NCBI RefSeq assembly: GCF_023008245.1 | Contig: NZ_CP090145.1 | Span: 1,674,001-1,738,000, forward strand | DNA from: Flavobacterium sediminilitoris | GTDB lineage: Bacteria; Bacteroidota; Bacteroidia; Flavobacteriales; Flavobacteriaceae | Direction of reading: 5' to 3' | DNA length: 64,000 nt | Shown here: positions 1 to 64,000 of the stretch, one piece after another | How the letters are laid out: every line of letters begins with the position of its first letter | Position numbering within the stretch: the first letter of the stretch is position 1 | Notes under the pieces: generated by a model | Told to the model about the DNA's origin: nothing | Databases searched by the model: none | What the model saw: the letters and a program-made list of their open reading frames with translations, nothing else | Program-made: the position numbers and the translations under genes

Positions 1-690
1 TAATATAGCTATTATTATAACATTTGCTATTAAGAATGATTTTATAGTTATGTTTTTATATTTTTTAAAGAAATATAAAAGACCTATTGCTGGAAATGTT
101 AATAATGCCATGAAATGAACTCCAAACGATAGTCCAATTACTAGTGAAATAATTAATAACCATTTGTTTCCTTTTGGATTATCCATGTCTTGTTCCCAAC
201 GAAGACCTAACCAAAATAATAATGCTATTAAAAAAGAAGCCATTGCATAAACTTCTGCTTCAACGGCATTAAACCAAAAACTATCTGAAAAAGTAAAAGC
301 TAATGAAGCAATAGCTGAACTTCCTAAAATCATTATGTAGTTGTTGTTTGTGTTTTCTTCTCCAGTAATAAAGACTCTTTTCATTAGAAGAGTTAAAGAC
401 CAAAACATAAAAAGTATGGTGAAAGCACTAGAAAAAACAGACATCATGTTAACCATTAATGCAATTTTTGATGTACTGGTCGCAAACATAGCGAAGAAAG
501 CACCAAGCATTTGAAATAGTGGAGCTCCAGGTGGATGCCCAATTTCAAGGTTAGCTGAGGTAGCAATATATTCTCCACAATCCCAAAAACTCATTGTGGG
601 TTCTACTGTTAATGAATAAGTTAATAGTGCGATTGTGAAAGTAATCCAGCCTATTAGGGTATTCCATTTGTTAAAATTAAATGCCTTCAT
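1..690 (-). CDS. DUF2723 family multi-spanning membrane protein (5' part, cut by window start)
   Basis: An open frame runs from an ATG at 690 leftward off the window edge, so only the N-terminal 230 residues are present. It begins MKAFNFNKWNTLIGW and shows the N-terminal DUF2723 pattern: a first hydrophobic helix, then SFWDCGEYIATSANLEIGHP, PGAPLFQMLGAFFAMFA and further helices. DUF2723 proteins (TMEM260-like) are abundant in Bacteroidota and are classed with GT-C type glycosyltransferases; a role in protein O-glycosylation is family knowledge, not visible here. The acidic/aromatic WDCGEY stretch after the first helix fits the GT-C catalytic loop. It is divergent from the tRNA gene at 840. 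The 3' end is unseen, so completeness cannot be judged. Confidence 0.85.
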   Translation of the reverse strand, partial: MKAFNFNKWNTLIGWITFTIALLTYSLTVEPTMSFWDCGEYIATSANLEIGHPPGAPLFQMLGAFFAMFATSTSKIALMVNMMSVFSSAFTILFMFWSLTLLMKRVFITGEENTNNNYIMILGSSAIASLAFTFSDSFWFNAVEAEVYAMASFLIALLFWLGLRWEQDMDNPKGNKWLLIISLVIGLSFGVHFMALLTFPAIGLLYFFKKYKNITIKSFLIANVIIIAIL

Positions 691-790
691 ATTTAATTAG
701 TTTGTCTTTTTTAATATGTTTTACAAAGAAAGTACTTTTTTGGAATTAGTAGCAGAGAAAAATTTTTTTTAATATTTTTTTTAGAAAAAT

Positions 791-820
791 TTGCACATTA
801 GAAAATATGTTCTAAATTTG
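791..820 (+). promoter_or_regulatory. Promoter of tRNA-Gln
   Basis: TTG at 791-793, a 19-base spacer and TAAATTTG at 813-820 match the Bacteroidota sigma-A promoter pattern (TTG, about 19 bases, TAnnTTTG). The element ends 19 bases before the mature tRNA. Confidence 0.75.
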
Positions 821-839
821 CACTCGCATTCAGGAAATA

Positions 840-910
840 TGTCCCATGGTGTAATGGTAACACTCCGGTTTTTGGTACCGTCATTCAAGGTTCGAGTCCT
901 TGTGGGACAA
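840..910 (+). tRNA. tRNA-Gln (anticodon TTG)
   Basis: A 71-base cloverleaf. The 7-bp acceptor stem pairs TGTCCCA (840-846) with TGGGACA (903-909), followed by discriminator A at 910. The D-arm region has GGTGTAATGGTAACAC, the anticodon stem-loop CCGGTTTTTGGTACCG carries TTG, and the T-arm has GGTTCGAGTCC. No CCA is encoded. Anticodon TTG reads CAA/CAG, giving glutamine. A promoter precedes it and a palindromic terminator follows. Confidence 0.95.
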
Positions 911-911
911 C

Positions 912-942
912 AAAAAAGCCTCTCGTACGAGAGGCTTTTTTT
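912..942. terminator. Bidirectional terminator between tRNA-Gln and usp
   Basis: A perfect 18-base palindrome (GCCTCTCGTACGAGAGGC, 918-935) is flanked by an A-run on the left and a T-run on the right. It can therefore terminate both the tRNA (plus) and the universal stress protein gene (minus), which converge here. Confidence 0.88.
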
Positions 943-959
943 ATTTTATTTCTTTGTAG

Positions 960-1784
960 TTATATTTTAAAGGTTATAACAGGTCTTTTTGCGTGATTAA
1001 CAAGGTCTTCGCTAATGCTGCCATTAAAGAAATGTGAAAGTCCTTTTCTTCCATGTGTACTCATTCCTATTAAATCAGCATTAATGCTTTTTGCAAAATG
1101 TAAAATACCTTTTTCAACGTTTATGTCGTTGTATATGTGAGTAGAGTAGTTGTTTATTTCAAATTCAGAAGTAAATTTGTCCATAATTTTTTGAGCTACA
1201 CTGGTAGATTTGAAATTATTAGGAGTGTTTATATTTACTAAATGAATGTGTGAATTGAATTTATTTGCGAAATCAACTACTTTTTTGAATGGTTTTTTGA
1301 TTTCATCAGAAAAATCAGATGCGAAAACAAAGTCTTTAGCATTGAAATCGTTTTCTTCTCTTTTGATTACTAAAACAGGAACTTCTGAGTTTCGAACTAC
1401 TTTTTCTGTATTAGATCCAATAAACATTTCTTGAAATCCGCTTGCGCCATGTGAGCCCATTACAATTAAATCAGCATTATGGCTTTTTCCATTGTTCATA
1501 ATACCGTCAAAAGCTAATTCGAATTGGATAACTTTTGAAACGGTAATACCATCAAGGTATGGTGCATTCATAAGATTATCTAATTTGGCAATTGCAACAT
1601 TTTTAAAAAGCATTAATTCAGGAATTTCATGTGAAGATGAAATAGCATCGCTCCCAGTTGTAGGTAATTCGAGCATATGAATTATGACAATTTCACTGTT
1701 GTCTTTTTTGGCAATTTGTGCAGCAACTTTTAATGCGTATTCTGAATGTTTTGAAAAATCTGTTGGTACTAGAATTTTTTTCAT
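960..1784 (-). CDS. Tandem universal stress protein (UspA family)
   Basis: 274 residues made of two UspA domains. The first (about 1-142) begins MKKILVPTDFSKHSEYAL and ends with the nucleotide-binding pattern GSHGASGFQEMFIGS (about 110-124). The second (about 150-274) repeats the fold and ends STHGRKGLSHFFNGS. Both match the G-x2-G-x9-G-S/T loop of ATP-binding Usp proteins, so both halves look competent to bind nucleotide. Cytosolic, no signal peptide. Single-gene unit, convergent with tRNA-Gln and sharing its terminator. The exact stress role cannot be read from sequence. Confidence 0.92.
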   Translation of the reverse strand: MKKILVPTDFSKHSEYALKVAAQIAKKDNSEIVIIHMLELPTTGSDAISSSHEIPELMLFKNVAIAKLDNLMNAPYLDGITVSKVIQFELAFDGIMNNGKSHNADLIVMGSHGASGFQEMFIGSNTEKVVRNSEVPVLVIKREENDFNAKDFVFASDFSDEIKKPFKKVVDFANKFNSHIHLVNINTPNNFKSTSVAQKIMDKFTSEFEINNYSTHIYNDINVEKGILHFAKSINADLIGMSTHGRKGLSHFFNGSISEDLVNHAKRPVITFKI

Positions 1785-1878
1785 AATTAATTTAAAGTTT
1801 TGAGAGTAAAATTTTGTTTTATAAATTTACTAAATTATATTAAGAAAAATACATTTTTTTTAATTAAAAAATATTATG

Positions 1879-1886
1879 TATATTTG
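1879..1886 (+). promoter_or_regulatory. -7 element of the rimP-nusA-infB operon
   Basis: TATATTTG matches TAnnTTTG exactly. The upstream region is T-rich without a clear TTG. Transcription should begin near 1892-1894, giving a leader of about 58 bases before rimP. Confidence 0.65.
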
Positions 1887-1916
1887 CCTCGATTATTTAG
1901 CACGGATTTAAATAAT

Positions 1917-1942
1917 GAGGCACGCAATGCGTGCCTCTTTTT
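1917..1942 (+). promoter_or_regulatory. Terminator-like hairpin in the rimP leader (candidate attenuator)
   Basis: GAGGCACGCA and TGCGTGCCTC form a perfect 10-bp inverted repeat around one base (1917-1937), followed by five T (1938-1942), only 8 bases before the rimP ATG. Upstream GCACG (1900-1904) is complementary to CGTGC (1930-1934) in the right arm, so an alternative pairing exists. Position inside the leader, ahead of an operon encoding NusA, suggests attenuation or NusA-linked control; this is inference. Confidence 0.55.
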
Positions 1943-1950
1943 ATAAAAAT

Positions 1951-2418
1951 ATGACATTTAGAAGTAAAGTAGAAAAAGCATTAGAAGACGTATTGATTGA
2001 AAGACCTCACTTATTTTTAATAGATTTAAAAATAGATGATGCAAATAAAATTAATATTGTTTTAGATGGAGATAATGGAGTTAATCTACAAGATTGTATA
2101 GATGTTAGTAGGTTGATAGAGCAAAATCTCGACAGAGAAGAATGTGATTTTGGATTAGAGGTTGCCTCATCAGGTTTGTCATCCCCTTTGAAGCTAGTTC
2201 GTCAATATGTAAAAAATATTGGAAGGAAACTGAAAGTTAAAACGACAACATTAGAAGAGATTGAAGCAGAGCTTGTTAATGCAGATGATTTAGGAATAAC
2301 ATTGCAATGGAAAGCTAGAGAACCAAAAAAAATAGGAAAAGGAAAAGAAACAGTTGAAAAATCTGTAAATTTGCCTTATTCGGAAATAAAAGAAGCGATA
2401 GTAGTAGTATCATTTTAA
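1951..2418 (+). CDS. rimP: Ribosome maturation factor RimP
   Basis: 155 residues starting [20 protein letters not shown]. RimP binds the 30S subunit during 16S/S12 assembly. The N-terminal alpha/beta domain contains [20 protein letters not shown], the central part [13 protein letters not shown] and [12 protein letters not shown] (the family's EVSSPGLDRPL motif), and a C-terminal SH3-like barrel follows. An in-frame ATG at 1915 is rejected as start because it would place the first 12 codons across the GAGGCACG hairpin and yield a non-family N-terminus. It is the first gene of rimP-nusA-infB, 13 bases before nusA. Confidence 0.92.
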
Positions 2419-2431
2419 ATAAAGAGTTGAC

Positions 2432-3670
2432 ATGGAGAATATTGCGTTAATTGAATCGTTTTCGGAATTTAAAGACGATAAACTCATTGATAGAGTTACC
2501 TTAATGGCAATTTTAGAGGATGTGTTTAGAAATGCATTGAAGAAAAAATATGGTTCAGACGATAATTTTGATATCATTATAAATCCTGATAAAGGAGATA
2601 TGGAAATTTGGAGAAATAGAACGGTAGTTGAAAATGGAGAAGTAGAAGACGAAAATTCTGAAATTTCATTGTCAGAAGCAAGAAAAATTGAGCCAGATTT
2701 TGAAGTTGGAGAAGAAGTTTCTGAAGAAGTGAAATTATTTCAATTAGGTAGAAGAGCAATTTTAGCTTTACGTCAAAATTTGATTTCGAAAATTCATGAA
2801 CACGATAATACTAATTTATATAAACAATTTAAAGACTTAATTGGAGATATATACACAGCAGAAGTGCATCATGTTAGACCAAAATTAGTAGTTTTGATGG
2901 ATGATGATGGAAATGAGATAGTATTGCCAAAAGAAAAACAAATTCCAAGTGATTATTTCAAAAAAGGAGATAATGTTAGAGGAATTATTGAAAATGTTGA
3001 ATTAAAAGGAAATAAACCACAAATTATAATGTCAAGAACAGCTCCTGAATTTTTGGAGAAGTTATTTGAGCAAGAAATACCAGAGGTTTTTGATGGTTTA
3101 ATCAATGTTAAAAAAGTAGTAAGAATCCCAGGAGAAAAGGCAAAAGTTGCTGTTGATTCTTATGATGATAGAATTGATCCAGTTGGAGCATGTGTCGGAA
3201 TGAAAGGATCTAGAATTCATGGAATTGTTCGCGAATTAGGAAATGAAAATATTGATGTTATTAATTATACGAATAATATTCAATTATATATTACAAGAGC
3301 TTTAAGTCCAGCAAAAGTATCATCTGTTAAAATTGATGAAGAGACTAAAAAAGCAGAAGTGTTTTTAAAAGTAGAAGAAGTATCAAAAGCTATCGGTAGA
3401 GGTGGATATAACATTAAATTAGCTAGTTTGTTAACGGGCTATGAATTAGATGTTATAAGAGAAGGAGTGGTAGAAGTAGATGATGTTGAATTAAGAGAAT
3501 TCTCAGATGAAATCGAAGGATGGATTATTGAAGAATTTGAAAAAATTGGTTTAGATACAGCAAGAAGTGTACTAGGTCAGGATGTTGAAGATTTGGTGAG
3601 AAGGACTGATTTAGAAGAAGAAACAATATTAGACGTTGTTCGTATTTTAAAAGAAGAATTGGAAGACTAA
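2432..3670 (+). CDS. nusA: Transcription termination/antitermination factor NusA
   Basis: 412 residues. NusA binds RNA polymerase and modulates pausing, termination and antitermination. Visible order: N-terminal polymerase-binding domain (about 1-125), S1 domain (about 130-200, with GDNVRGIIENVEL), and KH1/KH2 (about 225-345, with DPVGACVGMKGSRI and VEEVSKAIGRGGYNIKLA). The C-terminal tail (about 350-412) has an acidic helical segment, but not the two full acidic repeats of E. coli NusA, consistent with the shorter non-proteobacterial form. Located between rimP and infB, the conserved operon order. Confidence 0.96.
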   Translation: MENIALIESFSEFKDDKLIDRVTLMAILEDVFRNALKKKYGSDDNFDIIINPDKGDMEIWRNRTVVENGEVEDENSEISLSEARKIEPDFEVGEEVSEEVKLFQLGRRAILALRQNLISKIHEHDNTNLYKQFKDLIGDIYTAEVHHVRPKLVVLMDDDGNEIVLPKEKQIPSDYFKKGDNVRGIIENVELKGNKPQIIMSRTAPEFLEKLFEQEIPEVFDGLINVKKVVRIPGEKAKVAVDSYDDRIDPVGACVGMKGSRIHGIVRELGNENIDVINYTNNIQLYITRALSPAKVSSVKIDEETKKAEVFLKVEEVSKAIGRGGYNIKLASLLTGYELDVIREGVVEVDDVELREFSDEIEGWIIEEFEKIGLDTARSVLGQDVEDLVRRTDLEEETILDVVRILKEELED

Positions 3671-3722
3671 CTTTTATAAGATAAACAACACGCAAAATAA
3701 AAAGAATTAGAAAAAAGATTAT

Positions 3723-6584
3723 ATGTCTGATAAAAGAGTTATAAGAATCAACAAAGTTTTAAGGGAGTTAAACATTTCTCTAGATAGAGCGGTGGACTTT
3801 TTAAAAGAAAAGGATCATGAAATTGAACCTAGTCCAAATGCTAAAATATCTCAAGAAGAGTATGATGTCTTATGCAATCAATTTTCTGCTGATAAAGGAA
3901 AGAAAGTAGCCTCGCTTGAAGTTAGTGAAGAAAAGAAAAAGGAGAAAGAAGCACTTAAGAGAGAGCTAGAAAAAGAGGTTGAATTAAAACGTCAGCAGGA
4001 AGAAATTCAGAAACAAGAAGTAATCAAAGCAAAGGCTTCTTTAGCTGGTCCAAAAGCAGTCGGGAAGATTGATTTGAATCCAAAAAAGCAAGAACAAAAA
4101 CAACAAGAAACTCCTATTGTTGAAGAGAAAATCAAAGTTGTTGCTGAAGTTAAAGAGGAAAAAACAAATGCTGTTTCTAATGAAAATCAGGTAAAGGAAG
4201 AAACTCCAAAAGTTGAAACTCCAAAGGTTGAAGTGGTTAAAGTTCAGCCAAAAGTTGAAATTCAAAAGAAAGTAGTTGAGCAAAAGCCAGTAGAAAAAAC
4301 TGAAGCTAAAAAAGAAGAAGTTAAAACTGCCGAAGAACAAGCAGAAGAAGATAAGATTAAAACGAATTATCAAAAGTTATCAGGTACAACTTTTACAGGT
4401 CAAAAAATTGATTTGTCTCAATTTGAAAAAGTAAAAAAGAAACCTGAAGATAATAAAAAAGAGTTTAAAAAAGCTGGAGGAAACCACCAAGGAAATCAGA
4501 ATAAGAAAGATGGTGGAGGAAATGATCCAAATAAAAATAAACGTAAAAGAATCACAAAACCTGTTCCTGGTAATGCTGGGAATAATGCAGGTAATGCTGC
4601 GGGAGGACCTAAAAAAGTTTTTTCTAAAGACCGTTTTAATAAAGGTAAAAAAGTTGTAGTTCAAAAAACAGAACCTACAGAAGAAGAAGTTAAAAACCAA
4701 ATTAAGGAGACTCTTGAGAGACTTCAAGGTAAAGGTAAAAAAGGATCTAAAGCAGCTAAATATAGAAAAGATAAAAGGGATTCACACCGTCAACGTGTTG
4801 ATGATGAATTACAACAAGCAGAACTTGAAAATAAAATTTTAAAAGTTACTGAGTTTGTAACAGTTGGTGAAATCGCTTCTTTAATGGATGTGCCTATTAC
4901 AAAAGTAATTGGAACGTGTATGTCGTTAGGTATCATGGTTACCATGAATCAGCGTTTAGATGCGGAGACACTATCAATTGTAGCAGACGAGTTTGGATAT
5001 GAAGTAGAATTCATTACTACTGATATTGAAGAAGCTGCGGAAGTAGTTTTAGATAAACCAGAAGATTTAAAACATAGAGCACCAATCGTTACGGTTATGG
5101 GACATGTTGATCATGGTAAAACATCGCTACTTGATTATATTCGTGAAGAGAATGTAATTGCTGGTGAATCAGGAGGAATTACGCAACATATTGGAGCGTA
5201 TGGGGTTCAGTTAGAAAATGGTCAAAAAATCGCTTTCTTAGATACACCAGGTCACGAAGCTTTTACCGCAATGCGTGCTCGTGGAGCTCAGGTTACAGAT
5301 ATTGCAATTATTGTAATTGCGGCTGATGATGATATAATGCCTCAAACAAAAGAAGCAATTAGTCATGCGCAAGCAGCAGGTGTTCCAATGATTTTTGCAA
5401 TTAATAAAGTAGATAAGCAAACAGCTAATCCTGAAAAGATAAAAGAGAAGTTAGCTGCAATGAATTTATTAGTTGAAGATTGGGGAGGAAAATATCAATC
5501 TCATGATATCTCAGCTAAAACAGGTTTAGGAGTTAAAGACTTATTAGAAAAAGTATTATTAGAAGCAGAAGTGTTAGAGCTTACTGCAAACCCAGATAGA
5601 AATGCAATTGGTACGGTTGTAGAAGCTCAATTAGATAAAGGACGTGGATATGTAACTACAATTTTAGTTCAAGCGGGTACTTTAAGAATTGGAGATTATA
5701 TGTTAGCTGGAAAAAATCATGGAAAAATTAAAGCCATGTTTGACGAAAGAGGGCATAATGTTACAGAAGCAGGACCATCAACACCAGTATCTATATTAGG
5801 TTTAGACGGTGCTCCTACTGCGGGTGATAAGTTTAATGTATATGATGATGAGAGGGAAGCAAAACAAATTGCAGCAAAACGTACACAATTACAACGTGAA
5901 CAATCTGTTCGTACTCAAAAACATATTACACTTGCAGAAATTGGTCGTCGTATTGCATTAGGTCAGTTTAAAGAATTGAATATTATTCTTAAAGGAGATG
6001 TTGATGGTTCTGTAGAAGCATTATCAGATTCATTCTCTAAATTGTCAACAGAAGAAATTCAAATTAATATTATTCATAAAGGAGTTGGTGCAATTACGGA
6101 ATCAGATGTATTGTTAGCTTCAGCTTCGGATGCAATTATTATTGGATTTAATGTTCGTCCACAAGGAAACGCAAAACAATTAGCAGAAAAAGAAGAAATC
6201 GATATCCGTAACTATTCAATTATTTATGCAGCTATTGATGATTTGAAAGATGCAATGGAAGGAATGTTGTCTCCAGAATTAAAAGAAGAGATTACAGGAA
6301 CTGCGGAAGTTAGAGAATTATTCAAAATTTCTAAAGTGGGTACTATTGCAGGATGTATGGTTACAGACGGTAAAATCTTAAGAAATGGACAAATTCGTTT
6401 AATTAGAGAAGGGGTTGTTATCTATACAGGAGAATTAGTGGCGTTAAAACGTTTCAAAGACGATGTGAAAGAAGTTTCTAAAGGATACGATTGTGGTATG
6501 CAAATTAAAGGTTACAATGACTTGAAAGAGTATGACGTAATTGAATGTTTCCACGAAGTTGAAGTGAAGAAAAAATTAAAATAA
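3723..6584 (+). CDS. infB: Translation initiation factor IF-2
   Basis: 953 residues. A GTPase that delivers initiator tRNA to the ribosome. An N-terminal IF2N-like segment is followed by a long lysine/glutamate/valine-rich low-complexity region (about 60-370, with repeated PKVE units) and a Gly/Asn-rich stretch. The G domain has GHVDHGKT (about 459), DTPGHE (about 505) and NKVDK (about 559), followed by beta-barrel domains and the C-terminal fMet-tRNA binding domain. The N-terminal low-complexity tract is typical and not a sequencing artefact. Last gene of its operon, with a strong terminator right after. Confidence 0.98.
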
Positions 6585-6602
6585 AATTTAATTTTATATA
6601 TG

Positions 6603-6633
6603 AAAAATCCCAAGTGAAAACTTGGGATTTTTT
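6603..6633 (+). terminator. Terminator of rimP-nusA-infB
   Basis: AAAATCCCAAG and CTTGGGATTTT form an 11-bp stem with a short loop and run into a T tract, 19 bases after the infB stop. Confidence 0.9.
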
Positions 6634-6701
6634 GTTTAGAAATATTTCTAAACATGTTTGTAACAAAATAAATTAGAACTAAAAAAATAATTTTGTATAT
6701 G

Positions 6702-6732
6702 AAAAACCAGTGAAATGTTATCCACTGGTTTT
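6702..6732 (-). terminator. Terminator of the TonB-receptor gene
   Basis: AAAACCAGTG (6703-6712) and CACTGGTTTT (6723-6732) form a stem with a 10-base loop; on the minus strand it ends in a T run. It lies downstream of the receptor gene that ends at 6794. Confidence 0.75.
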
Positions 6733-6793
6733 AACTAATTTATCGTAAAAAATGTCAATCTATTTTAGGATAACTCATATATAATGAAGGAAA

Positions 6794-8995
6794 TTAAAAA
6801 GTATATTTTAATCCTCCATAAAAGTTTCTTCCAGGAGCATTTATTCCAGAAGCAAAAGCTCTGTATTGAGTATCTAAAATATTCTCAACACCAGCAAAAA
6901 GGCGAGTGTTTTTAAATATTTTATAACTTCCTTTTATGTTGTAAGTTTCCCATGCTGGCATTCCTCCTTCAGGAGCATATTGTGCATTATCTTCTCCATT
7001 AAAAAAGTAATCTTTACTGTGTTTTTTTCCGTTATATAACATGTAAACATCAAATGCCATTTTGTTTTTTGAATAACTAAATCCAATTTTTCCATAATAA
7101 GGAGAAATGTGATCTAATGGTTGCTCTCCATCTTTTTCAATAATTCTACCATAAGTATAATTAAAACTGGCATTAAATTGAAGTTGATCGAAAATATAGC
7201 CTCTTACATTTGTAGAGATTCCAGTTATAAATGCTTTTCCTTTATTTTGATTTGCTACAATTTGACTAATTGATCCATTATAATCAATAGTACTTTGTCC
7301 TTCATATTCAAAATCATCAGTAATAATAGCATCATATAAACGGGTGTAGAAAAAAGTGTGTTCTAATTTAAAACGTTTGGAATTTGATTGAATTACAAAA
7401 CCAGCATCACCCGTAACTGTTTTTTCTGGATGAAGATTTTCATTTGGAACAATTAAAAAACCATCACCTGATTCAAATACTTTTGCAAAATCATCTATGT
7501 TTGGAACTCTAAATCCTGAAGAAATATTTGCTTTTAATGTTACATTATTAGAAGTATTATGTGTAATTCCGAGTGTTCCACTATATGTAAAATTCCCTTG
7601 AGAAATAGTTGAAAAAGGTAAAGGAAAATATGTATCATCCGCAATTGTACTTTTTAGTGTTGTGTACCCGATTCTAAAACCTGTGCTCCAAGCTGTCTTT
7701 TCTGTAGACTTTTCATTATAAGAAAAGTATAAATCATTTCTAAACATTGAATTGTCTCCATTAGGATAACGACTATCAATTCCGCCTCTTTCTCCAGTAT
7801 TAATATCTTCTTTATAAGCAGAAGAACTTAATGTTTCAAAATAAGATTCGATACCATAGAAAAGTTCTCCTTTGTTGAATTTTTTATGTAAATCGGTACT
7901 CACAGAATACATGTTTACATTTTCTTTTCGATGCTGTAAATTAGGATTTCCGAAACGTCTATTATGTCTACTTTCTTTCGCATTTTGATAGCCAAAATTT
8001 AATTGCAAATCACTTTTTAAAAAAGCATTCTCTTTGTCTAAAGTATAAGCTGCAAGGATTCTCTGTTGCGGGCCGTAATACCATTCTGAATTTTTTAGTC
8101 CAGTTGATGATGAGACATCGGTTAATCTGTCATACCTAGGAATGTCTGAAGTTGTAGAAAATTGAAAGTTTACGCTATGTTTAAAACCAGAAGCACTTTT
8201 ATAAGTGAATTTTTGTAATGCATTATATTGTGTGTAGCCAGAGTTTTTTTGAATGTACTTATTGCTGTTTTCAACTAATTGATCGATTCCATTTATTGTT
8301 GCGGTATAAAATGGTCTTTCGCCAAAATAATCTGCATGATGATTTTTCTTTTTTCCCATTCTTAAATCATCGAAATCATTATAGGATAATATTGTTAATG
8401 CAGCAAAATTATCAGTAGCATAATTAAGATCAAACGAAATGGATTTTTCATTATTTACAGAGCCATATCGAGTATTTACTCCGCCTGATAAGGCATTCTT
8501 TGTTTCAGATAAGAATTTAGGGCTTTTTGTTGTCATACTAACAGTTCCTCCCAGCGCATCACTACCAAAGATTGTTGAAGTAGGACCATAAAATATATCA
8601 ACATTTTCAAGCATGTTTTCATCAACAGTTATTACATTTTGTAAATGACCAGCTCTGAAAATTAAATTATTCATTCTAAAACCATCAACAAGTAGTAGAA
8701 CTCTGCTGGCTTCAAATCCTCTAATTGCAGGACTTCCTCCTCCTTGTTGTGATTTTTGAACAAATAAGGATCCAGAATTAGAAAGCATTTCGGCTGTTGA
8801 TTGGTAATTTTGGAATTCAATTTGTTTAAGATTTATAGATTCAATTTGATTAGGTAAAATCTTTTTGTTTTTTGGTATTTTATTTGAAGTTACAATTACC
8901 TCTTCCAAACTGGTTGTTTTAATTGAATCTTTTTCGGTTTGTGAAAAGCCAAAAAGACAATGTAAGGTGAAAACTAAAATTATTATTTTTTTCAT
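6794..8995 (-). CDS. TonB-dependent outer-membrane receptor, haem/haemoglobin-type
   Basis: 733 residues. Signal peptide MKKIIILVFTLHCLFGFSQ, plug domain (about 45-160, with GSPAIRGFEASRVLLLVDGF and GPTSTIFGSDALGGTVSM), then a 22-strand-type barrel ending GRNFYGGLKYTF with the terminal Phe of outer-membrane proteins. GFRVPNIDDFAKVF followed by VPNENLHPEKT resembles the FRAP and NPNL boxes of haem/haemoglobin receptors. No N-terminal carboxypeptidase-like domain, so not a SusC type. The start is set at 8995: a longer in-frame start at 9028 would lie upstream of the -7 element at 9016-9023. No partner lipoprotein nearby. Exact substrate uncertain. Confidence 0.88.
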   Translation of the reverse strand: MKKIIILVFTLHCLFGFSQTEKDSIKTTSLEEVIVTSNKIPKNKKILPNQIESINLKQIEFQNYQSTAEMLSNSGSLFVQKSQQGGGSPAIRGFEASRVLLLVDGFRMNNLIFRAGHLQNVITVDENMLENVDIFYGPTSTIFGSDALGGTVSMTTKSPKFLSETKNALSGGVNTRYGSVNNEKSISFDLNYATDNFAALTILSYNDFDDLRMGKKKNHHADYFGERPFYTATINGIDQLVENSNKYIQKNSGYTQYNALQKFTYKSASGFKHSVNFQFSTTSDIPRYDRLTDVSSSTGLKNSEWYYGPQQRILAAYTLDKENAFLKSDLQLNFGYQNAKESRHNRRFGNPNLQHRKENVNMYSVSTDLHKKFNKGELFYGIESYFETLSSSAYKEDINTGERGGIDSRYPNGDNSMFRNDLYFSYNEKSTEKTAWSTGFRIGYTTLKSTIADDTYFPLPFSTISQGNFTYSGTLGITHNTSNNVTLKANISSGFRVPNIDDFAKVFESGDGFLIVPNENLHPEKTVTGDAGFVIQSNSKRFKLEHTFFYTRLYDAIITDDFEYEGQSTIDYNGSISQIVANQNKGKAFITGISTNVRGYIFDQLQFNASFNYTYGRIIEKDGEQPLDHISPYYGKIGFSYSKNKMAFDVYMLYNGKKHSKDYFFNGEDNAQYAPEGGMPAWETYNIKGSYKIFKNTRLFAGVENILDTQYRAFASGINAPGRNFYGGLKYTF

Positions 8996-9015
8996 TTGGG
9001 TGTTTTTTAATAATA

Positions 9016-9023
9016 CAAAAGTA
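9016..9023 (-). promoter_or_regulatory. -7 element of the TonB-receptor gene
   Basis: On the minus strand this reads TACTTTTG, an exact TAnnTTTG match, 20 bases before the ATG at 8995. It decides the start codon of the receptor. Confidence 0.6.
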
Positions 9024-9025
9024 TT

Positions 9026-9043
9026 CATAACAGAATTGTTATG
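9026..9043. promoter_or_regulatory. Operator-like palindrome next to the receptor promoter
   Basis: CATAACA and TGTTATG, 7-bp perfect arms around a 4-base spacer, lie immediately upstream of the minus-strand -7 element, in the -33/-7 spacer where a repressor would block polymerase. It does not resemble the classical Fur box. Function inferred from position only. Confidence 0.4.
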
Positions 9044-9332
9044 AAAAGATAAACATCTTAAAATGTATTAAATAATAAGTGGTTTAATAAGTAGTCTTAA
9101 TTATTGAAAAATCTTTTGTTTCTTGAAAAAGGAAAAGTTTTTTCTTCTTTATTAGGGTTACTATATTTTCTTGTTGTGTAGTAGTGTCTAATGTTAAATC
9201 AAAATTCTGTTTTAATTTGCTGATTTCTTTTGTTTAATTTTATTAGTAATCAAATTAATACAGTATTTAAAGAAATTTTAATTGAATTGTAGCGTCTTTT
9301 TTTTCAATTATAAAGCGTTGCCTAATTAATAA
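9044..9332. other. Intergenic stretch upstream of the receptor gene, no gene seen
   Basis: Very AT-rich, no open frame with a plausible start or protein, no tRNA-like fold. With the flanking promoter, operator and hairpin it completes a gene-free gap of about 420 bases (8996-9417). Confidence 0.5.
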
Positions 9333-9360
9333 TAATTCCGAAAGTATGCTTTCGGAATTA
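9333..9360 (-). terminator. Terminator of the SPOR-domain gene
   Basis: TAATTCCGAAAG and CTTTCGGAATTA form a 12-bp perfect stem with a 4-base loop; on the minus strand an AT-rich tail follows. It sits 57 bases after the end of the SPOR gene. Confidence 0.75.
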
Positions 9361-9417
9361 TCAAGGATTAAATTAATTCTGAAAAGAAATATAATATTGC
9401 TTTTCTGAAAAATATGG

Positions 9418-9810
9418 CTACTCTTTAGTAGATCTAATTAAAAGAGCTGTTGGGTACTTACTTTTAATGTCAATTAATGCTTTTTCTGCATGGATTCTTA
9501 GTTTGTAGTTTCCAACCCATACCTTATATGTGGGGTTCGTGTATTGAATAGTAGCTTCGGTGTCTTTAAAATTTCTTTTAAAAGTCATTAAACTTCTCTT
9601 CGCGTTTTCTTTCTCCCCATAGAAAATCTGTATTTTATAATTACCATCAATACTAATGTCGCTATTGATTTGTTGCTTCTCTTTGAGTAATTTTTCAAAT
9701 CTAGAGTCTTGTTCTACTGTGGTTTTCGATTCTTGTGAAAAAGAATTTGTAATAAAAAAAAGACTAAATATAGTCAGGCAAAAAATGTTTTTAAAAGCTA
9801 ATTTTCTCAT
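9418..9810 (-). CDS. Secreted SPOR-domain protein
   Basis: 130 residues. A signal peptide (MRKLAFKNIFCLTIFSLFFITNSFSQ) is followed by a short helical linker and one SPOR domain (about 55-128): YKIQIFYGEKENAKRSLMTF, then YTNPTYKVWVGNYKLRIHAE. SPOR domains bind glycan strands lacking stem peptides, usually at division sites. The protein is little more than the domain plus export signal, so it may be periplasmic. It lies divergent from actA with 217 bases between; its exact role is unknown. Confidence 0.82.
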   Translation of the reverse strand: MRKLAFKNIFCLTIFSLFFITNSFSQESKTTVEQDSRFEKLLKEKQQINSDISIDGNYKIQIFYGEKENAKRSLMTFKRNFKDTEATIQYTNPTYKVWVGNYKLRIHAEKALIDIKSKYPTALLIRSTKE

Positions 9811-9934
9811 TATGAATAAAATTTAAAGCAAAAATACAATTTATTAAGTGAAACGGAACAACTTGAATTATTTAGAATAAATATAAATTACATTTTAAGG
9901 TAAAGTTAAGGTTTTCAGAATAGTTCTAATATCG

Positions 9935-9942
9935 TATTTTTG
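9935..9942 (+). promoter_or_regulatory. -7 element of the act-cox operon
   Basis: TATTTTTG matches TAnnTTTG, about 85 bases ahead of the actA ATG. No convincing TTG at -33. A long leader of roughly 80 bases would result; I see no strong structure in it. Confidence 0.5.
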
Positions 9943-10027
9943 TCGGAGTTTAAAATAAAGTGCGATATAGTTGTAATAATTTATATCTAAAATCGTACCA
10001 AATTTACTAGATAATCATTAATTAAAT

Positions 10028-11332
10028 ATGAAAAAGGTGGGTAACCATAAATCGTTTTCAAGGATTTTCTTCAGCTTAGCTTTAACGCTGTCTTTTTCTT
10101 TATCTGTGTTTTCTCAGGATGCTGCTGCTGAAGCGCCAGCTCCAACAGGTGCTGATCCTGTAAAAGGTAAAGAGTTGTTTAATACAAATTGTGCAGCTTG
10201 TCATGCTTTGGATAAAGAAATGACTGGACCAGCATTAAGACATGTTGCGGATAAGTATGATAAGGAATTTCTTCACAAGTGGATTAGAAATAATACAGAG
10301 CTTATTAAAGCAGGTGATGCAACAGCATTAAAAATTTTCAATGATAATGGTCAAAAACCAATGACTATTTTTCCACAATTATCTGATGGAGATATTGATG
10401 CTATTTTAGCGTATACTTCTCAAGAGAAAGTGGTTGTGGAACCGCCTGTAAAAGAGGAAGGTACGGTTGAGTCTTCTGGAGGTTCAGGAATTTCAAACAA
10501 TGTCATTTTAGGAGCTTTGTCTTTAGTTTTATTAATGTTAATTGTAATGTTGTTCTTGGTGAACAATGTGCTAACTAAAATAGCTAAGGCAAATGGGATT
10601 CAAGTTCCAGTAAGTGAAAAATCACTTCCTATTTGGAAAGCGTTTGTGAAAAACCAGTTCCTTTTAGTGGTATCTGCAATATTATTCTTATTGTTTGCGG
10701 CTTATTTTGCTTATGGATATCTAATGCAAGTGGGTGTAGATCAGGGATATGAGCCAATTCAGCCAATTCATTATTCTCATAGAATTCATGCTGGAGATAA
10801 TGCTATCGATTGTAAGTATTGTCACTCTGCTGCAAGAGTTGGTAAGCACTCTAATATACCTTCATTAAATGTTTGTATGAATTGTCATAAAAACATTAGT
10901 GAAGTTGCTCCAGAAACTTTAGCAGAAGGAAATGAATTTGGTGTAAATTATAATGATGAAATCCAAAAACTGTATGATGCGGTTGGTTGGGATAAGTCAA
11001 CTCAAAAATATACAGGGAAGACAACTCCAGTGAAATGGGTTAGAATTCATAACTTGCCTGATTTTGTGTACTTTAATCACTCACAGCACGTTTCTGTTGC
11101 AGGAGTTGAATGTCAAACATGTCATGGTCCTGTCGAAGAAATGGAAATTATGAGACAACACTCTTCTTTAACGATGGGTTGGTGTGTTAATTGCCATAGA
11201 GAAACAAATGTGAAAGTGGAAGATAATGAGTATTACACAAAAATACATGAAGAACTTTCTAAAAAGTACGGTGTTAAGCAATTAACAGCAGCTCAAATGG
11301 GTGGTTTGGAATGTGGTAAATGTCACTACTAA
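10028..11332 (+). CDS. actA: Alternative complex III multihaem cytochrome c subunit ActA
   Basis: 434 residues. Exported multihaem subunit that passes electrons from ACIII to the oxidase. Signal peptide to about residue 30, then a monohaem cytochrome c-like domain with CAACH (55-59) and a distal PMTIFP methionine. A transmembrane helix follows (about 155-180), a second (about 207-230), then a periplasmic multihaem domain with CKYCH, CMNCH, CQTCH, CVNCH and CGKCH. Six CxxCH sites in total, one more than the classical pentahaem ActA. First gene of actABCDEF-coxBA. Confidence 0.93.
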   Translation: MKKVGNHKSFSRIFFSLALTLSFSLSVFSQDAAAEAPAPTGADPVKGKELFNTNCAACHALDKEMTGPALRHVADKYDKEFLHKWIRNNTELIKAGDATALKIFNDNGQKPMTIFPQLSDGDIDAILAYTSQEKVVVEPPVKEEGTVESSGGSGISNNVILGALSLVLLMLIVMLFLVNNVLTKIAKANGIQVPVSEKSLPIWKAFVKNQFLLVVSAILFLLFAAYFAYGYLMQVGVDQGYEPIQPIHYSHRIHAGDNAIDCKYCHSAARVGKHSNIPSLNVCMNCHKNISEVAPETLAEGNEFGVNYNDEIQKLYDAVGWDKSTQKYTGKTTPVKWVRIHNLPDFVYFNHSQHVSVAGVECQTCHGPVEEMEIMRQHSSLTMGWCVNCHRETNVKVEDNEYYTKIHEELSKKYGVKQLTAAQMGGLECGKCHY

Positions 11333-11368
11333 TAAATAAAAATTAAGAAGCTAATATCAATATACAAT

Positions 11369-14300
11369 ATGGCATCAAACAAAAAATACTGGAAAAGTGT
11401 TGAAGAGCTAAACGAAAATAGCTCTATTGTTGAGACGCTAAGAAACAATGAGTTTGTTGAGCAGATTCCTGTAGATGAGTTTTTAGGAGACAAAGAAAAT
11501 TTATCAAATACTTCAACTTCTCGTCGTGACTTTTTAAAATATGTAGGATTTAGCACTGCGGCTGCTTCGTTAGCTGCTTGTGAAGGTCCTGTTGTGAAAT
11601 CTATTCCTTACGTAGTTCAACCAGAAGAAATTATTCCTGGTGTAGCAGATTTTTATGCTACGACTATAGCTGATGGATTTGATTTTGCTAATATTCTCAT
11701 CAAAACTCGTGAAGGTCGTCCAATTAAAGTTGAAAACAATAATTTAGAAGGGTCTAATACAGGCGCAAATGCAAGAGTTCATGCTTCTGTTCTTTCTTTA
11801 TACGATAGTTTACGTTTAAAGCAACCTAAGATTGAAGGTAAACCTGCATCTTGGGGAGAAGTAAATGCTAAAGTGAAAGCAAGTTTAGAAGATGCTAAAG
11901 CAAAAAATGCTTCTGTTGTTTTGTTAACAAATACATTAGCAAGTCCTTCAACGGATGCTTTAATAGCAGATTTGAAAATAAAATATCCAACAGTAAAGCA
12001 TATAACTTACGATGCGATTTCTGAATCTAATGCATTAGATGCTTTTGAAGCAGTATATGGAGTTAGAGCTTTAGCAAATTATGATTTTTCTAAAGCAGAT
12101 GTAATTGTTTCTGTTGGAGCTGATATATTAGGAGATTGGCAAGGTGGAGGATACGATGCAGGTTATGCTCAGGGACGTATTCCTAAAAATGGAAAAATGT
12201 CTAAGCATATTCAAATTGAAGCAAATATGTCTTTGGCTGGTGCTAATGCAGATAAGAGAATTCCATTGACAATTGCACAACAAAAGAATGCTCTTGCTGA
12301 TTTGTATAGTGCTGTAGTAAACGGTGCTACGCCTAAAAATGCAGAAATTGCAAAAGTGGCTAAGCAGTTGATTTCTGCTGCTGAAAAAGGTGTTGTTGTA
12401 ACAGGTTTAGATGATTTAGACGCGCAATTAGTTGTTTTAGCAATAAACAATAAATTAATGTCTGAAGCATTTAATCCAAATGCTGCAAAGTTAACACGTA
12501 ACGGTAATGCAAAAGAAGTAACTCAATTAGTAGCAGATATGAAAGCAGGAAGTGTTCATACACTTATTATGAGTGGAATAAACCCTGTTTACACATTGCC
12601 GAATTCTAAGGATTTTTCTGAAGCACTTAAGAAAGTTAAGCTATCTGTTGCTCTTTCTATGAAAGAAGATGAAACGGCTAAATTAGCTACGATTGCTGCG
12701 GCTGCACCTCATTATTTAGAATCATGGTCAGATGTAACAATTGCAAGAGGTCATTATAGTATCATGCAACCAACTATTCGTCCTTTGTTTGATACAAAAC
12801 AATTTCAAGAAGTATTGTTGACTTGGACTGAAAATAGTGCAACGTATTATGATTATTTAAAAGGTTTTGCTGCAAATCAAATTGTTGGAAAATCTTGGAA
12901 TCAAGTTGTTCATGATGGTTTTGCAATTACAGAAACGTATGCTTTAACAGCAAATATAATTGATGTTTCTGCTGCTGCGGCTAAATTAGGACAAACAAAA
13001 TCTTCTGGATTCGATTTAGTTTTATATACTAAAACAGGATTGGGAGATGGACAACAAGCAAATAATCCTTGGTTACAAGAATTCCCAGATCCTATTACTA
13101 GAGTGTCTTGGGATAATTATGTAACGGTTTCTAAAAAAGATGCTGAAAAATTAGGATTAGAAAATTGGAATGTTGCCAATGGAGGTTTAAACGGAAGTTA
13201 TGCTACGTTAAAAGTTGGTAGTGCAACACTAGATAAAGTTCCAGTAATAATTCAACCAGGTCAAGCAGTTGGAACAATTGGTTTAGCTTTTGGTTATGGT
13301 AAAACTGAAGGAATGAAGCAAGAAATGCAAGTTGGTGTTAATGCTTATACATTATATAGTAACTTAAATGCTAATCAATCAGTAACAATTACTAAAACAG
13401 ATGGAGAACATGAGTTTGCTTGTGTTCAATTACAAAAAACATTAATGGGTCGTGGAGATATTATTAAAGAAACGACTCTTGAAATATTTAATACGAAAGA
13501 TGCTAAAGAATGGAACCCAATTCCAATGGTATCTTTAGATCATAAGGCAACTCCTGCAACAGAGGTTGATTTATGGACTTCTTTTGATAGAAGCACAGGT
13601 CATCATTTCAATTTATCGATTGACTTGAATGCTTGTACAGGGTGTGGAGCTTGTGTTATAGCTTGTCATGCTGAAAATAACGTTCCTGTAGTAGGTAAAT
13701 CTGAAGTAAGAAGAAGTAGAGATATGCACTGGTTGCGTATCGATAGATATTATTCTTCTCAAGATACATTTAATGGAGATGTTGAGTTGAAAGAAAAAAC
13801 TTCTGGATTAATGAATTCAATAAGTACTTTAGGTGCGATGGAAGATCCATCTGAAAACCCTCAAGTAGCATTTCAACCAGTAATGTGTCAACATTGTAAT
13901 CATGCTCCTTGTGAAACTGTATGTCCAGTTGCTGCTACTTCACATGGTAGAGAAGGACAAAATCACATGGCATATAATAGATGTGTAGGTACTCGTTATT
14001 GTGCGAATAACTGTCCATATAAAGTAAGACGTTTTAACTGGTTCTTATATAATAAAAACACTGAATTTGATTACCATATGAATGACGATTTAGGTCGAAT
14101 GGTATTAAATCCAGATGTGAACGTACGTTCTCGTGGAGTTATGGAAAAATGTTCAATGTGTATTCAAATGACACAAGCAACTAAATTACAAGCTAAGCGT
14201 GAAGGTAGATTAGTTAAAGATGGTGAATTCCAAACAGCATGTTCTGCGGCTTGTACAAGTGGAGCAATGATATTTGGAGATGTGAATGATAAAGAAAGTC

Positions 14301-14404
14301 AGGTTGCTAAATTAGTAGAAGACGAAAGAATGTATCATTTACTAGAGCATATTGGTACTAAACCAAATGTGTTCTATCACGTTAAAGTTAGAAACGATAA
14401 ATAA
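11369..14404 (+). CDS. actB: ACIII iron-sulfur subunit ActB (molybdopterin-like plus ferredoxin-like fusion)
   Basis: 1011 residues. Near residue 51 a Tat-type twin arginine motif TSRRDFLKYVGFSTAA precedes LAAC, a possible lipobox. Residues about 90-720 resemble the molybdopterin oxidoreductase fold; ACIII members of this family carry no molybdenum cofactor. The C-terminal part is a ferredoxin-like domain binding several Fe-S clusters: CTGCGACVIAC (about 755), CQHCNHAPCETVCP (about 840), CVGTRYCANNCP (about 871), CSMC (about 928) and CSAAC (about 957). It links ActC to ActA. Both halves are fused in one chain, the usual arrangement. Confidence 0.95.
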   Translation: MASNKKYWKSVEELNENSSIVETLRNNEFVEQIPVDEFLGDKENLSNTSTSRRDFLKYVGFSTAAASLAACEGPVVKSIPYVVQPEEIIPGVADFYATTIADGFDFANILIKTREGRPIKVENNNLEGSNTGANARVHASVLSLYDSLRLKQPKIEGKPASWGEVNAKVKASLEDAKAKNASVVLLTNTLASPSTDALIADLKIKYPTVKHITYDAISESNALDAFEAVYGVRALANYDFSKADVIVSVGADILGDWQGGGYDAGYAQGRIPKNGKMSKHIQIEANMSLAGANADKRIPLTIAQQKNALADLYSAVVNGATPKNAEIAKVAKQLISAAEKGVVVTGLDDLDAQLVVLAINNKLMSEAFNPNAAKLTRNGNAKEVTQLVADMKAGSVHTLIMSGINPVYTLPNSKDFSEALKKVKLSVALSMKEDETAKLATIAAAAPHYLESWSDVTIARGHYSIMQPTIRPLFDTKQFQEVLLTWTENSATYYDYLKGFAANQIVGKSWNQVVHDGFAITETYALTANIIDVSAAAAKLGQTKSSGFDLVLYTKTGLGDGQQANNPWLQEFPDPITRVSWDNYVTVSKKDAEKLGLENWNVANGGLNGSYATLKVGSATLDKVPVIIQPGQAVGTIGLAFGYGKTEGMKQEMQVGVNAYTLYSNLNANQSVTITKTDGEHEFACVQLQKTLMGRGDIIKETTLEIFNTKDAKEWNPIPMVSLDHKATPATEVDLWTSFDRSTGHHFNLSIDLNACTGCGACVIACHAENNVPVVGKSEVRRSRDMHWLRIDRYYSSQDTFNGDVELKEKTSGLMNSISTLGAMEDPSENPQVAFQPVMCQHCNHAPCETVCPVAATSHGREGQNHMAYNRCVGTRYCANNCPYKVRRFNWFLYNKNTEFDYHMNDDLGRMVLNPDVNVRSRGVMEKCSMCIQMTQATKLQAKREGRLVKDGEFQTACSAACTSGAMIFGDVNDKESQVAKLVEDERMYHLLEHIGTKPNVFYHVKVRNDK

Positions 14405-14434
14405 GTATTAATTTAAGAAACAATATAAAGGATT

Positions 14435-15844
14435 ATGTCGTCTCATTACGAAGCACCCATTAGAAAACCTTTAGTAGTAGGAAGTAAGTCTTACCACGAT
14501 GTTACTGTAGATGTGGCTAGACCAGTTGAAGGTAGAGCTAATAAACAATGGTGGATTGTATTTTCAATTGCCTTAACAGCTTTCCTTTATGGTTTGGGCT
14601 GTATGATTTATACTATCACTACAGGTATTGGTACATGGGGATTAAATAAAACTGTTGGTTGGGCATGGGATATTACCAATTTCGTTTGGTGGGTAGGTAT
14701 CGGTCATGCTGGAACCTTAATCTCTGCTGTATTATTATTATTCCGTCAAAAATGGAGAATGGCCATTAACCGTTCTGCAGAAGCAATGACAATTTTCTCT
14801 GTAATGCAAGCTGGATTATTCCCTATTATTCACATGGGTAGACCATGGTTAGGATATTGGGTATTACCTATACCAAATCAATTTGGATCATTATGGGTAA
14901 ACTTTAACTCTCCATTACTTTGGGATGTATTTGCAATATCAACATATCTATCTGTATCATTAGTGTTCTGGTGGACAGGTTTACTACCTGATTTCGCAAT
15001 GTTAAGAGATAGAGCAATTACACCGTTTACAAAAAGAATATATTCTACATTATCATTCGGATGGAGTGGAAGAGCTAAAGATTGGCAACGATTTGAAGAA
15101 GTTTCTCTTGTATTAGCAGGTTTGGCAACTCCACTTGTACTTTCTGTACATACAATTGTATCTTTTGACTTTGCTACTTCTGTTATTCCAGGTTGGCATA
15201 CAACAATTCTTCCTCCGTATTTCGTGGCAGGAGCAATTTTCTCTGGTTTTGCAATGGTAAACACACTGTTGATTATTATGAGAAAAGTGTCTAACTTAGA
15301 AGATTATATTACTATTCAGCATATTGAATTAATGAATATTGTAATTATGATTACAGGTTCTATAGTTGGATGTGCATATATTACTGAGTTATTTATTGCT
15401 TGGTATTCAGGAGTAGAATATGAACAGTATGCATTCTTAAATAGAGCAACTGGTCCTTATTGGTGGTCATACGCTTTAATGATGTTATGTAATGTAATTT
15501 CTCCACAAGTTATGTGGTCAAAGAAAATACGTACAAGTATAATGGCATCTTTCATAATTTCAATTGTTGTTAACGTAGGAATGTGGTTTGAGCGTTTTGT
15601 AATTATTGTTACTTCATTACATAGAGATTATTTACCATCTTCTTGGACGATGTTCCAACCTACATTTGTTGATGCAGGTATTTTTATCGGAACAATAGGA
15701 TTCTTCTTTGTATTATTTTTATTATATTCTAGAAGTTTCCCAGTTATTGCACAAGCAGAGGTTAAAACTATTTTGAAATCGTCTGGTGACAATTACAAAA
15801 GAGAGAGAGAATTAAACGATCATAATCATTCAGACAATCATTAA
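14435..15844 (+). CDS. actC: ACIII quinol-binding membrane subunit ActC (NrfD/PsrC family)
   Basis: 469 residues with about ten hydrophobic helices, the NrfD/PsrC fold. In ACIII this subunit oxidises menaquinol near the periplasmic face and contacts ActB. Visible family stretches include WWVGIGHAGTLISAVLLL, AMTIFSVMQAGLFPIIHMGR and the late NIVIMITGSIVGCAYITELF. The histidines and aspartates of the proposed quinol and proton path cannot be assigned individually without a structure. It starts 31 bases after actB and ends 4 bases before actD, so translation is probably coupled. Confidence 0.95.
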   Translation: MSSHYEAPIRKPLVVGSKSYHDVTVDVARPVEGRANKQWWIVFSIALTAFLYGLGCMIYTITTGIGTWGLNKTVGWAWDITNFVWWVGIGHAGTLISAVLLLFRQKWRMAINRSAEAMTIFSVMQAGLFPIIHMGRPWLGYWVLPIPNQFGSLWVNFNSPLLWDVFAISTYLSVSLVFWWTGLLPDFAMLRDRAITPFTKRIYSTLSFGWSGRAKDWQRFEEVSLVLAGLATPLVLSVHTIVSFDFATSVIPGWHTTILPPYFVAGAIFSGFAMVNTLLIIMRKVSNLEDYITIQHIELMNIVIMITGSIVGCAYITELFIAWYSGVEYEQYAFLNRATGPYWWSYALMMLCNVISPQVMWSKKIRTSIMASFIISIVVNVGMWFERFVIIVTSLHRDYLPSSWTMFQPTFVDAGIFIGTIGFFFVLFLLYSRSFPVIAQAEVKTILKSSGDNYKRERELNDHNHSDNH

Positions 15845-15848
15845 TATC

Positions 15849-16373
15849 ATGAGTAATAAAGTTATACACGCTATATATAATGACGATGATGTTTTAATGG
15901 ATGCTGTAAAGCAAACAAGAGCAGCTCATCATCATATTGAGGAGGTTTATACACCTTTCCCAGTGCATGGTTTAGATAAAGCAATGGGGTTAGCTCCAAC
16001 AAGAATTGCAATTGCATCATTTTTATATGGTTTAGTTGGAATATCAGTTGCAACAGCAATGATGAGATACATCATGATTGTTGATTGGCCACAAGATATT
16101 GGAGGAAAGCCAAGTTTTAGTTATATAGAAAATATGCCAGCTTTTGTGCCAATTATGTTTGAATTAACAGTCTTTTTTGCAGCACACTTAATGGTAATTA
16201 CCTTTTATATGAGAAGTAAATTATGGCCATTTAAAAAAGCAGAAAATCCTGATGTGAGAACAACAGATGATCATTTCTTAATGGAAGTTGGCGTTCATGG
16301 CAATGAGGAGGATATGATTTCTTTCTTTAAGTCTACAGGAGCTGTTGAAGTAAAAGTAATAGAAAAGCATTAA
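15849..16373 (+). CDS. actD: ACIII subunit ActD (DUF3341)
   Basis: 174 residues. A cytoplasmic N-terminal domain (with HHHIEEVYTPFPVHGLDKAM) precedes two transmembrane helices (about 55-75 and 95-120) joined by a short loop, the DUF3341 layout of ActD. The family is a peripheral/membrane subunit of ACIII without cofactors. It starts 4 bases after the actC stop and is 8 bases before actE. Confidence 0.93.
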   Translation: MSNKVIHAIYNDDDVLMDAVKQTRAAHHHIEEVYTPFPVHGLDKAMGLAPTRIAIASFLYGLVGISVATAMMRYIMIVDWPQDIGGKPSFSYIENMPAFVPIMFELTVFFAAHLMVITFYMRSKLWPFKKAENPDVRTTDDHFLMEVGVHGNEEDMISFFKSTGAVEVKVIEKH

Positions 16374-16381
16374 TACAAGAT

Positions 16382-16927
16382 ATGAAAAGCTTATATAAAA
16401 TAGTAGCAGTAGTAGGTTTATCTTTCATGGCAACATCATGTTTTGATAAATCTAAACCAAACTATCAATTTTTTCCGAATATGTATGAAGCGGTTCCTTA
16501 TGAAACCTATTCAGAACATGATGTGTTTAAAAATGGTGTAGAAGGTCAAATACCAGCTGAAGGTTCAATAAAGAGAGGTTTTGTACCTTATGAAATTCCA
16601 AATACAACGGAAGGATATGCTTTAGCTAAAGAAACATTAAAGTCTCCTCTAGATTCAATTTCGGTTAATCCTGAAAAAGGAAAAGAGCTATTTAATATTT
16701 ACTGTGCTATTTGTCATGGTGATAAAGGAGATGGAAAAGGAAACCTTGTTAAAAGAGAAAAATTCCTTGGAGTTCCTAGTTATAAAGATAGAGAAATAAC
16801 TGAAGGTAGTATTTATCATGTAATTACTTATGGATTAAATTCTATGGGGTCTCATGCTAATCAATTGACGCAAGAAGAAAGATGGCAAGTGACAGATTAC
16901 GTTTTAAAACTTAAGTCAGAATTATAA
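16382..16927 (+). CDS. actE: ACIII monohaem cytochrome c lipoprotein ActE
   Basis: 181 residues. Lipoprotein signal MKSLYKIVAVVGLSFMATSC, so the mature protein would be anchored by a lipidated Cys20. The cytochrome c domain has YCAICHGDKGDG (CxxCH) and a later SMGSHANQ methionine that can be the distal ligand. In ACIII, ActE carries one haem and sits beside ActA. Its length and lipobox are as expected for ActE. Tight spacing places it within the operon. Confidence 0.94.
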   Translation: MKSLYKIVAVVGLSFMATSCFDKSKPNYQFFPNMYEAVPYETYSEHDVFKNGVEGQIPAEGSIKRGFVPYEIPNTTEGYALAKETLKSPLDSISVNPEKGKELFNIYCAICHGDKGDGKGNLVKREKFLGVPSYKDREITEGSIYHVITYGLNSMGSHANQLTQEERWQVTDYVLKLKSEL

Positions 16928-16957
16928 TTGTAAAACACTTTTTTGAAAATTATTAAT

Positions 16958-18313
16958 ATGTATACGTTTTCAAGTAAATTAAAAACTTTTTCATTAGCTC
17001 TAATGGTCTTAGGTATCATAGGGATTGGTATTGGCTTCATGTCAGTTCCAAATAAAGAGGAAGTTAAAGAGATGTTAAAACAGGGTCATGGTCATCATGA
17101 AAGTGCAACATCACATGATACTCATGAGTCAAAAGATAGTCATGTTAAGCAAAATGTTTCTCATGATACTCACAAGTCAGAGGAAGTTCATGCTGATAAA
17201 GAACATGAAGAGCATGTTGAGCATGTGTTACATCAACAACAAAACAAACCTTGGTCTGCATTTTATGTAGCTTGTATTTTCTTTATGCTTATTAGTGTTG
17301 GAGTTTTGGCATTTTATGCTATTCAACAAGCAGCACAAGCTGGATGGTCTCCAATATTATTTAGAGTAATGGAAGGAATTACAGGGTACTTATTACCTGG
17401 GTCAATTATATTCTTTTTGTTTTTAGTATCTTCAGGATTCCATTTAAATCATATTTTTATATGGATGGATGAATCAGTTGTAGCTAAAGACCATTTATTA
17501 CAAGCTAAAGTAGGATATTTAAATGTTCCTTTCTTCTTAATAAGAGCAGCAATATTTTTAGCAGGTTGGAATATTTATAGATATGTATCTAGAAAGAATT
17601 CAATTGCTCAAGATAGCGCTACTGATCATTCTTTCTATAAGAAAAATTTTAAATGGGCAGCAGGATTTTTAGTTTTCTTTATTGTATCGGAATCTATTAT
17701 GTCTTGGGATTGGATAATGTCTGTAGATCCTCACTGGTATAGTACTTTATTTGGTTGGTATGTATTCGCAAGTTTCTTTGTGAGTGGAATTACAACTATC
17801 GCTTTAGTTACTTTGTATTTGAAATCTAAAGGATATTTAGAAAATGTAAACACAAGTCATATTCATGATTTAGCTAAATTCATGTTTGGTATTAGTATCT
17901 TCTGGACATATTTATGGTTTTCACAATTTATGTTAATATGGTATTCTGATATTCCAGAAGAAGTTACATATTTTGTTACAAGAATAGAAAACTATAATCT
18001 GCCATTTTTTGGAATGCTTGTTATGAACTTTTTATTCCCATTGTTAATATTGATAAATACTGATTTCAAACGTTTATCATGGATTATAGTAATGGCTGGT
18101 ATCGTAATATTATTTGGACATTATATAGATTTCTATAACATGATTATGCCTGCAACTGTAGGAGATCAATGGTTTATTGGATGGTCTGAAATAGGTTCAA
18201 TATTATTCTTCCTTGGATTATTCATATTTGTAGTGTTTAATGCACTTACTAAAGCACCATTAGTGGCTAAAGGAAATCCTTTAATGGAAGAAAGCAAACA
18301 TTTTCATTATTAA
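16958..18313 (+). CDS. actF: ACIII membrane subunit ActF (NrfD-like), histidine-rich N-terminal loop
   Basis: 451 residues. ATG at 16958 is preferred over an in-frame TTG 15 bases upstream. ActF resembles ActC but lacks the quinol-site features. After the first helix (about 10-30) comes a histidine-rich loop (about residues 45-97) with 13 His, containing two related units SHDTHESKDSH and SHDTHKSEEVH. About nine further hydrophobic helices follow. The loop could bind metal or simply vary freely; no function is established. Last act gene, 19 bases before coxB. Confidence 0.93.
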   Translation: MYTFSSKLKTFSLALMVLGIIGIGIGFMSVPNKEEVKEMLKQGHGHHESATSHDTHESKDSHVKQNVSHDTHKSEEVHADKEHEEHVEHVLHQQQNKPWSAFYVACIFFMLISVGVLAFYAIQQAAQAGWSPILFRVMEGITGYLLPGSIIFFLFLVSSGFHLNHIFIWMDESVVAKDHLLQAKVGYLNVPFFLIRAAIFLAGWNIYRYVSRKNSIAQDSATDHSFYKKNFKWAAGFLVFFIVSESIMSWDWIMSVDPHWYSTLFGWYVFASFFVSGITTIALVTLYLKSKGYLENVNTSHIHDLAKFMFGISIFWTYLWFSQFMLIWYSDIPEEVTYFVTRIENYNLPFFGMLVMNFLFPLLILINTDFKRLSWIIVMAGIVILFGHYIDFYNMIMPATVGDQWFIGWSEIGSILFFLGLFIFVVFNALTKAPLVAKGNPLMEESKHFHY

Positions 18314-18332
18314 TATTTAAAGTAATAAACAA

Positions 18333-19481
18333 ATGACAAGTTTATTGATATTCTTAGTTTTAGTTTTAATTGGAATTGCGATTTGGCAGTTAACTAAAAT
18401 TTTCGATTTAACTCAAGTAGGCGTAGATTCAGATAATTCTGAAGTTGCTAATGATAAAGATAATAGTGTTAATGGTTATTTAATGTTTGCCTTTGTTGGA
18501 TTCATTTATATCTTTACCATATATTCTTTATTTGAATGGAGTGATTTAGTTTTAGGTACTCCAGCTTCTGAACATGGTGTTGAAGTTGATAATTTGATGT
18601 ATATTTCAATGTTATTGATCTTTTTTGTTCAGACTGTAACTCAGTTTTTACTACACTATTTTGCTTTTAAATACAGAGGTAAAAAAGGACAAAAAGCATT
18701 ATACTTTGCTGATAATAATAAATTAGAAGCAGTTTGGACGATAATTCCTGTGATTGTATTAGCTGGATTAATTCTTTATGGCTTGTATACATGGAATAAT
18801 ATTATGTTCTATGAGGAAGATGAAGATGTTATCTATGTAGAATTATATGCAAAACAATTTAGTTGGGAAGCAAGATATGCAGGTGAAGATAATACATTAG
18901 GAAAAGCAAATGTTAGGTATATTGAGGGAATAAATACTTTAGGTGTTGACTTATCAGATCCAGCAGCTCAAGATGATAAAGTAGTAACTGAATTGCACTT
19001 GCCAAAAGGGAAGAAAGTAGTATTTAAAATACGTTCTCAAGATGTTCTGCATTCAGCTTATATGCCACATTTTAGAGCTCAAATGAATTGTGTTCCTGGT
19101 ATGATAACTCAGTTTGCGTTTGTTCCAACAGTAACTACTGCTGAAATGCGTCAAGACGAAGCAATTATTGCTAAGGTTGATAAAATCAACAAAATTAGAG
19201 CTAAGAAAAGCACTGAATTAGTTGCTAAAGGAGAAGAAGCGTTAGATCCATATACTTTTGATTATTTATTGTTGTGTAATAAAATTTGTGGAGCTTCTCA
19301 TTACAATATGCAAATGAAGATTGTAGTTGATACTCCAGAAGATTTCAAGAAATGGTTAAATGAAAAACCAGCTTTAGCACAACAATGGAAAGAGGCTAAT
19401 GCACCTGCTGAACCAGAAGTTAAGCAAGATGTTACACCAGAAATGGTTATTGATTCTACACTTATTGTAGACAATCATTAA
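18333..19481 (+). CDS. coxB: Cytochrome c oxidase subunit II
   Basis: 382 residues. It binds CuA and accepts electrons from cytochrome c or ActA/ActE. Three hydrophobic N-terminal segments are followed by a cupredoxin domain. CuA ligands are visible: His in HSAYMPHF (about 239), then CNKICGASHYNM (about 315) with two Cys, His and Met. The residue normally glutamate between the two Cys is Lys here (CNKIC rather than CSEIC). An acidic tail follows. It precedes coxA by 40 bases and sits in the act operon. Confidence 0.96.
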   Translation: MTSLLIFLVLVLIGIAIWQLTKIFDLTQVGVDSDNSEVANDKDNSVNGYLMFAFVGFIYIFTIYSLFEWSDLVLGTPASEHGVEVDNLMYISMLLIFFVQTVTQFLLHYFAFKYRGKKGQKALYFADNNKLEAVWTIIPVIVLAGLILYGLYTWNNIMFYEEDEDVIYVELYAKQFSWEARYAGEDNTLGKANVRYIEGINTLGVDLSDPAAQDDKVVTELHLPKGKKVVFKIRSQDVLHSAYMPHFRAQMNCVPGMITQFAFVPTVTTAEMRQDEAIIAKVDKINKIRAKKSTELVAKGEEALDPYTFDYLLLCNKICGASHYNMQMKIVVDTPEDFKKWLNEKPALAQQWKEANAPAEPEVKQDVTPEMVIDSTLIVDNH

Positions 19482-19521
19482 TCATTAAAATTTGAAAGTT
19501 ATAAAATTATAATATAAGATT

Positions 19522-21291
19522 ATGTCAGCACACGAACACGGTCATCACAAAGAAACATTTATTACTAAATATATTTTTAGTTTAGATCATAAGATGATTG
19601 CTAAGCAATACCTTATTACAGGCTTATTAATGGGAATTATAGGAGTTTTATTATCTATATTTTTCCGTATGCAAATAGCTTGGCCAGAAGAATCTTTTGG
19701 TATTTTTAAATTCTTTTTAGGAGAAAACTTTGCACCAGGTGGTGTAATGAAAAATGATATTTATCTTGCTTTAGTTACAATACATGGTACAATAATGGTA
19801 TTCTTTGTATTAACGGCTGGGTTAAGTGGTACATTTAGTAATTTACTTATTCCATTACAAATTGGAGCAAGAGATATGGCGTCTGGATTTATGAATATGC
19901 TTTCATATTGGATGTTCTTCGTTTCTTCTGTAATTATGGTTGCTTCTTTATTTATTGAATCAGGACCAGCATCTGCTGGATGGACTATATATCCTCCTTT
20001 AAGTGCATTGCCTCAGGCAATTGGTGGTTCAGGATTGGGAATGACTTTATGGTTAGTATCTATGGCTATATTTATTGCATCTTCATTAATGGGATCTTTA
20101 AATTATGTAGTTACGGTTATAAACATGAGAACAAAAGGTATGACAATGACAAGATTACCACTTACGGTATGGGCGTTTTTTGTTACTGCAATAATTGGTA
20201 TTGTTTCTTTCCCAGTATTGTTCTCAGCGGCATTATTATTGATTTTTGATAGAAGTTTTGGAACATCATTCTTCTTATCTGATATATTTATTCAAGGGGA
20301 AGTTTTACATTATCAAGGTGGTTCACCAGTATTGTTTGAGCACTTATTCTGGTTCTTAGGGCACCCTGAAGTATATATTGTATTATTACCTGCATTAGGT
20401 ATTACTTCTGAAATTATAGCTACAAACTCAAGAAAACCAATTTTTGGTTATAGAGCTATGATTGCCTCAATATTAGCAATTGCTTTCTTATCAACTATTG
20501 TTTGGGGGCACCATATGTTCGTATCTGGAATGAATCCATTTTTAGGATCGGTGTTTACTTTTACAACGTTATTAATTGCAATTCCTTCAGCAGTAAAAGC
20601 TTTTAATTATATTACAACATTATGGAAAGGAAACTTGCAGTTGAACCCAGCAATGCTATTTTCAATTGGTTTAGTTTCAACATTTATTACCGGAGGTTTA
20701 ACAGGAATTATTTTAGGAGATAGTACTTTAGATATTAATGTTCATGATACTTACTTTGTTGTTGCTCACTTCCACTTAGTAATGGGTATATCTGCACTAT
20801 ACGGATTCTTTGCAGGAGTTTATCATTGGTTCCCAAAAATGTTTGGAAAAATGATGAATAAAAACTTAGGATATGTTCACTTTTGGGTTACAGCGGTTTG
20901 TGCTTACGGAGTTTTCTTCCCAATGCACTTTATAGGAATGGCTGGTTTACCAAGACGTTATTATACAAATTCAGCATTTCCATTATTCGATGAGTTAGCA
21001 GATGTTAACGTGTTAATCACAATGTTTGCAATTGTAGGAGCAGCTTTTCAAATTGTTTTCTTTTGGAACTTCTTTTATAGTATGTTCTATGGTAAAAAAG
21101 CACCAAAAAATCCTTGGAGATCTAATACTCTTGAATGGACAACACCAGTTGAACATATTCATGGAAACTGGCCAGGTGAAATACCAGAAGTACACCGTTG
21201 GGCTTATGATTACAGTAAGCCAGGTCATGATGATGATTTTGTACCTCAAGTAGTTCCAATGAAAGAAGGTGAAGAAGAATTACATCATTAA
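19522..21291 (+). CDS. coxA: Cytochrome c oxidase subunit I (haem-copper oxidase)
   Basis: 589 residues, twelve or more helices. Ligands are visible: haem a His in IHGTIMVFFVL (about 88), the CuB His and Tyr of GHPEVYI (about 280), the CuB pair HHMF (about 331), and HDTYFVVAHFH (about 408-418) with the haem a3 and haem a histidines. The GHPEVY His-Tyr cross-link is typical of A-type oxidases. A C-terminal extension follows the core. The gene ends the operon and is followed by a strong terminator. Confidence 0.97.
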   Translation: MSAHEHGHHKETFITKYIFSLDHKMIAKQYLITGLLMGIIGVLLSIFFRMQIAWPEESFGIFKFFLGENFAPGGVMKNDIYLALVTIHGTIMVFFVLTAGLSGTFSNLLIPLQIGARDMASGFMNMLSYWMFFVSSVIMVASLFIESGPASAGWTIYPPLSALPQAIGGSGLGMTLWLVSMAIFIASSLMGSLNYVVTVINMRTKGMTMTRLPLTVWAFFVTAIIGIVSFPVLFSAALLLIFDRSFGTSFFLSDIFIQGEVLHYQGGSPVLFEHLFWFLGHPEVYIVLLPALGITSEIIATNSRKPIFGYRAMIASILAIAFLSTIVWGHHMFVSGMNPFLGSVFTFTTLLIAIPSAVKAFNYITTLWKGNLQLNPAMLFSIGLVSTFITGGLTGIILGDSTLDINVHDTYFVVAHFHLVMGISALYGFFAGVYHWFPKMFGKMMNKNLGYVHFWVTAVCAYGVFFPMHFIGMAGLPRRYYTNSAFPLFDELADVNVLITMFAIVGAAFQIVFFWNFFYSMFYGKKAPKNPWRSNTLEWTTPVEHIHGNWPGEIPEVHRWAYDYSKPGHDDDFVPQVVPMKEGEEELHH

Positions 21292-21310
21292 GATTTTAAA
21301 ATATACATTT

Positions 21311-21341
21311 AAAAAACCTTTCCTTTCAGGAAAGGTTTTTT
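21311..21341 (+). terminator. Terminator of actABCDEF-coxBA
   Basis: AAAAAACCTTTCCT and AGGAAAGGTTTTTT form a 14-bp stem with a 3-base loop ending in a T run, 20 bases after coxA. Confidence 0.9.
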
Positions 21342-21346
21342 GTTTT

Positions 21347-21354
21347 TAACTTTG
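21347..21354 (+). promoter_or_regulatory. -7 element of ruvB
   Basis: TAACTTTG matches TAnnTTTG, 16 bases before the ruvB ATG at 21370. It excludes earlier in-frame starts for ruvB, because transcription would begin only just upstream of 21370. Confidence 0.6.
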
Positions 21355-21369
21355 CTTATATTTATTACT

Positions 21370-22392
21370 ATGAATGAGAATTTAGACCCTAATAAAGAGA
21401 GATTTACACCTCAAGATTTAGATATTGAGAAGGCTTTACGTCCTTTAAGTTTTGATGATTTTGCAGGACAGGATCATGTTTTGGAAAATTTGAAAGTTTT
21501 TGTTGAAGCAGCAAATCAAAGAGGAGAAGCACTAGATCATTCATTATTTCATGGTCCTCCAGGTTTGGGTAAAACAACATTGGCTAATATTTTGGCAAAT
21601 GAATTAGGAGTTGGTATAAAAATCACGTCAGGACCTGTGTTAGATAAGCCAGGAGATTTGGCTGGTTTATTGACAAATTTAGAAGAAAGAGATGTCTTAT
21701 TTATTGATGAGATTCATCGTTTAAGTCCTATAGTTGAAGAGTATTTATATTCTGCAATGGAAGATTATAAAATAGACATTATGATTGAAAGTGGGCCAAA
21801 TGCAAGAACAGTTCAAATTCATTTGAATCCGTTTACATTGGTTGGTGCAACAACCCGTTCAGGATTATTGACTGCTCCAATGAGGGCTCGTTTTGGTATT
21901 CAAAGTAGATTACAGTACTATAATACAGAATTATTAGCTACAATTATTGAACGTAGTGCTACTATTTTAAAAGTTGAAATTGATCTAGAAGCAGCAATAG
22001 AAATAGCAGGAAGGAGTAGAGGAACACCGCGTATTGCAAATGCGTTATTGAGAAGAGTTCGTGATTTCGCTCAGATAAAAGGAAATGGTAGAGTTGATAT
22101 AGAAATTACAAAGTATGCTTTAAAAGCACTAAATGTAGACGCAAATGGGTTAGATGAAATGGATAATAAAATTTTATCAACTATAATCGATAAATTTAAA
22201 GGAGGACCAGTTGGATTAACAACATTGGCTACTGCTGTTTCTGAAAATGGGGAAACAATCGAAGAAGTTTATGAACCGTTTTTGATACAAGAAGGGTTTA
22301 TTATGAGAACACCTAGAGGAAGAGAAGTTACAGAGAAGGCTTATAAACATCTAGGAAAAATAAAAGCAAATATACAAGGAGGCTTGTTTTAA
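21370..22392 (+). CDS. ruvB: Holliday junction branch-migration ATPase RuvB
   Basis: 340 residues, the normal RuvB length, beginning [15 protein letters not shown]+ motor that drives branch migration with RuvA. Walker [10 protein letters not shown] (about 62), Walker B LFIDEIHR (about 111), sensor 1 GATTRSG, arginine finger in the RARFGI stretch, and a C-terminal winged helix with [14 protein letters not shown]. ruvA lies at 35288, not next to ruvB. Confidence 0.97.
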
Positions 22393-22401
22393 TATAAAAA
22401 T

Positions 22402-23736
22402 ATGAATTCCTCTAAAAAAATTCCTGAAGTAACTGTTTTTAAGTTTCTAAAACATTCATTATCGATTTTAAAAAATCCGTTACCTTTTCATAAAGCTAAT
22501 TTTAATTTTCATGGTGATATCTTCAAATTAAATATCGGGTTTGGAAGTTCTGTTATTTTTTCTAGAGATGCGAGTTTGTTGAGTTATGTGCTTCAAAAGA
22601 ATCAAAAAAACTATACAAAGTCACCTATACAAACAAGAGATTTGGCTAAATATGTAGGAAAAGGACTTTTAACGTCAGAAGGGGAAAAATGGCAAAAACA
22701 ACGCAAACTAATTCAGCCTGCTTTTCATAAAAGTCAATTATTGCTATTATTAGAAAATATCCAATCTATAATTGAATTTGAATTAGATAAAATAGTATGT
22801 AATAAACCGATTGATGTTTTTCCGATATTTAATGATTTAGCATTTCAAACAGTTGTAAAGTCATTGTTTAGTTCTGAAGTTAGTGATGATGAGATTAATA
22901 AACTTCAATATGTGACTGAGGTTACTCAACAAATGTTAGTTAAAGAATTGCGCCAACCTTATTTAGGTTGGTGGTTTAAGGCATCTGGAGACATTAAAAA
23001 ACATTTAGGCTTAATAAATGAATCGAGAGACATTTTAAGAGGAATTGTAAATAAAAGAAAGCAGAATAATATTAAACAGAATGATTTATTAGAAATGTTG
23101 CTTAATGCTCAATATGAAGATGGGAGTATTATGGAAGAGCAACAATTACTAGATGAAATTTTAATTTTATTTGCGGCAGGACATGAGACAACATCAAATG
23201 CTTTAACATTTACAAGTGAATTGTTAGCTAGAAATAGTATCACTCAAGATAAAATATTAGAAGAAGTTAAACGACTTAAAAAGGAATCTTCAGATATTAT
23301 GTATTGGTTGAAAAATGCAAGTTATACCAAGCAAGTTATTGAAGAATCAATGCGATTATTTCCTCCAGCATATTTCATTGATAGAATTAATAAAGAAGAT
23401 GATGAATATGAGGGATTTCATTTCCCTAAAGGATCAAGCATATTGTTTTCAGTTTATGAAATTCATAGACATCCTGATTTTTGGGAAAATCCAGAAGAAT
23501 TTATTCCTGAACGTTTTTCAAATGAAAGTGTAAAGTTCTCTAAAAATTATTTTCCTTTTGGAGCAGGTCAACGTATGTGTATAGGAAATAATTTTGCAAT
23601 GTATGAAATGATTTTAGCAATAATGACTATCGTTGAACGATATCAAATAATAGAAAAAACAACGCCAATTAAAATAAAGCCTTTAATTACACTTAAGCCT
23701 TTAGATGCTATATTAGAGTTTAAACTACGATTGTAA
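22402..23736 (+). CDS. Cytochrome P450
   Basis: 444 residues, soluble, without a membrane anchor. The I-helix has [11 protein letters not shown] (about 258), the K-helix ExxR is EESMRL (about 314), and the haem-binding loop is [20 protein letters not shown] with the ligand Cys near 393. All three motifs are intact, so the enzyme is probably active. Substrate cannot be predicted; a fatty-acid or secondary metabolite oxidation would be typical of bacterial class members. It follows ruvB by 9 bases and precedes queG by 10. Confidence 0.95.
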
Positions 23737-23746
23737 AATCTGTAAG

Positions 23747-24673
23747 ATGAATAATAAAGAAAAATATTCATTATTAATAAAAGAAGAAGCTAAGCGATTA
23801 GGATTTCTTTCTTGTGGTATTTCTAAAGCAGAATTCTTAGAGGAAGAAGCACCTAGATTAGAAAATTGGTTAAATCATCAACATAATGGTCAGATGGCTT
23901 ATATGGAAAACCATTTTGATAAGAGGCTTAATCCTACGCTATTAGTAGATGGAGCAAAAAGTGTTATTTCGTTGTTATTAAATTATTTTCCTTCAGAAAA
24001 ACAAAATGAAGATTCATATAAGATTTCAAAATATGCTTATGGTCAAGATTATCATTTTGTAATAAAAGAAAAGCTAAAAGAACTATTAAATTTTATTCAA
24101 GAAGAGATAGGTGAAGTTTCTGGAAGAGCATTTGTAGATTCTGCACCTGTTTTAGATAAAGCTTGGGCTGCAAAAAGCGGATTAGGTTGGGTAGGAAAAA
24201 ACAGCAATCTTATTACTCAAAAAGTGGGTTCTTTCTATTTTATTGCAGAGTTAATAGTTGATTTGAATCTGGAGTATGATACTATAACTACAGATCATTG
24301 TGGCTCTTGTACAGCTTGCTTAGATGCTTGTCCTACAGAAGCTATAATAGCACCTTATATTGTTGATGGGAGCAAATGTATTTCATATTTTACAATTGAG
24401 TTAAAAGAGAATATTCCTTTAGAAATGAAAGGTAAATTTAATGATTGGGCATTTGGGTGTGATGTTTGTCAGGATGTTTGTCCTTGGAATCGATTTTCAA
24501 AACCACACAATGAACCTCTTTTTAATCCTAATAAAGAGTTGCTGTCTTTTTCTAAAAAAGATTGGGAAGAAATAACAAAAGATACTTTTAATAAAGTATT
24601 TAAAAATTCAGCAGTAAAAAGGACTAAATTAGAAGGGCTACAAAGAAACATTAGTTTCTTGTTAGGTAAATGA
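23747..24673 (+). CDS. queG: Epoxyqueuosine reductase QueG
   Basis: 308 residues. It reduces epoxyqueuosine to queuosine in tRNA, using cobalamin and two 4Fe-4S clusters. Ferredoxin-type motifs are [15 protein letters not shown] (about 185) and [11 protein letters not shown] (about 238). The N-terminal cobalamin-binding part has [14 protein letters not shown] and a catalytic-region [20 protein letters not shown]. The chain lacks the HEAT repeats of longer homologues, as in many Bacteroidota. Together with the preceding P450 it forms a tight transcription unit, with no obvious functional connection. Confidence 0.95.
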
Positions 24674-24699
24674 TAAGTTAAGGAGATTGAAATATTTTA

Positions 24700-24707
24700 T
24701 ATATTTG
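24700..24707 (+). promoter_or_regulatory. -7 element upstream of the T9SS type-B surface protein
   Basis: TATATTTG, an exact TAnnTTTG match, 21 bases ahead of the GTG start at 24729. Confidence 0.6.
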
Positions 24708-24728
24708 GAACACTAAAATTCCAATACT

Positions 24729-27700
24729 GTGAAAAAACATTACTATCTATTACTTATTATTCATTTATCATTTTTTAGTTTTTCTCAAAATTTACCAAAT
24801 GATTGTCAAAATTATATCCAAGCATGTGACAATCAAAATATTTCTTATAATGTTTCAGGAGCCGGTGTTCAAGAAATTATTCCAGAATCATGTAGTAGTA
24901 GTGAGCACAATTCACTTTGGTTAAGAGTTACAATAGATCAACCGGGAACTTTAGGTTTCACAATTGTTCCACAAAGTACAGATATAAATGAAGATTATGA
25001 TTTTTGGGTTTTCGGACCAGTGTCAGATTGTAGTAATTTAGGAGCTCCCATACGTTGTTCTACTACAAACCCTGCTGCTGCTGGACAAACCAATAATCAT
25101 ACAGGATTAAATGCTTCGTCAATTGATATAAATGAAGGACCAGGTGCTGATGGTAATGGTTTTGTAAGACAACTAACTGCTCTGTCTGGTCAAAGCTATT
25201 TTATAGTAATTGATAGACCAATAGGGAATTCTCCTTTTTCCTTGACTTGGACAGGAACTGCTACTATTTTGAATCCTTTTAAAAATATAAATTTTCCTGA
25301 TTATCCTGATGTAGTTCTTTGTGATGAAGGCTTAGATAATTTAGAATTGTATGATTTCTCAGTTTTAGATAATATTATTTTAACAGGCCTAACAGATTTT
25401 TTTATAACATACCATAATTCTTTGCAAGACGCGTCATTAAATAATAATCCAATTATTGGAGCAGCTAATTTAAATGAAGGGACATATTATGCTAGAATTT
25501 CATCATTAACAGCACAGTGTACTGAAATAAAAACAGTTAATCTAATTTTTGATAATATATCTACAAATGATGTAATAGAAACCGTTTGTGAAAACACAGC
25601 AGCAAATACAATTGATTATGATTTAAGCAATTCGAATAATAGTATTTATACAGGAACGCAAGTAGTAACGTATAAATATTTTACAAATTTAACAGACGCA
25701 AATAATAATACAAATGAGATAACAAATTGGCAAAATAGAACATTGTCATTGGGTTCACATGAGTTTTATGTTCGAACTGAAAAAGGAACTTGTTTTGATA
25801 CTTCAAAGTTAACCATAAATGTAATTCAAAGGCCAGTAATTAACCCTATAGTAGAATTAAAGCAATGTGATGATGATACAGATGGGTTTAGTGCTTTTAA
25901 TCTTACGGAAGCAGAAGATCTAATTGTCGCTAATTCAACAGGTTTGACAATAAGCTATTTCCTAAATTTAACAGATGCACAAGACAATATAAATACGATT
26001 ACAAATGTTACATCTTTTGTTAATCAAACTATAAACACACAAACTATATATTATAGAGTAACAAATACTAATGATTGTTTTAGAGTTGGTCAATTAGATT
26101 TAATAGTTTCTGCAACTCAAATTCCAACTACTTTTTCACCAATAGTGATTACTTCTTGTGATGATACTTTTGGAACTAATAATGATGGAATCGCAACTTT
26201 TGACTTTAGTGGAACTCAAACTGTAATAGCAGGATTGTTTACAGGGCAAGTGGTAAATGTAACGTTTTATGAAAATGTTCAAGATGCTTTAGCAGAAGTT
26301 AATCAAATTGATATAGCAAATGCTTCAGCATATACGAATGATAATTCACCAAATACGCAAGATATTTATGTAAGAGTTGATAGCGATTTGAATAATGATT
26401 GTGTCGGTTTAGGTAAGTATGTAAGTTTGCAAGTTGAAAATCACCCTATTGTTCCTCCAAAAGAAATAAGAGGTTGTGATGATGATAATGACGGAATAAT
26501 AGATTTTATAACAACTGATATTGAAACAGAATTATTAAATGGATTAACAAATGTGTCAGTAACATATATAGATGCTAATAATGTAGTATATGATGATTTA
26601 CCAAATCCATTTACTACAGCATCTCAAATAATGACAGTTACACTTAAAAATGACACGGCAAAAGAATGTCTTTTTGTAACAACGTTAGAATTTATTGTTG
26701 ATAACAAACCAACAGCAAATCCAATTCAACCAGATTTACTTGTAAAATGTGATGATGATGAAATAAATCCATTGCAACAAAATGGTAAATTTAATTTTGA
26801 TACATCAACTTTTGATAATATAATTAAAGGGACTCAAACTAGAGTCGTTATTGAATATTATGATGAGAATAATGATTTATTACCAAGTCCGTTACCAAAT
26901 CCTTTTGAAATAGGGACACAAGATATAACAGTCAAAGTTATAAATGAAGATAATAATGATTGTTATGATACTATTGTTTTGTCGTTTATTGTAAATCCAG
27001 TTCCTAATATTTATATTGAAGGAGAGGAAGAGATTATTTGTACTGATGACCCTAGTGATTCACAAGTTTTAAATGCAGGATTAGTCGATGAAACAACCAT
27101 TGACGATTATACATATCAGTGGTATTTTAATAATCAAATTATTGTTGGAGCAGATCAATATAATTTAACGGTTACAAATTCAGGAAATTATAGTGTAGAT
27201 GTAATTGATAATAATTTGTGTTCTAGTACAAGAAATATTGTGGTAATTCCATCAAATATTGCTGTAATTAATAATATAGAAATTGTTGATTTGGTAGATT
27301 CAAATACAATAACAGTTTTAGTAACAGGTGACGGAAATTATCAATATAGTTTAGATGGAGAGAATTATCAAGAGAGTAATGTTTTCTATGATGTTCAAGC
27401 TGGATTAAAAACGGTGTATGTTTATGACTTAAATGGTTGTGGTATTACATCAGAAACAGTAAGTGTTTTATCTGTCCCAAAATATTTTACACCAAATGGA
27501 GATGGAATTAACGATTTTTGGAATGTTAAAGGGTTTAATGAAAGATTTCAAGAAAGCACTTTGATTTCTATTTTTGATAGATATGGAAAATTATTGAAGC
27601 AAATTTCGTCATTTTCTCAAGGATGGGATGGAACATTTAATACAGTAAATATGCCTTCTTCTGATTATTGGTATTCAATTGAATTATTAGATGGACGAGT

Positions 27701-27731
27701 TAAAAAAGGACATTTTTCATTAATAAGATAG
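24729..27731 (+). CDS. T9SS type-B sorted multidomain surface protein
   Basis: 1000 residues with a GTG start supported by the -7 element just upstream. Signal peptide KKHYYLLLIIHLSFFSFSQ is followed by an N-terminal domain, then about six units of roughly 85-105 residues, several starting with a cysteine/aspartate motif such as LKQCDDDTDGF, IRGCDDDNDGI and LVKCDDDEINP. The last 85 residues are a CHU_C/T9SS type-B sorting domain: VPKYFTPNGDGINDFW, IFDRYGKLL, GWDGTFN and a terminal FSLIR. It would be exported by the SprA-containing T9SS and fixed to the cell surface. Ligand unknown. Confidence 0.9.
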   Translation: MKKHYYLLLIIHLSFFSFSQNLPNDCQNYIQACDNQNISYNVSGAGVQEIIPESCSSSEHNSLWLRVTIDQPGTLGFTIVPQSTDINEDYDFWVFGPVSDCSNLGAPIRCSTTNPAAAGQTNNHTGLNASSIDINEGPGADGNGFVRQLTALSGQSYFIVIDRPIGNSPFSLTWTGTATILNPFKNINFPDYPDVVLCDEGLDNLELYDFSVLDNIILTGLTDFFITYHNSLQDASLNNNPIIGAANLNEGTYYARISSLTAQCTEIKTVNLIFDNISTNDVIETVCENTAANTIDYDLSNSNNSIYTGTQVVTYKYFTNLTDANNNTNEITNWQNRTLSLGSHEFYVRTEKGTCFDTSKLTINVIQRPVINPIVELKQCDDDTDGFSAFNLTEAEDLIVANSTGLTISYFLNLTDAQDNINTITNVTSFVNQTINTQTIYYRVTNTNDCFRVGQLDLIVSATQIPTTFSPIVITSCDDTFGTNNDGIATFDFSGTQTVIAGLFTGQVVNVTFYENVQDALAEVNQIDIANASAYTNDNSPNTQDIYVRVDSDLNNDCVGLGKYVSLQVENHPIVPPKEIRGCDDDNDGIIDFITTDIETELLNGLTNVSVTYIDANNVVYDDLPNPFTTASQIMTVTLKNDTAKECLFVTTLEFIVDNKPTANPIQPDLLVKCDDDEINPLQQNGKFNFDTSTFDNIIKGTQTRVVIEYYDENNDLLPSPLPNPFEIGTQDITVKVINEDNNDCYDTIVLSFIVNPVPNIYIEGEEEIICTDDPSDSQVLNAGLVDETTIDDYTYQWYFNNQIIVGADQYNLTVTNSGNYSVDVIDNNLCSSTRNIVVIPSNIAVINNIEIVDLVDSNTITVLVTGDGNYQYSLDGENYQESNVFYDVQAGLKTVYVYDLNGCGITSETVSVLSVPKYFTPNGDGINDFWNVKGFNERFQESTLISIFDRYGKLLKQISSFSQGWDGTFNTVNMPSSDYWYSIELLDGRVKKGHFSLIR

Positions 27732-27742
27732 AAAATATAAAT

Positions 27743-27771
27743 AAAACACCAGTTTTTACACTGGTGTTTTA
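27743..27771. terminator. Terminator after the T9SS-B gene (also usable from the opposite strand)
   Basis: AAAACACCAGT and ACTGGTGTTTT form an 11-bp stem with a 6-base loop, 12 bases after the stop. Runs of A and T on both sides allow use by the convergent minus-strand operon ending at 27851. Confidence 0.85.
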
Positions 27772-27850
27772 ACTGCAAGCAACGAAAACGTTCTGCGAAA
27801 ATGTAATTAATTTGAAGAATAATTAAATTTAAAAAAGCAGAATTTTTTAT

Positions 27851-28249
27851 TTAAGTAAGGTTGTTTTGTTCATTTATTTTTAAATAAGCAAGCCTTTTTA
27901 ATTTTTTATATTGAAATAGAAAAGATTCAATATTATTTTTAAAAAGGATATGGTCATTTAAATAATAAGTTTCGCATTCAATGTCTTCACATTCTTTTAA
28001 TCCGTCTGTTTTTCTAATGTAAAATATTAGATTTGCTAGTAAAATGTTATTTTCTTTTTCTTTTGTTTCTAGTTTTTCAATAATTTTACTATAGATGTCA
28101 TTGTTTTTTTTGTTTTTTAAAAGCTGTTTAAAAAATACTATTTCGGCATTAATACAGTCTACTTCTTCTTTCCATAAAAGAATATCTTTATTGATAAATT
28201 GTCTCTCAATATCATCTTTGTCATAATGCTTTTTGACTAAATTATTCAT
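27851..28249 (-). CDS. Uncharacterised coiled-coil protein in the gdhA-rnk operon
   Basis: 132 residues, no signal peptide and no membrane segment. Composition and heptad-like patterns suggest a long antiparallel coiled coil (residues about 25-75 and 100-125), for example WKEEVDCINAEIVFFKQLL and ESFLFQYKKLKRLAYLKI. I do not recognise the family. It is the last gene of a minus-strand operon, 22 bases downstream of the Rnk/GreA-like gene. Its neighbour suggests a role with transcription or nitrogen control, but this is inference. Confidence 0.6.
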   Translation of the reverse strand: MNNLVKKHYDKDDIERQFINKDILLWKEEVDCINAEIVFFKQLLKNKKNNDIYSKIIEKLETKEKENNILLANLIFYIRKTDGLKECEDIECETYYLNDHILFKNNIESFLFQYKKLKRLAYLKINEQNNLT

Positions 28250-28271
28250 CCTTTTAAGTATTTATAATTGT

Positions 28272-28658
28272 TTAATTTTTAACAGAGATTATCTCTATTG
28301 TGCTTATTCCAGTAGGGAATTGCCAATTGATTTTATCATTTTGAGCATAACCAAATAAAGCAAGGCCCATTGGAGCTAATACAGATATTTTATTATTTGC
28401 TACATCACTTTTTTCTGGAGTAACAATTTGATATGTTCTTTCTTTATCAAAAGCTGTTTTAATGGTTACAATAGAATTAAATCGAACAATGTCTTCAGGT
28501 ATTTTTGCACTATCAAGTACTTTTGCTTCTTTTAATTCATCTATTAATTTTTCAAAAGACAATCGATATGTTTTATCATTTTTATTGTGAGAATTCGAAA
28601 AAAGGTGCTTTAAAGTTTCAAGTTCTTTTTTATCAATAATTATTTTTCCGTACTTCAT
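28272..28658 (-). CDS. GreA/GreB-family (Rnk-like) transcription factor
   Basis: 128 residues. A shortened N-terminal helical part (KKELETLKHLFSN) is followed by a GreA/GreB C-terminal FKBP-like domain with VRFNSIVTIKT, ISVLAPMGLALFGYAQND and a final ISTIEIISV strand. Such Rnk-like proteins bind RNA polymerase without the full cleavage-stimulating coiled coil. It is in a minus-strand operon after gdhA (34-base gap). Exact effect on transcription is unknown. Confidence 0.8.
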   Translation of the reverse strand: MKYGKIIIDKKELETLKHLFSNSHNKNDKTYRLSFEKLIDELKEAKVLDSAKIPEDIVRFNSIVTIKTAFDKERTYQIVTPEKSDVANNKISVLAPMGLALFGYAQNDKINWQFPTGISTIEIISVKN

Positions 28659-28692
28659 GATTCAAAAATTAGTTTTAATTAATTGATCTTTA

Positions 28693-29973
28693 TTAAGGGA
28701 AAATTCCTCTTTCAATATAGGCTGTTTCAATTCGACTAATAGCTATTGTATATGCAGCCGTTCTCCAATCAATTTTATTAGTATTAGCTAGTTTTTCAAC
28801 TCTTTTATAGTTTATAGTCAGTTTTTTTTCTATTTTAAACATCACTTCGTCTAATGGCCATAATTCTCCATTTCTATTTTGAAGCCATTCAAAATAACTT
28901 CCTATAACTCCTCCTGAATTACATAAAATATCTGGTATTATGGTAACATTTTTATTAAGTAATATATGTTCTGCTTCATTGTTAATAGGGCCATTAGCTC
29001 CTTCTGCAATAATTTTAGACTTAATTTTGTCTGCGTTTTTTTCTGTTATTTGATTCCCTAAAGCAGCAGGAATAATAAAGTCACATTCTAAACCGAAAAA
29101 ATCATCAGGATTCATTTCTGTTGCACCTTCAAAACCTTTGGTAGAACCTTTTCTAGGTTTGCAATGTTCGTATAAATCTTCAACAGAAATTCCATTAGTA
29201 TTAATTAGAGTAGCATGAGCATCTTGAGTCGCAATTAAAATAGCTCCATCATTATTTAAAAAATGAGAAGCCCAATAGCCAACGTTTCCGTAGCCTTGTA
29301 CAATAAATTTTTTTCCTTTTAAAGTTTCGTTTCGTCCTTCAAATAACAATCTAAGAGTTAGATAAACACCAAAGCCTGTGGCTCTATCTCTACCTTCTAA
29401 ACCGCCACTTCCAACAGGTTTTCCTGTTACAACATGTTTGTGGTTAGATCTTTCATTAGGAGATTTAGTAGACATGAATGTGTCTGCCATCCATGCCATT
29501 GTTTGTTCATTTGTGTTTACATCAGGTGCAGGAATATCATATTCAGAACCAATGTTATCACCTAATGCATAAGTAAATCGTCTTGTAATTCTTTCAAGTT
29601 CAGATAATGAATAGTTTCTTGGATCAATCTGAATTCCACCTTTTGCACCACCATATGGTAATCCTGCTAATGATGTTTTCCAAGTCATCCACATGGCTAA
29701 AGCCTTTGCATCATCTACATCAACAGTTGGATGATATCTCAATCCTCCTTTATATGGACCTAATGCATTGTTGTGCTGTACTCTATAACCTGTAAATATT
29801 TCAACATTACCATTGTCCATTTTTACAGGGAAATGGATAATTATTTCGTTATTAGTGATAGACAAAATCTTTCTAATATTAGAATTAAGATTCATTGAAT
29901 CTGCAGTTTTGTTAAACTGTTCTAATACATTGTCTAGCATTGTTTTCTGTTTTTTTACTTCTAAAATTTCCAT
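28693..29973 (-). CDS. gdhA: Glu/Leu/Phe/Val-type dehydrogenase (glutamate dehydrogenase)
   Basis: 426 residues. It interconverts glutamate and 2-oxoglutarate with ammonia, using NAD(P)H. The glycine-rich GGAKGGIQIDP holds the catalytic lysine, PAPDVNTNEQTMAWMADTF and KPVGSGGLEGRDRATG follow, and the Rossmann motif is GYGNVGYWAS. The C-terminal LCNSGGVIGSYFEWLQN is typical. ATG 29973 is chosen; a GTG at 29991 is possible but overlaps the small ORF whose TAA (29977-29975) ends one base before this ATG, so coupled translation is likely. First large gene of an operon with the Rnk-like gene. Confidence 0.93.
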   Translation of the reverse strand: MEILEVKKQKTMLDNVLEQFNKTADSMNLNSNIRKILSITNNEIIIHFPVKMDNGNVEIFTGYRVQHNNALGPYKGGLRYHPTVDVDDAKALAMWMTWKTSLAGLPYGGAKGGIQIDPRNYSLSELERITRRFTYALGDNIGSEYDIPAPDVNTNEQTMAWMADTFMSTKSPNERSNHKHVVTGKPVGSGGLEGRDRATGFGVYLTLRLLFEGRNETLKGKKFIVQGYGNVGYWASHFLNNDGAILIATQDAHATLINTNGISVEDLYEHCKPRKGSTKGFEGATEMNPDDFFGLECDFIIPAALGNQITEKNADKIKSKIIAEGANGPINNEAEHILLNKNVTIIPDILCNSGGVIGSYFEWLQNRNGELWPLDEVMFKIEKKLTINYKRVEKLANTNKIDWRTAAYTIAISRIETAYIERGIFP

Positions 29974-29974
29974 A

Positions 29975-30124
29975 TTATTTATATTCTTCACAATATTTTT
30001 TTTTGTTTTCTATCCAAGTACAGAATATGTTATTTTCGCAATTTGAACAAATTCCAATAAGACTATTTGTAGTGCTTATTTCTTCAAGTAGGGCAGAAGG
30101 TTCAGGATCAAGTAAAGTTTCCAT
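29975..30124 (-). CDS. Small four-cysteine protein upstream of gdhA
   Basis: A 49-residue open frame on the minus strand, from ATG at 30124 to TAA at 29977-29975. It begins METLLDPEPSALLEE and contains CSNCENNIFC, then TWIENKKKYCEEYK to the end: a C-x2-C-x5-C-x9-C pattern that could bind zinc or another metal. No signal peptide. The stop lies one base before the gdhA ATG, and the first 25 codons are acidic. It sits right behind the sigma-54-like site at 30153-30168. I do not recognise a named family. Confidence 0.6.
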   Translation of the reverse strand: METLLDPEPSALLEEISTTNSLIGICSNCENNIFCTWIENKKKYCEEYK

Positions 30125-30152
30125 ATTTTATAATTTAACATGAATCCTATTA

Positions 30153-30168
30153 GTCAATCTGTGTGCCA
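30153..30168 (-). promoter_or_regulatory. Candidate sigma-54 promoter of the small-ORF/gdhA operon
   Basis: The minus strand reads TGGCAC, five bases, then TTGAC. The sigma-54 consensus is TGGCAC-N5-TTGC; only the last C of the -12 element differs. It lies 28 bases before the small ORF, and the adjacent regulator gene encodes a sigma-54 activator with the GAFTGA motif. No TAnnTTTG element is seen in this gap. Confidence 0.5.
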
Positions 30169-30195
30169 TATTTTTTTGATTTTATGTAATTGTTT

Positions 30196-30217
30196 AAAAA
30201 TCAATTAATTGATTTTT
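30196..30217. promoter_or_regulatory. 22-base palindrome, possible activator-binding site
   Basis: AAAAATCAATTAATTGATTTTT is a perfect palindrome about 28 bases upstream (minus strand) of the sigma-54-like element. Placement fits an enhancer-type site, although AT-rich palindromes also occur by chance in such DNA. Confidence 0.35.
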
Positions 30218-30261
30218 ATTTTTTGTTCTTGCTTTATTTTTAATATGAGTATATATACACC

Positions 30262-30287
30262 AAACGGGGTGTTTTACCCCGTTTTTT
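30262..30287. terminator. Hairpin after the regulator gene (terminator or operator)
   Basis: AAACGGGGT and ACCCCGTTT form a 9-bp stem around a 5-base loop. The T run is on the plus strand, whereas the gene it follows, the sigma-54 activator, is on the minus strand where only three T follow. It could be a weak terminator, or a binding site for the operon that starts beyond it. Confidence 0.5.
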
Positions 30288-30325
30288 CCTTTGAAGCTAT
30301 TAAGTGTGCTAAAAAAAGAATATTA

Positions 30326-31648
30326 TTATTTTAGAAGCTTTTGTCTTAGTGTTTTTCGGTCTATTTGTAGAATTTCTGCAGCTTTTGTTTTGTTATTATT
30401 TACAGCAGCTAGAACTTTTAAAATATATGATTTCTCAATTTCATGTAAGGACTTCAGTTTTTCATGTTCTATTGGTTCTTTGTACTTTAATGATTTAGGT
30501 AATGAGTTGGTATCAATAATTTTATCGCTTAAAATAATAAGGCGTTGAATAATATTTTCTAGTTCTCTAATGTTTCCTGGCCAATTATGTCTAGTTAGAA
30601 TGTCAATGGCTTTTTGAGTTATTGTAACATCGGGTTTTCCATATTCTTTTCCATATTTTTTCAGGAAAGTAGTAATCAACACAGGGATGTCTGTTTTTCT
30701 ATCTCTTAAAGGCGTAGTTTCAATATTTACGACATTAAGTCTATAGTATAAATCTTCTCTAAATGTACCATTTTCAATGGAGTTTTGTAGATTACTATTA
30801 GTCGCAGAAATAATTCTAACATTTATTTTTTGTGGCTTTTGAGAACCAATCATATAAATTTCTTTTTCCTGTAAAACTCTAAGTAGTCTAGTTTGAACAG
30901 AATGTGTCGCTGTTCCTATTTCATCTAAAAAGATAGTTCCGTTTTCAGCAGCATGAAATAATCCAGCTTTAGTTTCATTTGCTCCAGTAAATGCACCTTT
31001 TACATAACCAAATAATTCAGATTCAATCAGATTTTCAGGAATTCCTCCACAATTGACAGATATAAAAGGTTTTGATGCAAAATTACCATTATAATGAATT
31101 GAACGTGCAATTAACTCTTTTCCTGTGCCACTTTCTCCTTGTATTAAAACGGTTGCTTTATTGTTTTTTACTCTTTTTATGATGTCAATTAACTGTGTGT
31201 GTTCTTTAGATATCCCTACTAAATTAGTAATAAAATCATCGGAATCTTCTACTTTTTTATTTAAAGGATTCTTTTTTTTATTTTTAAGGCAATTATGGAT
31301 TGATTTTTTTAATTCTTCAAAAGTAAATGGTTTTGTTAAATAGTCTAATGCTCCAGATTTTACAGCATTAATAGCAGTATCCACAGAAGGAAACCCTGTT
31401 ATAACTAATTTAGGGATATTAGGAAAATGTTCATCAGCATATTTTATAAGCTCAATACCATTTATTTCAGGCATTTGTAAATCTGTAATTAAGAGATCAA
31501 TAGTAGAAGATTTTAAAATGTCTATAGCTTCAATAACAGAAGTGGCCTTATATGAATGAAAGTTTAGATCTTTTAAATTACGTTGTAGTAATTCTAGCAT
31601 ATCATAATTGTCATCTACAATTAAAATGTTTTCTTTTTTTAAACTCAT
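30326..31648 (-). CDS. NtrC-family sigma-54-dependent response regulator
   Basis: 440 residues. A receiver domain (1-120) has VDDNYD, the phospho-acceptor region LLITDLQMPE (Asp near 53) and PKLVITGFPS. The AAA+ domain (about 145-380) has GESGTGKELIARSIH, the sigma-54-contact motif GAFTGA, and LDEIGTATHSVQ. A Fis-type helix-turn-helix (about 400-440) has NNNKTKAAEILQIDRKTLRQ. The ATG at 31648 overlaps the TGA of the kinase gene (TGATG), showing translational coupling. Likely target includes the divergent sigma-54-like site at 30153-30168. Confidence 0.95.
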   Translation of the reverse strand: MSLKKENILIVDDNYDMLELLQRNLKDLNFHSYKATSVIEAIDILKSSTIDLLITDLQMPEINGIELIKYADEHFPNIPKLVITGFPSVDTAINAVKSGALDYLTKPFTFEELKKSIHNCLKNKKKNPLNKKVEDSDDFITNLVGISKEHTQLIDIIKRVKNNKATVLIQGESGTGKELIARSIHYNGNFASKPFISVNCGGIPENLIESELFGYVKGAFTGANETKAGLFHAAENGTIFLDEIGTATHSVQTRLLRVLQEKEIYMIGSQKPQKINVRIISATNSNLQNSIENGTFREDLYYRLNVVNIETTPLRDRKTDIPVLITTFLKKYGKEYGKPDVTITQKAIDILTRHNWPGNIRELENIIQRLIILSDKIIDTNSLPKSLKYKEPIEHEKLKSLHEIEKSYILKVLAAVNNNKTKAAEILQIDRKTLRQKLLK

Positions 31649-32745
31649 CACTTTTCTTTTAGAGGTAAAATAATTTGAAAATTAGTCCCTTTAGGTTTGT
31701 TGTTTACTACTTTTATTTCGCCTTTATGACTTCTAATTATTCCATGAACAACGCTTAGTCCAAGACCTGAACCTTCACCTATTGGTTTTGTCGTAAAAAA
31801 AGGTTCAAATATCTTAGGTTTAATTTCTTCATCTATTCCAGAACCTTGATCTTTAATTTCAATTATAAAGTTTTCTTTTTTAGAGTTAACCAATATGTCA
31901 ATTTTACTTTCAAATGGAGATACATAGATTGCATTCATAATAATATTGAAAAGTACTTGTGTTAATTGAATTTCGTCTATTTGTGCTTTTATATTATGAT
32001 CTTTAAAAGTTACATTGCAAGTAATATTCGCTTTTTTGAAGTTTGGCCCTAATAATGTGACTGCTTGAAGAATAATAGGTTTTATTAATAAAATCTCTTT
32101 ATTTTGAGGCATTTCACAAGAGAAAAACATTAATTTTTTTACAATTTCCCTAGAGTAAATAGCAGCATTAATAATTTTTGAAATATCCTTATCTATAGAT
32201 TTTACTTTGTTTTCTTTTTTGATAAGTTCAGCAAAACCAAGAATATTTCCTAAAGGAGTGTTTAGTTCATGTGCAATTCCTGCGGTTATTTCTCCTAAAA
32301 TTGAAAGTCTGTCGTTTCTTTCTGCCGATTGTTTTAGCTTTTCTTCTTTTTCTTTACGCTCTTTGTTTTCTAAAAACTGACTTGTTTCTACACTTATTTT
32401 TTCAAGTAGTTTGTATTCTTCTTCCAAAAAATCATCTATAGATAATTTAGGAGAAGGATAATGGATTTTTATAAAACCAACTTCATTGTTTTCTATAAAG
32501 GTTTTATGATCAATATATACAGTTTTTTGAGGTAGAACATTCGTAAGTATTTTCAAATCTTTAAACACAATCTCTACTATGGCATCGTCAGAATATTTTA
32601 AAGCTTTTTCTAAATTTTGACCAATGTTAGTCAAAACCTCTTCAATTGTTATATTCTTTTGATTAATTATATGAGTTGTTTCGTATAAACAAACTAATTC
32701 TTTGATTCTTTCCTTTAGTCTTTCTTTAGTTGATAATGATGGCAT
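31648..32745 (-). CDS. Cytosolic sensor histidine kinase, partner of the sigma-54 activator
   Basis: 365 residues without signal peptide or membrane segments. The N-terminal half (about 1-125) is a GAF-like sensory region preceded by KERIKELVCLYETTHIIN, then a coiled-coil linker. The HisKA H-box is GIAHELNTPLGNILGFAEL (His near 162), followed by the ATPase N-box IIMNAIYVSP, DQGSGI, FEPFFTTK and GSGLGLSVVHGI. Cytosolic location suggests it senses an internal signal, perhaps nitrogen or redox; the signal is unknown. It is the first gene of the kinase-regulator pair. Confidence 0.93.
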   Translation of the reverse strand: MPSLSTKERLKERIKELVCLYETTHIINQKNITIEEVLTNIGQNLEKALKYSDDAIVEIVFKDLKILTNVLPQKTVYIDHKTFIENNEVGFIKIHYPSPKLSIDDFLEEEYKLLEKISVETSQFLENKERKEKEEKLKQSAERNDRLSILGEITAGIAHELNTPLGNILGFAELIKKENKVKSIDKDISKIINAAIYSREIVKKLMFFSCEMPQNKEILLIKPIILQAVTLLGPNFKKANITCNVTFKDHNIKAQIDEIQLTQVLFNIIMNAIYVSPFESKIDILVNSKKENFIIEIKDQGSGIDEEIKPKIFEPFFTTKPIGEGSGLGLSVVHGIIRSHKGEIKVVNNKPKGTNFQIILPLKEK

Positions 32746-32788
32746 AAGTGTTTGTTTTATGAAAAAATCGGGGAATTATTCCTCAATA

Positions 32789-32796
32789 CAAAAGTA
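32789..32796 (-). promoter_or_regulatory. -7 element of the kinase-regulator operon
   Basis: The minus strand reads TACTTTTG, a TAnnTTTG match, 43 bases before the kinase ATG. Confidence 0.5.
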
Positions 32797-32923
32797 TGTT
32801 TTTTTTATGCATAATTTGTTTTAAAAAAGAGTTAAAAGTTTAAGCATATTTATTAGTTAAATTAAAAATAAAAAAATGATTCAAAAGAGTTTCTTTAAAA
32901 TTTCATTTTCTCATGAACTCTTA

Positions 32924-32931
32924 TATCTTTG
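32924..32931 (+). promoter_or_regulatory. -7 element of maeB
   Basis: TATCTTTG matches TAnnTTTG, 23 bases before the maeB ATG at 32955. Confidence 0.6.
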
Positions 32932-32954
32932 TAAGTTAGTATAAAAATAATTAT

Positions 32955-35249
32955 ATGCATAAGGATACAAAAAGAAGAGAGGCATTATTATATCATGCAA
33001 AACCGACACCTGGTAAAATACAAGTGGTGCCAACAAAAAAATATGCAACACAAAGAGATTTATCACTAGCATATTCTCCAGGAGTAGCAGAGCCATGTTT
33101 AGAAATAGAAAAAGATATTAATAATGTTTATAAATATACAGCAAAAGGAAACTTAGTTGCTGTAATATCAAATGGGACTGCTGTTTTAGGACTTGGAGAT
33201 ATAGGTCCAGAAGCATCTAAACCAGTAATGGAAGGAAAAGGACTTTTGTTTAAAATTTTTGCAGATATAGATGTTTTTGATATTGAAGTAGGAACAAAAG
33301 ATGTTGAAGAATTTATTCAAACAGTAAAAAATATTGCACCTACATTTGGAGGGATAAATCTTGAAGATATAAAAGCTCCTGAATCTTTCGAAATTGAAAG
33401 GAGATTAGTAGAAGAATTGAATATTCCTGTAATGCACGATGATCAGCATGGAACAGCAATTATTTCTTCAGCAGCATTATTAAATGCTCTAGAATTAGCA
33501 AACAAAGAAATAGATAAAGTTAAAGTAGTAGTTTCAGGAGCAGGTTCAGCGGCATTAGCTTGTGCTAATTTATATGTTTTATTAGGAGTAAAAATTGAAA
33601 ACATTTTTATGTTTGATAGAGCAGGAATGCTAACTACTTGTCGTGAAGATATTTCTGATTTACAAAAAAGATATGCAAAGTCTTGCGAGCCAAAATCATT
33701 GAAAGAAGCAATTGTAAACGCAGATGTTTTCTTAGGATTGTCAGTAGGAAATATTCTAACTTCAGAAATGTTATTGACAATGAACAATGATCCAATTGTT
33801 TTTGCAATGGCTAATCCAGTTCCAGAAATTGATTATAATGTTGCAATAAATACTCGCGAAGATATTATAATGGCTACTGGTCGTTCAGATCATCCTAATC
33901 AAGTAAATAATGTACTAGGTTTTCCTTATATTTTTAGAGGTGCATTAGATGTGCGTGCTAAAAAGATTAATGAAGAAATGAAGATGGCTGCGGTTAGAGC
34001 ATTGGCTGAATTAGCAAAAAGCCCAGTTCCAGAACAAGTGAATGTGGCTTATGGTGAAACAAAATTAAACTTCGGTAGAGATTATATTATACCAAAACCT
34101 TTTGATCCTAGATTAATTGCTGTTGTTGCTCCAGCAGTTGCCAAAGCAGCAATAGATTCAGGTGTTGCCCAAATTGAAATTAATGATTGGGAAAAATATG
34201 AATTAGATTTATTAGATCGTTTAGGTTCTGATAATAAGATGATTAGAATGTTGGTTAATCGAGCAAAAACAAATCCTAAAAAAGTAGTTTTTGCAGAAGC
34301 AGATCATTTAGATGTTTTAAAAGCAGCACAAATTGTTCATGAGGAAGGAATTGGAATTCCTATTTTATTAGGAAATAAAGAGATAATTCAAGAGCTAAAA
34401 ACAGAAATAGGGTTTGATGCAGATGTTACTATAATAGATCCTAAAACAAAAGAAGAAGATAGTAGTAGAGCAAAATATGCTAAGTCTCTTTGGGAAGCAA
34501 GAAAAAGAAGAGGAATTACGTTATTAGATGCCGAAAAATGGATGAGAGAACGTAATTATTTCGGATTGATGATGGTTAATGCGGGAGAAGCAGATACAAT
34601 GGTAACAGGATATTCTAGAAGTTATCCTTCTGTGGTAAAACCAGTATTGGAATTAATTGATAGGGCGCCAGGAGTTTCACGTATTGCAACTACAAATATG
34701 ATGATGACTACGAGAGGACCAATATTCCTTTCAGATACAGCAATCAATACGAATCCAACAGCAGAAGAGTTAGCTAAAATTGCATTAATGACGGCAAAAA
34801 CACTTAGAATGTTTGGTATGGAGCCAGTTATGGCAATGGTTTCTTTTTCAAATTTTGGCTCATCTGAGAGCGAGAATCCTAAGAAAATTAGAGAAGCAGT
34901 TGCATATCTTCATAAATATTATCCAGATTTAATAGTTGATGGAGAAATACAAACAGATTTTGCTTTAAATCCGGAAATGTTGAAAAGTAAGTTTCCTTTC
35001 TCTAAGTTAGTTAATAAAAAAGTAAATACTTTAATTTTTCCAAATTTAGATTCAGCAAACATTACTTATAAAATGATGAAAGAACTGAACAAGACAGACT
35101 CAATAGGTCCAATAATGTTGGGGTTAGATAAGCCAGTGCATATTTTCCAACTAGGAGCTAGTGTTGAAGAAATGGTAAATATGGCAGCAGTTTCAGTTGT
35201 TGATGCACAAGAAAAAGAAAGAAAATTTAAACAGTCTATTAATAAATAA
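32955..35249 (+). CDS. maeB: NADP-dependent malic enzyme with phosphotransacetylase-like domain
   Basis: 764 residues. Residues about 1-420 are the malic enzyme: [52 protein letters not shown] with the metal-binding Asp residues, and the Rossmann [12 protein letters not shown]. Residues about 430-760 resemble phosphotransacetylase ([20 protein letters not shown]), a domain usually regulatory in this family. It decarboxylates malate to pyruvate and makes NADPH. Length fits the long MaeB form. Single gene followed by ruvA; the C-terminal domain has no assigned catalysis here. Confidence 0.95.
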
Positions 35250-35256
35250 TATTTTA

Positions 35257-35264
35257 TATTTTTG
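35257..35264 (+). promoter_or_regulatory. -7 element of ruvA-sprA
   Basis: TATTTTTG matches TAnnTTTG and sits 23 bases before the ruvA ATG. No separate promoter is visible ahead of sprA, so both genes may share this one. Confidence 0.5.
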
Positions 35265-35287
35265 ACTATTAACATATTAAATATATA

Positions 35288-35869
35288 ATGATAACTCATA
35301 TCCAAGGGAAACTAGTTGAAAAAACGCCAACAGAAGTAATAATAGATTGTAATGGAATAGGGTATCATATAAATATATCATTGCATACTTTTTCGCTTTT
35401 GCCAGATAGTGAGAATTTGAAACTTTTTACTTTTTTACAAGTAAAAGAAGATTCGCAGACTTTATATGGATTTGTAGAAAAAAAGGAAAGAGAATTATTT
35501 AAGCTATTAATTTCTGTTTCTGGAATTGGAGCTAATATTGCAAGAACTATGTTGTCTTCTTTAGATCCTCAGCAAATTATACAAGCTATAGCTTCAAATG
35601 ATGTTCCAACTATACAAAGTATAAAAGGAATTGGGGCAAAAACGGCTCAGAGAGTTATTTTGGATTTGAAGGATAAAGTGTTAAAAGTTTATGATTTAGA
35701 TGAAGTTTCTTTAACTTTTAACAATACAAATAGAGAAGAAGCGTTATCTGCATTAGAGGTTCTAGGTTTTGTTAGAAAAACGAGTGAAAAAGTTATTGAT
35801 AGAATTGTAAAAGAATCCCCAAATGCAACAGTTGAGACCTTAATAAAACAAGCATTAAAAAACTTATAA
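35288..35869 (+). CDS. ruvA: Holliday junction DNA helicase subunit RuvA
   Basis: 193 residues. It binds Holliday junctions as a tetramer and loads RuvB. The OB-fold domain (1-62) begins MITHIQGKLVEKTPTEVIID; the helix-hairpin-helix part has LISVSGIGANIARTML and IQSIKGIGAKTAQRVILDL. The C-terminal RuvB-binding domain (about 145-193) has EEALSALEVLGF. Length is normal. sprA starts 3 bases after its stop. Confidence 0.96.
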   Translation: MITHIQGKLVEKTPTEVIIDCNGIGYHINISLHTFSLLPDSENLKLFTFLQVKEDSQTLYGFVEKKERELFKLLISVSGIGANIARTMLSSLDPQQIIQAIASNDVPTIQSIKGIGAKTAQRVILDLKDKVLKVYDLDEVSLTFNNTNREEALSALEVLGFVRKTSEKVIDRIVKESPNATVETLIKQALKNL

Positions 35870-35872
35870 GAC

Positions 35873-38800
35873 TTGGAAAATAAATTTAACGAAAGTGTTT
35901 TTAATAGATTTAAAAAAGGACTAAAAATCATTTTTTTATGGTTTCCATTTTTCTTGTTTTCACAAGTAGATGGTCAAGAAAATGATTCTATTAAAAAAGG
36001 TGTAGATCTAGGTAAGATTAAAGTTCCTAATCCACAAAGTATAGTTGAAGCTTATACTTATGATTCTGTAACTGATAGATATATTTATACAAACACTTTT
36101 GATGGATTTAATGTAAACTATCCTTTAGTCTTAACTCCGCAGCAATATCAGGAATTAGTTTTACGTGAAGAAATGCGTAAATATTATAGAGATAAATCAG
36201 CAGCAATTGATGGAAAAAAGGATGGTAGTGAAGAAAAGAAAAAAGATTTATTGCCAAGATATTATGTTAATTCTAAATTCTTTGAAGCTATTTTCGGAGG
36301 AAATACTATTGATGTAAAGCCTACAGGTTCTGTAGAAATAGATTTAGGAGTACGTTTTACAAAACAAGATAATCCAGCATTTTCACCAAGAAACAGAAAG
36401 ACAACCACATTCGATTTCGATCAGAGAATTAGTGTTGGTCTTCAAGGAAAAGTAGGAACGAGGTTAAATGTAAATATTAATTATGATACTCAATCTACAT
36501 TTGCTTTTCAAAACCTTATAAAATTAGAATATGGCTCAACAGAAGATGATATTCTACAAAAATTAGAAGTTGGAAATGTTAGTTTTCCACTATCTAATTC
36601 TTTAATTAGAGGTTCTCAAAGTTTATTTGGTGTTAAGGCTCAATTGCAATTTGGAAAAACAACCGTAACAGGTGTCTTTTCTGAACAAAAGTCGCAAACG
36701 AAAACGGTAACTTCTCAAGGAGGAGGAACACTTCAAGACTTTGAATTATTTGCTTTAGAATACGATTCTGATAGACACTATTTTTTATCGCAATATTTTA
36801 GAAATCAATATGATAAATCATTAGAAACATATCCATATATTAACAGTAGAATTCAAATTACAAGAATTGAAGTTTGGGTTACGAACAAGCAAAATAGAAT
36901 TAATTCAACTGAGAATAATTTAAGAAACCTTATAGCTCTTCAAGATTTAGGAGAAGCTCCTTTAACAAATTTGACACCTCAAGAAGTTGTAGGTGTAAAT
37001 TTAGCTGGAAATCCATCCTTTTTTAACGTAGGGCCAGATACTCCTTCAAATAACCCAAATAATAAATTTAACCCAAATCAAATAGGAAGTAATTTTTTAA
37101 CTCAAGCTATTAGAGAAGTTGCAACAGCAAATAATGGTTTTACAATTGGAGTAGATGAAGGGCTAGACTATGCGAAATTAGAAAATGCTAGAAAGTTAAC
37201 AGCATCAGAATTTACATATCACCCACAATTAGGGTACATTTCGTTAAGTCAACGTTTAGCAAACGATGAAGTTTTAGCTGTTGCCTATCAATACACTATT
37301 GGAGATCAAGTTTATCAAGTTGGAGAATTTGGAACAGATGGAGTTGATGCTACACAAGTTGATAACACAGGTATTCCTTCTTCACAAGCTTTGATTGTTA
37401 AGTTGTTGAAAAGTAACTTAACAGCAGTTAAACAAAAGACACCAAATGAAGATTTAACAATGCCAACATGGAACTTAATGATGAAGAATATTTATCAAAT
37501 TCCAGGTGGATATCAATTACAACAAGAAGATTTTAAATTTAATATTTTATATACAGATCCATCACCACTAAATTATATTACTCCATTTGTGGATAATTCA
37601 GGAAATATTCCTTTAGACTTGCCAGCAGGAGTAAAAGAAACACCTCTTTTAAAGGTTTTAAATGTAGATAAACTAAATTATACAAATGATCCGCAAGAAG
37701 GAGGAGATGGTTTCTTTGATTTTTATCCAGGAATAACAGTCGATCCTCAATACGGTAGAATTATTTTTACAACTAAAGAGCCTTTCGGAGAACATTTATT
37801 TGGAAAATTAAATACAGGAGGAACAGAAAATTATAATGATCCATTAACATATAATGTGAATCAGAATAAATATGTTTTTAGAAACTTGTATAAATCAACA
37901 CAAGCTGCTGCACTTCAAGAAAGTGAAAAAAATAAATTTCAATTAAGAGGGCGTTTTAAATCTTCTGGAGGTGATGGTATTTCTATTGGTGCTTTCAATG
38001 TTCCACAAGGATCTGTAGTTGTAAAATCAGGAGGAAGGGTTTTGGTTGAAGGAGTAGATTATACAGTGAATTATCAACTTGGAAAAGTACAATTATTAGA
38101 TCCTTCATTACAAGCATCAAATACTCCACTTGAAATATCAGTTGAAAATAATTCTGTTTTTGGTCAACAAACAAGACGATTTTGGGGTGTAAATGTTGAA
38201 CATCAATTTAATAAAAACTTTTTAGTTGGAGGTACAATATTGAACTTGTCAGAGAGACCTTTTACAAACAAGTCAAATTATGGACAAGAATCTGTAAATA
38301 ATACTATTGTAGGATTAAATACAAATTTCTCTACCGAAGTGCCATTTTTAACAAGATTAGTTAATAAATTACCAAATATTGATACAGATGTACCTTCTAA
38401 TTTGTCTTTTAGAGGAGAAATAGCCTATTTATTACCAGGTTCTTCAAAAGCAGATCAATTTAATGGAGAAGCAACTACTTATGTAGATGATTTTGAAGGC
38501 TCACAATCTTCCATACCTTTAAATTCACCTGGACCTTGGACTTTAGCAAGTGTGCCACTAGAAGAAAATTTTGATGGAAATCCAGATGAAACAGAACCTG
38601 TAACAGATGATCCAGTTATTGGGTATAAGAGAGCGAAAATGGCTTGGTATACTATTGATCCTGTCTTTTATACTCAGCCACCAAGTGGAATTAATGATAA
38701 TGATTTATCGTTAAATAGAACAAGAAGAATATACAGTCGAGAATTATTCCCAAATGTAGATATTGCACAAGGAAATTCAAATGTTATCAGTACATTAGAT

Positions 38801-41800
38801 TTAACATATTTTCCAAAAGATAGAGGGCCATATAATTTTAACCCTTCACTTGCTACAACAAACCAATTTCCAGATACTGATATTGTAGATAATTGGGCAG
38901 GAATTATGCGTTCAATTAATTCAACTAATTTTGAACAATCAAATGTTGAATATGTTCAGTTTTGGATTTTAGACCCTTATTATGGAAATGCTCCAGATGT
39001 AGTTAGTCCTGCGAATACAGGAAAATTAGTGTTTAATTTAGGGGAAATTTCTGAAGATATTTTAAAAGATGGAAGAAAACAATATGAAAATGGATTGCCG
39101 GAAGTTGGAGCAACTACACCAGCGCTTCAAACCGGTTGGGGACAAGTACCAAGTTCTCAATCCTTAGTGTATGCATTTGATACAGACGAGGCAAATAGAA
39201 ATCAACAAGATGTTGGTTTTGATGGACTTAATGATGCTGCTGAAGCAATAAAGTATAGTGCTTTTGCTGGTCAAAGCGATCCATCTGCTGATAATTATAG
39301 ATTTTATTTAAATGCAACGGGTGGAGTTGTGGATCGTTATAGAGATTATAATGGTTTTGAAGGGAATTCTCCTGTAAATGTTACAGATACAAATAGAGGG
39401 AATGACACTAGACCAGATGTAGAAGACGTAAATCGTGATCAAACAATGAATACGATTAATGCTTATTTTAAATTTGAAGTGCCTATTAATAATACTCCTC
39501 AAGTTGGCCAAAATTATGTCGTTGATGTTAGAACAGTATCAGAATCATTACCAAATGGGAGTAATGTTAACGCAAGATGGGTTCAATATAAAATTCCAAT
39601 TTTAGAATTTACACAAAATAATGTAGTAGGAGCTATTGCTGATTTTAGATCAATTAGATTTATGAGAATGTATATGACTGGGTTCTCAGAAGAGATTACA
39701 CTTCGTTTTGGAACTTTAGATCTTGTCAGAGGAGAGTGGAGACGTTATACAAATTCATTAGAATTTAATGACCCTGATCCAACAGATGATAATACTGGTT
39801 TTGATGTTGTAGCAGTAAATATTCAAGAAAATAGTAGTAGATCACCAATTCCTTATGTTTCGCCTCCAGGAGTAACTAGAGAACAGTTATATAATAACAA
39901 TACGGTTATTAATCAGAATGAACAATCTTTATCATTGAGAGTTTATGACAAAGATGGAGGATATAATGATGGTTTAGAAGCAGGAGATTCAAGAGCAGTT
40001 TTTAAAAATGTAAACGTAGATATGCGTCAATTTAAAAAGATGCGTATGTTTTTACATGCAGAATCATTGCCGCAACCAGATGAACCACAGCCACTTCAAA
40101 ATGACCAAATGGTTGCATTTATTCGTTTTGGAAATGATTTTACAGAAAATTTCTATCAAGTAGAAATTCCTTTAAAGGTTTCTTCTCAAAACGCATCAAC
40201 ACCAGATGATGTATGGCTTTCTGATAATGAAATTGAATTACCAATGGAATTATTAACTAAACTTAAAATATTATCACTTAATAACTCTTCAACTATAATA
40301 TATGGCCCTGATGGAATTGGTTTTGTAGAAGAAGAAGCCATTGGTTCTTCGAATAGTAAACTAACATTAGGTATAAAAGGAAATCCGAATTTTGGATTAG
40401 TTCGAACGTTAATGGTAGGGCTTAAAAATATAAGCAATCAAAATATTAGAGGTGAGGTATGGTTTAATGAACTTAGACTTTCAGACTTAGACAATAAAGG
40501 TGGTTATGCAGCGGTAGCAAATCTAGATACAAATCTTGCTGATTTTGCAACTGTTTCCGCAACAACTAGAGTAAGTACTATAGGATTTGGAGGAATAGAA
40601 GAAGGTCCGAATGAAAGAAGTAGAGAAGATGTTTTTCAATATGATATAGTTACTAATTTGAATTTAGGGAAATTACTACCTAAAAAGTGGGGAATAACAT
40701 TACCTTTTAATTATGCAGTTGGAGAAGAAACTATAACGCCTAAATACGATCCTTTTTATCAAGATATTGAATTAAATCAACTTTTAGATGTAACTACAGA
40801 TGCAGAACAACGTTCAAATCTTGAAAATAGAGCAATAGATTATACAAAAAGAACAAGTATTAACTTTATAGGTGTTAGAAAAGAGAGAGGTGAAGGTCAA
40901 AAACAACATTTCTATGATGTAGAGAACCTAACATTATCATATTCTTTTAACGAAACCGAACATCATGATTATGAAATTGAGAATCTTGTTGATCAACAAA
41001 ACAGAACAACAGTAGATTATGCTTATTCATTTAAACCTTTGACAATTGAGCCTTTTAAAAACTCAAAGAAATTAGATAAAAGCGGTTATTATAAAATGTT
41101 GAAAGATTTTAATTTTAATTTCTTACCATCAAATATTTCATTTAGTTCTAATATTATAAGACAATTTAATAGACAACAGTTTAGGTTAGTTGACGTAGAG
41201 GGAATTGGTTTAGATCCTTTATATAGAAGAAATTACTTTTTTAATTATCAATATGGATTCAATTATAATCTTACTAAATCATTACGTCTTAATTATACAG
41301 CAGCTTCAAATAATATAGTTAGAACTTATTTAGATGAAGAAAATAAACCGATAGACGGTCTAGATATTTGGGATGATTATTGGGATATTGGACAATCAAA
41401 TCAGCATAATCAACAAATTGTTTTAAATTATGATTTACCAATAAATAAAATTCCTGCTTTAGCATTTGTTAAGTCAAATTATACCTATACAGGAGATTTT
41501 AATTGGCAACGTTCATCAGATGCCTTTTCATCAATTGTTGCAGATAATGGTATTAGATATAATTTAGGAAATACAATTCAAAATGCAAATTCCCATAAGC
41601 TGAATACAACATTTAATATGGATTTGTTATATCGTTATATCGGGTTGACAGGGAGTAAAAAGAAGAAAAGTAAAAAAGAAAAAGATTCGAAAGATGCTTT
41701 ACCAAAACCAGGGCAAAAGATTACAGCAAAAAGTAAAACAAGTAAGAATGACGGAAATGTATTTGTAAATGGTTTAATAGGAATAATTACAAGTATTAAA

Positions 41801-43093
41801 AATATACAAGTAAATTATACAGAAACAAATGGAACCGTTTTGCCAGGTTATACTCCAGGATTAGGTTTTTTCGGTTCTTCTAGACCATCACTTGGGTTTG
41901 TATTTGGTAGTCAGTCAGATGTTCGTTATGAAGCAGCAAGACAAGGTTGGTTAACTGAATTTCCGGAATTCAATCAAAATTTCACACAGGTAACAAATAA
42001 ACAATTAAATTTCACTGCCCAAGTAGAGCCTTTTGCGGATCTTAAAATAGATTTGACAGCAGACAGAATGTATGCAGATAATTATTCTGAACAATATGAT
42101 GTTTTGAATGGTCAGTATAACTCTCGATCGCCTTATAATTTTGGAAATTTTAGTATTTCAACTGTTTTAATCCAAACAGCATTTAGTCAAAGTGATGAGA
42201 ATTTTTCAGAAGCTTTTGAAGACTTTAGAGCAAATAGATTAAAAGTAGCAAATAAACTAGCTTCTGAATATTATGGAAGCAATGTTTATCCAACTGATTT
42301 AGAAGGTTACCCAGTAGGCTATGGTAAAAATAGTCAACAAGTGCTATTACCTTCTTTTGTTGCTGCATATTCAGGAAAAGATATCTCTAAACAATCAACA
42401 GGTGTTTTTAAAAATGTTCCTTTACCAAACTGGACAATTAAATACACAGGATTAATGCGTTATAAATGGTTTAAAGATAAATTTAAACGTTTTTCATTAC
42501 AACATGGTTATAGAGCAAGTTATAATGTAAACTCATTCCGTTCAAATCTAAATGAAGCGCCTGTAGATGCTAATGGAAACTTTTATGCGAATACAATTAT
42601 TTCAAATGTAAACTTAACAGAACAATTTAATCCATTAATGAGAGTTGATTTTGAAATGAAAAATTCAATCAAAATTTTAGCAGAAATTAAAAAGGATAGA
42701 ACATTAAATATGAGTTTTGATAATAACTTATTAACAGAAGTAAGCGGTAATGAATATACTATAGGTTTAGGATATAGAATAAAAAATGTTACAATAGTAT
42801 CAAAATTAGCAGATAATCCGACAGGAGTAATTAAAAGTGATATCAATATTAAAACGGATTTCTCATTAAGGAAAAATAATACAATTGTTCGTTATCTAGA
42901 TTATAATAATAATGAATTAGCAGGTGGACAAGATTTATGGTCTATTAAGTTATCTGCGGATTATTCGTTTAGTAAGAATTTGACAACGATATTCTTTTAT
43001 GATCATCAGTTCTCACAAGCGGTTATTTCAACATCATTTCCAATAACAAATATTAGAGCAGGATTTACAATTCGATATAATTTTGGGAACTAG
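35873..43093 (+). CDS. sprA: SprA, outer-membrane translocon of the type IX secretion system
   Basis: 2406 residues, matching the roughly 2400-residue SprA of Flavobacterium. SprA forms the very large beta barrel through which T9SS cargo leaves, and is required for gliding. Start is a TTG at 35873, 3 bases after ruvA; no ATG lies ahead of the signal peptide FKKGLKIIFLWFPFFLFSQV. The N-terminal region has RYYVNSKFFEAIFGG and GSVEIDLGVRF; the barrel contains RGEIAYLLPGSSK and ends ITNIRAGFTIRYNFGN. A lysine-rich loop (SKKKKSKKEKDSKD) lies near 1925. Followed by a strong terminator. Confidence 0.95.
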   Translation: MENKFNESVFNRFKKGLKIIFLWFPFFLFSQVDGQENDSIKKGVDLGKIKVPNPQSIVEAYTYDSVTDRYIYTNTFDGFNVNYPLVLTPQQYQELVLREEMRKYYRDKSAAIDGKKDGSEEKKKDLLPRYYVNSKFFEAIFGGNTIDVKPTGSVEIDLGVRFTKQDNPAFSPRNRKTTTFDFDQRISVGLQGKVGTRLNVNINYDTQSTFAFQNLIKLEYGSTEDDILQKLEVGNVSFPLSNSLIRGSQSLFGVKAQLQFGKTTVTGVFSEQKSQTKTVTSQGGGTLQDFELFALEYDSDRHYFLSQYFRNQYDKSLETYPYINSRIQITRIEVWVTNKQNRINSTENNLRNLIALQDLGEAPLTNLTPQEVVGVNLAGNPSFFNVGPDTPSNNPNNKFNPNQIGSNFLTQAIREVATANNGFTIGVDEGLDYAKLENARKLTASEFTYHPQLGYISLSQRLANDEVLAVAYQYTIGDQVYQVGEFGTDGVDATQVDNTGIPSSQALIVKLLKSNLTAVKQKTPNEDLTMPTWNLMMKNIYQIPGGYQLQQEDFKFNILYTDPSPLNYITPFVDNSGNIPLDLPAGVKETPLLKVLNVDKLNYTNDPQEGGDGFFDFYPGITVDPQYGRIIFTTKEPFGEHLFGKLNTGGTENYNDPLTYNVNQNKYVFRNLYKSTQAAALQESEKNKFQLRGRFKSSGGDGISIGAFNVPQGSVVVKSGGRVLVEGVDYTVNYQLGKVQLLDPSLQASNTPLEISVENNSVFGQQTRRFWGVNVEHQFNKNFLVGGTILNLSERPFTNKSNYGQESVNNTIVGLNTNFSTEVPFLTRLVNKLPNIDTDVPSNLSFRGEIAYLLPGSSKADQFNGEATTYVDDFEGSQSSIPLNSPGPWTLASVPLEENFDGNPDETEPVTDDPVIGYKRAKMAWYTIDPVFYTQPPSGINDNDLSLNRTRRIYSRELFPNVDIAQGNSNVISTLDLTYFPKDRGPYNFNPSLATTNQFPDTDIVDNWAGIMRSINSTNFEQSNVEYVQFWILDPYYGNAPDVVSPANTGKLVFNLGEISEDILKDGRKQYENGLPEVGATTPALQTGWGQVPSSQSLVYAFDTDEANRNQQDVGFDGLNDAAEAIKYSAFAGQSDPSADNYRFYLNATGGVVDRYRDYNGFEGNSPVNVTDTNRGNDTRPDVEDVNRDQTMNTINAYFKFEVPINNTPQVGQNYVVDVRTVSESLPNGSNVNARWVQYKIPILEFTQNNVVGAIADFRSIRFMRMYMTGFSEEITLRFGTLDLVRGEWRRYTNSLEFNDPDPTDDNTGFDVVAVNIQENSSRSPIPYVSPPGVTREQLYNNNTVINQNEQSLSLRVYDKDGGYNDGLEAGDSRAVFKNVNVDMRQFKKMRMFLHAESLPQPDEPQPLQNDQMVAFIRFGNDFTENFYQVEIPLKVSSQNASTPDDVWLSDNEIELPMELLTKLKILSLNNSSTIIYGPDGIGFVEEEAIGSSNSKLTLGIKGNPNFGLVRTLMVGLKNISNQNIRGEVWFNELRLSDLDNKGGYAAVANLDTNLADFATVSATTRVSTIGFGGIEEGPNERSREDVFQYDIVTNLNLGKLLPKKWGITLPFNYAVGEETITPKYDPFYQDIELNQLLDVTTDAEQRSNLENRAIDYTKRTSINFIGVRKERGEGQKQHFYDVENLTLSYSFNETEHHDYEIENLVDQQNRTTVDYAYSFKPLTIEPFKNSKKLDKSGYYKMLKDFNFNFLPSNISFSSNIIRQFNRQQFRLVDVEGIGLDPLYRRNYFFNYQYGFNYNLTKSLRLNYTAASNNIVRTYLDEENKPIDGLDIWDDYWDIGQSNQHNQQIVLNYDLPINKIPALAFVKSNYTYTGDFNWQRSSDAFSSIVADNGIRYNLGNTIQNANSHKLNTTFNMDLLYRYIGLTGSKKKKSKKEKDSKDALPKPGQKITAKSKTSKNDGNVFVNGLIGIITSIKNIQVNYTETNGTVLPGYTPGLGFFGSSRPSLGFVFGSQSDVRYEAARQGWLTEFPEFNQNFTQVTNKQLNFTAQVEPFADLKIDLTADRMYADNYSEQYDVLNGQYNSRSPYNFGNFSISTVLIQTAFSQSDENFSEAFEDFRANRLKVANKLASEYYGSNVYPTDLEGYPVGYGKNSQQVLLPSFVAAYSGKDISKQSTGVFKNVPLPNWTIKYTGLMRYKWFKDKFKRFSLQHGYRASYNVNSFRSNLNEAPVDANGNFYANTIISNVNLTEQFNPLMRVDFEMKNSIKILAEIKKDRTLNMSFDNNLLTEVSGNEYTIGLGYRIKNVTIVSKLADNPTGVIKSDINIKTDFSLRKNNTIVRYLDYNNNELAGGQDLWSIKLSADYSFSKNLTTIFFYDHQFSQAVISTSFPITNIRAGFTIRYNFGN

Positions 43094-43110
43094 TTAGTCT
43101 ATATGAATAT

Positions 43111-43149
43111 AAAAAAGACTCACTTTTATATAAAAGTGAGTCTTTTTTG
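43111..43149 (+). terminator. Terminator of ruvA-sprA
   Basis: AAAAAAGACTCACTTTTATA and its complement form a nearly 20-bp stem with a T run, 17 bases after sprA. Confidence 0.9.
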
Positions 43150-43206
43150 TTTTATAAATGTAACATTTTTTAATAGTAATAAGATAAAAAAAATTAAAAA
43201 CCTATT

Positions 43207-43235
43207 TTGGAATTAAATTAATAAAACTACATTTG
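43207..43235 (+). promoter_or_regulatory. Promoter of gcvH
   Basis: TTG at 43207-43209, 18 bases, then TACATTTG at 43228-43235. This fits the Bacteroidota promoter pattern, 24 bases before the ATG. Confidence 0.65.
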
Positions 43236-43259
43236 TGAAACCAATAAAAAAGAAATAAA

Positions 43260-43640
43260 ATGAATATTCCAGCTAATTTAAAGTATACAAAAGACCACGA
43301 GTGGGTATTAATAGAAGGAGAAATTGCAACAATAGGTATTACTGATTTTGCTCAAAAAGAATTGGGTGATATTGTTTATGTAGAAGTAGAGACATTAGAT
43401 CGTACCCTAGAAAGAGATGAGGTTTTTGGTACTGTTGAAGCAGTTAAAACAGTTTCTGATTTGTTTTTACCATTGAGTGGAGAAATTATTGAATTTAACG
43501 AAAACCTTGAAAGTGAGCCAGAAAAAGTAAATGTAGATCCTTATGGAGATGGATGGATGGTTAAAGTTAAAATAAATAACGCTTCTGAAATTGACCAATT
43601 GTTGTCAAATGATGATTATGCAGCGCTTATTGGAGCGTAA
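43260..43640 (+). CDS. gcvH: Glycine cleavage system H protein
   Basis: 126 residues. Lipoyl carrier of the glycine cleavage complex. The lipoylated lysine is Lys63 in [12 protein letters not shown], and HEWV plus the final DYAALIGA are typical. Length is normal. A VanZ-like gene starts inside its 3' end, overlapping by 23 bases in another frame. Confidence 0.96.
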
Positions 43641-43986
43641 ATATTTTTATTTTGCTGTTTTTTGGACGTTATTTATTACTTATATGAGTTTGGTAACGAT
43701 AGAAAAAGTAAATACATCTATTATTAATATTCCAAACAAAGATAAAATAGTTCATTTTGTATTCTATTTTATCTTTGTCTTTAGTTGGATTAAGGTTTTT
43801 AATAGTGATAAAAATAGAATTAATTTAAAAATAGTTGTAATCGCGGTATTATATGGCATAATTATTGAAGTATTACAGTCGGTGTTCACTACTAATCGTC
43901 AAGCAGATATTTTTGATGCTATGGCAAATGCTCTCGGAGCGTTAACTGCGTTTCTTTTTTTGAGATATATTAAAAATAAATCTTGA
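43618..43986 (+). CDS. VanZ-like family membrane protein
   Basis: 122 residues from ATG 43618 ([17 protein letters not shown]), with about four hydrophobic helices and [18 protein letters not shown] plus [29 protein letters not shown] (shown in part: [16 protein letters not shown]), the VanZ-like pattern. The name comes from the teicoplanin-resistance protein, but most family members are uncharacterised. It overlaps gcvH by 23 bases; a TTG at 43630 is an alternative start. The overlap suggests translational coupling in an operon with gcvH. Confidence 0.85.
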
Positions 43987-44042
43987 AAAAATTTTAAAAA
44001 CATCTTATTATTAATTATATTAGCGACCTTAAAAATAAAATT

Positions 44043-44789
44043 ATGGAATTAAAGAAAAATCCTAATGTAGACCCTAAAAGAAATAGTAGATTGTTCTTTC
44101 AGATTGGTCTTGTAGCAGTTTTATTGCTTACTTATGTTGGAATTGAATTAAAATCCGAAGATCCAAGAATAGAAAAAGAAAGATTTACATTGACAGATAA
44201 CTTAATGTTAGATGAAGAGGATGTGATTTTGACAATGCCTCCAGTTCAACAACTTCCACCACCACCACCACCTGCTCCAGAAGTAATTGAAGTGGTGAAA
44301 GATGAAATTAAATTGGAAGAGAAGAAAATTGAAACTACTGAAGTTGAAGAAAATAAACCAGTTGTGGTTGTTAAAGCATCTGAAGTTGGAAGCACAGGAC
44401 CTTCTTTAGATGATATTCCAGATGAGATGCCATTTGCTGTTATTGAGCAAATTCCTATGTTTCCTGGATGTGAAGGAGTGGCAAAAAATCAACAAATGGA
44501 TTGTTTTAATGAAAAAATGCAAGCGCATATAAAGAAATACTTTAGTTACCCTGAAAGAGCTGCTGAAAACGGATCTCAAGGACAAGTTTCTGTACAATTC
44601 TTAATTGATAAAGATGGAGTTGTTAAAGATATTAAGGTAAGAGGAAGAGGAATTAAAAATGATGCTGAACTTTTGGAAAAAGAAGCAGAAAGAATTATTT
44701 CTAAATTACCTAAGTTTACTCCTGGTAAGCAAAGAGGAAAAGCTGTAAGGGTAAAATACGGTTTACCTATTACTTTTAAATTAAATTAA
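44043..44789 (+). CDS. tonB: Energy transducer TonB, first paralogue
   Basis: 248 residues. Cytoplasmic N-terminus, one transmembrane helix (about 15-34), a linker with QQLPPPPPPAPEVIEVV then a Glu/Lys/Val-rich stretch, and a TonB C-terminal domain (about 140-248): EQIPMFPGCEGVAKNQQM, YPERAAENGSQGQVSVQF, LPKFTPGKQRGKAVRVKY. TonB couples the proton-motive force through ExbB/ExbD to outer-membrane receptors. No exbBD genes nearby. Followed by its own terminator and a second tonB. Confidence 0.9.
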   Translation: MELKKNPNVDPKRNSRLFFQIGLVAVLLLTYVGIELKSEDPRIEKERFTLTDNLMLDEEDVILTMPPVQQLPPPPPPAPEVIEVVKDEIKLEEKKIETTEVEENKPVVVVKASEVGSTGPSLDDIPDEMPFAVIEQIPMFPGCEGVAKNQQMDCFNEKMQAHIKKYFSYPERAAENGSQGQVSVQFLIDKDGVVKDIKVRGRGIKNDAELLEKEAERIISKLPKFTPGKQRGKAVRVKYGLPITFKLN

Positions 44790-44828
44790 AAAAAAATCCC
44801 AATCTTTTTAGATTGGGATTTTTTTTTT
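44788..44828 (+). terminator. Terminator of tonB paralogue 1
   Basis: AAAATCCCAATCT and AGATTGGGATTTT with a 4-base loop form a stem extended by A/T runs, starting at the stop codon. Confidence 0.9.
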
Positions 44829-44885
44829 GGCACATAATTTGTGTAGGTATTATTAACAATCTGTTAACATATAACCTATATAATT

Positions 44886-45659
44886 ATGAGAGTAAAAAAT
44901 GAATTTCAGAAAAAGGCAAAAAATAGTGTAATCTATTTTCAATTAGGTCTTATTGCTACAATGTTGGCTGTTTTATTTGTTTTAGAGTATAATTTTCAAG
45001 ATGTAAAGAAGAAAGAAAAAGAATGGGTGTTTAAAGGTCCTATTGTTGATGAGCCTTTTGTGTATAATCCGATTGAAGTTAAACCAGAAGTTACAAAGCC
45101 TGTTTCTAAACCAGTTACTCCTGTTGAGCCAGTTATCCCTCAAAAAGTAGTGACGGATTTTAAAGTGGAAGACGATAAAGTAGAAGTTGAAAAGGAAGAT
45201 AATTTGGCTACTCAAGATAATACTACAAAAGCAGAAAATCCAACATCAAATAATTCTTCAACAGTTAATACGGGAGCAACAACCACACCTAATAGCGGTC
45301 CGGAAACTATTCTTTCTGTTGAACAATTACCAATGTTTAAAGCTTGTAAAGGATTAAGTAGAGCAGAACAAAAAGAGTGTTTCGAATCGGAATTAGCAAA
45401 AGTGGTTTCTAGAAATTTGATTTACCCTAAAGATGATTATGCAGATGGAATACAAGGAAGAACGTTTGTTGAATTTATTATTGACGAAAACGGAAATATA
45501 ACAAATGTAAACTCTTTAGGAAGTGGGAATGCAACAAAAGAAATGAAATTAGCTGCTGAAAAAGCAGTAAAAAAAGTGCCAAAATTAATTCCTGCAAAAC
45601 AAGGAGATAAGAATGTAAAAATTAAATATGTAATTCCAATTTCTTTTAAGATGAACTAA
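44886..45659 (+). CDS. Energy transducer TonB, second paralogue
   Basis: 257 residues with the same layout as its neighbour: transmembrane helix (about 16-36), a Pro/Val/Lys repeat linker (KPEVTKPVSKPVTPVEPVIP), then an Asn/Thr-rich segment. The TonB C-terminal domain contains EQLPMFKACKGLSRAEQKEC, YPKDDYADGIQGRTFVEF and VPKLIPAKQGDKNVKIKY. The order of Cys, Tyr-Pro and IPAK positions matches the first copy, so the two arose by duplication. Each has its own terminator. Confidence 0.9.
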   Translation: MRVKNEFQKKAKNSVIYFQLGLIATMLAVLFVLEYNFQDVKKKEKEWVFKGPIVDEPFVYNPIEVKPEVTKPVSKPVTPVEPVIPQKVVTDFKVEDDKVEVEKEDNLATQDNTTKAENPTSNNSSTVNTGATTTPNSGPETILSVEQLPMFKACKGLSRAEQKECFESELAKVVSRNLIYPKDDYADGIQGRTFVEFIIDENGNITNVNSLGSGNATKEMKLAAEKAVKKVPKLIPAKQGDKNVKIKYVIPISFKMN

Positions 45660-45680
45660 ATTGAATTATTACAAAAAAAG

Positions 45681-45705
45681 AATCCCATATCAATGGGATT
45701 TTTTT
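45681..45705 (+). terminator. Terminator of tonB paralogue 2
   Basis: AATCCCAT and ATGGGATT with a 4-base loop, preceded by A and followed by a T run. Confidence 0.85.
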
Positions 45706-45744
45706 ATTTTTACCAAATTCTAAGAATGTAAAAAAAATCATAAC

Positions 45745-46482
45745 ATGAGACAATATCTAGATGCTACTTATTTAAAAACAGCAGAACAAGCGGGTCTTTC
45801 CAAGAAAGCGAATATGGAAGTTGTGAAAATGAACATCAAAGAAGCCATTGAAGAACAGTTTAAATTGATAATGATTAGGCCAGAATTTGTTTCTGTGGCA
45901 AAAGAAATGATTCAAGAATCTAATTCAAACTTAACAATTGGTACTGTGATTGATTTTCCAAAAGGAGACGGTTCTTTGGAAAGTAAATTGGCTGAAGCTG
46001 AAAAAGCAATTAAAGACGGTGCAGATGATTTAGATTTTGTTTTAGATTATGAAGCTTTTAAAAAAGGAGATGTTGATGTGGTAAAAAAGCAAGTTATAGA
46101 GTGTACAAAATTAGGATTAGAGCATAATAAAATAGTAAAATGGATTATTGAAATCGCAGCACTTAATAATCATCAAATCGTGCAGCTTACAGTTTTGGTA
46201 AAAAATTGTGTAATTGCAAATTTTAAAGAATTTCAATATGAAAATGTTTTTGTAAAATCGTCAACAGGATTTTATCAAACGCATGACGGTTCACCAAATG
46301 GGGCAACTGTTCAAGCAATAAAGTTAATGATTGAAAATGCTTTTCCATTGTCTGTCAAAGCGGCTGGAGGAGTAAAGAATTATCAAGAGGCTTTGGAAAT
46401 GATTAATTTAGGGGTAAAGAGAATAGGAACTTCTGCGGCAAAAGCAATAATATCAGGAGAAGAGTTAAAATCTGAATATTAA
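45745..46482 (+). CDS. deoC: Deoxyribose-phosphate aldolase
   Basis: 245 residues. It cleaves 2-deoxyribose 5-phosphate to glyceraldehyde 3-phosphate and acetaldehyde. Key residues are visible: Asp in DGADDLDFVLD, the Schiff-base Lys in FVKSSTGF, and the second Lys in SVKAAGGVKN. The usual KVIIETGLL stretch reads KWIIEIAAL. Length fits DeoC. The RemB-like gene follows after 7 bases. Confidence 0.94.
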   Translation: MRQYLDATYLKTAEQAGLSKKANMEVVKMNIKEAIEEQFKLIMIRPEFVSVAKEMIQESNSNLTIGTVIDFPKGDGSLESKLAEAEKAIKDGADDLDFVLDYEAFKKGDVDVVKKQVIECTKLGLEHNKIVKWIIEIAALNNHQIVQLTVLVKNCVIANFKEFQYENVFVKSSTGFYQTHDGSPNGATVQAIKLMIENAFPLSVKAAGGVKNYQEALEMINLGVKRIGTSAAKAIISGEELKSEY

Positions 46483-46489
46483 AAAAAAC

Positions 46490-48598
46490 ATGAAAAAGTA
46501 TATAATATTTCTATTATTTTTATGGAGTATATTGAGTTATTCACAAAGGGCTTCTGAAACATTTCCTGTTTTTGAAGAATGTAAAAATGAAAGCTTAGAG
46601 CGTTCTGGAAAATGTTTTTATAATGTTTTGGAAAAATTTGTGTTTTCAAATTTTGAAGTTCCAGACGAATTAAAAAAGAGTAATTATCAAGGTCAAATAA
46701 TTACAATATTTGAAGTTGATACAGTAGGAGTGTTTAAGGTGCTTTATATTGATGCGGTTTCTAATGAATTAAAAAAAGAGACGCAACGAATATTTGATAT
46801 CTTGCCTAAAATTGAACCTGCAAAATATTCAGGAAGACCAACATATTCAAAATTCACACTTAAAATTAGTATTCCTCTACAAGAGCCTAATCTTAATGAG
46901 GAAGTAATAATAGATTCAGAAGCAAAAACAAATGAGAAATTAATAGATAATTCAAAAGAATTGGATGAGTTTGAGAATATTGAAAAATCATATCAGGAAT
47001 TTAAAAATCCTAGCTTTAAAAGTGATTTAAATATACCTTTTTCTCATTTAAATTATTATGAATTTGATGCTTTGCTTAATCAAGTAGGAAGTAATAATCA
47101 CACAGCAACAAAGCCTTATTCTTATAATGAAGTTGCGAAATATTATGATTTTGAAATAGCAAGAACCAATGTATTGAAGAAAAAAACATCTTGGTGGGGA
47201 AGGAAATTTTGGAATGAAAATTTAGTGGAAATTCAAGGTGATGGATATTGGTTTAGTTTTAATCCAATTTTAGACTTAAGAGCAGGGAAAGATACAAAAA
47301 GTGAGCTTTCAAATACATTTGTAAATACAAGAGGAATTCAGATTCAAGGCGGACTTGGTAAAACTTTAACTTTTACATCTTCAATTTATGAAAGTCAAGG
47401 GAGATTTGCAGATTATTATAATGATTATGCAGCAAGTATAAAACCTTCGGGAGGAAATCCAGCAATTTTGCCTGGTATTGGTATTGCAAAAAAGTTTAAA
47501 GTAGATGCTTTAGATTTTCCTTTAGCAGAGGCTAATATTAAGTATAAACCAAGTGGGTTTATAGATTTGCAGTTAGGATATGGAAGGAATTTTGTAGGCG
47601 ATGGCTATCGTTCTCTTCTTCAAAGTGATGCAACTAGTCCTTATCCATATTTTAAAATTAATACTACATTTTGGAAAATAAAATACACAAATACCTATAT
47701 GTGGTTGAAAGATGTAAGACCAGAAGCTACATTTGAAGGAACATATTCAACAAAGTATATGGCAAGTCATTATCTGAGTTATAATGTTTCAAAAAGATTA
47801 AATATTGGATTATTTGAAAGTGTTGTTTGGGCAAACACAAATGATAGAGGTTTTGATATGAGTTTTGTGAATCCAATAATTTTTTATAGAGCAGTAGAGT
47901 TTAACTCTTCTTCAAAAAGTGGGAATGCAGTCTTAGGAGCAACAGCAAAATATAAGTGGAATAATCAAATTAATTTCTATAGTCAATTTATTCTTGATGA
48001 ATTTTCAATTGGAGATGTGAAAGCTGGAAAAAAAAGCTGGAAAAATAAATTTGGATATCAAATAGGGATAAAATATTATGATGCTTTTAAAGTAAAGAAC
48101 CTTATGTTGCAACTAGAATATAATCAAGTAAGACCTTATGTGTATTCTCATAGTAATCCGTTGACAAATTATGGGCATAACAATCAAAGTATGGGGCATG
48201 CTTGGGGAGCTAATTTTAGAGAAGTATTAGGAGTTGCGCGATATTTCAAAGGAAGATACTTTGGAGAAGCAAAATTAATTTATGGACAAAGAGGTTTTGA
48301 TTTTAATACAACAAATGATGTTTCTAACTATGGAGGAAATATTTATTTAAATTATGAAGAAAATAGACCATTTGATAATGGAGTTTCTATTGCGCAAGGG
48401 AATAAAACAAATGTTTTAATAGCAGATTTGCAATTGGGTTATATAGTTAATCCAGCATCAAATATGAAATTTTTCGGAAGTTTATTGTATCGTAATTTTG
48501 ACCCTAAAACTGAAACTGTTAATGTAAAAAAATCAAATACAGTATGGTTTTCAATTGGTTTACGAGCTGACTTGTTTAATTGGTATTTTGATTATTAA
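46490..48598 (+). CDS. RemB-like outer-membrane protein with N-terminal TonB-C-like domain
   Basis: 702 residues, signal peptide MKKYIIFLLFLWSILSYSQ. Residues about 20-135 resemble the C-terminal domain of the two TonB paralogues upstream: FPVFEECKNESLERSGKC, NYQGQIITIFEVDTVG and LPKIEPAKYSGRPTYSKF. Residues about 210-702 are beta-barrel like, with QGDGYWFSFNPILDLRAG, LQLGYGRNFVGDGYRSLL and a final SIGLRADLFNWYFDY. I recall this barrel type being annotated as gliding motility protein RemB in Flavobacterium; not verified here. The fusion is notable. 7 bases after deoC. Confidence 0.7.
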   Translation: MKKYIIFLLFLWSILSYSQRASETFPVFEECKNESLERSGKCFYNVLEKFVFSNFEVPDELKKSNYQGQIITIFEVDTVGVFKVLYIDAVSNELKKETQRIFDILPKIEPAKYSGRPTYSKFTLKISIPLQEPNLNEEVIIDSEAKTNEKLIDNSKELDEFENIEKSYQEFKNPSFKSDLNIPFSHLNYYEFDALLNQVGSNNHTATKPYSYNEVAKYYDFEIARTNVLKKKTSWWGRKFWNENLVEIQGDGYWFSFNPILDLRAGKDTKSELSNTFVNTRGIQIQGGLGKTLTFTSSIYESQGRFADYYNDYAASIKPSGGNPAILPGIGIAKKFKVDALDFPLAEANIKYKPSGFIDLQLGYGRNFVGDGYRSLLQSDATSPYPYFKINTTFWKIKYTNTYMWLKDVRPEATFEGTYSTKYMASHYLSYNVSKRLNIGLFESVVWANTNDRGFDMSFVNPIIFYRAVEFNSSSKSGNAVLGATAKYKWNNQINFYSQFILDEFSIGDVKAGKKSWKNKFGYQIGIKYYDAFKVKNLMLQLEYNQVRPYVYSHSNPLTNYGHNNQSMGHAWGANFREVLGVARYFKGRYFGEAKLIYGQRGFDFNTTNDVSNYGGNIYLNYEENRPFDNGVSIAQGNKTNVLIADLQLGYIVNPASNMKFFGSLLYRNFDPKTETVNVKKSNTVWFSIGLRADLFNWYFDY

Positions 48599-48654
48599 CA
48601 TTTTTAAGGTGTTTTTTATCTCAGGAATAGGCTGTAAATCAAAAATCTTATTTG

Positions 48655-48662
48655 TATCTTTG
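48655..48662 (+). promoter_or_regulatory. -7 element of the second cytochrome oxidase operon
   Basis: TATCTTTG matches TAnnTTTG. It overlaps the earliest in-frame start of ctaB (48652), which therefore cannot be used; the TTG at 48694 is preferred. Confidence 0.65.
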
Positions 48663-48693
48663 CGCCCAATTAAAACAAGGATATCTGTTTATT

Positions 48694-49596
48694 TTGGACA
48701 CTGCAAATCATACCGTTTCTAAACCCACTCTCTTTTCGAGTTTTGTAGCGATTACAAAAGCAAGATTGGCTATAAGTGTAGTTTTTTCTACAGTGGCCGG
48801 TTATTTACTTGGAGTAAATTCATGGAGTAGTCAGAATTGGCTTACGTTATTGTTTTTAATTGTTGGAGGATATTGCATGGTTGGAGCATCAAATGTTTTT
48901 AATCAAATTATAGAAAAAGATTTAGATGCATTAATGGATAGAACAAAAAATCGTCCTTTACCACTTGGAACGGTTTCAAAACAAAATGCTTTTATTTTAG
49001 GTATAATTCTTACTCTTTTAGGCTTATCCATTCTCTATTATGTAAATGCAAAAACGGCAATGTTTGGTGCAATTTCAATTTTTATGTATGTAAGTTTATA
49101 TACACCTTTAAAAACAATCACACCATTATCTGTATTTGTTGGAGCTTTTCCAGGGGCAATTCCTTATATGTTAGGTTGGGTTGCAGCTACAGGTAATTTT
49201 GGAATAGAAGCAGGAACATTGTTTATTATTCAGTTTTTTTGGCAATTTCCACATTTTTGGGCTATTGGATGGTTTTTATATGATGATTATAAAAAGGCTG
49301 GATTCTTCATGTTGCCAACAGGTAAAAGGGATAAGAAAACAGCTTTACAAACAATTCTTTATACTATTTGGATGATAATAGCTTCTATTATTCCTGCTTT
49401 TGGTTATACAGGTAAATTGTTTTTAACAAAGATATCGGCAGGAATAGTTGTAATGTTAGGACTGTGGATGTTGTTTTATGCAGTTAAATTATATAAAGAA
49501 ATGGATGCAAAAGCAGCTAGAAAATTGATGATAGTAAGTGTGTCTTATATTTCATTATTACAAATTGTATTTATTTTAGATAAATTTTTAAGATAG
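48694..49596 (+). CDS. ctaB: Protohaem IX farnesyltransferase (haem O synthase)
   Basis: 300 residues from a TTG (MDTANHTVSK). A membrane prenyltransferase that makes haem O for haem-copper oxidases. The prenyl-binding motif is NVFNQIIEKDLDALMDRT; a second Asp-rich loop region has WFLYDDYKKAGFFMLPTG. About nine hydrophobic helices. It heads the oxidase subunit III/IV and copper-assembly cluster, with 1 base to the next gene. No haem A synthase gene (ctaA) is seen in this window. Confidence 0.93.
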   Translation: MDTANHTVSKPTLFSSFVAITKARLAISVVFSTVAGYLLGVNSWSSQNWLTLLFLIVGGYCMVGASNVFNQIIEKDLDALMDRTKNRPLPLGTVSKQNAFILGIILTLLGLSILYYVNAKTAMFGAISIFMYVSLYTPLKTITPLSVFVGAFPGAIPYMLGWVAATGNFGIEAGTLFIIQFFWQFPHFWAIGWFLYDDYKKAGFFMLPTGKRDKKTALQTILYTIWMIIASIIPAFGYTGKLFLTKISAGIVVMLGLWMLFYAVKLYKEMDAKAARKLMIVSVSYISLLQIVFILDKFLR

Positions 49597-49597
49597 G

Positions 49598-50185
49598 ATG
49601 GAAACAAAAATGACTTTAGAAGAGCATAATAGTAGAAAATCAAAAACGTATAAAATGTTATTGATTTTTGGAATGATAAGTATATTGATGATTTTCGCTG
49701 GATTAACAAGTGCGTATGTAGTAAGTAAATCACGACCAGATTGGTTGAGTGATTTTGAATTGCCTAATGCATTTTTAATGAGTACAATTGTGATGATTTT
49801 AAGTAGTGCTACTTTTATTTTAGCACTTAAGTCAATAAAAAAAGCAAATAGAAATTTAACAACTATATTCTTAATAACAACTTTTTTATTAGGTGTTTTG
49901 TTTGTAGTGTTACAATTTAAAGGATTTGGACAAGTAATAGACAGTGGTTACTTTTTTACAGGTAGCGAAAGTAGTGTTACAACTTCATTTTTATATATTG
50001 TAGTGCTAGTACACATGGCGCATCTTTTAGGAGGTTTTATTTCATTAATTGTGGTAATTTATAATCATTATAAACAAAAATATAATGCTTCACAAACCCT
50101 TGGTATTGAACTAAGTGCGATGTATTGGCATTTTATGGATTTTATTTGGGTATATTTGTTTTTATTTTTCTATTTTTTCAAATAG
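49598..50185 (+). CDS. Cytochrome c oxidase subunit III, short form
   Basis: 195 residues with five or so helices. It has ISILMIFAGLTSAYVVS, a VHMAHLLGGFISLIVVIY helix with conserved histidines, and a C-terminal MYWHFMDFIWVYLFLFFY, all typical of haem-copper oxidase subunit III. Shorter than the following gene. It starts 1 base after ctaB. Two subunit III genes in a row suggest one may serve as an accessory or alternative subunit. Confidence 0.92.
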   Translation: METKMTLEEHNSRKSKTYKMLLIFGMISILMIFAGLTSAYVVSKSRPDWLSDFELPNAFLMSTIVMILSSATFILALKSIKKANRNLTTIFLITTFLLGVLFVVLQFKGFGQVIDSGYFFTGSESSVTTSFLYIVVLVHMAHLLGGFISLIVVIYNHYKQKYNASQTLGIELSAMYWHFMDFIWVYLFLFFYFFK

Positions 50186-50228
50186 AAAAAAAGTAATAAA
50201 TTTGGGAACTTTTTAACAATTAAATTTT

Positions 50229-51197
50229 ATGGGAGCGACAGTTACAAATGACAATCACGCTTTGCTAGATGGAGGACCAGGACCAATGGGGGCAACCTAT
50301 GGTAAAATGATGATGTGGTTTTTTATACTATCAGATGCTTTAACATTCTCGGGATTCCTTGCTGCTTATGGTTTTTCTAGATTTAAGTTTATAGAAACAT
50401 GGCCTATTGCAGACGAGGTGTTTAATCACTTTCCTTTTGCACACGGTAAAGATTGGCCAATGATTTATGTGGCTTTAATGACTTTTATCTTGATTTTTTC
50501 TTCTGTTACTATGGTGTTAGCTGTAGATGCAGGACATCAAATGAAAAAATCAAAAGTTGCTTTCTATATGTTTTTAACCATAATAGGTGGTTTCATATTC
50601 TTAGGATCTCAAGCTTGGGAATGGAAAAACTTTATTAAAGGAGAATTTGGAGCAATAGAAACTAAAGGTGGAGCAATCTTGCAATTTGTTGATAAAGATG
50701 GAAAGAGAGTTGCATTACACGAGTTTTCAAAAGTTCTACCAGAAGAAAGAGAACAATTAAAACGCGATAAAGGGTTTTGGTTTATGGAAGAATCATCTCT
50801 TCCTTCATATTCGGTAAATGAAGTTATCGAAGGTTTTAAAGCTAATCCAAATATACTTATTAGAAGTGAAAAAATTGTTGATAAAAGAAAAGTTGTTCTT
50901 TCAAGAGAAGAATCTTTAATTAGAATCAATGATGCAAAATATGTTGTAGAAGGAGCTAACTTAGTTAGAAACGAGTACGGACATAAATCTTTTGGAGATT
51001 TTTTCTTCTTCATTACAGGATTTCACGGATTTCACGTTTTTACAGGAGTTCTTATTAATATCATCATTTTCTTTAATGTACTTCTTGGAACTTATGAAAA
51101 AAGAAGAAGTTATGAGATGGTTGAAAAAGTTGGATTATACTGGCACTTCGTAGATTTAGTATGGGTATTTGTATTCACATTCTTCTACTTAGTATAA
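50229..51197 (+). CDS. Cytochrome c oxidase subunit III, long form with insertion
   Basis: 322 residues. Helices resemble the preceding gene (GFHGFHVFTGVLINIIIFF, YWHFVDLVWVFVFTFFYL), but a hydrophilic insertion of about 110 residues (roughly 140-250) splits the helices after GSQAWEWKNFIKGEF. The insertion is charged, with REQLKRDKGFWFMEE and LIRSEKIVDKRKVV, and should form an extra domain outside the membrane. Such an insert is not part of the usual subunit III. It is followed by subunit IV after 19 bases. Confidence 0.9.
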   Translation: MGATVTNDNHALLDGGPGPMGATYGKMMMWFFILSDALTFSGFLAAYGFSRFKFIETWPIADEVFNHFPFAHGKDWPMIYVALMTFILIFSSVTMVLAVDAGHQMKKSKVAFYMFLTIIGGFIFLGSQAWEWKNFIKGEFGAIETKGGAILQFVDKDGKRVALHEFSKVLPEEREQLKRDKGFWFMEESSLPSYSVNEVIEGFKANPNILIRSEKIVDKRKVVLSREESLIRINDAKYVVEGANLVRNEYGHKSFGDFFFFITGFHGFHVFTGVLINIIIFFNVLLGTYEKRRSYEMVEKVGLYWHFVDLVWVFVFTFFYLV

Positions 51198-51216
51198 TTT
51201 ATTAAAAAGTAATATT

Positions 51217-51567
51217 ATGGCACACGCACACGAATCAAATACAAAAAGAATCTGGATCGTTTTTGGAATACTTTCATTAATTACAATAGTAGAGGTATTG
51301 TTAGGTATTTATAAACCAGATTCATTATTCAGAACACATGTTTTATCTAGTAGTTTATTAAACTGGATATTCATTATCTTAACAGTTGTAAAAGCGTACT
51401 ATATTATGTGGGCATTTATGCACTTAGAAGGAGAAAAAGCAAGTTTCCGTTGGTCAATAGTAGCGCCTTTAGTGTTCTTAATTCTTTATTTATGTTTTAT
51501 CGTTCTTGTTGAAGGAGATTATATTTATGAAGTATTTAGAACTGGTCATTTAAAATGGATATTTTAA
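51217..51567 (+). CDS. Cytochrome c oxidase subunit IV (small)
   Basis: 116 residues with three hydrophobic helices, starting MAHAHESNTKRIWIVFGIL. It matches the prokaryotic oxidase subunit IV family (TVVKAYYIMWAFMHLEGEK, then a final helix VFLILYLCFIVLVEGDY). No cofactors. Last gene before a terminator. Confidence 0.88.
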   Translation: MAHAHESNTKRIWIVFGILSLITIVEVLLGIYKPDSLFRTHVLSSSLLNWIFIILTVVKAYYIMWAFMHLEGEKASFRWSIVAPLVFLILYLCFIVLVEGDYIYEVFRTGHLKWIF

Positions 51568-51586
51568 CATCATATTAGATATACTT

Positions 51587-51613
51587 AATCCCGCTTTTAG
51601 CGGGATTTTTTTT
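51587..51613 (+). terminator. Terminator after oxidase subunit IV
   Basis: AATCCCGCT and AGCGGGATT with a 3-base loop and a T run of about six. Confidence 0.9.
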
Positions 51614-51620
51614 ACTTTTG
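51613..51620 (+). promoter_or_regulatory. -7 element of the Sco/DUF420 gene group
   Basis: TACTTTTG matches TAnnTTTG, immediately after the terminator and 35 bases before the next ATG. Confidence 0.55.
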
Positions 51621-51655
51621 CATTAAGAAATATGTAATCTAAATTTTTTTAATAG

Positions 51656-52363
51656 ATGAAAAATAAATTAGTCTTAATACTTCTCTTTATTTTACCAATA
51701 ATAACCTATCTTATCTTTGCTTCTGCTAAGCATAACTCTCTCTTTTTACCAATTTTATCTGAAAATAATACTGAAATTCCAAAAGAATGGAAGTCGCTAT
51801 CTGGGGATAATGTAGAATTGAAAGATAAAATTACAGTTTTAGGTTTTACTGGTTCCGATATTCCTGAATTTAAAGCAAGAATGTTTAATTTAAATCAAAA
51901 GATTTATAATAAATTTTTTGGATTTGAAGATTTTCAAATTGTTATGATTGCACCTGAGGGAACTCAAGAAGAGATAAAGAAGAATGTCGTAGAGTTGGAT
52001 AGAATTACTGAAGATATGAAAGGATGGAAATTTGTTTTTGCAAAACCAGAAGAAATAAAGAAATACCATCAGTCTCTTGAACTTATAAGTAACTTAGATA
52101 ATAACTTTGGAACACCATCTGTTATAATTTTAGATAAAAATATTAACCTTAGAGGAAGAAAAGGAAAGAATAAAAAAGGAGAAGAAGAATATAGAGAAAG
52201 TTATAATACTATTTCTGCGGCAGAACTCCATAATGAAATGACAGATGATGTTAAAATTATATTGAGAGAATATCGTTTAGCATTAAAAAAGAATAAAAGA
52301 AAAGATGATTTTAGAGATAAAATCACAAATAAAGTAGAAGAAACATCTCGTAAAAGTGAATAA
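51656..52363 (+). CDS. Thioredoxin/Sco-like protein without metal-binding cysteines
   Basis: 235 residues. An N-terminal hydrophobic helix (MKNKLVLILLFILPIITYLI) is followed by a domain with thioredoxin-fold flavour: KITVLGFTGSDIPEFKARM in the place of the CxxxC loop, FQIVMIAPEGTQEE, and NFGTPSVIILDKNINLRG. The protein contains no cysteine at all, so it cannot act as a copper chaperone like the next gene. The C-terminal tail is very basic and acidic. It precedes SCO by 8 bases and may be a scaffold or a degenerate paralogue. Confidence 0.7.
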   Translation: MKNKLVLILLFILPIITYLIFASAKHNSLFLPILSENNTEIPKEWKSLSGDNVELKDKITVLGFTGSDIPEFKARMFNLNQKIYNKFFGFEDFQIVMIAPEGTQEEIKKNVVELDRITEDMKGWKFVFAKPEEIKKYHQSLELISNLDNNFGTPSVIILDKNINLRGRKGKNKKGEEEYRESYNTISAAELHNEMTDDVKIILREYRLALKKNKRKDDFRDKITNKVEETSRKSE

Positions 52364-52371
52364 AAATCATC

Positions 52372-52998
52372 ATGAAAAATAAATCATATATAGGAATTAC
52401 ATTTATTATATTGATTTTTGGAATTTGGGCTGTACCAAAAATAATAGCTAAGTTTCAAAAATCAGATTTGTATGTTATAGGGAAAATACCAAGTTTTGAG
52501 CTAACTGACCAGAATGATAAAAAAATTACAGATAAAGATTATTTAGGAAAAGTATATGTAGTGGAATTCTTTTTTTCGACTTGCCCTACAATTTGTCCAA
52601 GAATGAATCAAAATATGTTATTGTTACAAAATGAATTCTATGGAAATCCAGAATTTGGAATTGCCTCAATCACAATTAATCCAGATTATGATACGCCAAA
52701 AGTATTAAAAGATCATGCAGATCATTTAGGTGTTAAACATTACAACTGGCATTTTTTAACAGGAGAGAAAGACTATATTTTTAACCTTGCCAATAAAGGA
52801 TTTAATATTTACACAGGAGAAAATAAAAATGTGGCAGGTGGTTTTGAACATTCTGGGTTATTTGCTTTGATAGATAAAGAAGGAAATATAAGATGTAGAA
52901 AAGATGAATTCGGAAATCCTATTTTATATTATGACGGATTAGAAGATGAAGGAGTAAAAGCAATTAAAGAAGATATTAAAAAATTATTAGAAGAATAA
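52372..52998 (+). CDS. SCO1/SenC family copper chaperone
   Basis: 208 residues with an N-terminal membrane anchor. The copper-binding site is visible: FFFSTCPTICPRMNQNM (CxxxC) and the distal His in FEHSGLFALID. SCO proteins deliver copper to CuA of oxidase subunit II and maintain its cysteines. It lies in the cluster with oxidase subunits and DUF420. Confidence 0.94.
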   Translation: MKNKSYIGITFIILIFGIWAVPKIIAKFQKSDLYVIGKIPSFELTDQNDKKITDKDYLGKVYVVEFFFSTCPTICPRMNQNMLLLQNEFYGNPEFGIASITINPDYDTPKVLKDHADHLGVKHYNWHFLTGEKDYIFNLANKGFNIYTGENKNVAGGFEHSGLFALIDKEGNIRCRKDEFGNPILYYDGLEDEGVKAIKEDIKKLLEE

Positions 52999-53532
52999 AT
53001 GGAAAATAATATTGAAACAAAGTATAATAAACTAATTACTATTTTATCAATAGTAATTCCTTTAGCTGTTGCAGCACTTTTTGGCGTTAGCTTTAAACGT
53101 TTGGGATTTGATATTGAACCTTTTAGTTTTTTGCCGCCTATTTATGCTACAATTAATGGAATTACGGCAGTTTTATTAGTAGTTGCGGTTGTGGCTATTA
53201 AAAATGGTAAAAGAAAGTTACATGAAAACCTGATGAAAAGCGCTATAGCCTGTTCGGTTGCTTTCTTATTAATGTATGTTGCTTACCATATGTCATCCGA
53301 GTCAACTTCTTATTTAGGAGATTATAAACCAGTTTATTATTTTATATTAATATCTCATATTATTTTGTCAATAGTAATTATTCCATTAGTATTAATTACT
53401 TATGTAAAAGCACTAGCAAAAAGATTTGATAAGCATAAGAAAATAGCTAAAATAACATTTCCTATTTGGTTGTATGTTGCAATAACTGGTGTGATTGTAT
53501 ATTTAATGATTTCACCTTATTATGCTAATTAA
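52999..53532 (+). CDS. DUF420 family membrane protein (CtaM/YozB-like)
   Basis: 177 residues, five hydrophobic helices. Conserved His residues occur in KLHENLMKSA, AYHMSSES, ISHIILSI and FDKHKKIAK. DUF420 members such as YozB/CtaM are associated with haem-copper oxidase maturation in Gram-positive bacteria, as I recall. Its place right after SCO (no gap) agrees with an oxidase-assembly role. Confidence 0.9.
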   Translation: MENNIETKYNKLITILSIVIPLAVAALFGVSFKRLGFDIEPFSFLPPIYATINGITAVLLVVAVVAIKNGKRKLHENLMKSAIACSVAFLLMYVAYHMSSESTSYLGDYKPVYYFILISHIILSIVIIPLVLITYVKALAKRFDKHKKIAKITFPIWLYVAITGVIVYLMISPYYAN

Positions 53533-53548
53533 GAGAAAAAAACAAAAA

Positions 53549-53809
53549 ATGAAACAAGAGAAAAAAGAAAATGACTTTTTAGATATAAAGAAAAAAATCT
53601 TTTTAATATTATCTTTTTTATATGTTGTTTCTTCAGAAGCTCAGTGTGCTATGTGTAGAGCTGCGTTAGAAAGTGAGGAAAGCGGAGTGCAAGCGCAAGC
53701 CATAAATGATGGAATTGTATATTTGATGGTAATTCCATATGTGTTAGTTGCAGCAGCAGCTTATGCTATTTATAAAATAAAATTTGCTAAGAAAAAGGAA
53801 AAAATATAA
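53549..53809 (+). CDS. Small CxxC membrane protein at the end of the oxidase-assembly operon
   Basis: 86 residues from ATG 53549. A signal-like segment (IFLILSFLYVVSSEAQ) is followed by CAMCRAALESEESGV, an acidic loop and one transmembrane helix (GIVYLMVIPYVLVAAAAYAI), then a Lys-rich tail. An upstream in-frame ATG at 53522 would overlap the DUF420 gene and add a hydrophilic Lys-rich start. The CxxC right after the predicted signal cleavage site suggests periplasmic redox or metal handling. Not a family I can name. Confidence 0.65.
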   Translation: MKQEKKENDFLDIKKKIFLILSFLYVVSSEAQCAMCRAALESEESGVQAQAINDGIVYLMVIPYVLVAAAAYAIYKIKFAKKKEKI

Positions 53810-53840
53810 ATATTTTTTTTAGAATTATATAAAAATAACA

Positions 53841-53869
53841 CCCTATTTCAATTTGAAATAGGGTTTTTT
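53841..53869 (+). terminator. Terminator of the oxidase-assembly operon, also usable by the convergent gene
   Basis: CCCTATTTCA and TGAAATAGGG with a 3-base loop and a run of six T. The minus-strand gene ending at 53877 is convergent. Confidence 0.88.
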
Positions 53870-53876
53870 AGTTTAT

Positions 53877-55268
53877 TTATTCCATTCCGTCAATAGTGAT
53901 TTTCATTTTTCCACCAGTACTGATAAAAGCAATAATAGCCTTATCTGTTAATTCTACTTTTTCAAACTCAAAATCACTCATTGTTCCATTCACAAAAACA
54001 CCTTTCATAGGAGAGTAGTTTGCTAAATACTTTTCCATACTTTTTTTTCCTTCTTCCATATTTTCTTGAATAGAATAGCGACAATTTTCTTGAATTTTTC
54101 TTAAAACAGTACCTTGCGCTAACCAATTTGCAGATTTTAATAAAACACTTTTTGTATTTAAAACATAATCTAATTGATCAAAAAAGATTTCTTTAGTAAA
54201 AGCGTTATATTGTGGATAACCAGATAAATAAATAGTTCCGTTTATAGAACCTAATAAGTCTAAAGCAATGATTAGTTTTCCTCCATTTTGCCAAATATCA
54301 ACTTTTTGTACAGTCACTTTTTTGCTTCCAGAACCAAACTCTTGTCCCTGAAAATTCTTAGTAATTACTTTTGAAGCACTTTCATAAGTAGAAACAGCAG
54401 CAACAGCAGCAGAGAAATGATCAGGTATTTTAGTAACGGGTTTTAGTATCAATTTATCTTTGTCAAATGTATTCTTAGGTTCTCTCCCAATCATGGTTTG
54501 CATGTTGCATTTTAAACCCATATCCATTGTAATCTTGTTGTTTTTTAATTCAGCTTCTGTTACATATAATTCTATTGGAATTAGTTTAAACCACGCCTCA
54601 TAACTTTCATCTGTTAAAAAAGGAGTACTTATTTTTTCCATTGTTTCTAACACCATAGGTTTAAAATCACAAGATAAATCAATAGCATCATCAATCATTT
54701 TTGAAATTTTACTTTTAAACAAAGAAACAGTTGGGTTAATAATATAAGTAATAGGAATTTTTTTCCCTGCAACCATAATATTTGGACTTTCGCTCCATTC
54801 AAAATCTTTTATGGTAGAGTTTGTAGTCAATTTCCAGTTGTATAAATGAGCCTTACTGTTTAATGTGATTTTTCCGTTTAAATTAATCTCTCTCGTGTCA
54901 TTTAAACCCATAAAATCGGTTCCATATTTTATTTTTGCCCAAATTTTTAAGGGAATTTCAGATATAATTTCACCATTTACTTCTGTCAAATGTATTGCAG
55001 AAGTTTTCCAAATCTTCATTTCTGTTTTATCATCAGAAATATCATTGTCTTCATAAATTAAACCAGCCATGTTTTTATTTAAAAGAGTTTCAATATCTTT
55101 TAAAGTAATTTCCGTAGGTAAAGAAATAAAAGAAGTTTTATTTTTAAAAACCATAGGGTTGTTATCTGAAGGCATTGGTTTTAATGCCTGAATTTTTTGA
55201 GTTGTTCCACAAGAAGCGAAGAATGATATAAAAATAATCACTAAAAGAAAACCGACTATATATTTCAT
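53877..55268 (-). CDS. DUF4403 family lipoprotein
   Basis: 463 residues. Lipoprotein signal MKYIVGFLLVIIFISFFASC, then SFISLPTEITLKDIETLLNK, the DUF4403 N-terminal pattern, and repeated beta-rich segments. Function unknown. Sequence features suggest an exported lipid-binding-like beta barrel/tube, but this is only inference from secondary structure. Ends with FISTGGKMKITIDGME. It is divergent from the TolC gene at 55373. No partner is visible. Confidence 0.75.
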   Translation of the reverse strand: MKYIVGFLLVIIFISFFASCGTTQKIQALKPMPSDNNPMVFKNKTSFISLPTEITLKDIETLLNKNMAGLIYEDNDISDDKTEMKIWKTSAIHLTEVNGEIISEIPLKIWAKIKYGTDFMGLNDTREINLNGKITLNSKAHLYNWKLTTNSTIKDFEWSESPNIMVAGKKIPITYIINPTVSLFKSKISKMIDDAIDLSCDFKPMVLETMEKISTPFLTDESYEAWFKLIPIELYVTEAELKNNKITMDMGLKCNMQTMIGREPKNTFDKDKLILKPVTKIPDHFSAAVAAVSTYESASKVITKNFQGQEFGSGSKKVTVQKVDIWQNGGKLIIALDLLGSINGTIYLSGYPQYNAFTKEIFFDQLDYVLNTKSVLLKSANWLAQGTVLRKIQENCRYSIQENMEEGKKSMEKYLANYSPMKGVFVNGTMSDFEFEKVELTDKAIIAFISTGGKMKITIDGME

Positions 55269-55372
55269 TTTTTAAAATAATTTTGATGTAAAAATAAAAT
55301 ATTAAATGATTACTGTAACAAAAACTTATTTTTTTGGTCTTATAGTAAAAATTCATTTATAAATCATCAATA

Positions 55373-56692
55373 ATGATAACTAAAAGAATACTCGTTTTTC
55401 TCTTATTTGTAGGAATTAACATCTTTGCACAAGAAAAGAAATGGACTTTGCAAGAATGTGTTGATTATGCGGTTAAGAATAATATTTCGGTAAAACAATC
55501 TGAGTTAGACTTAAAGACATCAGATATAGAAAAAATGGAAGCTATAGGTAGTTTTCTACCAACGCTAGGTGCAAATGCAAATTATAGTGTAAATACTGGA
55601 GCTAATATTAATCCAGCTACTAATCAATTTGAAAATACTACGTTTAAGTCGCTTTCTGCATCTGCAAATTCAAGTATTACTTTGTTTAATGGGTTAGCTA
55701 ACTGGAAAACGCTTCAGCGTACTAAATTGAACAAAATAGCGAATACTTATAAATTAGATAAAATGAAAGATGATATTGCACTTTCAGTTGCAAATGCATA
55801 CTTACAAATTTTATTTAATAAAGAGCAATTAAAGGTTCAGAAAAATCAAAATCTAATTACAAAAGAGAATATTAAAAGAACTCAAGAGTTAATAGAAGTA
55901 GGTTCTGTTCCAGCGGGAGATATTTATGAATTGCAAGCTACCGATGCTACTCAGGAACAACAAATTATAAGTACTGAAAATGCTCTTTTGATATCTAAAA
56001 TTTCATTATGTCAAACATTGTTGTTGGAAAATTATGCAACTTTTGATATTTCTGATGAAGTAATAGAAGTACCTATTACAAATCTTGCAGATGAAAGCCA
56101 AGAGACCATTTTAGCTAAAGCAAAAGAATCAGTATATGATATAAAAATAGCACAATCAAATGTTGATATCGCGAAAAAAGATCTTTCTATTGCTCGTTCA
56201 GGATATTTACCAACGTTAAATGGATTTGTAGGATATAATACAAGATGGTCAGAAAGTACACCGTTTAGTTTTACAGATCAATTATCATTATTTGATGGTA
56301 CTTCTATAGGACTACAATTAAGTGTGCCTATTTTAAGTGGATTCTCTACAAGAGGAAGAGTTCAACGCTCGAAAGTAAATAAAGAAAGAACAGAAATTCA
56401 ATTAAAACAAGCCGAATTAGATTTAGAAAGAAATGTTTACCAAGCTTATAATGATGTTATTAATGCTAAGAAATCATTTGAAGCAGCTCAAAAAACATTA
56501 GAAGCAAGAAAGTTAGCATACGATTTTGCAAAAGAAAGATTTGAAGTCGGATTAATGAATTCATTTGATTTTTCGCAATCTTCAATTACATTAGAAAACG
56601 CACAATCAGAAGTATTAAGAACAAAATACGATTACATATTTAGAACCAAAATTTTAGAATTTTATTTCGGAATCCCATTAATTCAAAAATAA
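55373..56692 (+). CDS. TolC family outer-membrane efflux protein
   Basis: 439 residues. Signal peptide MITKRILVFLLFVGINIFAQ, then WTLQECVDYAVKNNISVKQS and two repeated helical/beta segments (about 25-215 and 230-435), typical of TolC/OEP proteins. It forms the trimeric outer-membrane channel of tripartite pumps or type I secretion. The adaptor gene follows after 6 bases; the inner-membrane pump is not in this unit. Confidence 0.93.
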   Translation: MITKRILVFLLFVGINIFAQEKKWTLQECVDYAVKNNISVKQSELDLKTSDIEKMEAIGSFLPTLGANANYSVNTGANINPATNQFENTTFKSLSASANSSITLFNGLANWKTLQRTKLNKIANTYKLDKMKDDIALSVANAYLQILFNKEQLKVQKNQNLITKENIKRTQELIEVGSVPAGDIYELQATDATQEQQIISTENALLISKISLCQTLLLENYATFDISDEVIEVPITNLADESQETILAKAKESVYDIKIAQSNVDIAKKDLSIARSGYLPTLNGFVGYNTRWSESTPFSFTDQLSLFDGTSIGLQLSVPILSGFSTRGRVQRSKVNKERTEIQLKQAELDLERNVYQAYNDVINAKKSFEAAQKTLEARKLAYDFAKERFEVGLMNSFDFSQSSITLENAQSEVLRTKYDYIFRTKILEFYFGIPLIQK

Positions 56693-56698
56693 TCAATC

Positions 56699-58006
56699 AT
56701 GTCAAAGAAATCAATATATATATTATTAGCAACAGTAATAGGTTTAATTATAGTGTTGTTTGCTTTAAAGAAAGCAGGAGTTGTAGGAAATACTGATGAC
56801 AGTAAAGAAGTTGAAATAGCTAAAGTAGACCAAATGGAAATTGTAGAAACAGTTTCTGCAACTGGGAAAATTCAACCAGAAATTGAAGTTAAAATATCTT
56901 CTGAAGTTTCAGGAGAAATTATTGAATTACCAATAAAAGAAGGTCAACAAGTTAAAAAAGGAGATTTATTAGTAAAAATAAATCCAGATATTTATGTTTC
57001 AGGTGTAAATAGAACAGCTGCTTCATTATCTACTACAAAAGCAGGTTTAAGCCAGGCAGAAGCTCAAGTAAAAGAGTCAAAAGCAAATTACGATAGAAAT
57101 AAAAAATTATTTGATAAAGGAGTAATCTCAAAATCAGAATGGGATAAAATTGTTTCTGCTTATGAAGTAGCACTAGCAAATAAACAATCTGCTTACTTTA
57201 ATGTCCAAAGCGCTTCTGCTACATTAACTGAAGCTAGAGATAATCTAGGAAGAACTACTATATATGCTCCAGCAGATGGAACTATTTCATTGCTATCTGT
57301 AGAGCTAGGAGAAAGAGTTTTAGGAACACAGCAAATGGCTGGAACAGAAATTTTACGTGTGGCTAATTTAAATAATATGGAAGTTGAAGTAGATGTTAAC
57401 GAAAATGATATTGTAAAAGTTACAGTAGGAGATTCTGCAAAAATTGAAGTAGATGCCTATTTGAAAAAAGAATTTAAAGGAATTGTAACGAGTATTTCAA
57501 ATTCTGCAAGTTCTGCATTAACAGCAGATCAGGTGACTAATTTTAAAGTGAAAATAAGAATTTTAAAAGAATCATATCAAGATTTACTAGAAGGAAAAGG
57601 ACCAAATTACTCTCCTTTTCGTCCAGGAATGACTGCTACAGTCGATATTATTACAAATAAAAAAACAAATGTAATAGGTGTGCCAATTAGTGCCGTAGTG
57701 ATTAAAGAAGATACTACTTCTGTAAAAAAAGATATAGTTGCTGAACTTGAAAAAGAAGACAAGCAAAACAAAGGAACATATAAACCAGATCAAAAATTTG
57801 AATGTGTTTTTGTAAAAGTTGGAGATAAAGCAAAATTAAGAGTAGTAAAAACAGGAATTCAAGATGATACTAATATTGAAATTAAAGAAGGACTGAAAAA
57901 AGGAGAAGAGATTATTACAGGACCTTATTTGATGGTTTCAAAAGAGTTAGAGACAAACGATAAAGTAAAAATAGCAGCAGAAGATAAAAAAGACAAAAAG
58001 AAATAA
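56699..58006 (+). CDS. Periplasmic adaptor (HlyD/MacA type)
   Basis: 435 residues. An N-terminal membrane anchor (about 5-24) is followed by a biotin-lipoyl-like domain (VSGEIIELPIKEGQQVKKGD), a long coiled-coil hairpin with LSQAEAQVKESKANYDRNKK, the second lipoyl half GRTTIYAPADGTISLLSV, a beta-barrel domain and a membrane-proximal domain with VKTGIQDDTNIEIKEGL. A lysine-rich tail ends it. It works with TolC. The missing MacB-like permease or RND pump must be encoded elsewhere. Confidence 0.93.
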   Translation: MSKKSIYILLATVIGLIIVLFALKKAGVVGNTDDSKEVEIAKVDQMEIVETVSATGKIQPEIEVKISSEVSGEIIELPIKEGQQVKKGDLLVKINPDIYVSGVNRTAASLSTTKAGLSQAEAQVKESKANYDRNKKLFDKGVISKSEWDKIVSAYEVALANKQSAYFNVQSASATLTEARDNLGRTTIYAPADGTISLLSVELGERVLGTQQMAGTEILRVANLNNMEVEVDVNENDIVKVTVGDSAKIEVDAYLKKEFKGIVTSISNSASSALTADQVTNFKVKIRILKESYQDLLEGKGPNYSPFRPGMTATVDIITNKKTNVIGVPISAVVIKEDTTSVKKDIVAELEKEDKQNKGTYKPDQKFECVFVKVGDKAKLRVVKTGIQDDTNIEIKEGLKKGEEIITGPYLMVSKELETNDKVKIAAEDKKDKKK

Positions 58007-58033
58007 AAATACGTTAATTGGGTTATTTTTTTA

Positions 58034-58066
58034 AAAAGGGCGTGAATCTTATTCGCGTCTTTTTTT
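58034..58066 (+). terminator. Terminator after the efflux adaptor gene
   Basis: GGCGTGAAT and ATTCGCGTC pair over 9 positions (two G-T wobbles) with a CTT loop, then a run of seven T. Confidence 0.75.
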
Positions 58067-58090
58067 GTGGGATTAAGTTTTAAAACATTG

Positions 58091-58098
58091 TATTTTTG
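58091..58098 (+). promoter_or_regulatory. -7 element of tsaB
   Basis: TATTTTTG matches TAnnTTTG. It lies 20 bases before the ATG at 58118, so in-frame starts at 58067 are excluded. Confidence 0.65.
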
Positions 58099-58117
58099 CA
58101 ATCATATAATTTTATTC

Positions 58118-58777
58118 ATGTCAGTATTATTAAACATAGAAACAGCAACTAAAAATTGTTCAGTTTCAATAGCAAGAGAAGGTAAAACTATTTTATGTAG
58201 AGAAATTGCTGAAGAAAATTTTTCTCATGCAGAAAAATTACATGTTTTCATTGAAGAAATTCTACAGGAAAGCAATTTGTCTTTTAAAGATTTAAAAGCA
58301 GTAGCTGTAAGTCAAGGTCCTGGTTCTTATACTGGATTGAGAATAGGAGTTTCTTCTGCAAAAGGCTTTTGTTATGCTTTAAATTTGCCAATGATTGCTA
58401 TTGATACCTTAGAACTTTTAGCAAGAAAAATTTCTATAAATGAAGGGATTATTATTCCTATGATTGATGCTAGAAGAATGGAAGTGTATACTGCATTTTT
58501 TGATAAAAACTACATAAAAATAAGACAAATAGAAGCTGAAGTTATTAATGAAGAATCATATAAAGAAATTAATTCAACGATTCATTTAGTAGGTGATGGA
58601 ATAATGAAATTCAAAGAAACATTAGTTCAGGATAAATTTATTTTTCATCATGATGTTGTATTTCCTTCGGCAAATGAAATGAGTTATTTGTCATTTGAAA
58701 AGTACAAAAAAAGCGACTTTGTAAATGTCGCTTATTTTGAACCTTATTATTTAAAAGATTTTGTCTTAAATAAATAA
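58118..58777 (+). CDS. tsaB: tRNA threonylcarbamoyladenosine biosynthesis protein TsaB
   Basis: 219 residues beginning MSVLLNIETATKNCSVSIA. An ASKHA-fold scaffold that partners TsaD and TsaE in t6A37 formation. SQGPGSYTGLRIGVSSAKGF is the hallmark sequence; FSHAEKLHVFIEEIL is also typical. Length is normal for TsaB. The -7 element just before it fixes the start. Confidence 0.95.
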   Translation: MSVLLNIETATKNCSVSIAREGKTILCREIAEENFSHAEKLHVFIEEILQESNLSFKDLKAVAVSQGPGSYTGLRIGVSSAKGFCYALNLPMIAIDTLELLARKISINEGIIIPMIDARRMEVYTAFFDKNYIKIRQIEAEVINEESYKEINSTIHLVGDGIMKFKETLVQDKFIFHHDVVFPSANEMSYLSFEKYKKSDFVNVAYFEPYYLKDFVLNK

Positions 58778-58784
58778 AAAAGTA

Positions 58785-59603
58785 TTATTTCTTTTTAATT
58801 TCTACTTGATGTGGATATGGAATTTCAATACCAGCAGCATCAAAAGCAACTTTACAGTCTTCAAGTGTTTGACTATGAACAGAGAAATAGTTTTCTGAAT
58901 TTGTCCATGGTCTTACAGCAAGATTTATAGAGCTATCTGCAAGTTCCCAAACTAAAATTGTAGGCGCAGGATTCTTTAAAACCATTGAGTTTTTATTTAA
59001 AACATCTAGAATAACATCTTTCACTTGTTTTAAATCTGAATTATAATCTACACCAATCATTAAATCAACTCTTCTAATTCCTTCTTGAGTGTAATTTTTA
59101 ATAACACCATTTGATAAAGCTCCATTAGGAATATACACTGTTTGATTGTTTCCAGTTAATAACTTTGTGTTAAAAATTTGAATTTCTTTTACAGATCCTA
59201 TTTCTCCTTGCGCTTCAATTACATCGTCTAGTTTAAATGGTTTAAAAAGGATAATTAAAATTCCTCCTGCAAAATTAGAAAGAGATCCTTGAAGTGCTAA
59301 ACCAACAGCTAAACCTGCTGCTCCTAATATAGCAACAAAAGAAGATGTAGGGACTCCAAGATTTGAAATTACCGTTATAAAAACTAAAATACGTAATGTC
59401 CAAAAGACGAAATTACCTATGAAATTTGAAAGAGTAGTATCTATTTCTCGTTTAACTAATATACGTTTTAGGGTTTTTGTAATAATACTTGTCAGCCAAA
59501 GTCCTACAAATAATATGATAATGGCCGTAATTACTTTTGGAGAATATTCAATTATAATGTTTTTAATAATAGTTGCATATTCTTCTACTTTTTCGCTAGT
59601 CAT
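58785..59603 (-). CDS. Small-conductance mechanosensitive channel (MscS family)
   Basis: 272 residues. Three hydrophobic helices (about 18-38, 65-85, 85-110), the pore helix region AGLAVGLALQGSLSNFAGGI with Gly/Ala packing, then a beta domain (ILFKPFKLDDVIEAQGEIG, IPNGALSNGVIKNYTQEG) and a C-terminal domain. It protects cells from hypo-osmotic lysis. Length is like E. coli MscS. Convergent with tsaB. Confidence 0.94.
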   Translation of the reverse strand: MTSEKVEEYATIIKNIIIEYSPKVITAIIILFVGLWLTSIITKTLKRILVKREIDTTLSNFIGNFVFWTLRILVFITVISNLGVPTSSFVAILGAAGLAVGLALQGSLSNFAGGILIILFKPFKLDDVIEAQGEIGSVKEIQIFNTKLLTGNNQTVYIPNGALSNGVIKNYTQEGIRRVDLMIGVDYNSDLKQVKDVILDVLNKNSMVLKNPAPTILVWELADSSINLAVRPWTNSENYFSVHSQTLEDCKVAFDAAGIEIPYPHQVEIKKK

Positions 59604-59770
59604 TTTTACTTTATTTTTATGATTTTTATTGTATTCAAGAAAAGTTTTTTTTAAGAGTGTAAAGATAAAGAAGTCTTTTGCGTTATCAAACCTATTTCAA
59701 TAAATGTAAAAGAAGTGTTTCTTGTTTGTTTGGTTTTTTATAAGAATAAATAGTAATTATGTTTAAAATA

Positions 59771-59794
59771 AAAAAGCGTTCAATCGAACGCTTA
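59771..59794 (-). terminator. Terminator of the dodecin gene
   Basis: AAGCGTTC (59774-59781) and GAACGCTT (59786-59793) form an 8-bp stem with a 4-base loop; on the minus strand it is followed by a T run. It lies 24 bases after the dodecin stop. Confidence 0.8.
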
Positions 59795-59817
59795 GGAATA
59801 ATTAAATGATTAGCTAA

Positions 59818-60018
59818 TTATTCAATTTCAAAAGTAACTTTCAAATTAACTCTAAATTCTGTTACTTCATTATTTTTTACACTTGCACTTTGATCTTGTA
59901 CATACACGGATCTAATATTTTTTAAAGACTGAGAAGCTTTAGCTACAGCTTTTCTCGTTGCATCTTCCCAACTTTTTTCTGAACTTGATAAAACTTCAAT
60001 AACTTTTAATACTGCCAT
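59818..60018 (-). CDS. Dodecin family flavin-binding protein
   Basis: 66 residues, typical dodecin size: MAVLKVIEVLSSSEKSWEDA, then KAVAKASQSLKNIRSVYVQD and EFRVNLKVTFEIE. Dodecins form 12-mers that store riboflavin or FMN and buffer free flavin. All expected beta strands and the short helix are visible. It is a single-gene unit with a terminator. Confidence 0.93.
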   Translation of the reverse strand: MAVLKVIEVLSSSEKSWEDATRKAVAKASQSLKNIRSVYVQDQSASVKNNEVTEFRVNLKVTFEIE

Positions 60019-60209
60019 AATATATTGTTTTTATGTTAGATTATAAAGTTAATTAAAAAATAGAGATATTCCAAGAAGAGATTGTTTGCCAAATATTTAT
60101 TTAGTATTAAAATTTAAAGAAATTTTTAAAACACATTATTTAAATAAAAAAGAAAAGCTTAAAGAATAAGGGGTTTGTAACTTTGTTAATCCTTGTTAAA
60201 ATCCAATTG

Positions 60210-60254
60210 ATAACATTAAATTAACGTTGGGTTAGCTAAAATATGACAACTTTG
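60210..60254 (+). promoter_or_regulatory. Pho-box-like 11-bp repeats and promoter of the first PiT gene
   Basis: Four hexamers start every 11 bases: ATAACA (60210), TTAACG (60221), TTAGCT (60232), ATGACA (60243). The last one abuts ACTTTG, the place of the -7 TTTG. The direct-repeat layout with 5-base spacers matches PhoP/PhoB-type boxes. The ATG is 22 bases downstream. The same layout occurs in front of the second PiT gene. Confidence 0.6.
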
Positions 60255-60276
60255 CATCGTTTTAAAAGTTAAGAAT

Positions 60277-62517
60277 ATGGAACAAATTTATGTGATAATG
60301 CTTGTGGCATTAGGAATTCTTGCAATTATTGATTTAGCTGTAGGAGTTAGTAATGATGCGGTTAATTTTTTAAACTCTGCTATAGGTTCAAAAGCCGTTT
60401 CACTTAGAACAATTCTTATTGTCGCAAGTATTGGAATTGCTGTAGGAGCTGTGTTTTCAAGTGGAATGATGGAAGTGGCAAGAAAAGGAATATTTATGCC
60501 AAGTGAATTTTATTTTAATGAAATTATGATAATTTTCATGGCAGTTATGATAACAGATATCTTACTTTTAGATTTCTTTAATACGCTAGGAATGCCTACA
60601 TCAACAACAGTATCGGTTGTTTTTGAATTATTAGGATCGGCAGTTGTTATTTCAGTAATTAAAATATTAAATAATGGAGATTCATTAGGTATAATTGGAA
60701 AATACATTAATACAGAGAAAGCAACAGAGATAATTATAGGAATTCTATTATCTGTTGTTATTTCTTTTTCAATAGGAGCCATTGTACAATATATTTCTCG
60801 TTTATTACTTACATTTAATTATGAAAAGAAAGCAAAATGGGTTGGAGCTATTTTTGGAGGAATAGCATTAGCGGCAATATCATATTTCATTATAATCAAA
60901 GGATTAAAAGGAACAGAATTTTACGAAAAAATTAAACCTATAATTAAAGATAAAACATTTTTAGTACTTTTAGTTAGTGCTGCTTTTTGGACACTTTTTT
61001 CTTTTGTTATTATTCAAGGATTCAAAAAAAATATCTACAAATTAGTAATTATAGTAGGAACATTTGCATTAGCATTAGCTTTTGCAGGAAACGACTTAGT
61101 TAATTTTATTGGTGTGCCTATTGCAGCTTGGCAGTCTTATGGAGCTTGGGTAGATTCAGGAGCTCCTGCAACTGGATTTGCAATGAGTGTTTTGGCAGAA
61201 AAGGTAGCAACTCCTACATTATTATTGATGATTGCAGGTGGAATAATGGTAATAACACTTTGGATTTCTAAAAAATCGATGAATGTTTTAGAAACAGAGC
61301 AAAATTTGTCACGTCAAGGAGAAGGTTCTGAAAAATATTCTTCAAATATAATATCTAGAGGTATAGTTAGAGGTGCAGTTATCTTAAGTAATGGTATCAG
61401 CTTTCTAATTCCTAAGTCAGTTCAAGCAACTATAGATGGAAGATTTCTAGCTGCTGAATATAAAGGAAAAAGAAGTGAACAACCTATGTTTGATATGGTT
61501 AGAGCATCTATTAATTTAGTTGTAGCAGCAGTTTTAATTTCTATAGCAACATCTATGAAATTACCATTATCTACTACATACGTAACTTTTATGGTAGCAA
61601 TGGGAACTTCATTTGCAGATAGAGCTTGGGATAGAGAAAGTGCTGTTTATAGAATTGCAGGTGTCCTAAATGTTATAGGAGGTTGGTTTTTTACTGCATT
61701 TGCAGCATTTATTTCTGCAGGAATAGTAGCATATTTATTATATGTTGGAGAAATCTATGCATTTTTTGGGTTAATGATTCTTGTAGCGGTCTTGTTTTAT
61801 AGAAGTAATCAAGTTCATAAAGCAAAAATGACTGAAAAAGAAGAAATTAAAAAACTGAATAAAGAAGATATCGTTAGTATTCATGAAGTAATAAATGAAA
61901 GTTCAGATCAAATTTCTAAAATTGTAAGTAAGACTAATAAGATTTATAGTGCAATTGTAGCAGGATTAAGTTTACAAGACTTACCATCTTTGAAAGAAAA
62001 TAAAAAATCAGTTAAGAAATTAGAAAAGCAAGTAGATGAATTAAAGAATAATGTTTATTATTTCATTAAGAATTTAGATGAAACTTCAGTGGAAGCAAGT
62101 AAATTCTATGTATTGACATTAGGACATTTACAAGACATTGTGCAGTCTATTAGTTATATTTCTCAAAGTAGTCATTCACATATAAATAATAATCATAAAC
62201 AATTAAAGTTTAATCAAATTAGAGATTTAAAAACAGTTGAATTAGAAATATTAGAATTGTTTAAGGATATTGAAGATATCTTTAACTCAAAAAACTTTAG
62301 TAGTATTGATAGAGCTTTAACAGAAAGAAAGAAAGTTTTAGAAACGATTTCTGATTTAATTCAAAAGCAAATAACAAGAATTAGAACAATTGAAAATAGT
62401 CCTAAAAACAGTAAATTATATTTCGGGTTATTATTAGAAACAAATGATTTAGTAAAAGCAACAATGAATTTATTAGAACTTTTTAAAGAGTTTAATGAAT
62501 ATGTTGAGAAAAAATAG
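60277..62517 (+). CDS. Inorganic phosphate transporter (PiT family) with C-terminal PhoU-like domain
   Basis: 746 residues. PiT halves are marked by LAVGVSNDAVNFLNSAIGSK near the N-terminus and FAGNDLVNFIGVPIAAWQS near 270-290, the duplicated GANDVANA-type signature. About 12 hydrophobic helices end near residue 510. Residues about 530-746 are a soluble helical domain, with coiled-coil stretches such as VKKLEKQVDELKNNVYYFIK and SISYISQSSHSHINNNHK, resembling PhoU-type four-helix arrangements. It probably imports phosphate, with the helical domain as cytosolic regulator. A second PiT gene follows. Confidence 0.9.
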   Translation: MEQIYVIMLVALGILAIIDLAVGVSNDAVNFLNSAIGSKAVSLRTILIVASIGIAVGAVFSSGMMEVARKGIFMPSEFYFNEIMIIFMAVMITDILLLDFFNTLGMPTSTTVSVVFELLGSAVVISVIKILNNGDSLGIIGKYINTEKATEIIIGILLSVVISFSIGAIVQYISRLLLTFNYEKKAKWVGAIFGGIALAAISYFIIIKGLKGTEFYEKIKPIIKDKTFLVLLVSAAFWTLFSFVIIQGFKKNIYKLVIIVGTFALALAFAGNDLVNFIGVPIAAWQSYGAWVDSGAPATGFAMSVLAEKVATPTLLLMIAGGIMVITLWISKKSMNVLETEQNLSRQGEGSEKYSSNIISRGIVRGAVILSNGISFLIPKSVQATIDGRFLAAEYKGKRSEQPMFDMVRASINLVVAAVLISIATSMKLPLSTTYVTFMVAMGTSFADRAWDRESAVYRIAGVLNVIGGWFFTAFAAFISAGIVAYLLYVGEIYAFFGLMILVAVLFYRSNQVHKAKMTEKEEIKKLNKEDIVSIHEVINESSDQISKIVSKTNKIYSAIVAGLSLQDLPSLKENKKSVKKLEKQVDELKNNVYYFIKNLDETSVEASKFYVLTLGHLQDIVQSISYISQSSHSHINNNHKQLKFNQIRDLKTVELEILELFKDIEDIFNSKNFSSIDRALTERKKVLETISDLIQKQITRIRTIENSPKNSKLYFGLLLETNDLVKATMNLLELFKEFNEYVEKK

Positions 62518-62527
62518 AACTCGTTTA

Positions 62528-62575
62528 GAGACTAACAAAAAAGGGATTCAATTGAATCCCTTTTTTGTTAGTCTC
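62528..62575. terminator. 48-bp perfect palindrome after the first PiT gene
   Basis: The 48 bases are self-complementary with 24-bp perfect arms and no central spacer, centred between 62551 and 62552. The core AAAAAAGGGATTCAA / TTGAATCCCTTTTTT gives a strong terminator hairpin with a T run; the outer GAGACTAAC arms extend it. It separates the two PiT genes. Confidence 0.88.
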
Positions 62576-62608
62576 AATTAAAATTATTATCTTTTACAAT
62601 TATTTAAC

Positions 62609-62653
62609 TTAACGTTAGCTTAACATTTTATTTAAGAAATTGTAACAAATTTG
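62609..62653 (+). promoter_or_regulatory. Pho-box-like 11-bp repeats and promoter of the second PiT gene
   Basis: Four hexamers start every 11 bases: TTAACG (62609), TTAACA (62620), TTTAAG (62631), GTAACA (62642). The last abuts AATTTG, exactly as in the first PiT gene. The ATG follows 24 bases later. Same phasing in two promoters argues for a shared DNA-binding regulator of the PhoB/PhoP type; that identity is inference. Confidence 0.65.
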
Positions 62654-62677
62654 CCCGATTTTTAATTTACAATAATT

Positions 62678-64000
62678 ATGGAACAAGTTTATGTTATTAT
62701 GCTTATTGCATTAGCGCTTTTAGCTATTGTCGATTTGATGGTAGGAGTGAGTAATGATGCGGTAAATTTCTTAAATTCAGCAATTGGATCTAAAGCAGTT
62801 TCGTTTAAAACAATCATGATTGTCGCTAGTATTGGAGTTGCGGTTGGAGCGCTATATTCTAATGGAATGATGGAAGTAGCAAGAAGTGGAATTTTTACGC
62901 CAAGAATGTTTAGTTTTAATGATGTCATAATGATTTTCCTAGCAGTTATGATAACAGACGTATTATTACTCGATGTATTTAATACATTTGGATTGCCTAC
63001 ATCAACAACTGTTTCCATTATTTTCTCTTTATTAGGTGCTTCAGTTTTTATTGCAATATCAAAAATTTATGTAACAAATGGAGATATTAGTTCTTTAGGA
63101 AGCTATATAAATACAAAAAAGGCTACAGAAATAGTGTATAGTATATTATTATCTGTTCTACTTTCATTTGTTTTAGGAGCCATTGTACAGTATATTTCTC
63201 GTTTATTATTTACGTTTCATATAGAAAGAAGATATCGCTTTTTTGGAGCTATTTTCGGAGGGTTTGCATTGACCGCTATTTCTTTCTTTATCTTAATAAA
63301 AGGATTAAAATCGGTTACATTTATTTCTAGTGAAACAAAAGATTTTATAAAAGGGAATCAATTAATGATTATTGGGTATTGTTTTGTTTTTTGGACAATA
63401 ATGTCTCAAATTGTTATGAGTGTCATAAAGTTTAATATTTTTAAACTTATTATAATAGTTGGGACTTTTGGTTTAGCATTAGCTTTTGCAGGAAATGATT
63501 TAGTAAATTTCATAGGAGTTCCGATTGCTGCTTTTCAATCGTATGAAATGTATGCTGAAGCGGGACAAGTTCTTAATGCCAAAGAATTTATGATGATAGG
63601 GTTAGAAGGAGAAAATCTTCCCGCTCCATTCATATTTTTAGCATTAGCAGGAGCAATTATGATTTATACATTATGGACTTCCAAAAAAGCAAGAAATGTA
63701 ATTGAAACAGAACAAAACTTATCAAGACAAGGAGAAGGCTCAGAGAAATATAATGCCAATACATTGTCTAGATATATAGTTAGAGGAGCAATGTATATGG
63801 GAGGATTAATAAATTTTATTCTACCTAAAAGTATTCAAATTAGTATTGATAAACAGTTTGTTCTACCAGAATATACTGGGAAAAGAAATGAACAACCTAT
63901 GTTTGATATGGTTAGAGCATCTGTGAATTTAATTGTCGCTGCCGTGCTTATCTCTTTAGGAACTTCAATGAAATTACCTCTTTCAACGACTTACGTAACC
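62678..64000 (+). CDS. Second PiT phosphate transporter (3' end beyond window)
   Basis: The frame is open from ATG 62678 to the window end, giving 441 residues. It is closely similar to the preceding gene: MEQVYVIMLIALALLAIVDL, MVGVSNDAVNFLNSAIGSKA, AFAGNDLVNFIGVPIAAFQS, TEQNLSRQGEGSEKYNANTL and KLPLSTTYVT at the edge. It has a longer loop after about residue 290 (SYEMYAEAGQVLNAKEFMMI). A tandem duplication is clear. Whether it also has a C-terminal PhoU-like domain cannot be seen. Confidence 0.92.
   Translation, partial: MEQVYVIMLIALALLAIVDLMVGVSNDAVNFLNSAIGSKAVSFKTIMIVASIGVAVGALYSNGMMEVARSGIFTPRMFSFNDVIMIFLAVMITDVLLLDVFNTFGLPTSTTVSIIFSLLGASVFIAISKIYVTNGDISSLGSYINTKKATEIVYSILLSVLLSFVLGAIVQYISRLLFTFHIERRYRFFGAIFGGFALTAISFFILIKGLKSVTFISSETKDFIKGNQLMIIGYCFVFWTIMSQIVMSVIKFNIFKLIIIVGTFGLALAFAGNDLVNFIGVPIAAFQSYEMYAEAGQVLNAKEFMMIGLEGENLPAPFIFLALAGAIMIYTLWTSKKARNVIETEQNLSRQGEGSEKYNANTLSRYIVRGAMYMGGLINFILPKSIQISIDKQFVLPEYTGKRNEQPMFDMVRASVNLIVAAVLISLGTSMKLPLSTTYVT

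Follow-up and report, generated by a model that had tools for sequence, protein, structure and literature searches.

Each of the two tandem PiT phosphate transporter genes in the window, the stretch of 64,000 nucleotides from Flavobacterium sediminilitoris analyzed here, is preceded by direct repeats of a TTAACA-type hexamer in an 11-bp register. In related PiT promoters, a pair of these repeats is conserved at a fixed distance from a TTTG motif. A Pho interpretation is well supported by this comparison, and we consider it very probable that each PiT gene has a PhoB-dependent promoter, in which a Bacteroidota Pho box places PhoB over the -33 region.

The repeats before the two transporter genes

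An earlier note on this DNA had described four hexamers before each gene, and their positions, 11 bases apart in both promoters, are exact on re-reading (Table 1). The hexamers of gene 1 are ATAACA, TTAACG, TTAGCT and ATGACA, followed by ACTTTG, and match TTAACA at 5, 5, 4 and 4 of 6 positions. Those of gene 2 are TTAACG, TTAACA, TTTAAG and GTAACA, followed by AATTTG, with 5, 6, 3 and 5 matches. The presence of hexamer elements before both PiT genes is thereby confirmed as real.

Table 1. Positions of the repeats, promoter boxes and genes in the window
Feature	Position	Strand	Remarks
Core Pho-box-like element, PiT gene 1	60210..60227	+	repeats 60210-60215 and 60221-60226; TAAC at 60211 and 60222
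Degenerate repeats 3 and 4, gene 1	60232..60248	+	60232-60237 and 60243-60248; not conserved in related PiT promoters
-7 box CAACTTTG, gene 1	60247..60254	+	TTTG at 60251, 40 bp from first TAAC
PiT phosphate transporter gene 1	60277..62517	+	746 aa; Pfam PHO4
Perfect inverted repeat, terminator-like, between the PiT genes	62530..62573	.	read directly from the sequence
Core Pho-box-like element, PiT gene 2	62609..62626	+	repeats 62609-62614 and 62620-62625; TAAC at 62610 and 62621
Degenerate repeats 3 and 4, gene 2	62631..62647	+	62631-62636 and 62642-62647; not conserved in related PiT promoters
-7 box CAAATTTG, gene 2	62646..62653	+	TTTG at 62650, 40 bp from first TAAC
PiT phosphate transporter gene 2	62678..64000	+	751 aa; extends beyond the window end

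The two PiT genes are 72% identical. Since a perfect inverted repeat separates gene 2 from gene 1, gene 2 probably has its own promoter; a simple terminator scan made no call at this inverted repeat. In the window genome, PstB gave no match above the family cut-off, and PBP_like_2 gave one match of 44.8 bits, while the strongest in the genus exceed 150 bits. Because of these two results, the two PiT genes may carry the phosphate load of this genome. Divergently from PiT gene 1 lies a dodecin gene (59818-60018, minus strand), whose first 40 residues match PF07311 and which adjoins a gene for an MscS-type channel. A dodecin-like start is also visible upstream of PiT in several relatives.

Conservation of the pair and the number of repeats

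Relatives of gene 1 were taken as the best 80 of 179 stretches from a scan of named genomes. One locus (L100) was left out because it has only 21 bp upstream, so that 79 were usable. TAAC-N7-TAAC, which corresponds to a spacing of 11, is found within 120 bp upstream in 59 of these 79 PiT promoters, and the next commonest spacing of TAAC pairs in 14. In 100 dinucleotide shuffles, the spacing of 11 was obtained in a mean of 0.39 of 79 promoters and a maximum of 3; on the opposite strand, the count was 7. The strict form TAAC-N7-TAAC-N25-TTTG is present in 54 promoters, and gaps of 18-24 or 26-32 between the TAAC pair and TTTG occur in none of the 79. If TAAT is allowed, this loose form, with TTTG at +40, is present in 63 promoters. 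In 62 of these it is no more than 120 bp from the start; at L054 the distance is 243 bp, and the match may be that of the neighbouring gene. Both window genes fit the conserved form.

The 25 promoters of the 79 that lack the strict form, and in particular the 16 that lack even the loose form, count against this reading. PiT rows without a box are clustered, 8 of 13 falling in one clade of 14 (the 13 include L100, which is untestable). Three assemblies (L064/L098, L070/L087 and L065/L086) each have one PiT gene with the element and one without it, whereas both copies in the window have it. These three pairings suggest one phosphate-controlled and one constitutive PiT copy.

For a profile, 58 PiT promoters were selected and near-copies (90% or more identical) removed, which left 40 rows; the core was fixed by this selection, and members were chosen for having TTTG or TTTA. 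The window was excluded from the profile, and both of its sites were found, with E values of 3.7e-7 and 3.8e-6 in the window search. In the search of the whole genome, scoring covered 150 of 11,425 first-look candidates, and the two sites took second and third place (27.0 and 23.4 bits; E 2.2e-5 and 3.0e-4). The top match is a TonB-dependent receptor (32.6 bits, E 3.8e-7). This receptor gene (L160:337-2979, G000:C1:1328236-1330878) does not adjoin phoB. A scan of 60 genomes gave matches at E 1e-4 or better in at least 11; the lack of a match there means little, because only 98 candidates per genome were scored. In the window itself, a further TAAC-N7-TAAC pair at 44854-44868, a weak profile match of 13.5 bits with no TTTG at +40, stands immediately before a gene with a TonB_C domain, the second of two consecutive ones.

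Chance similarity would have some basis in the AT-rich intergenic DNA, where a scan for loose TTAAC triples with up to 3 mismatches gave 528 genome matches (270 forward, 258 reverse) and was uninformative. For the two-repeat core, chance is refuted by the conservation at exact spacing, and it is also countered by the ranks in the whole-genome profile search and by the association with gene families described below, so that we give it practically no weight. The earlier note had named the absence of the arrays from related species as one result that would tell against it; this did not occur, most orthologous PiT promoters having the core element.

It is a pair, rather than the four-repeat unit of the earlier note, that PiT relatives keep. 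A third repeat (TAAC, TAAT or TTAC at +22) is present in only 2 of 63 related PiT promoters. The fourth hexamer does directly abut A[AC]TTTG in both window promoters, as had been noted; it overlaps the -7 box, however, and is not conserved, the small excess in relatives falling mostly on the A of that box. Repeat 4 was accordingly dropped as a conserved site. At other genes, third repeats are common: all 8 promoters of one pstS clade have one, as do 13 of the 21 phoB-linked TonB receptor promoters with the core and 11 of the 16 porin promoters with it.

The window promoters might still be true four-repeat operators, on which two PhoB dimers would bind side by side in the manner of Bacillus PhoP and the weak distal pair would be needed for full activation. 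In the two window genes together, repeats 3 and 4 agree with the hexamer at 16 of 24 positions. With the phase fixed by repeats 1 and 2, this corresponds to a P of about 0.0008 at the given base composition, and among 13 phases tried +22/+33 gave the best match. In addition to the pstS clade and the receptors just mentioned, a pst locus of one other family (L314) has four phased repeats before an open frame. In view of the near absence of the third repeat from related PiT promoters and the overlap of the fourth with the -7 box, we regard such operators as possible but rather doubtful.

The PhoP box of Bacillus subtilis consists of TTAACA-type repeats with an 11-bp period, often four of them. 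The present element has the same repeat word and period, but it has two repeats at PiT genes and three at one pstS clade and most phoB-linked receptors, it is followed at a fixed distance by a Bacteroidota -7 box, and the regulators are only distantly related. The Bacillus-type set of four is not conserved at PiT genes, the third repeat being rare in PiT relatives and the fourth not kept. Because PiT relatives keep two repeats and other genes have a real third one, the putative operator is better described as a conserved pair, set at a constant distance from TTTG, to which further repeats may be added, and this description should replace that of four repeats.

Genes preceded by the element

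Independently of any pattern search, gene families were also counted one by one for promoters with two or three repeats and TTTG at +40. Of 23 rows for the TonB receptor adjoining phoB, 22 have the element, 20 of them in the strict form. These 23 rows were obtained from 30 phoB loci by a text filter that left out seven, of which four (L243, L244, L250 and L253) have the strict form, L245 has the loose form, L259 has neither and L252 has no receptor. All 8 PstS loci of one clade have the element, this clade having been picked by an N-terminal string after the scores had been seen. Among the other PBP_like_2 genes, which include some strong matches to that family (L214, L217, L220 and L224), it is present in only 1 of 22, and PBP_like_2 was rejected as too broad a marker family. 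The element is further found at 16 of the 30 Porin_O_P loci listed, at 14 of 34 porins beside PiT and at 1 of 3 second PiT genes. phoB's own promoter has it in 0 of 30 cases.

By comparison, the element precedes only 3 of the 283 other genes in the PiT loci, and all three (L051, L054 and L104) are related to the phoB-linked receptor, with E values of about 5e-55 or better. This count bears on a further explanation, namely that the repeats belong to a variant sigma-A promoter, as an extended upstream element that RNA polymerase recognizes by itself. The rigid N25 distance to TTTG would fit such a promoter. However, a general promoter variant does not suit the near restriction to these genes, and the one-turn spacing and variable repeat number suit a dimeric regulator; we therefore consider it highly improbable.

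A pattern search, TAACNNTNNNNTAACR-N24-TTTG, gave 3 matches in the window genome, namely, both PiT genes and the TonB receptor that is the top match of the profile, against 2 for the reversed control. In 41 genomes of the genus it gave 75 matches against 30 for the reversed control (summed from the table). Annotation covered part of the matches, 30 listed loci and 20 further stretches, with family names checked for ten proteins. Among those annotated are PiT, a DUF47 gene with a PiT-like gene after it (PHO4 by Pfam in L195 and by likeness in L201), PstS, Porin_O_P and TonB receptors, as well as several unrelated genes and a small number of sites within coding sequence.

In 13 of the 30 loci, from at least 13 genomes of the genus, the pattern precedes a MoxR-type AAA ATPase (L164, L166, L168, L170, L175, L178, L180-L183, L185, L188 and L189; Pfam was checked for L166), which counts against a strictly phosphate-related distribution. 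To our knowledge, MoxR-type ATPases have no link to phosphate. This gene may be another member of the regulon, or its promoter may have been kept by descent. The middle of the element is well conserved in most of these loci.

PhoX, which the earlier note had proposed as a place to look, did not bear out the expectation: 1 of 10 PhoX-like genes has the element, and that one is in the window's own genome. Overall, the element is found upstream of phosphate-uptake genes and is largely absent elsewhere, the MoxR-type promoters and the single PhoX-like gene being the exceptions. The latter (L306, G000:C1 near 3775500, minus strand) is the sole match to PF05787 in this genome; upstream of it, T[AT]AC occurs three times at 11-bp intervals, with TTTG at +40, and the nine other PhoX-like loci tested are without the element. 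In the light of these counts and of the orthologous promoters, the suggestion that an 11-bp-phased TTAACA-type element marks phosphate genes has held.

The probable regulator and the proposed geometry of the promoter

The window genome encodes eight OmpR-family (Trans_reg_C) regulators. Only one of them, at C1:1538571, has PhoB as its best NCBIfam match, and a PhoR-like kinase follows it. A PhoB/PhoR pair is thus present, although the PhoB homologue does not reach the equivalog cut-offs (219 bits against 296, and 207 against 270 for the Bacteroides model). Its neighbours are a TonB receptor, a lipoprotein-like protein and a glycosyltransferase with PF04101. The homologue is found in 41 of 41 genomes of the genus, in several of them near porin and pstS matches by coordinates. 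Between the phoB-linked receptor and the lipoprotein gene, an extra TAAC-N7-TAAC without TTTG at +40 was noticed (L161:7508-7621, minus strand); it precedes the lipoprotein, whose counterpart in F. johnsoniae is strongly induced.

Repeats with an 11-bp period are a general trait of OmpR-family operators. Another member of this family could therefore bind the repeats in place of PhoB, in response to a signal that overlaps the phosphate genes. The presence of eight such regulators would allow this, as would the fact that, among solved structures, MtrA matches the PhoB homologue best and that the scores of this homologue miss the equivalog cut-offs. On the other hand, the targets are phosphate genes, most rows of the receptor adjoining phoB have the strict element, and for the remaining seven regulators the best match is CzcR/CopR, KdpE or RprY, if there is any at E 1e-30. 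We regard another regulator as quite unlikely and take PhoB as the probable ligand of the element.

In F. psychrophilum, TAnnTTTG is the sigma-A consensus, at -12 to -5 (PMC9723704). The first base of the -7 box in the 40-row set is G in 23, T in 14 and C in 3 rows and is followed by A in 39 of 40; both window genes have C as the first base. The remark in the earlier note that the -7 element is poor agrees with this degenerate first base, in a set chosen for TTTG or TTTA. If TTTG occupies -8 to -5, the starts of the two repeats would be near -48 and -37, both on the same face of the helix, and the repeats would cover the -33 region. The distance to the -7 box is fixed, at N25 in 54 of 79 promoters, and the position overlapping the -35 region that the earlier note proposed would agree with this placement.

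The following mechanism is proposed. Under phosphate limitation, a dimer of phosphorylated PhoB would bind the two direct repeats, (T/A)TAAC-N6-TTAAC[AG]. With the downstream half-site placed over the -33 element, PhoB would substitute for it, contacting RNA polymerase that sits on the -7 box with its degenerate first base; we infer that it activates rather than represses. The same element would turn on PiT, pstS, phosphate porins and TonB receptors. It would then be a clean case of an activator acting on the atypical TAnnTTTG promoter.

The Pho box of E. coli PhoB consists of two CTGTCAT-type repeats with an 11-bp period that replace the -35 element. The present element resembles it in having two direct repeats one turn apart, predicted to lie over the -35 region, a probable PhoB-family regulator and phosphate genes downstream. 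It differs in its repeat word, TTAACA, in the TTTG-type -7 box, and in that the two-repeat form lies about one turn further from the -7 box.

Several published data bear on this reading. The phosphate-depletion response of Flavobacterium is known from transcriptomics and proteomics. F. johnsoniae Fjoh_0541-0546 has the same phoBR/TonB receptor/lipoprotein/glycosyltransferase neighbourhood as the window genome and is induced on phosphate depletion; Table 1 of the report gives fold changes of 8.02 for the receptor of the phoBR cluster, 9.91 for the lipoprotein and 5.42 for the glycosyltransferase (PMC8115612). In the same table, OprP of the phoBR cluster is not induced (-1.3) and PitA is absent, both of which count against the reading. 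PhoB itself is reported there as induced (fold change 3.06), yet the phoB promoters examined here are without the element. No Pho box is named in the main text of that paper, where "pho box" has 0 occurrences. Bacteroides fragilis PhoB, from the same class, is required for the expression of pstC and binds DNA from its promoter; the bound DNA is a 512-bp fragment for which the available part of the report gives no box, and it is not the present element (PMC3547664). In Riemerella anatipestifer, loss of a predicted PhoR-type two-component system raised pstS 8-fold (PMC5399024), the opposite of activation, which also counts against the proposal. In the open-access PMC literature, we found no published Bacteroidota Pho box or operator sequence. 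A strict, countable operator would allow the prediction of phosphate-starvation genes in flavobacterial genomes, including unusual TonB receptors.

The element may extend beyond the family. We think it likely that much of the class Bacteroidia shares one Pho box, made of two to four TAAC words in 11-bp register, which in Flavobacteriaceae would be locked at N25 before TTTG, would replace the -33 element of the phylum-specific promoter, and would bring PiT, Pst, phosphate porins and TonB-dependent receptors together in a single regulon predictable from sequence alone. In other families of the class, 20 pst loci were sampled, from 41 genomes above the PstB cut-off among 119 searched. Direct repeats with an 11-bp period, present in the PiT promoters, recur at these loci: TAAC pairs at 11 bp are found in 17 of 45 upstream regions, against 6 on the opposite strand, and at least one such pair is present at 12 of the 20 loci. 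The next spacings are 22 bp with 10, as expected for triple arrays, and 6 bp with 4.
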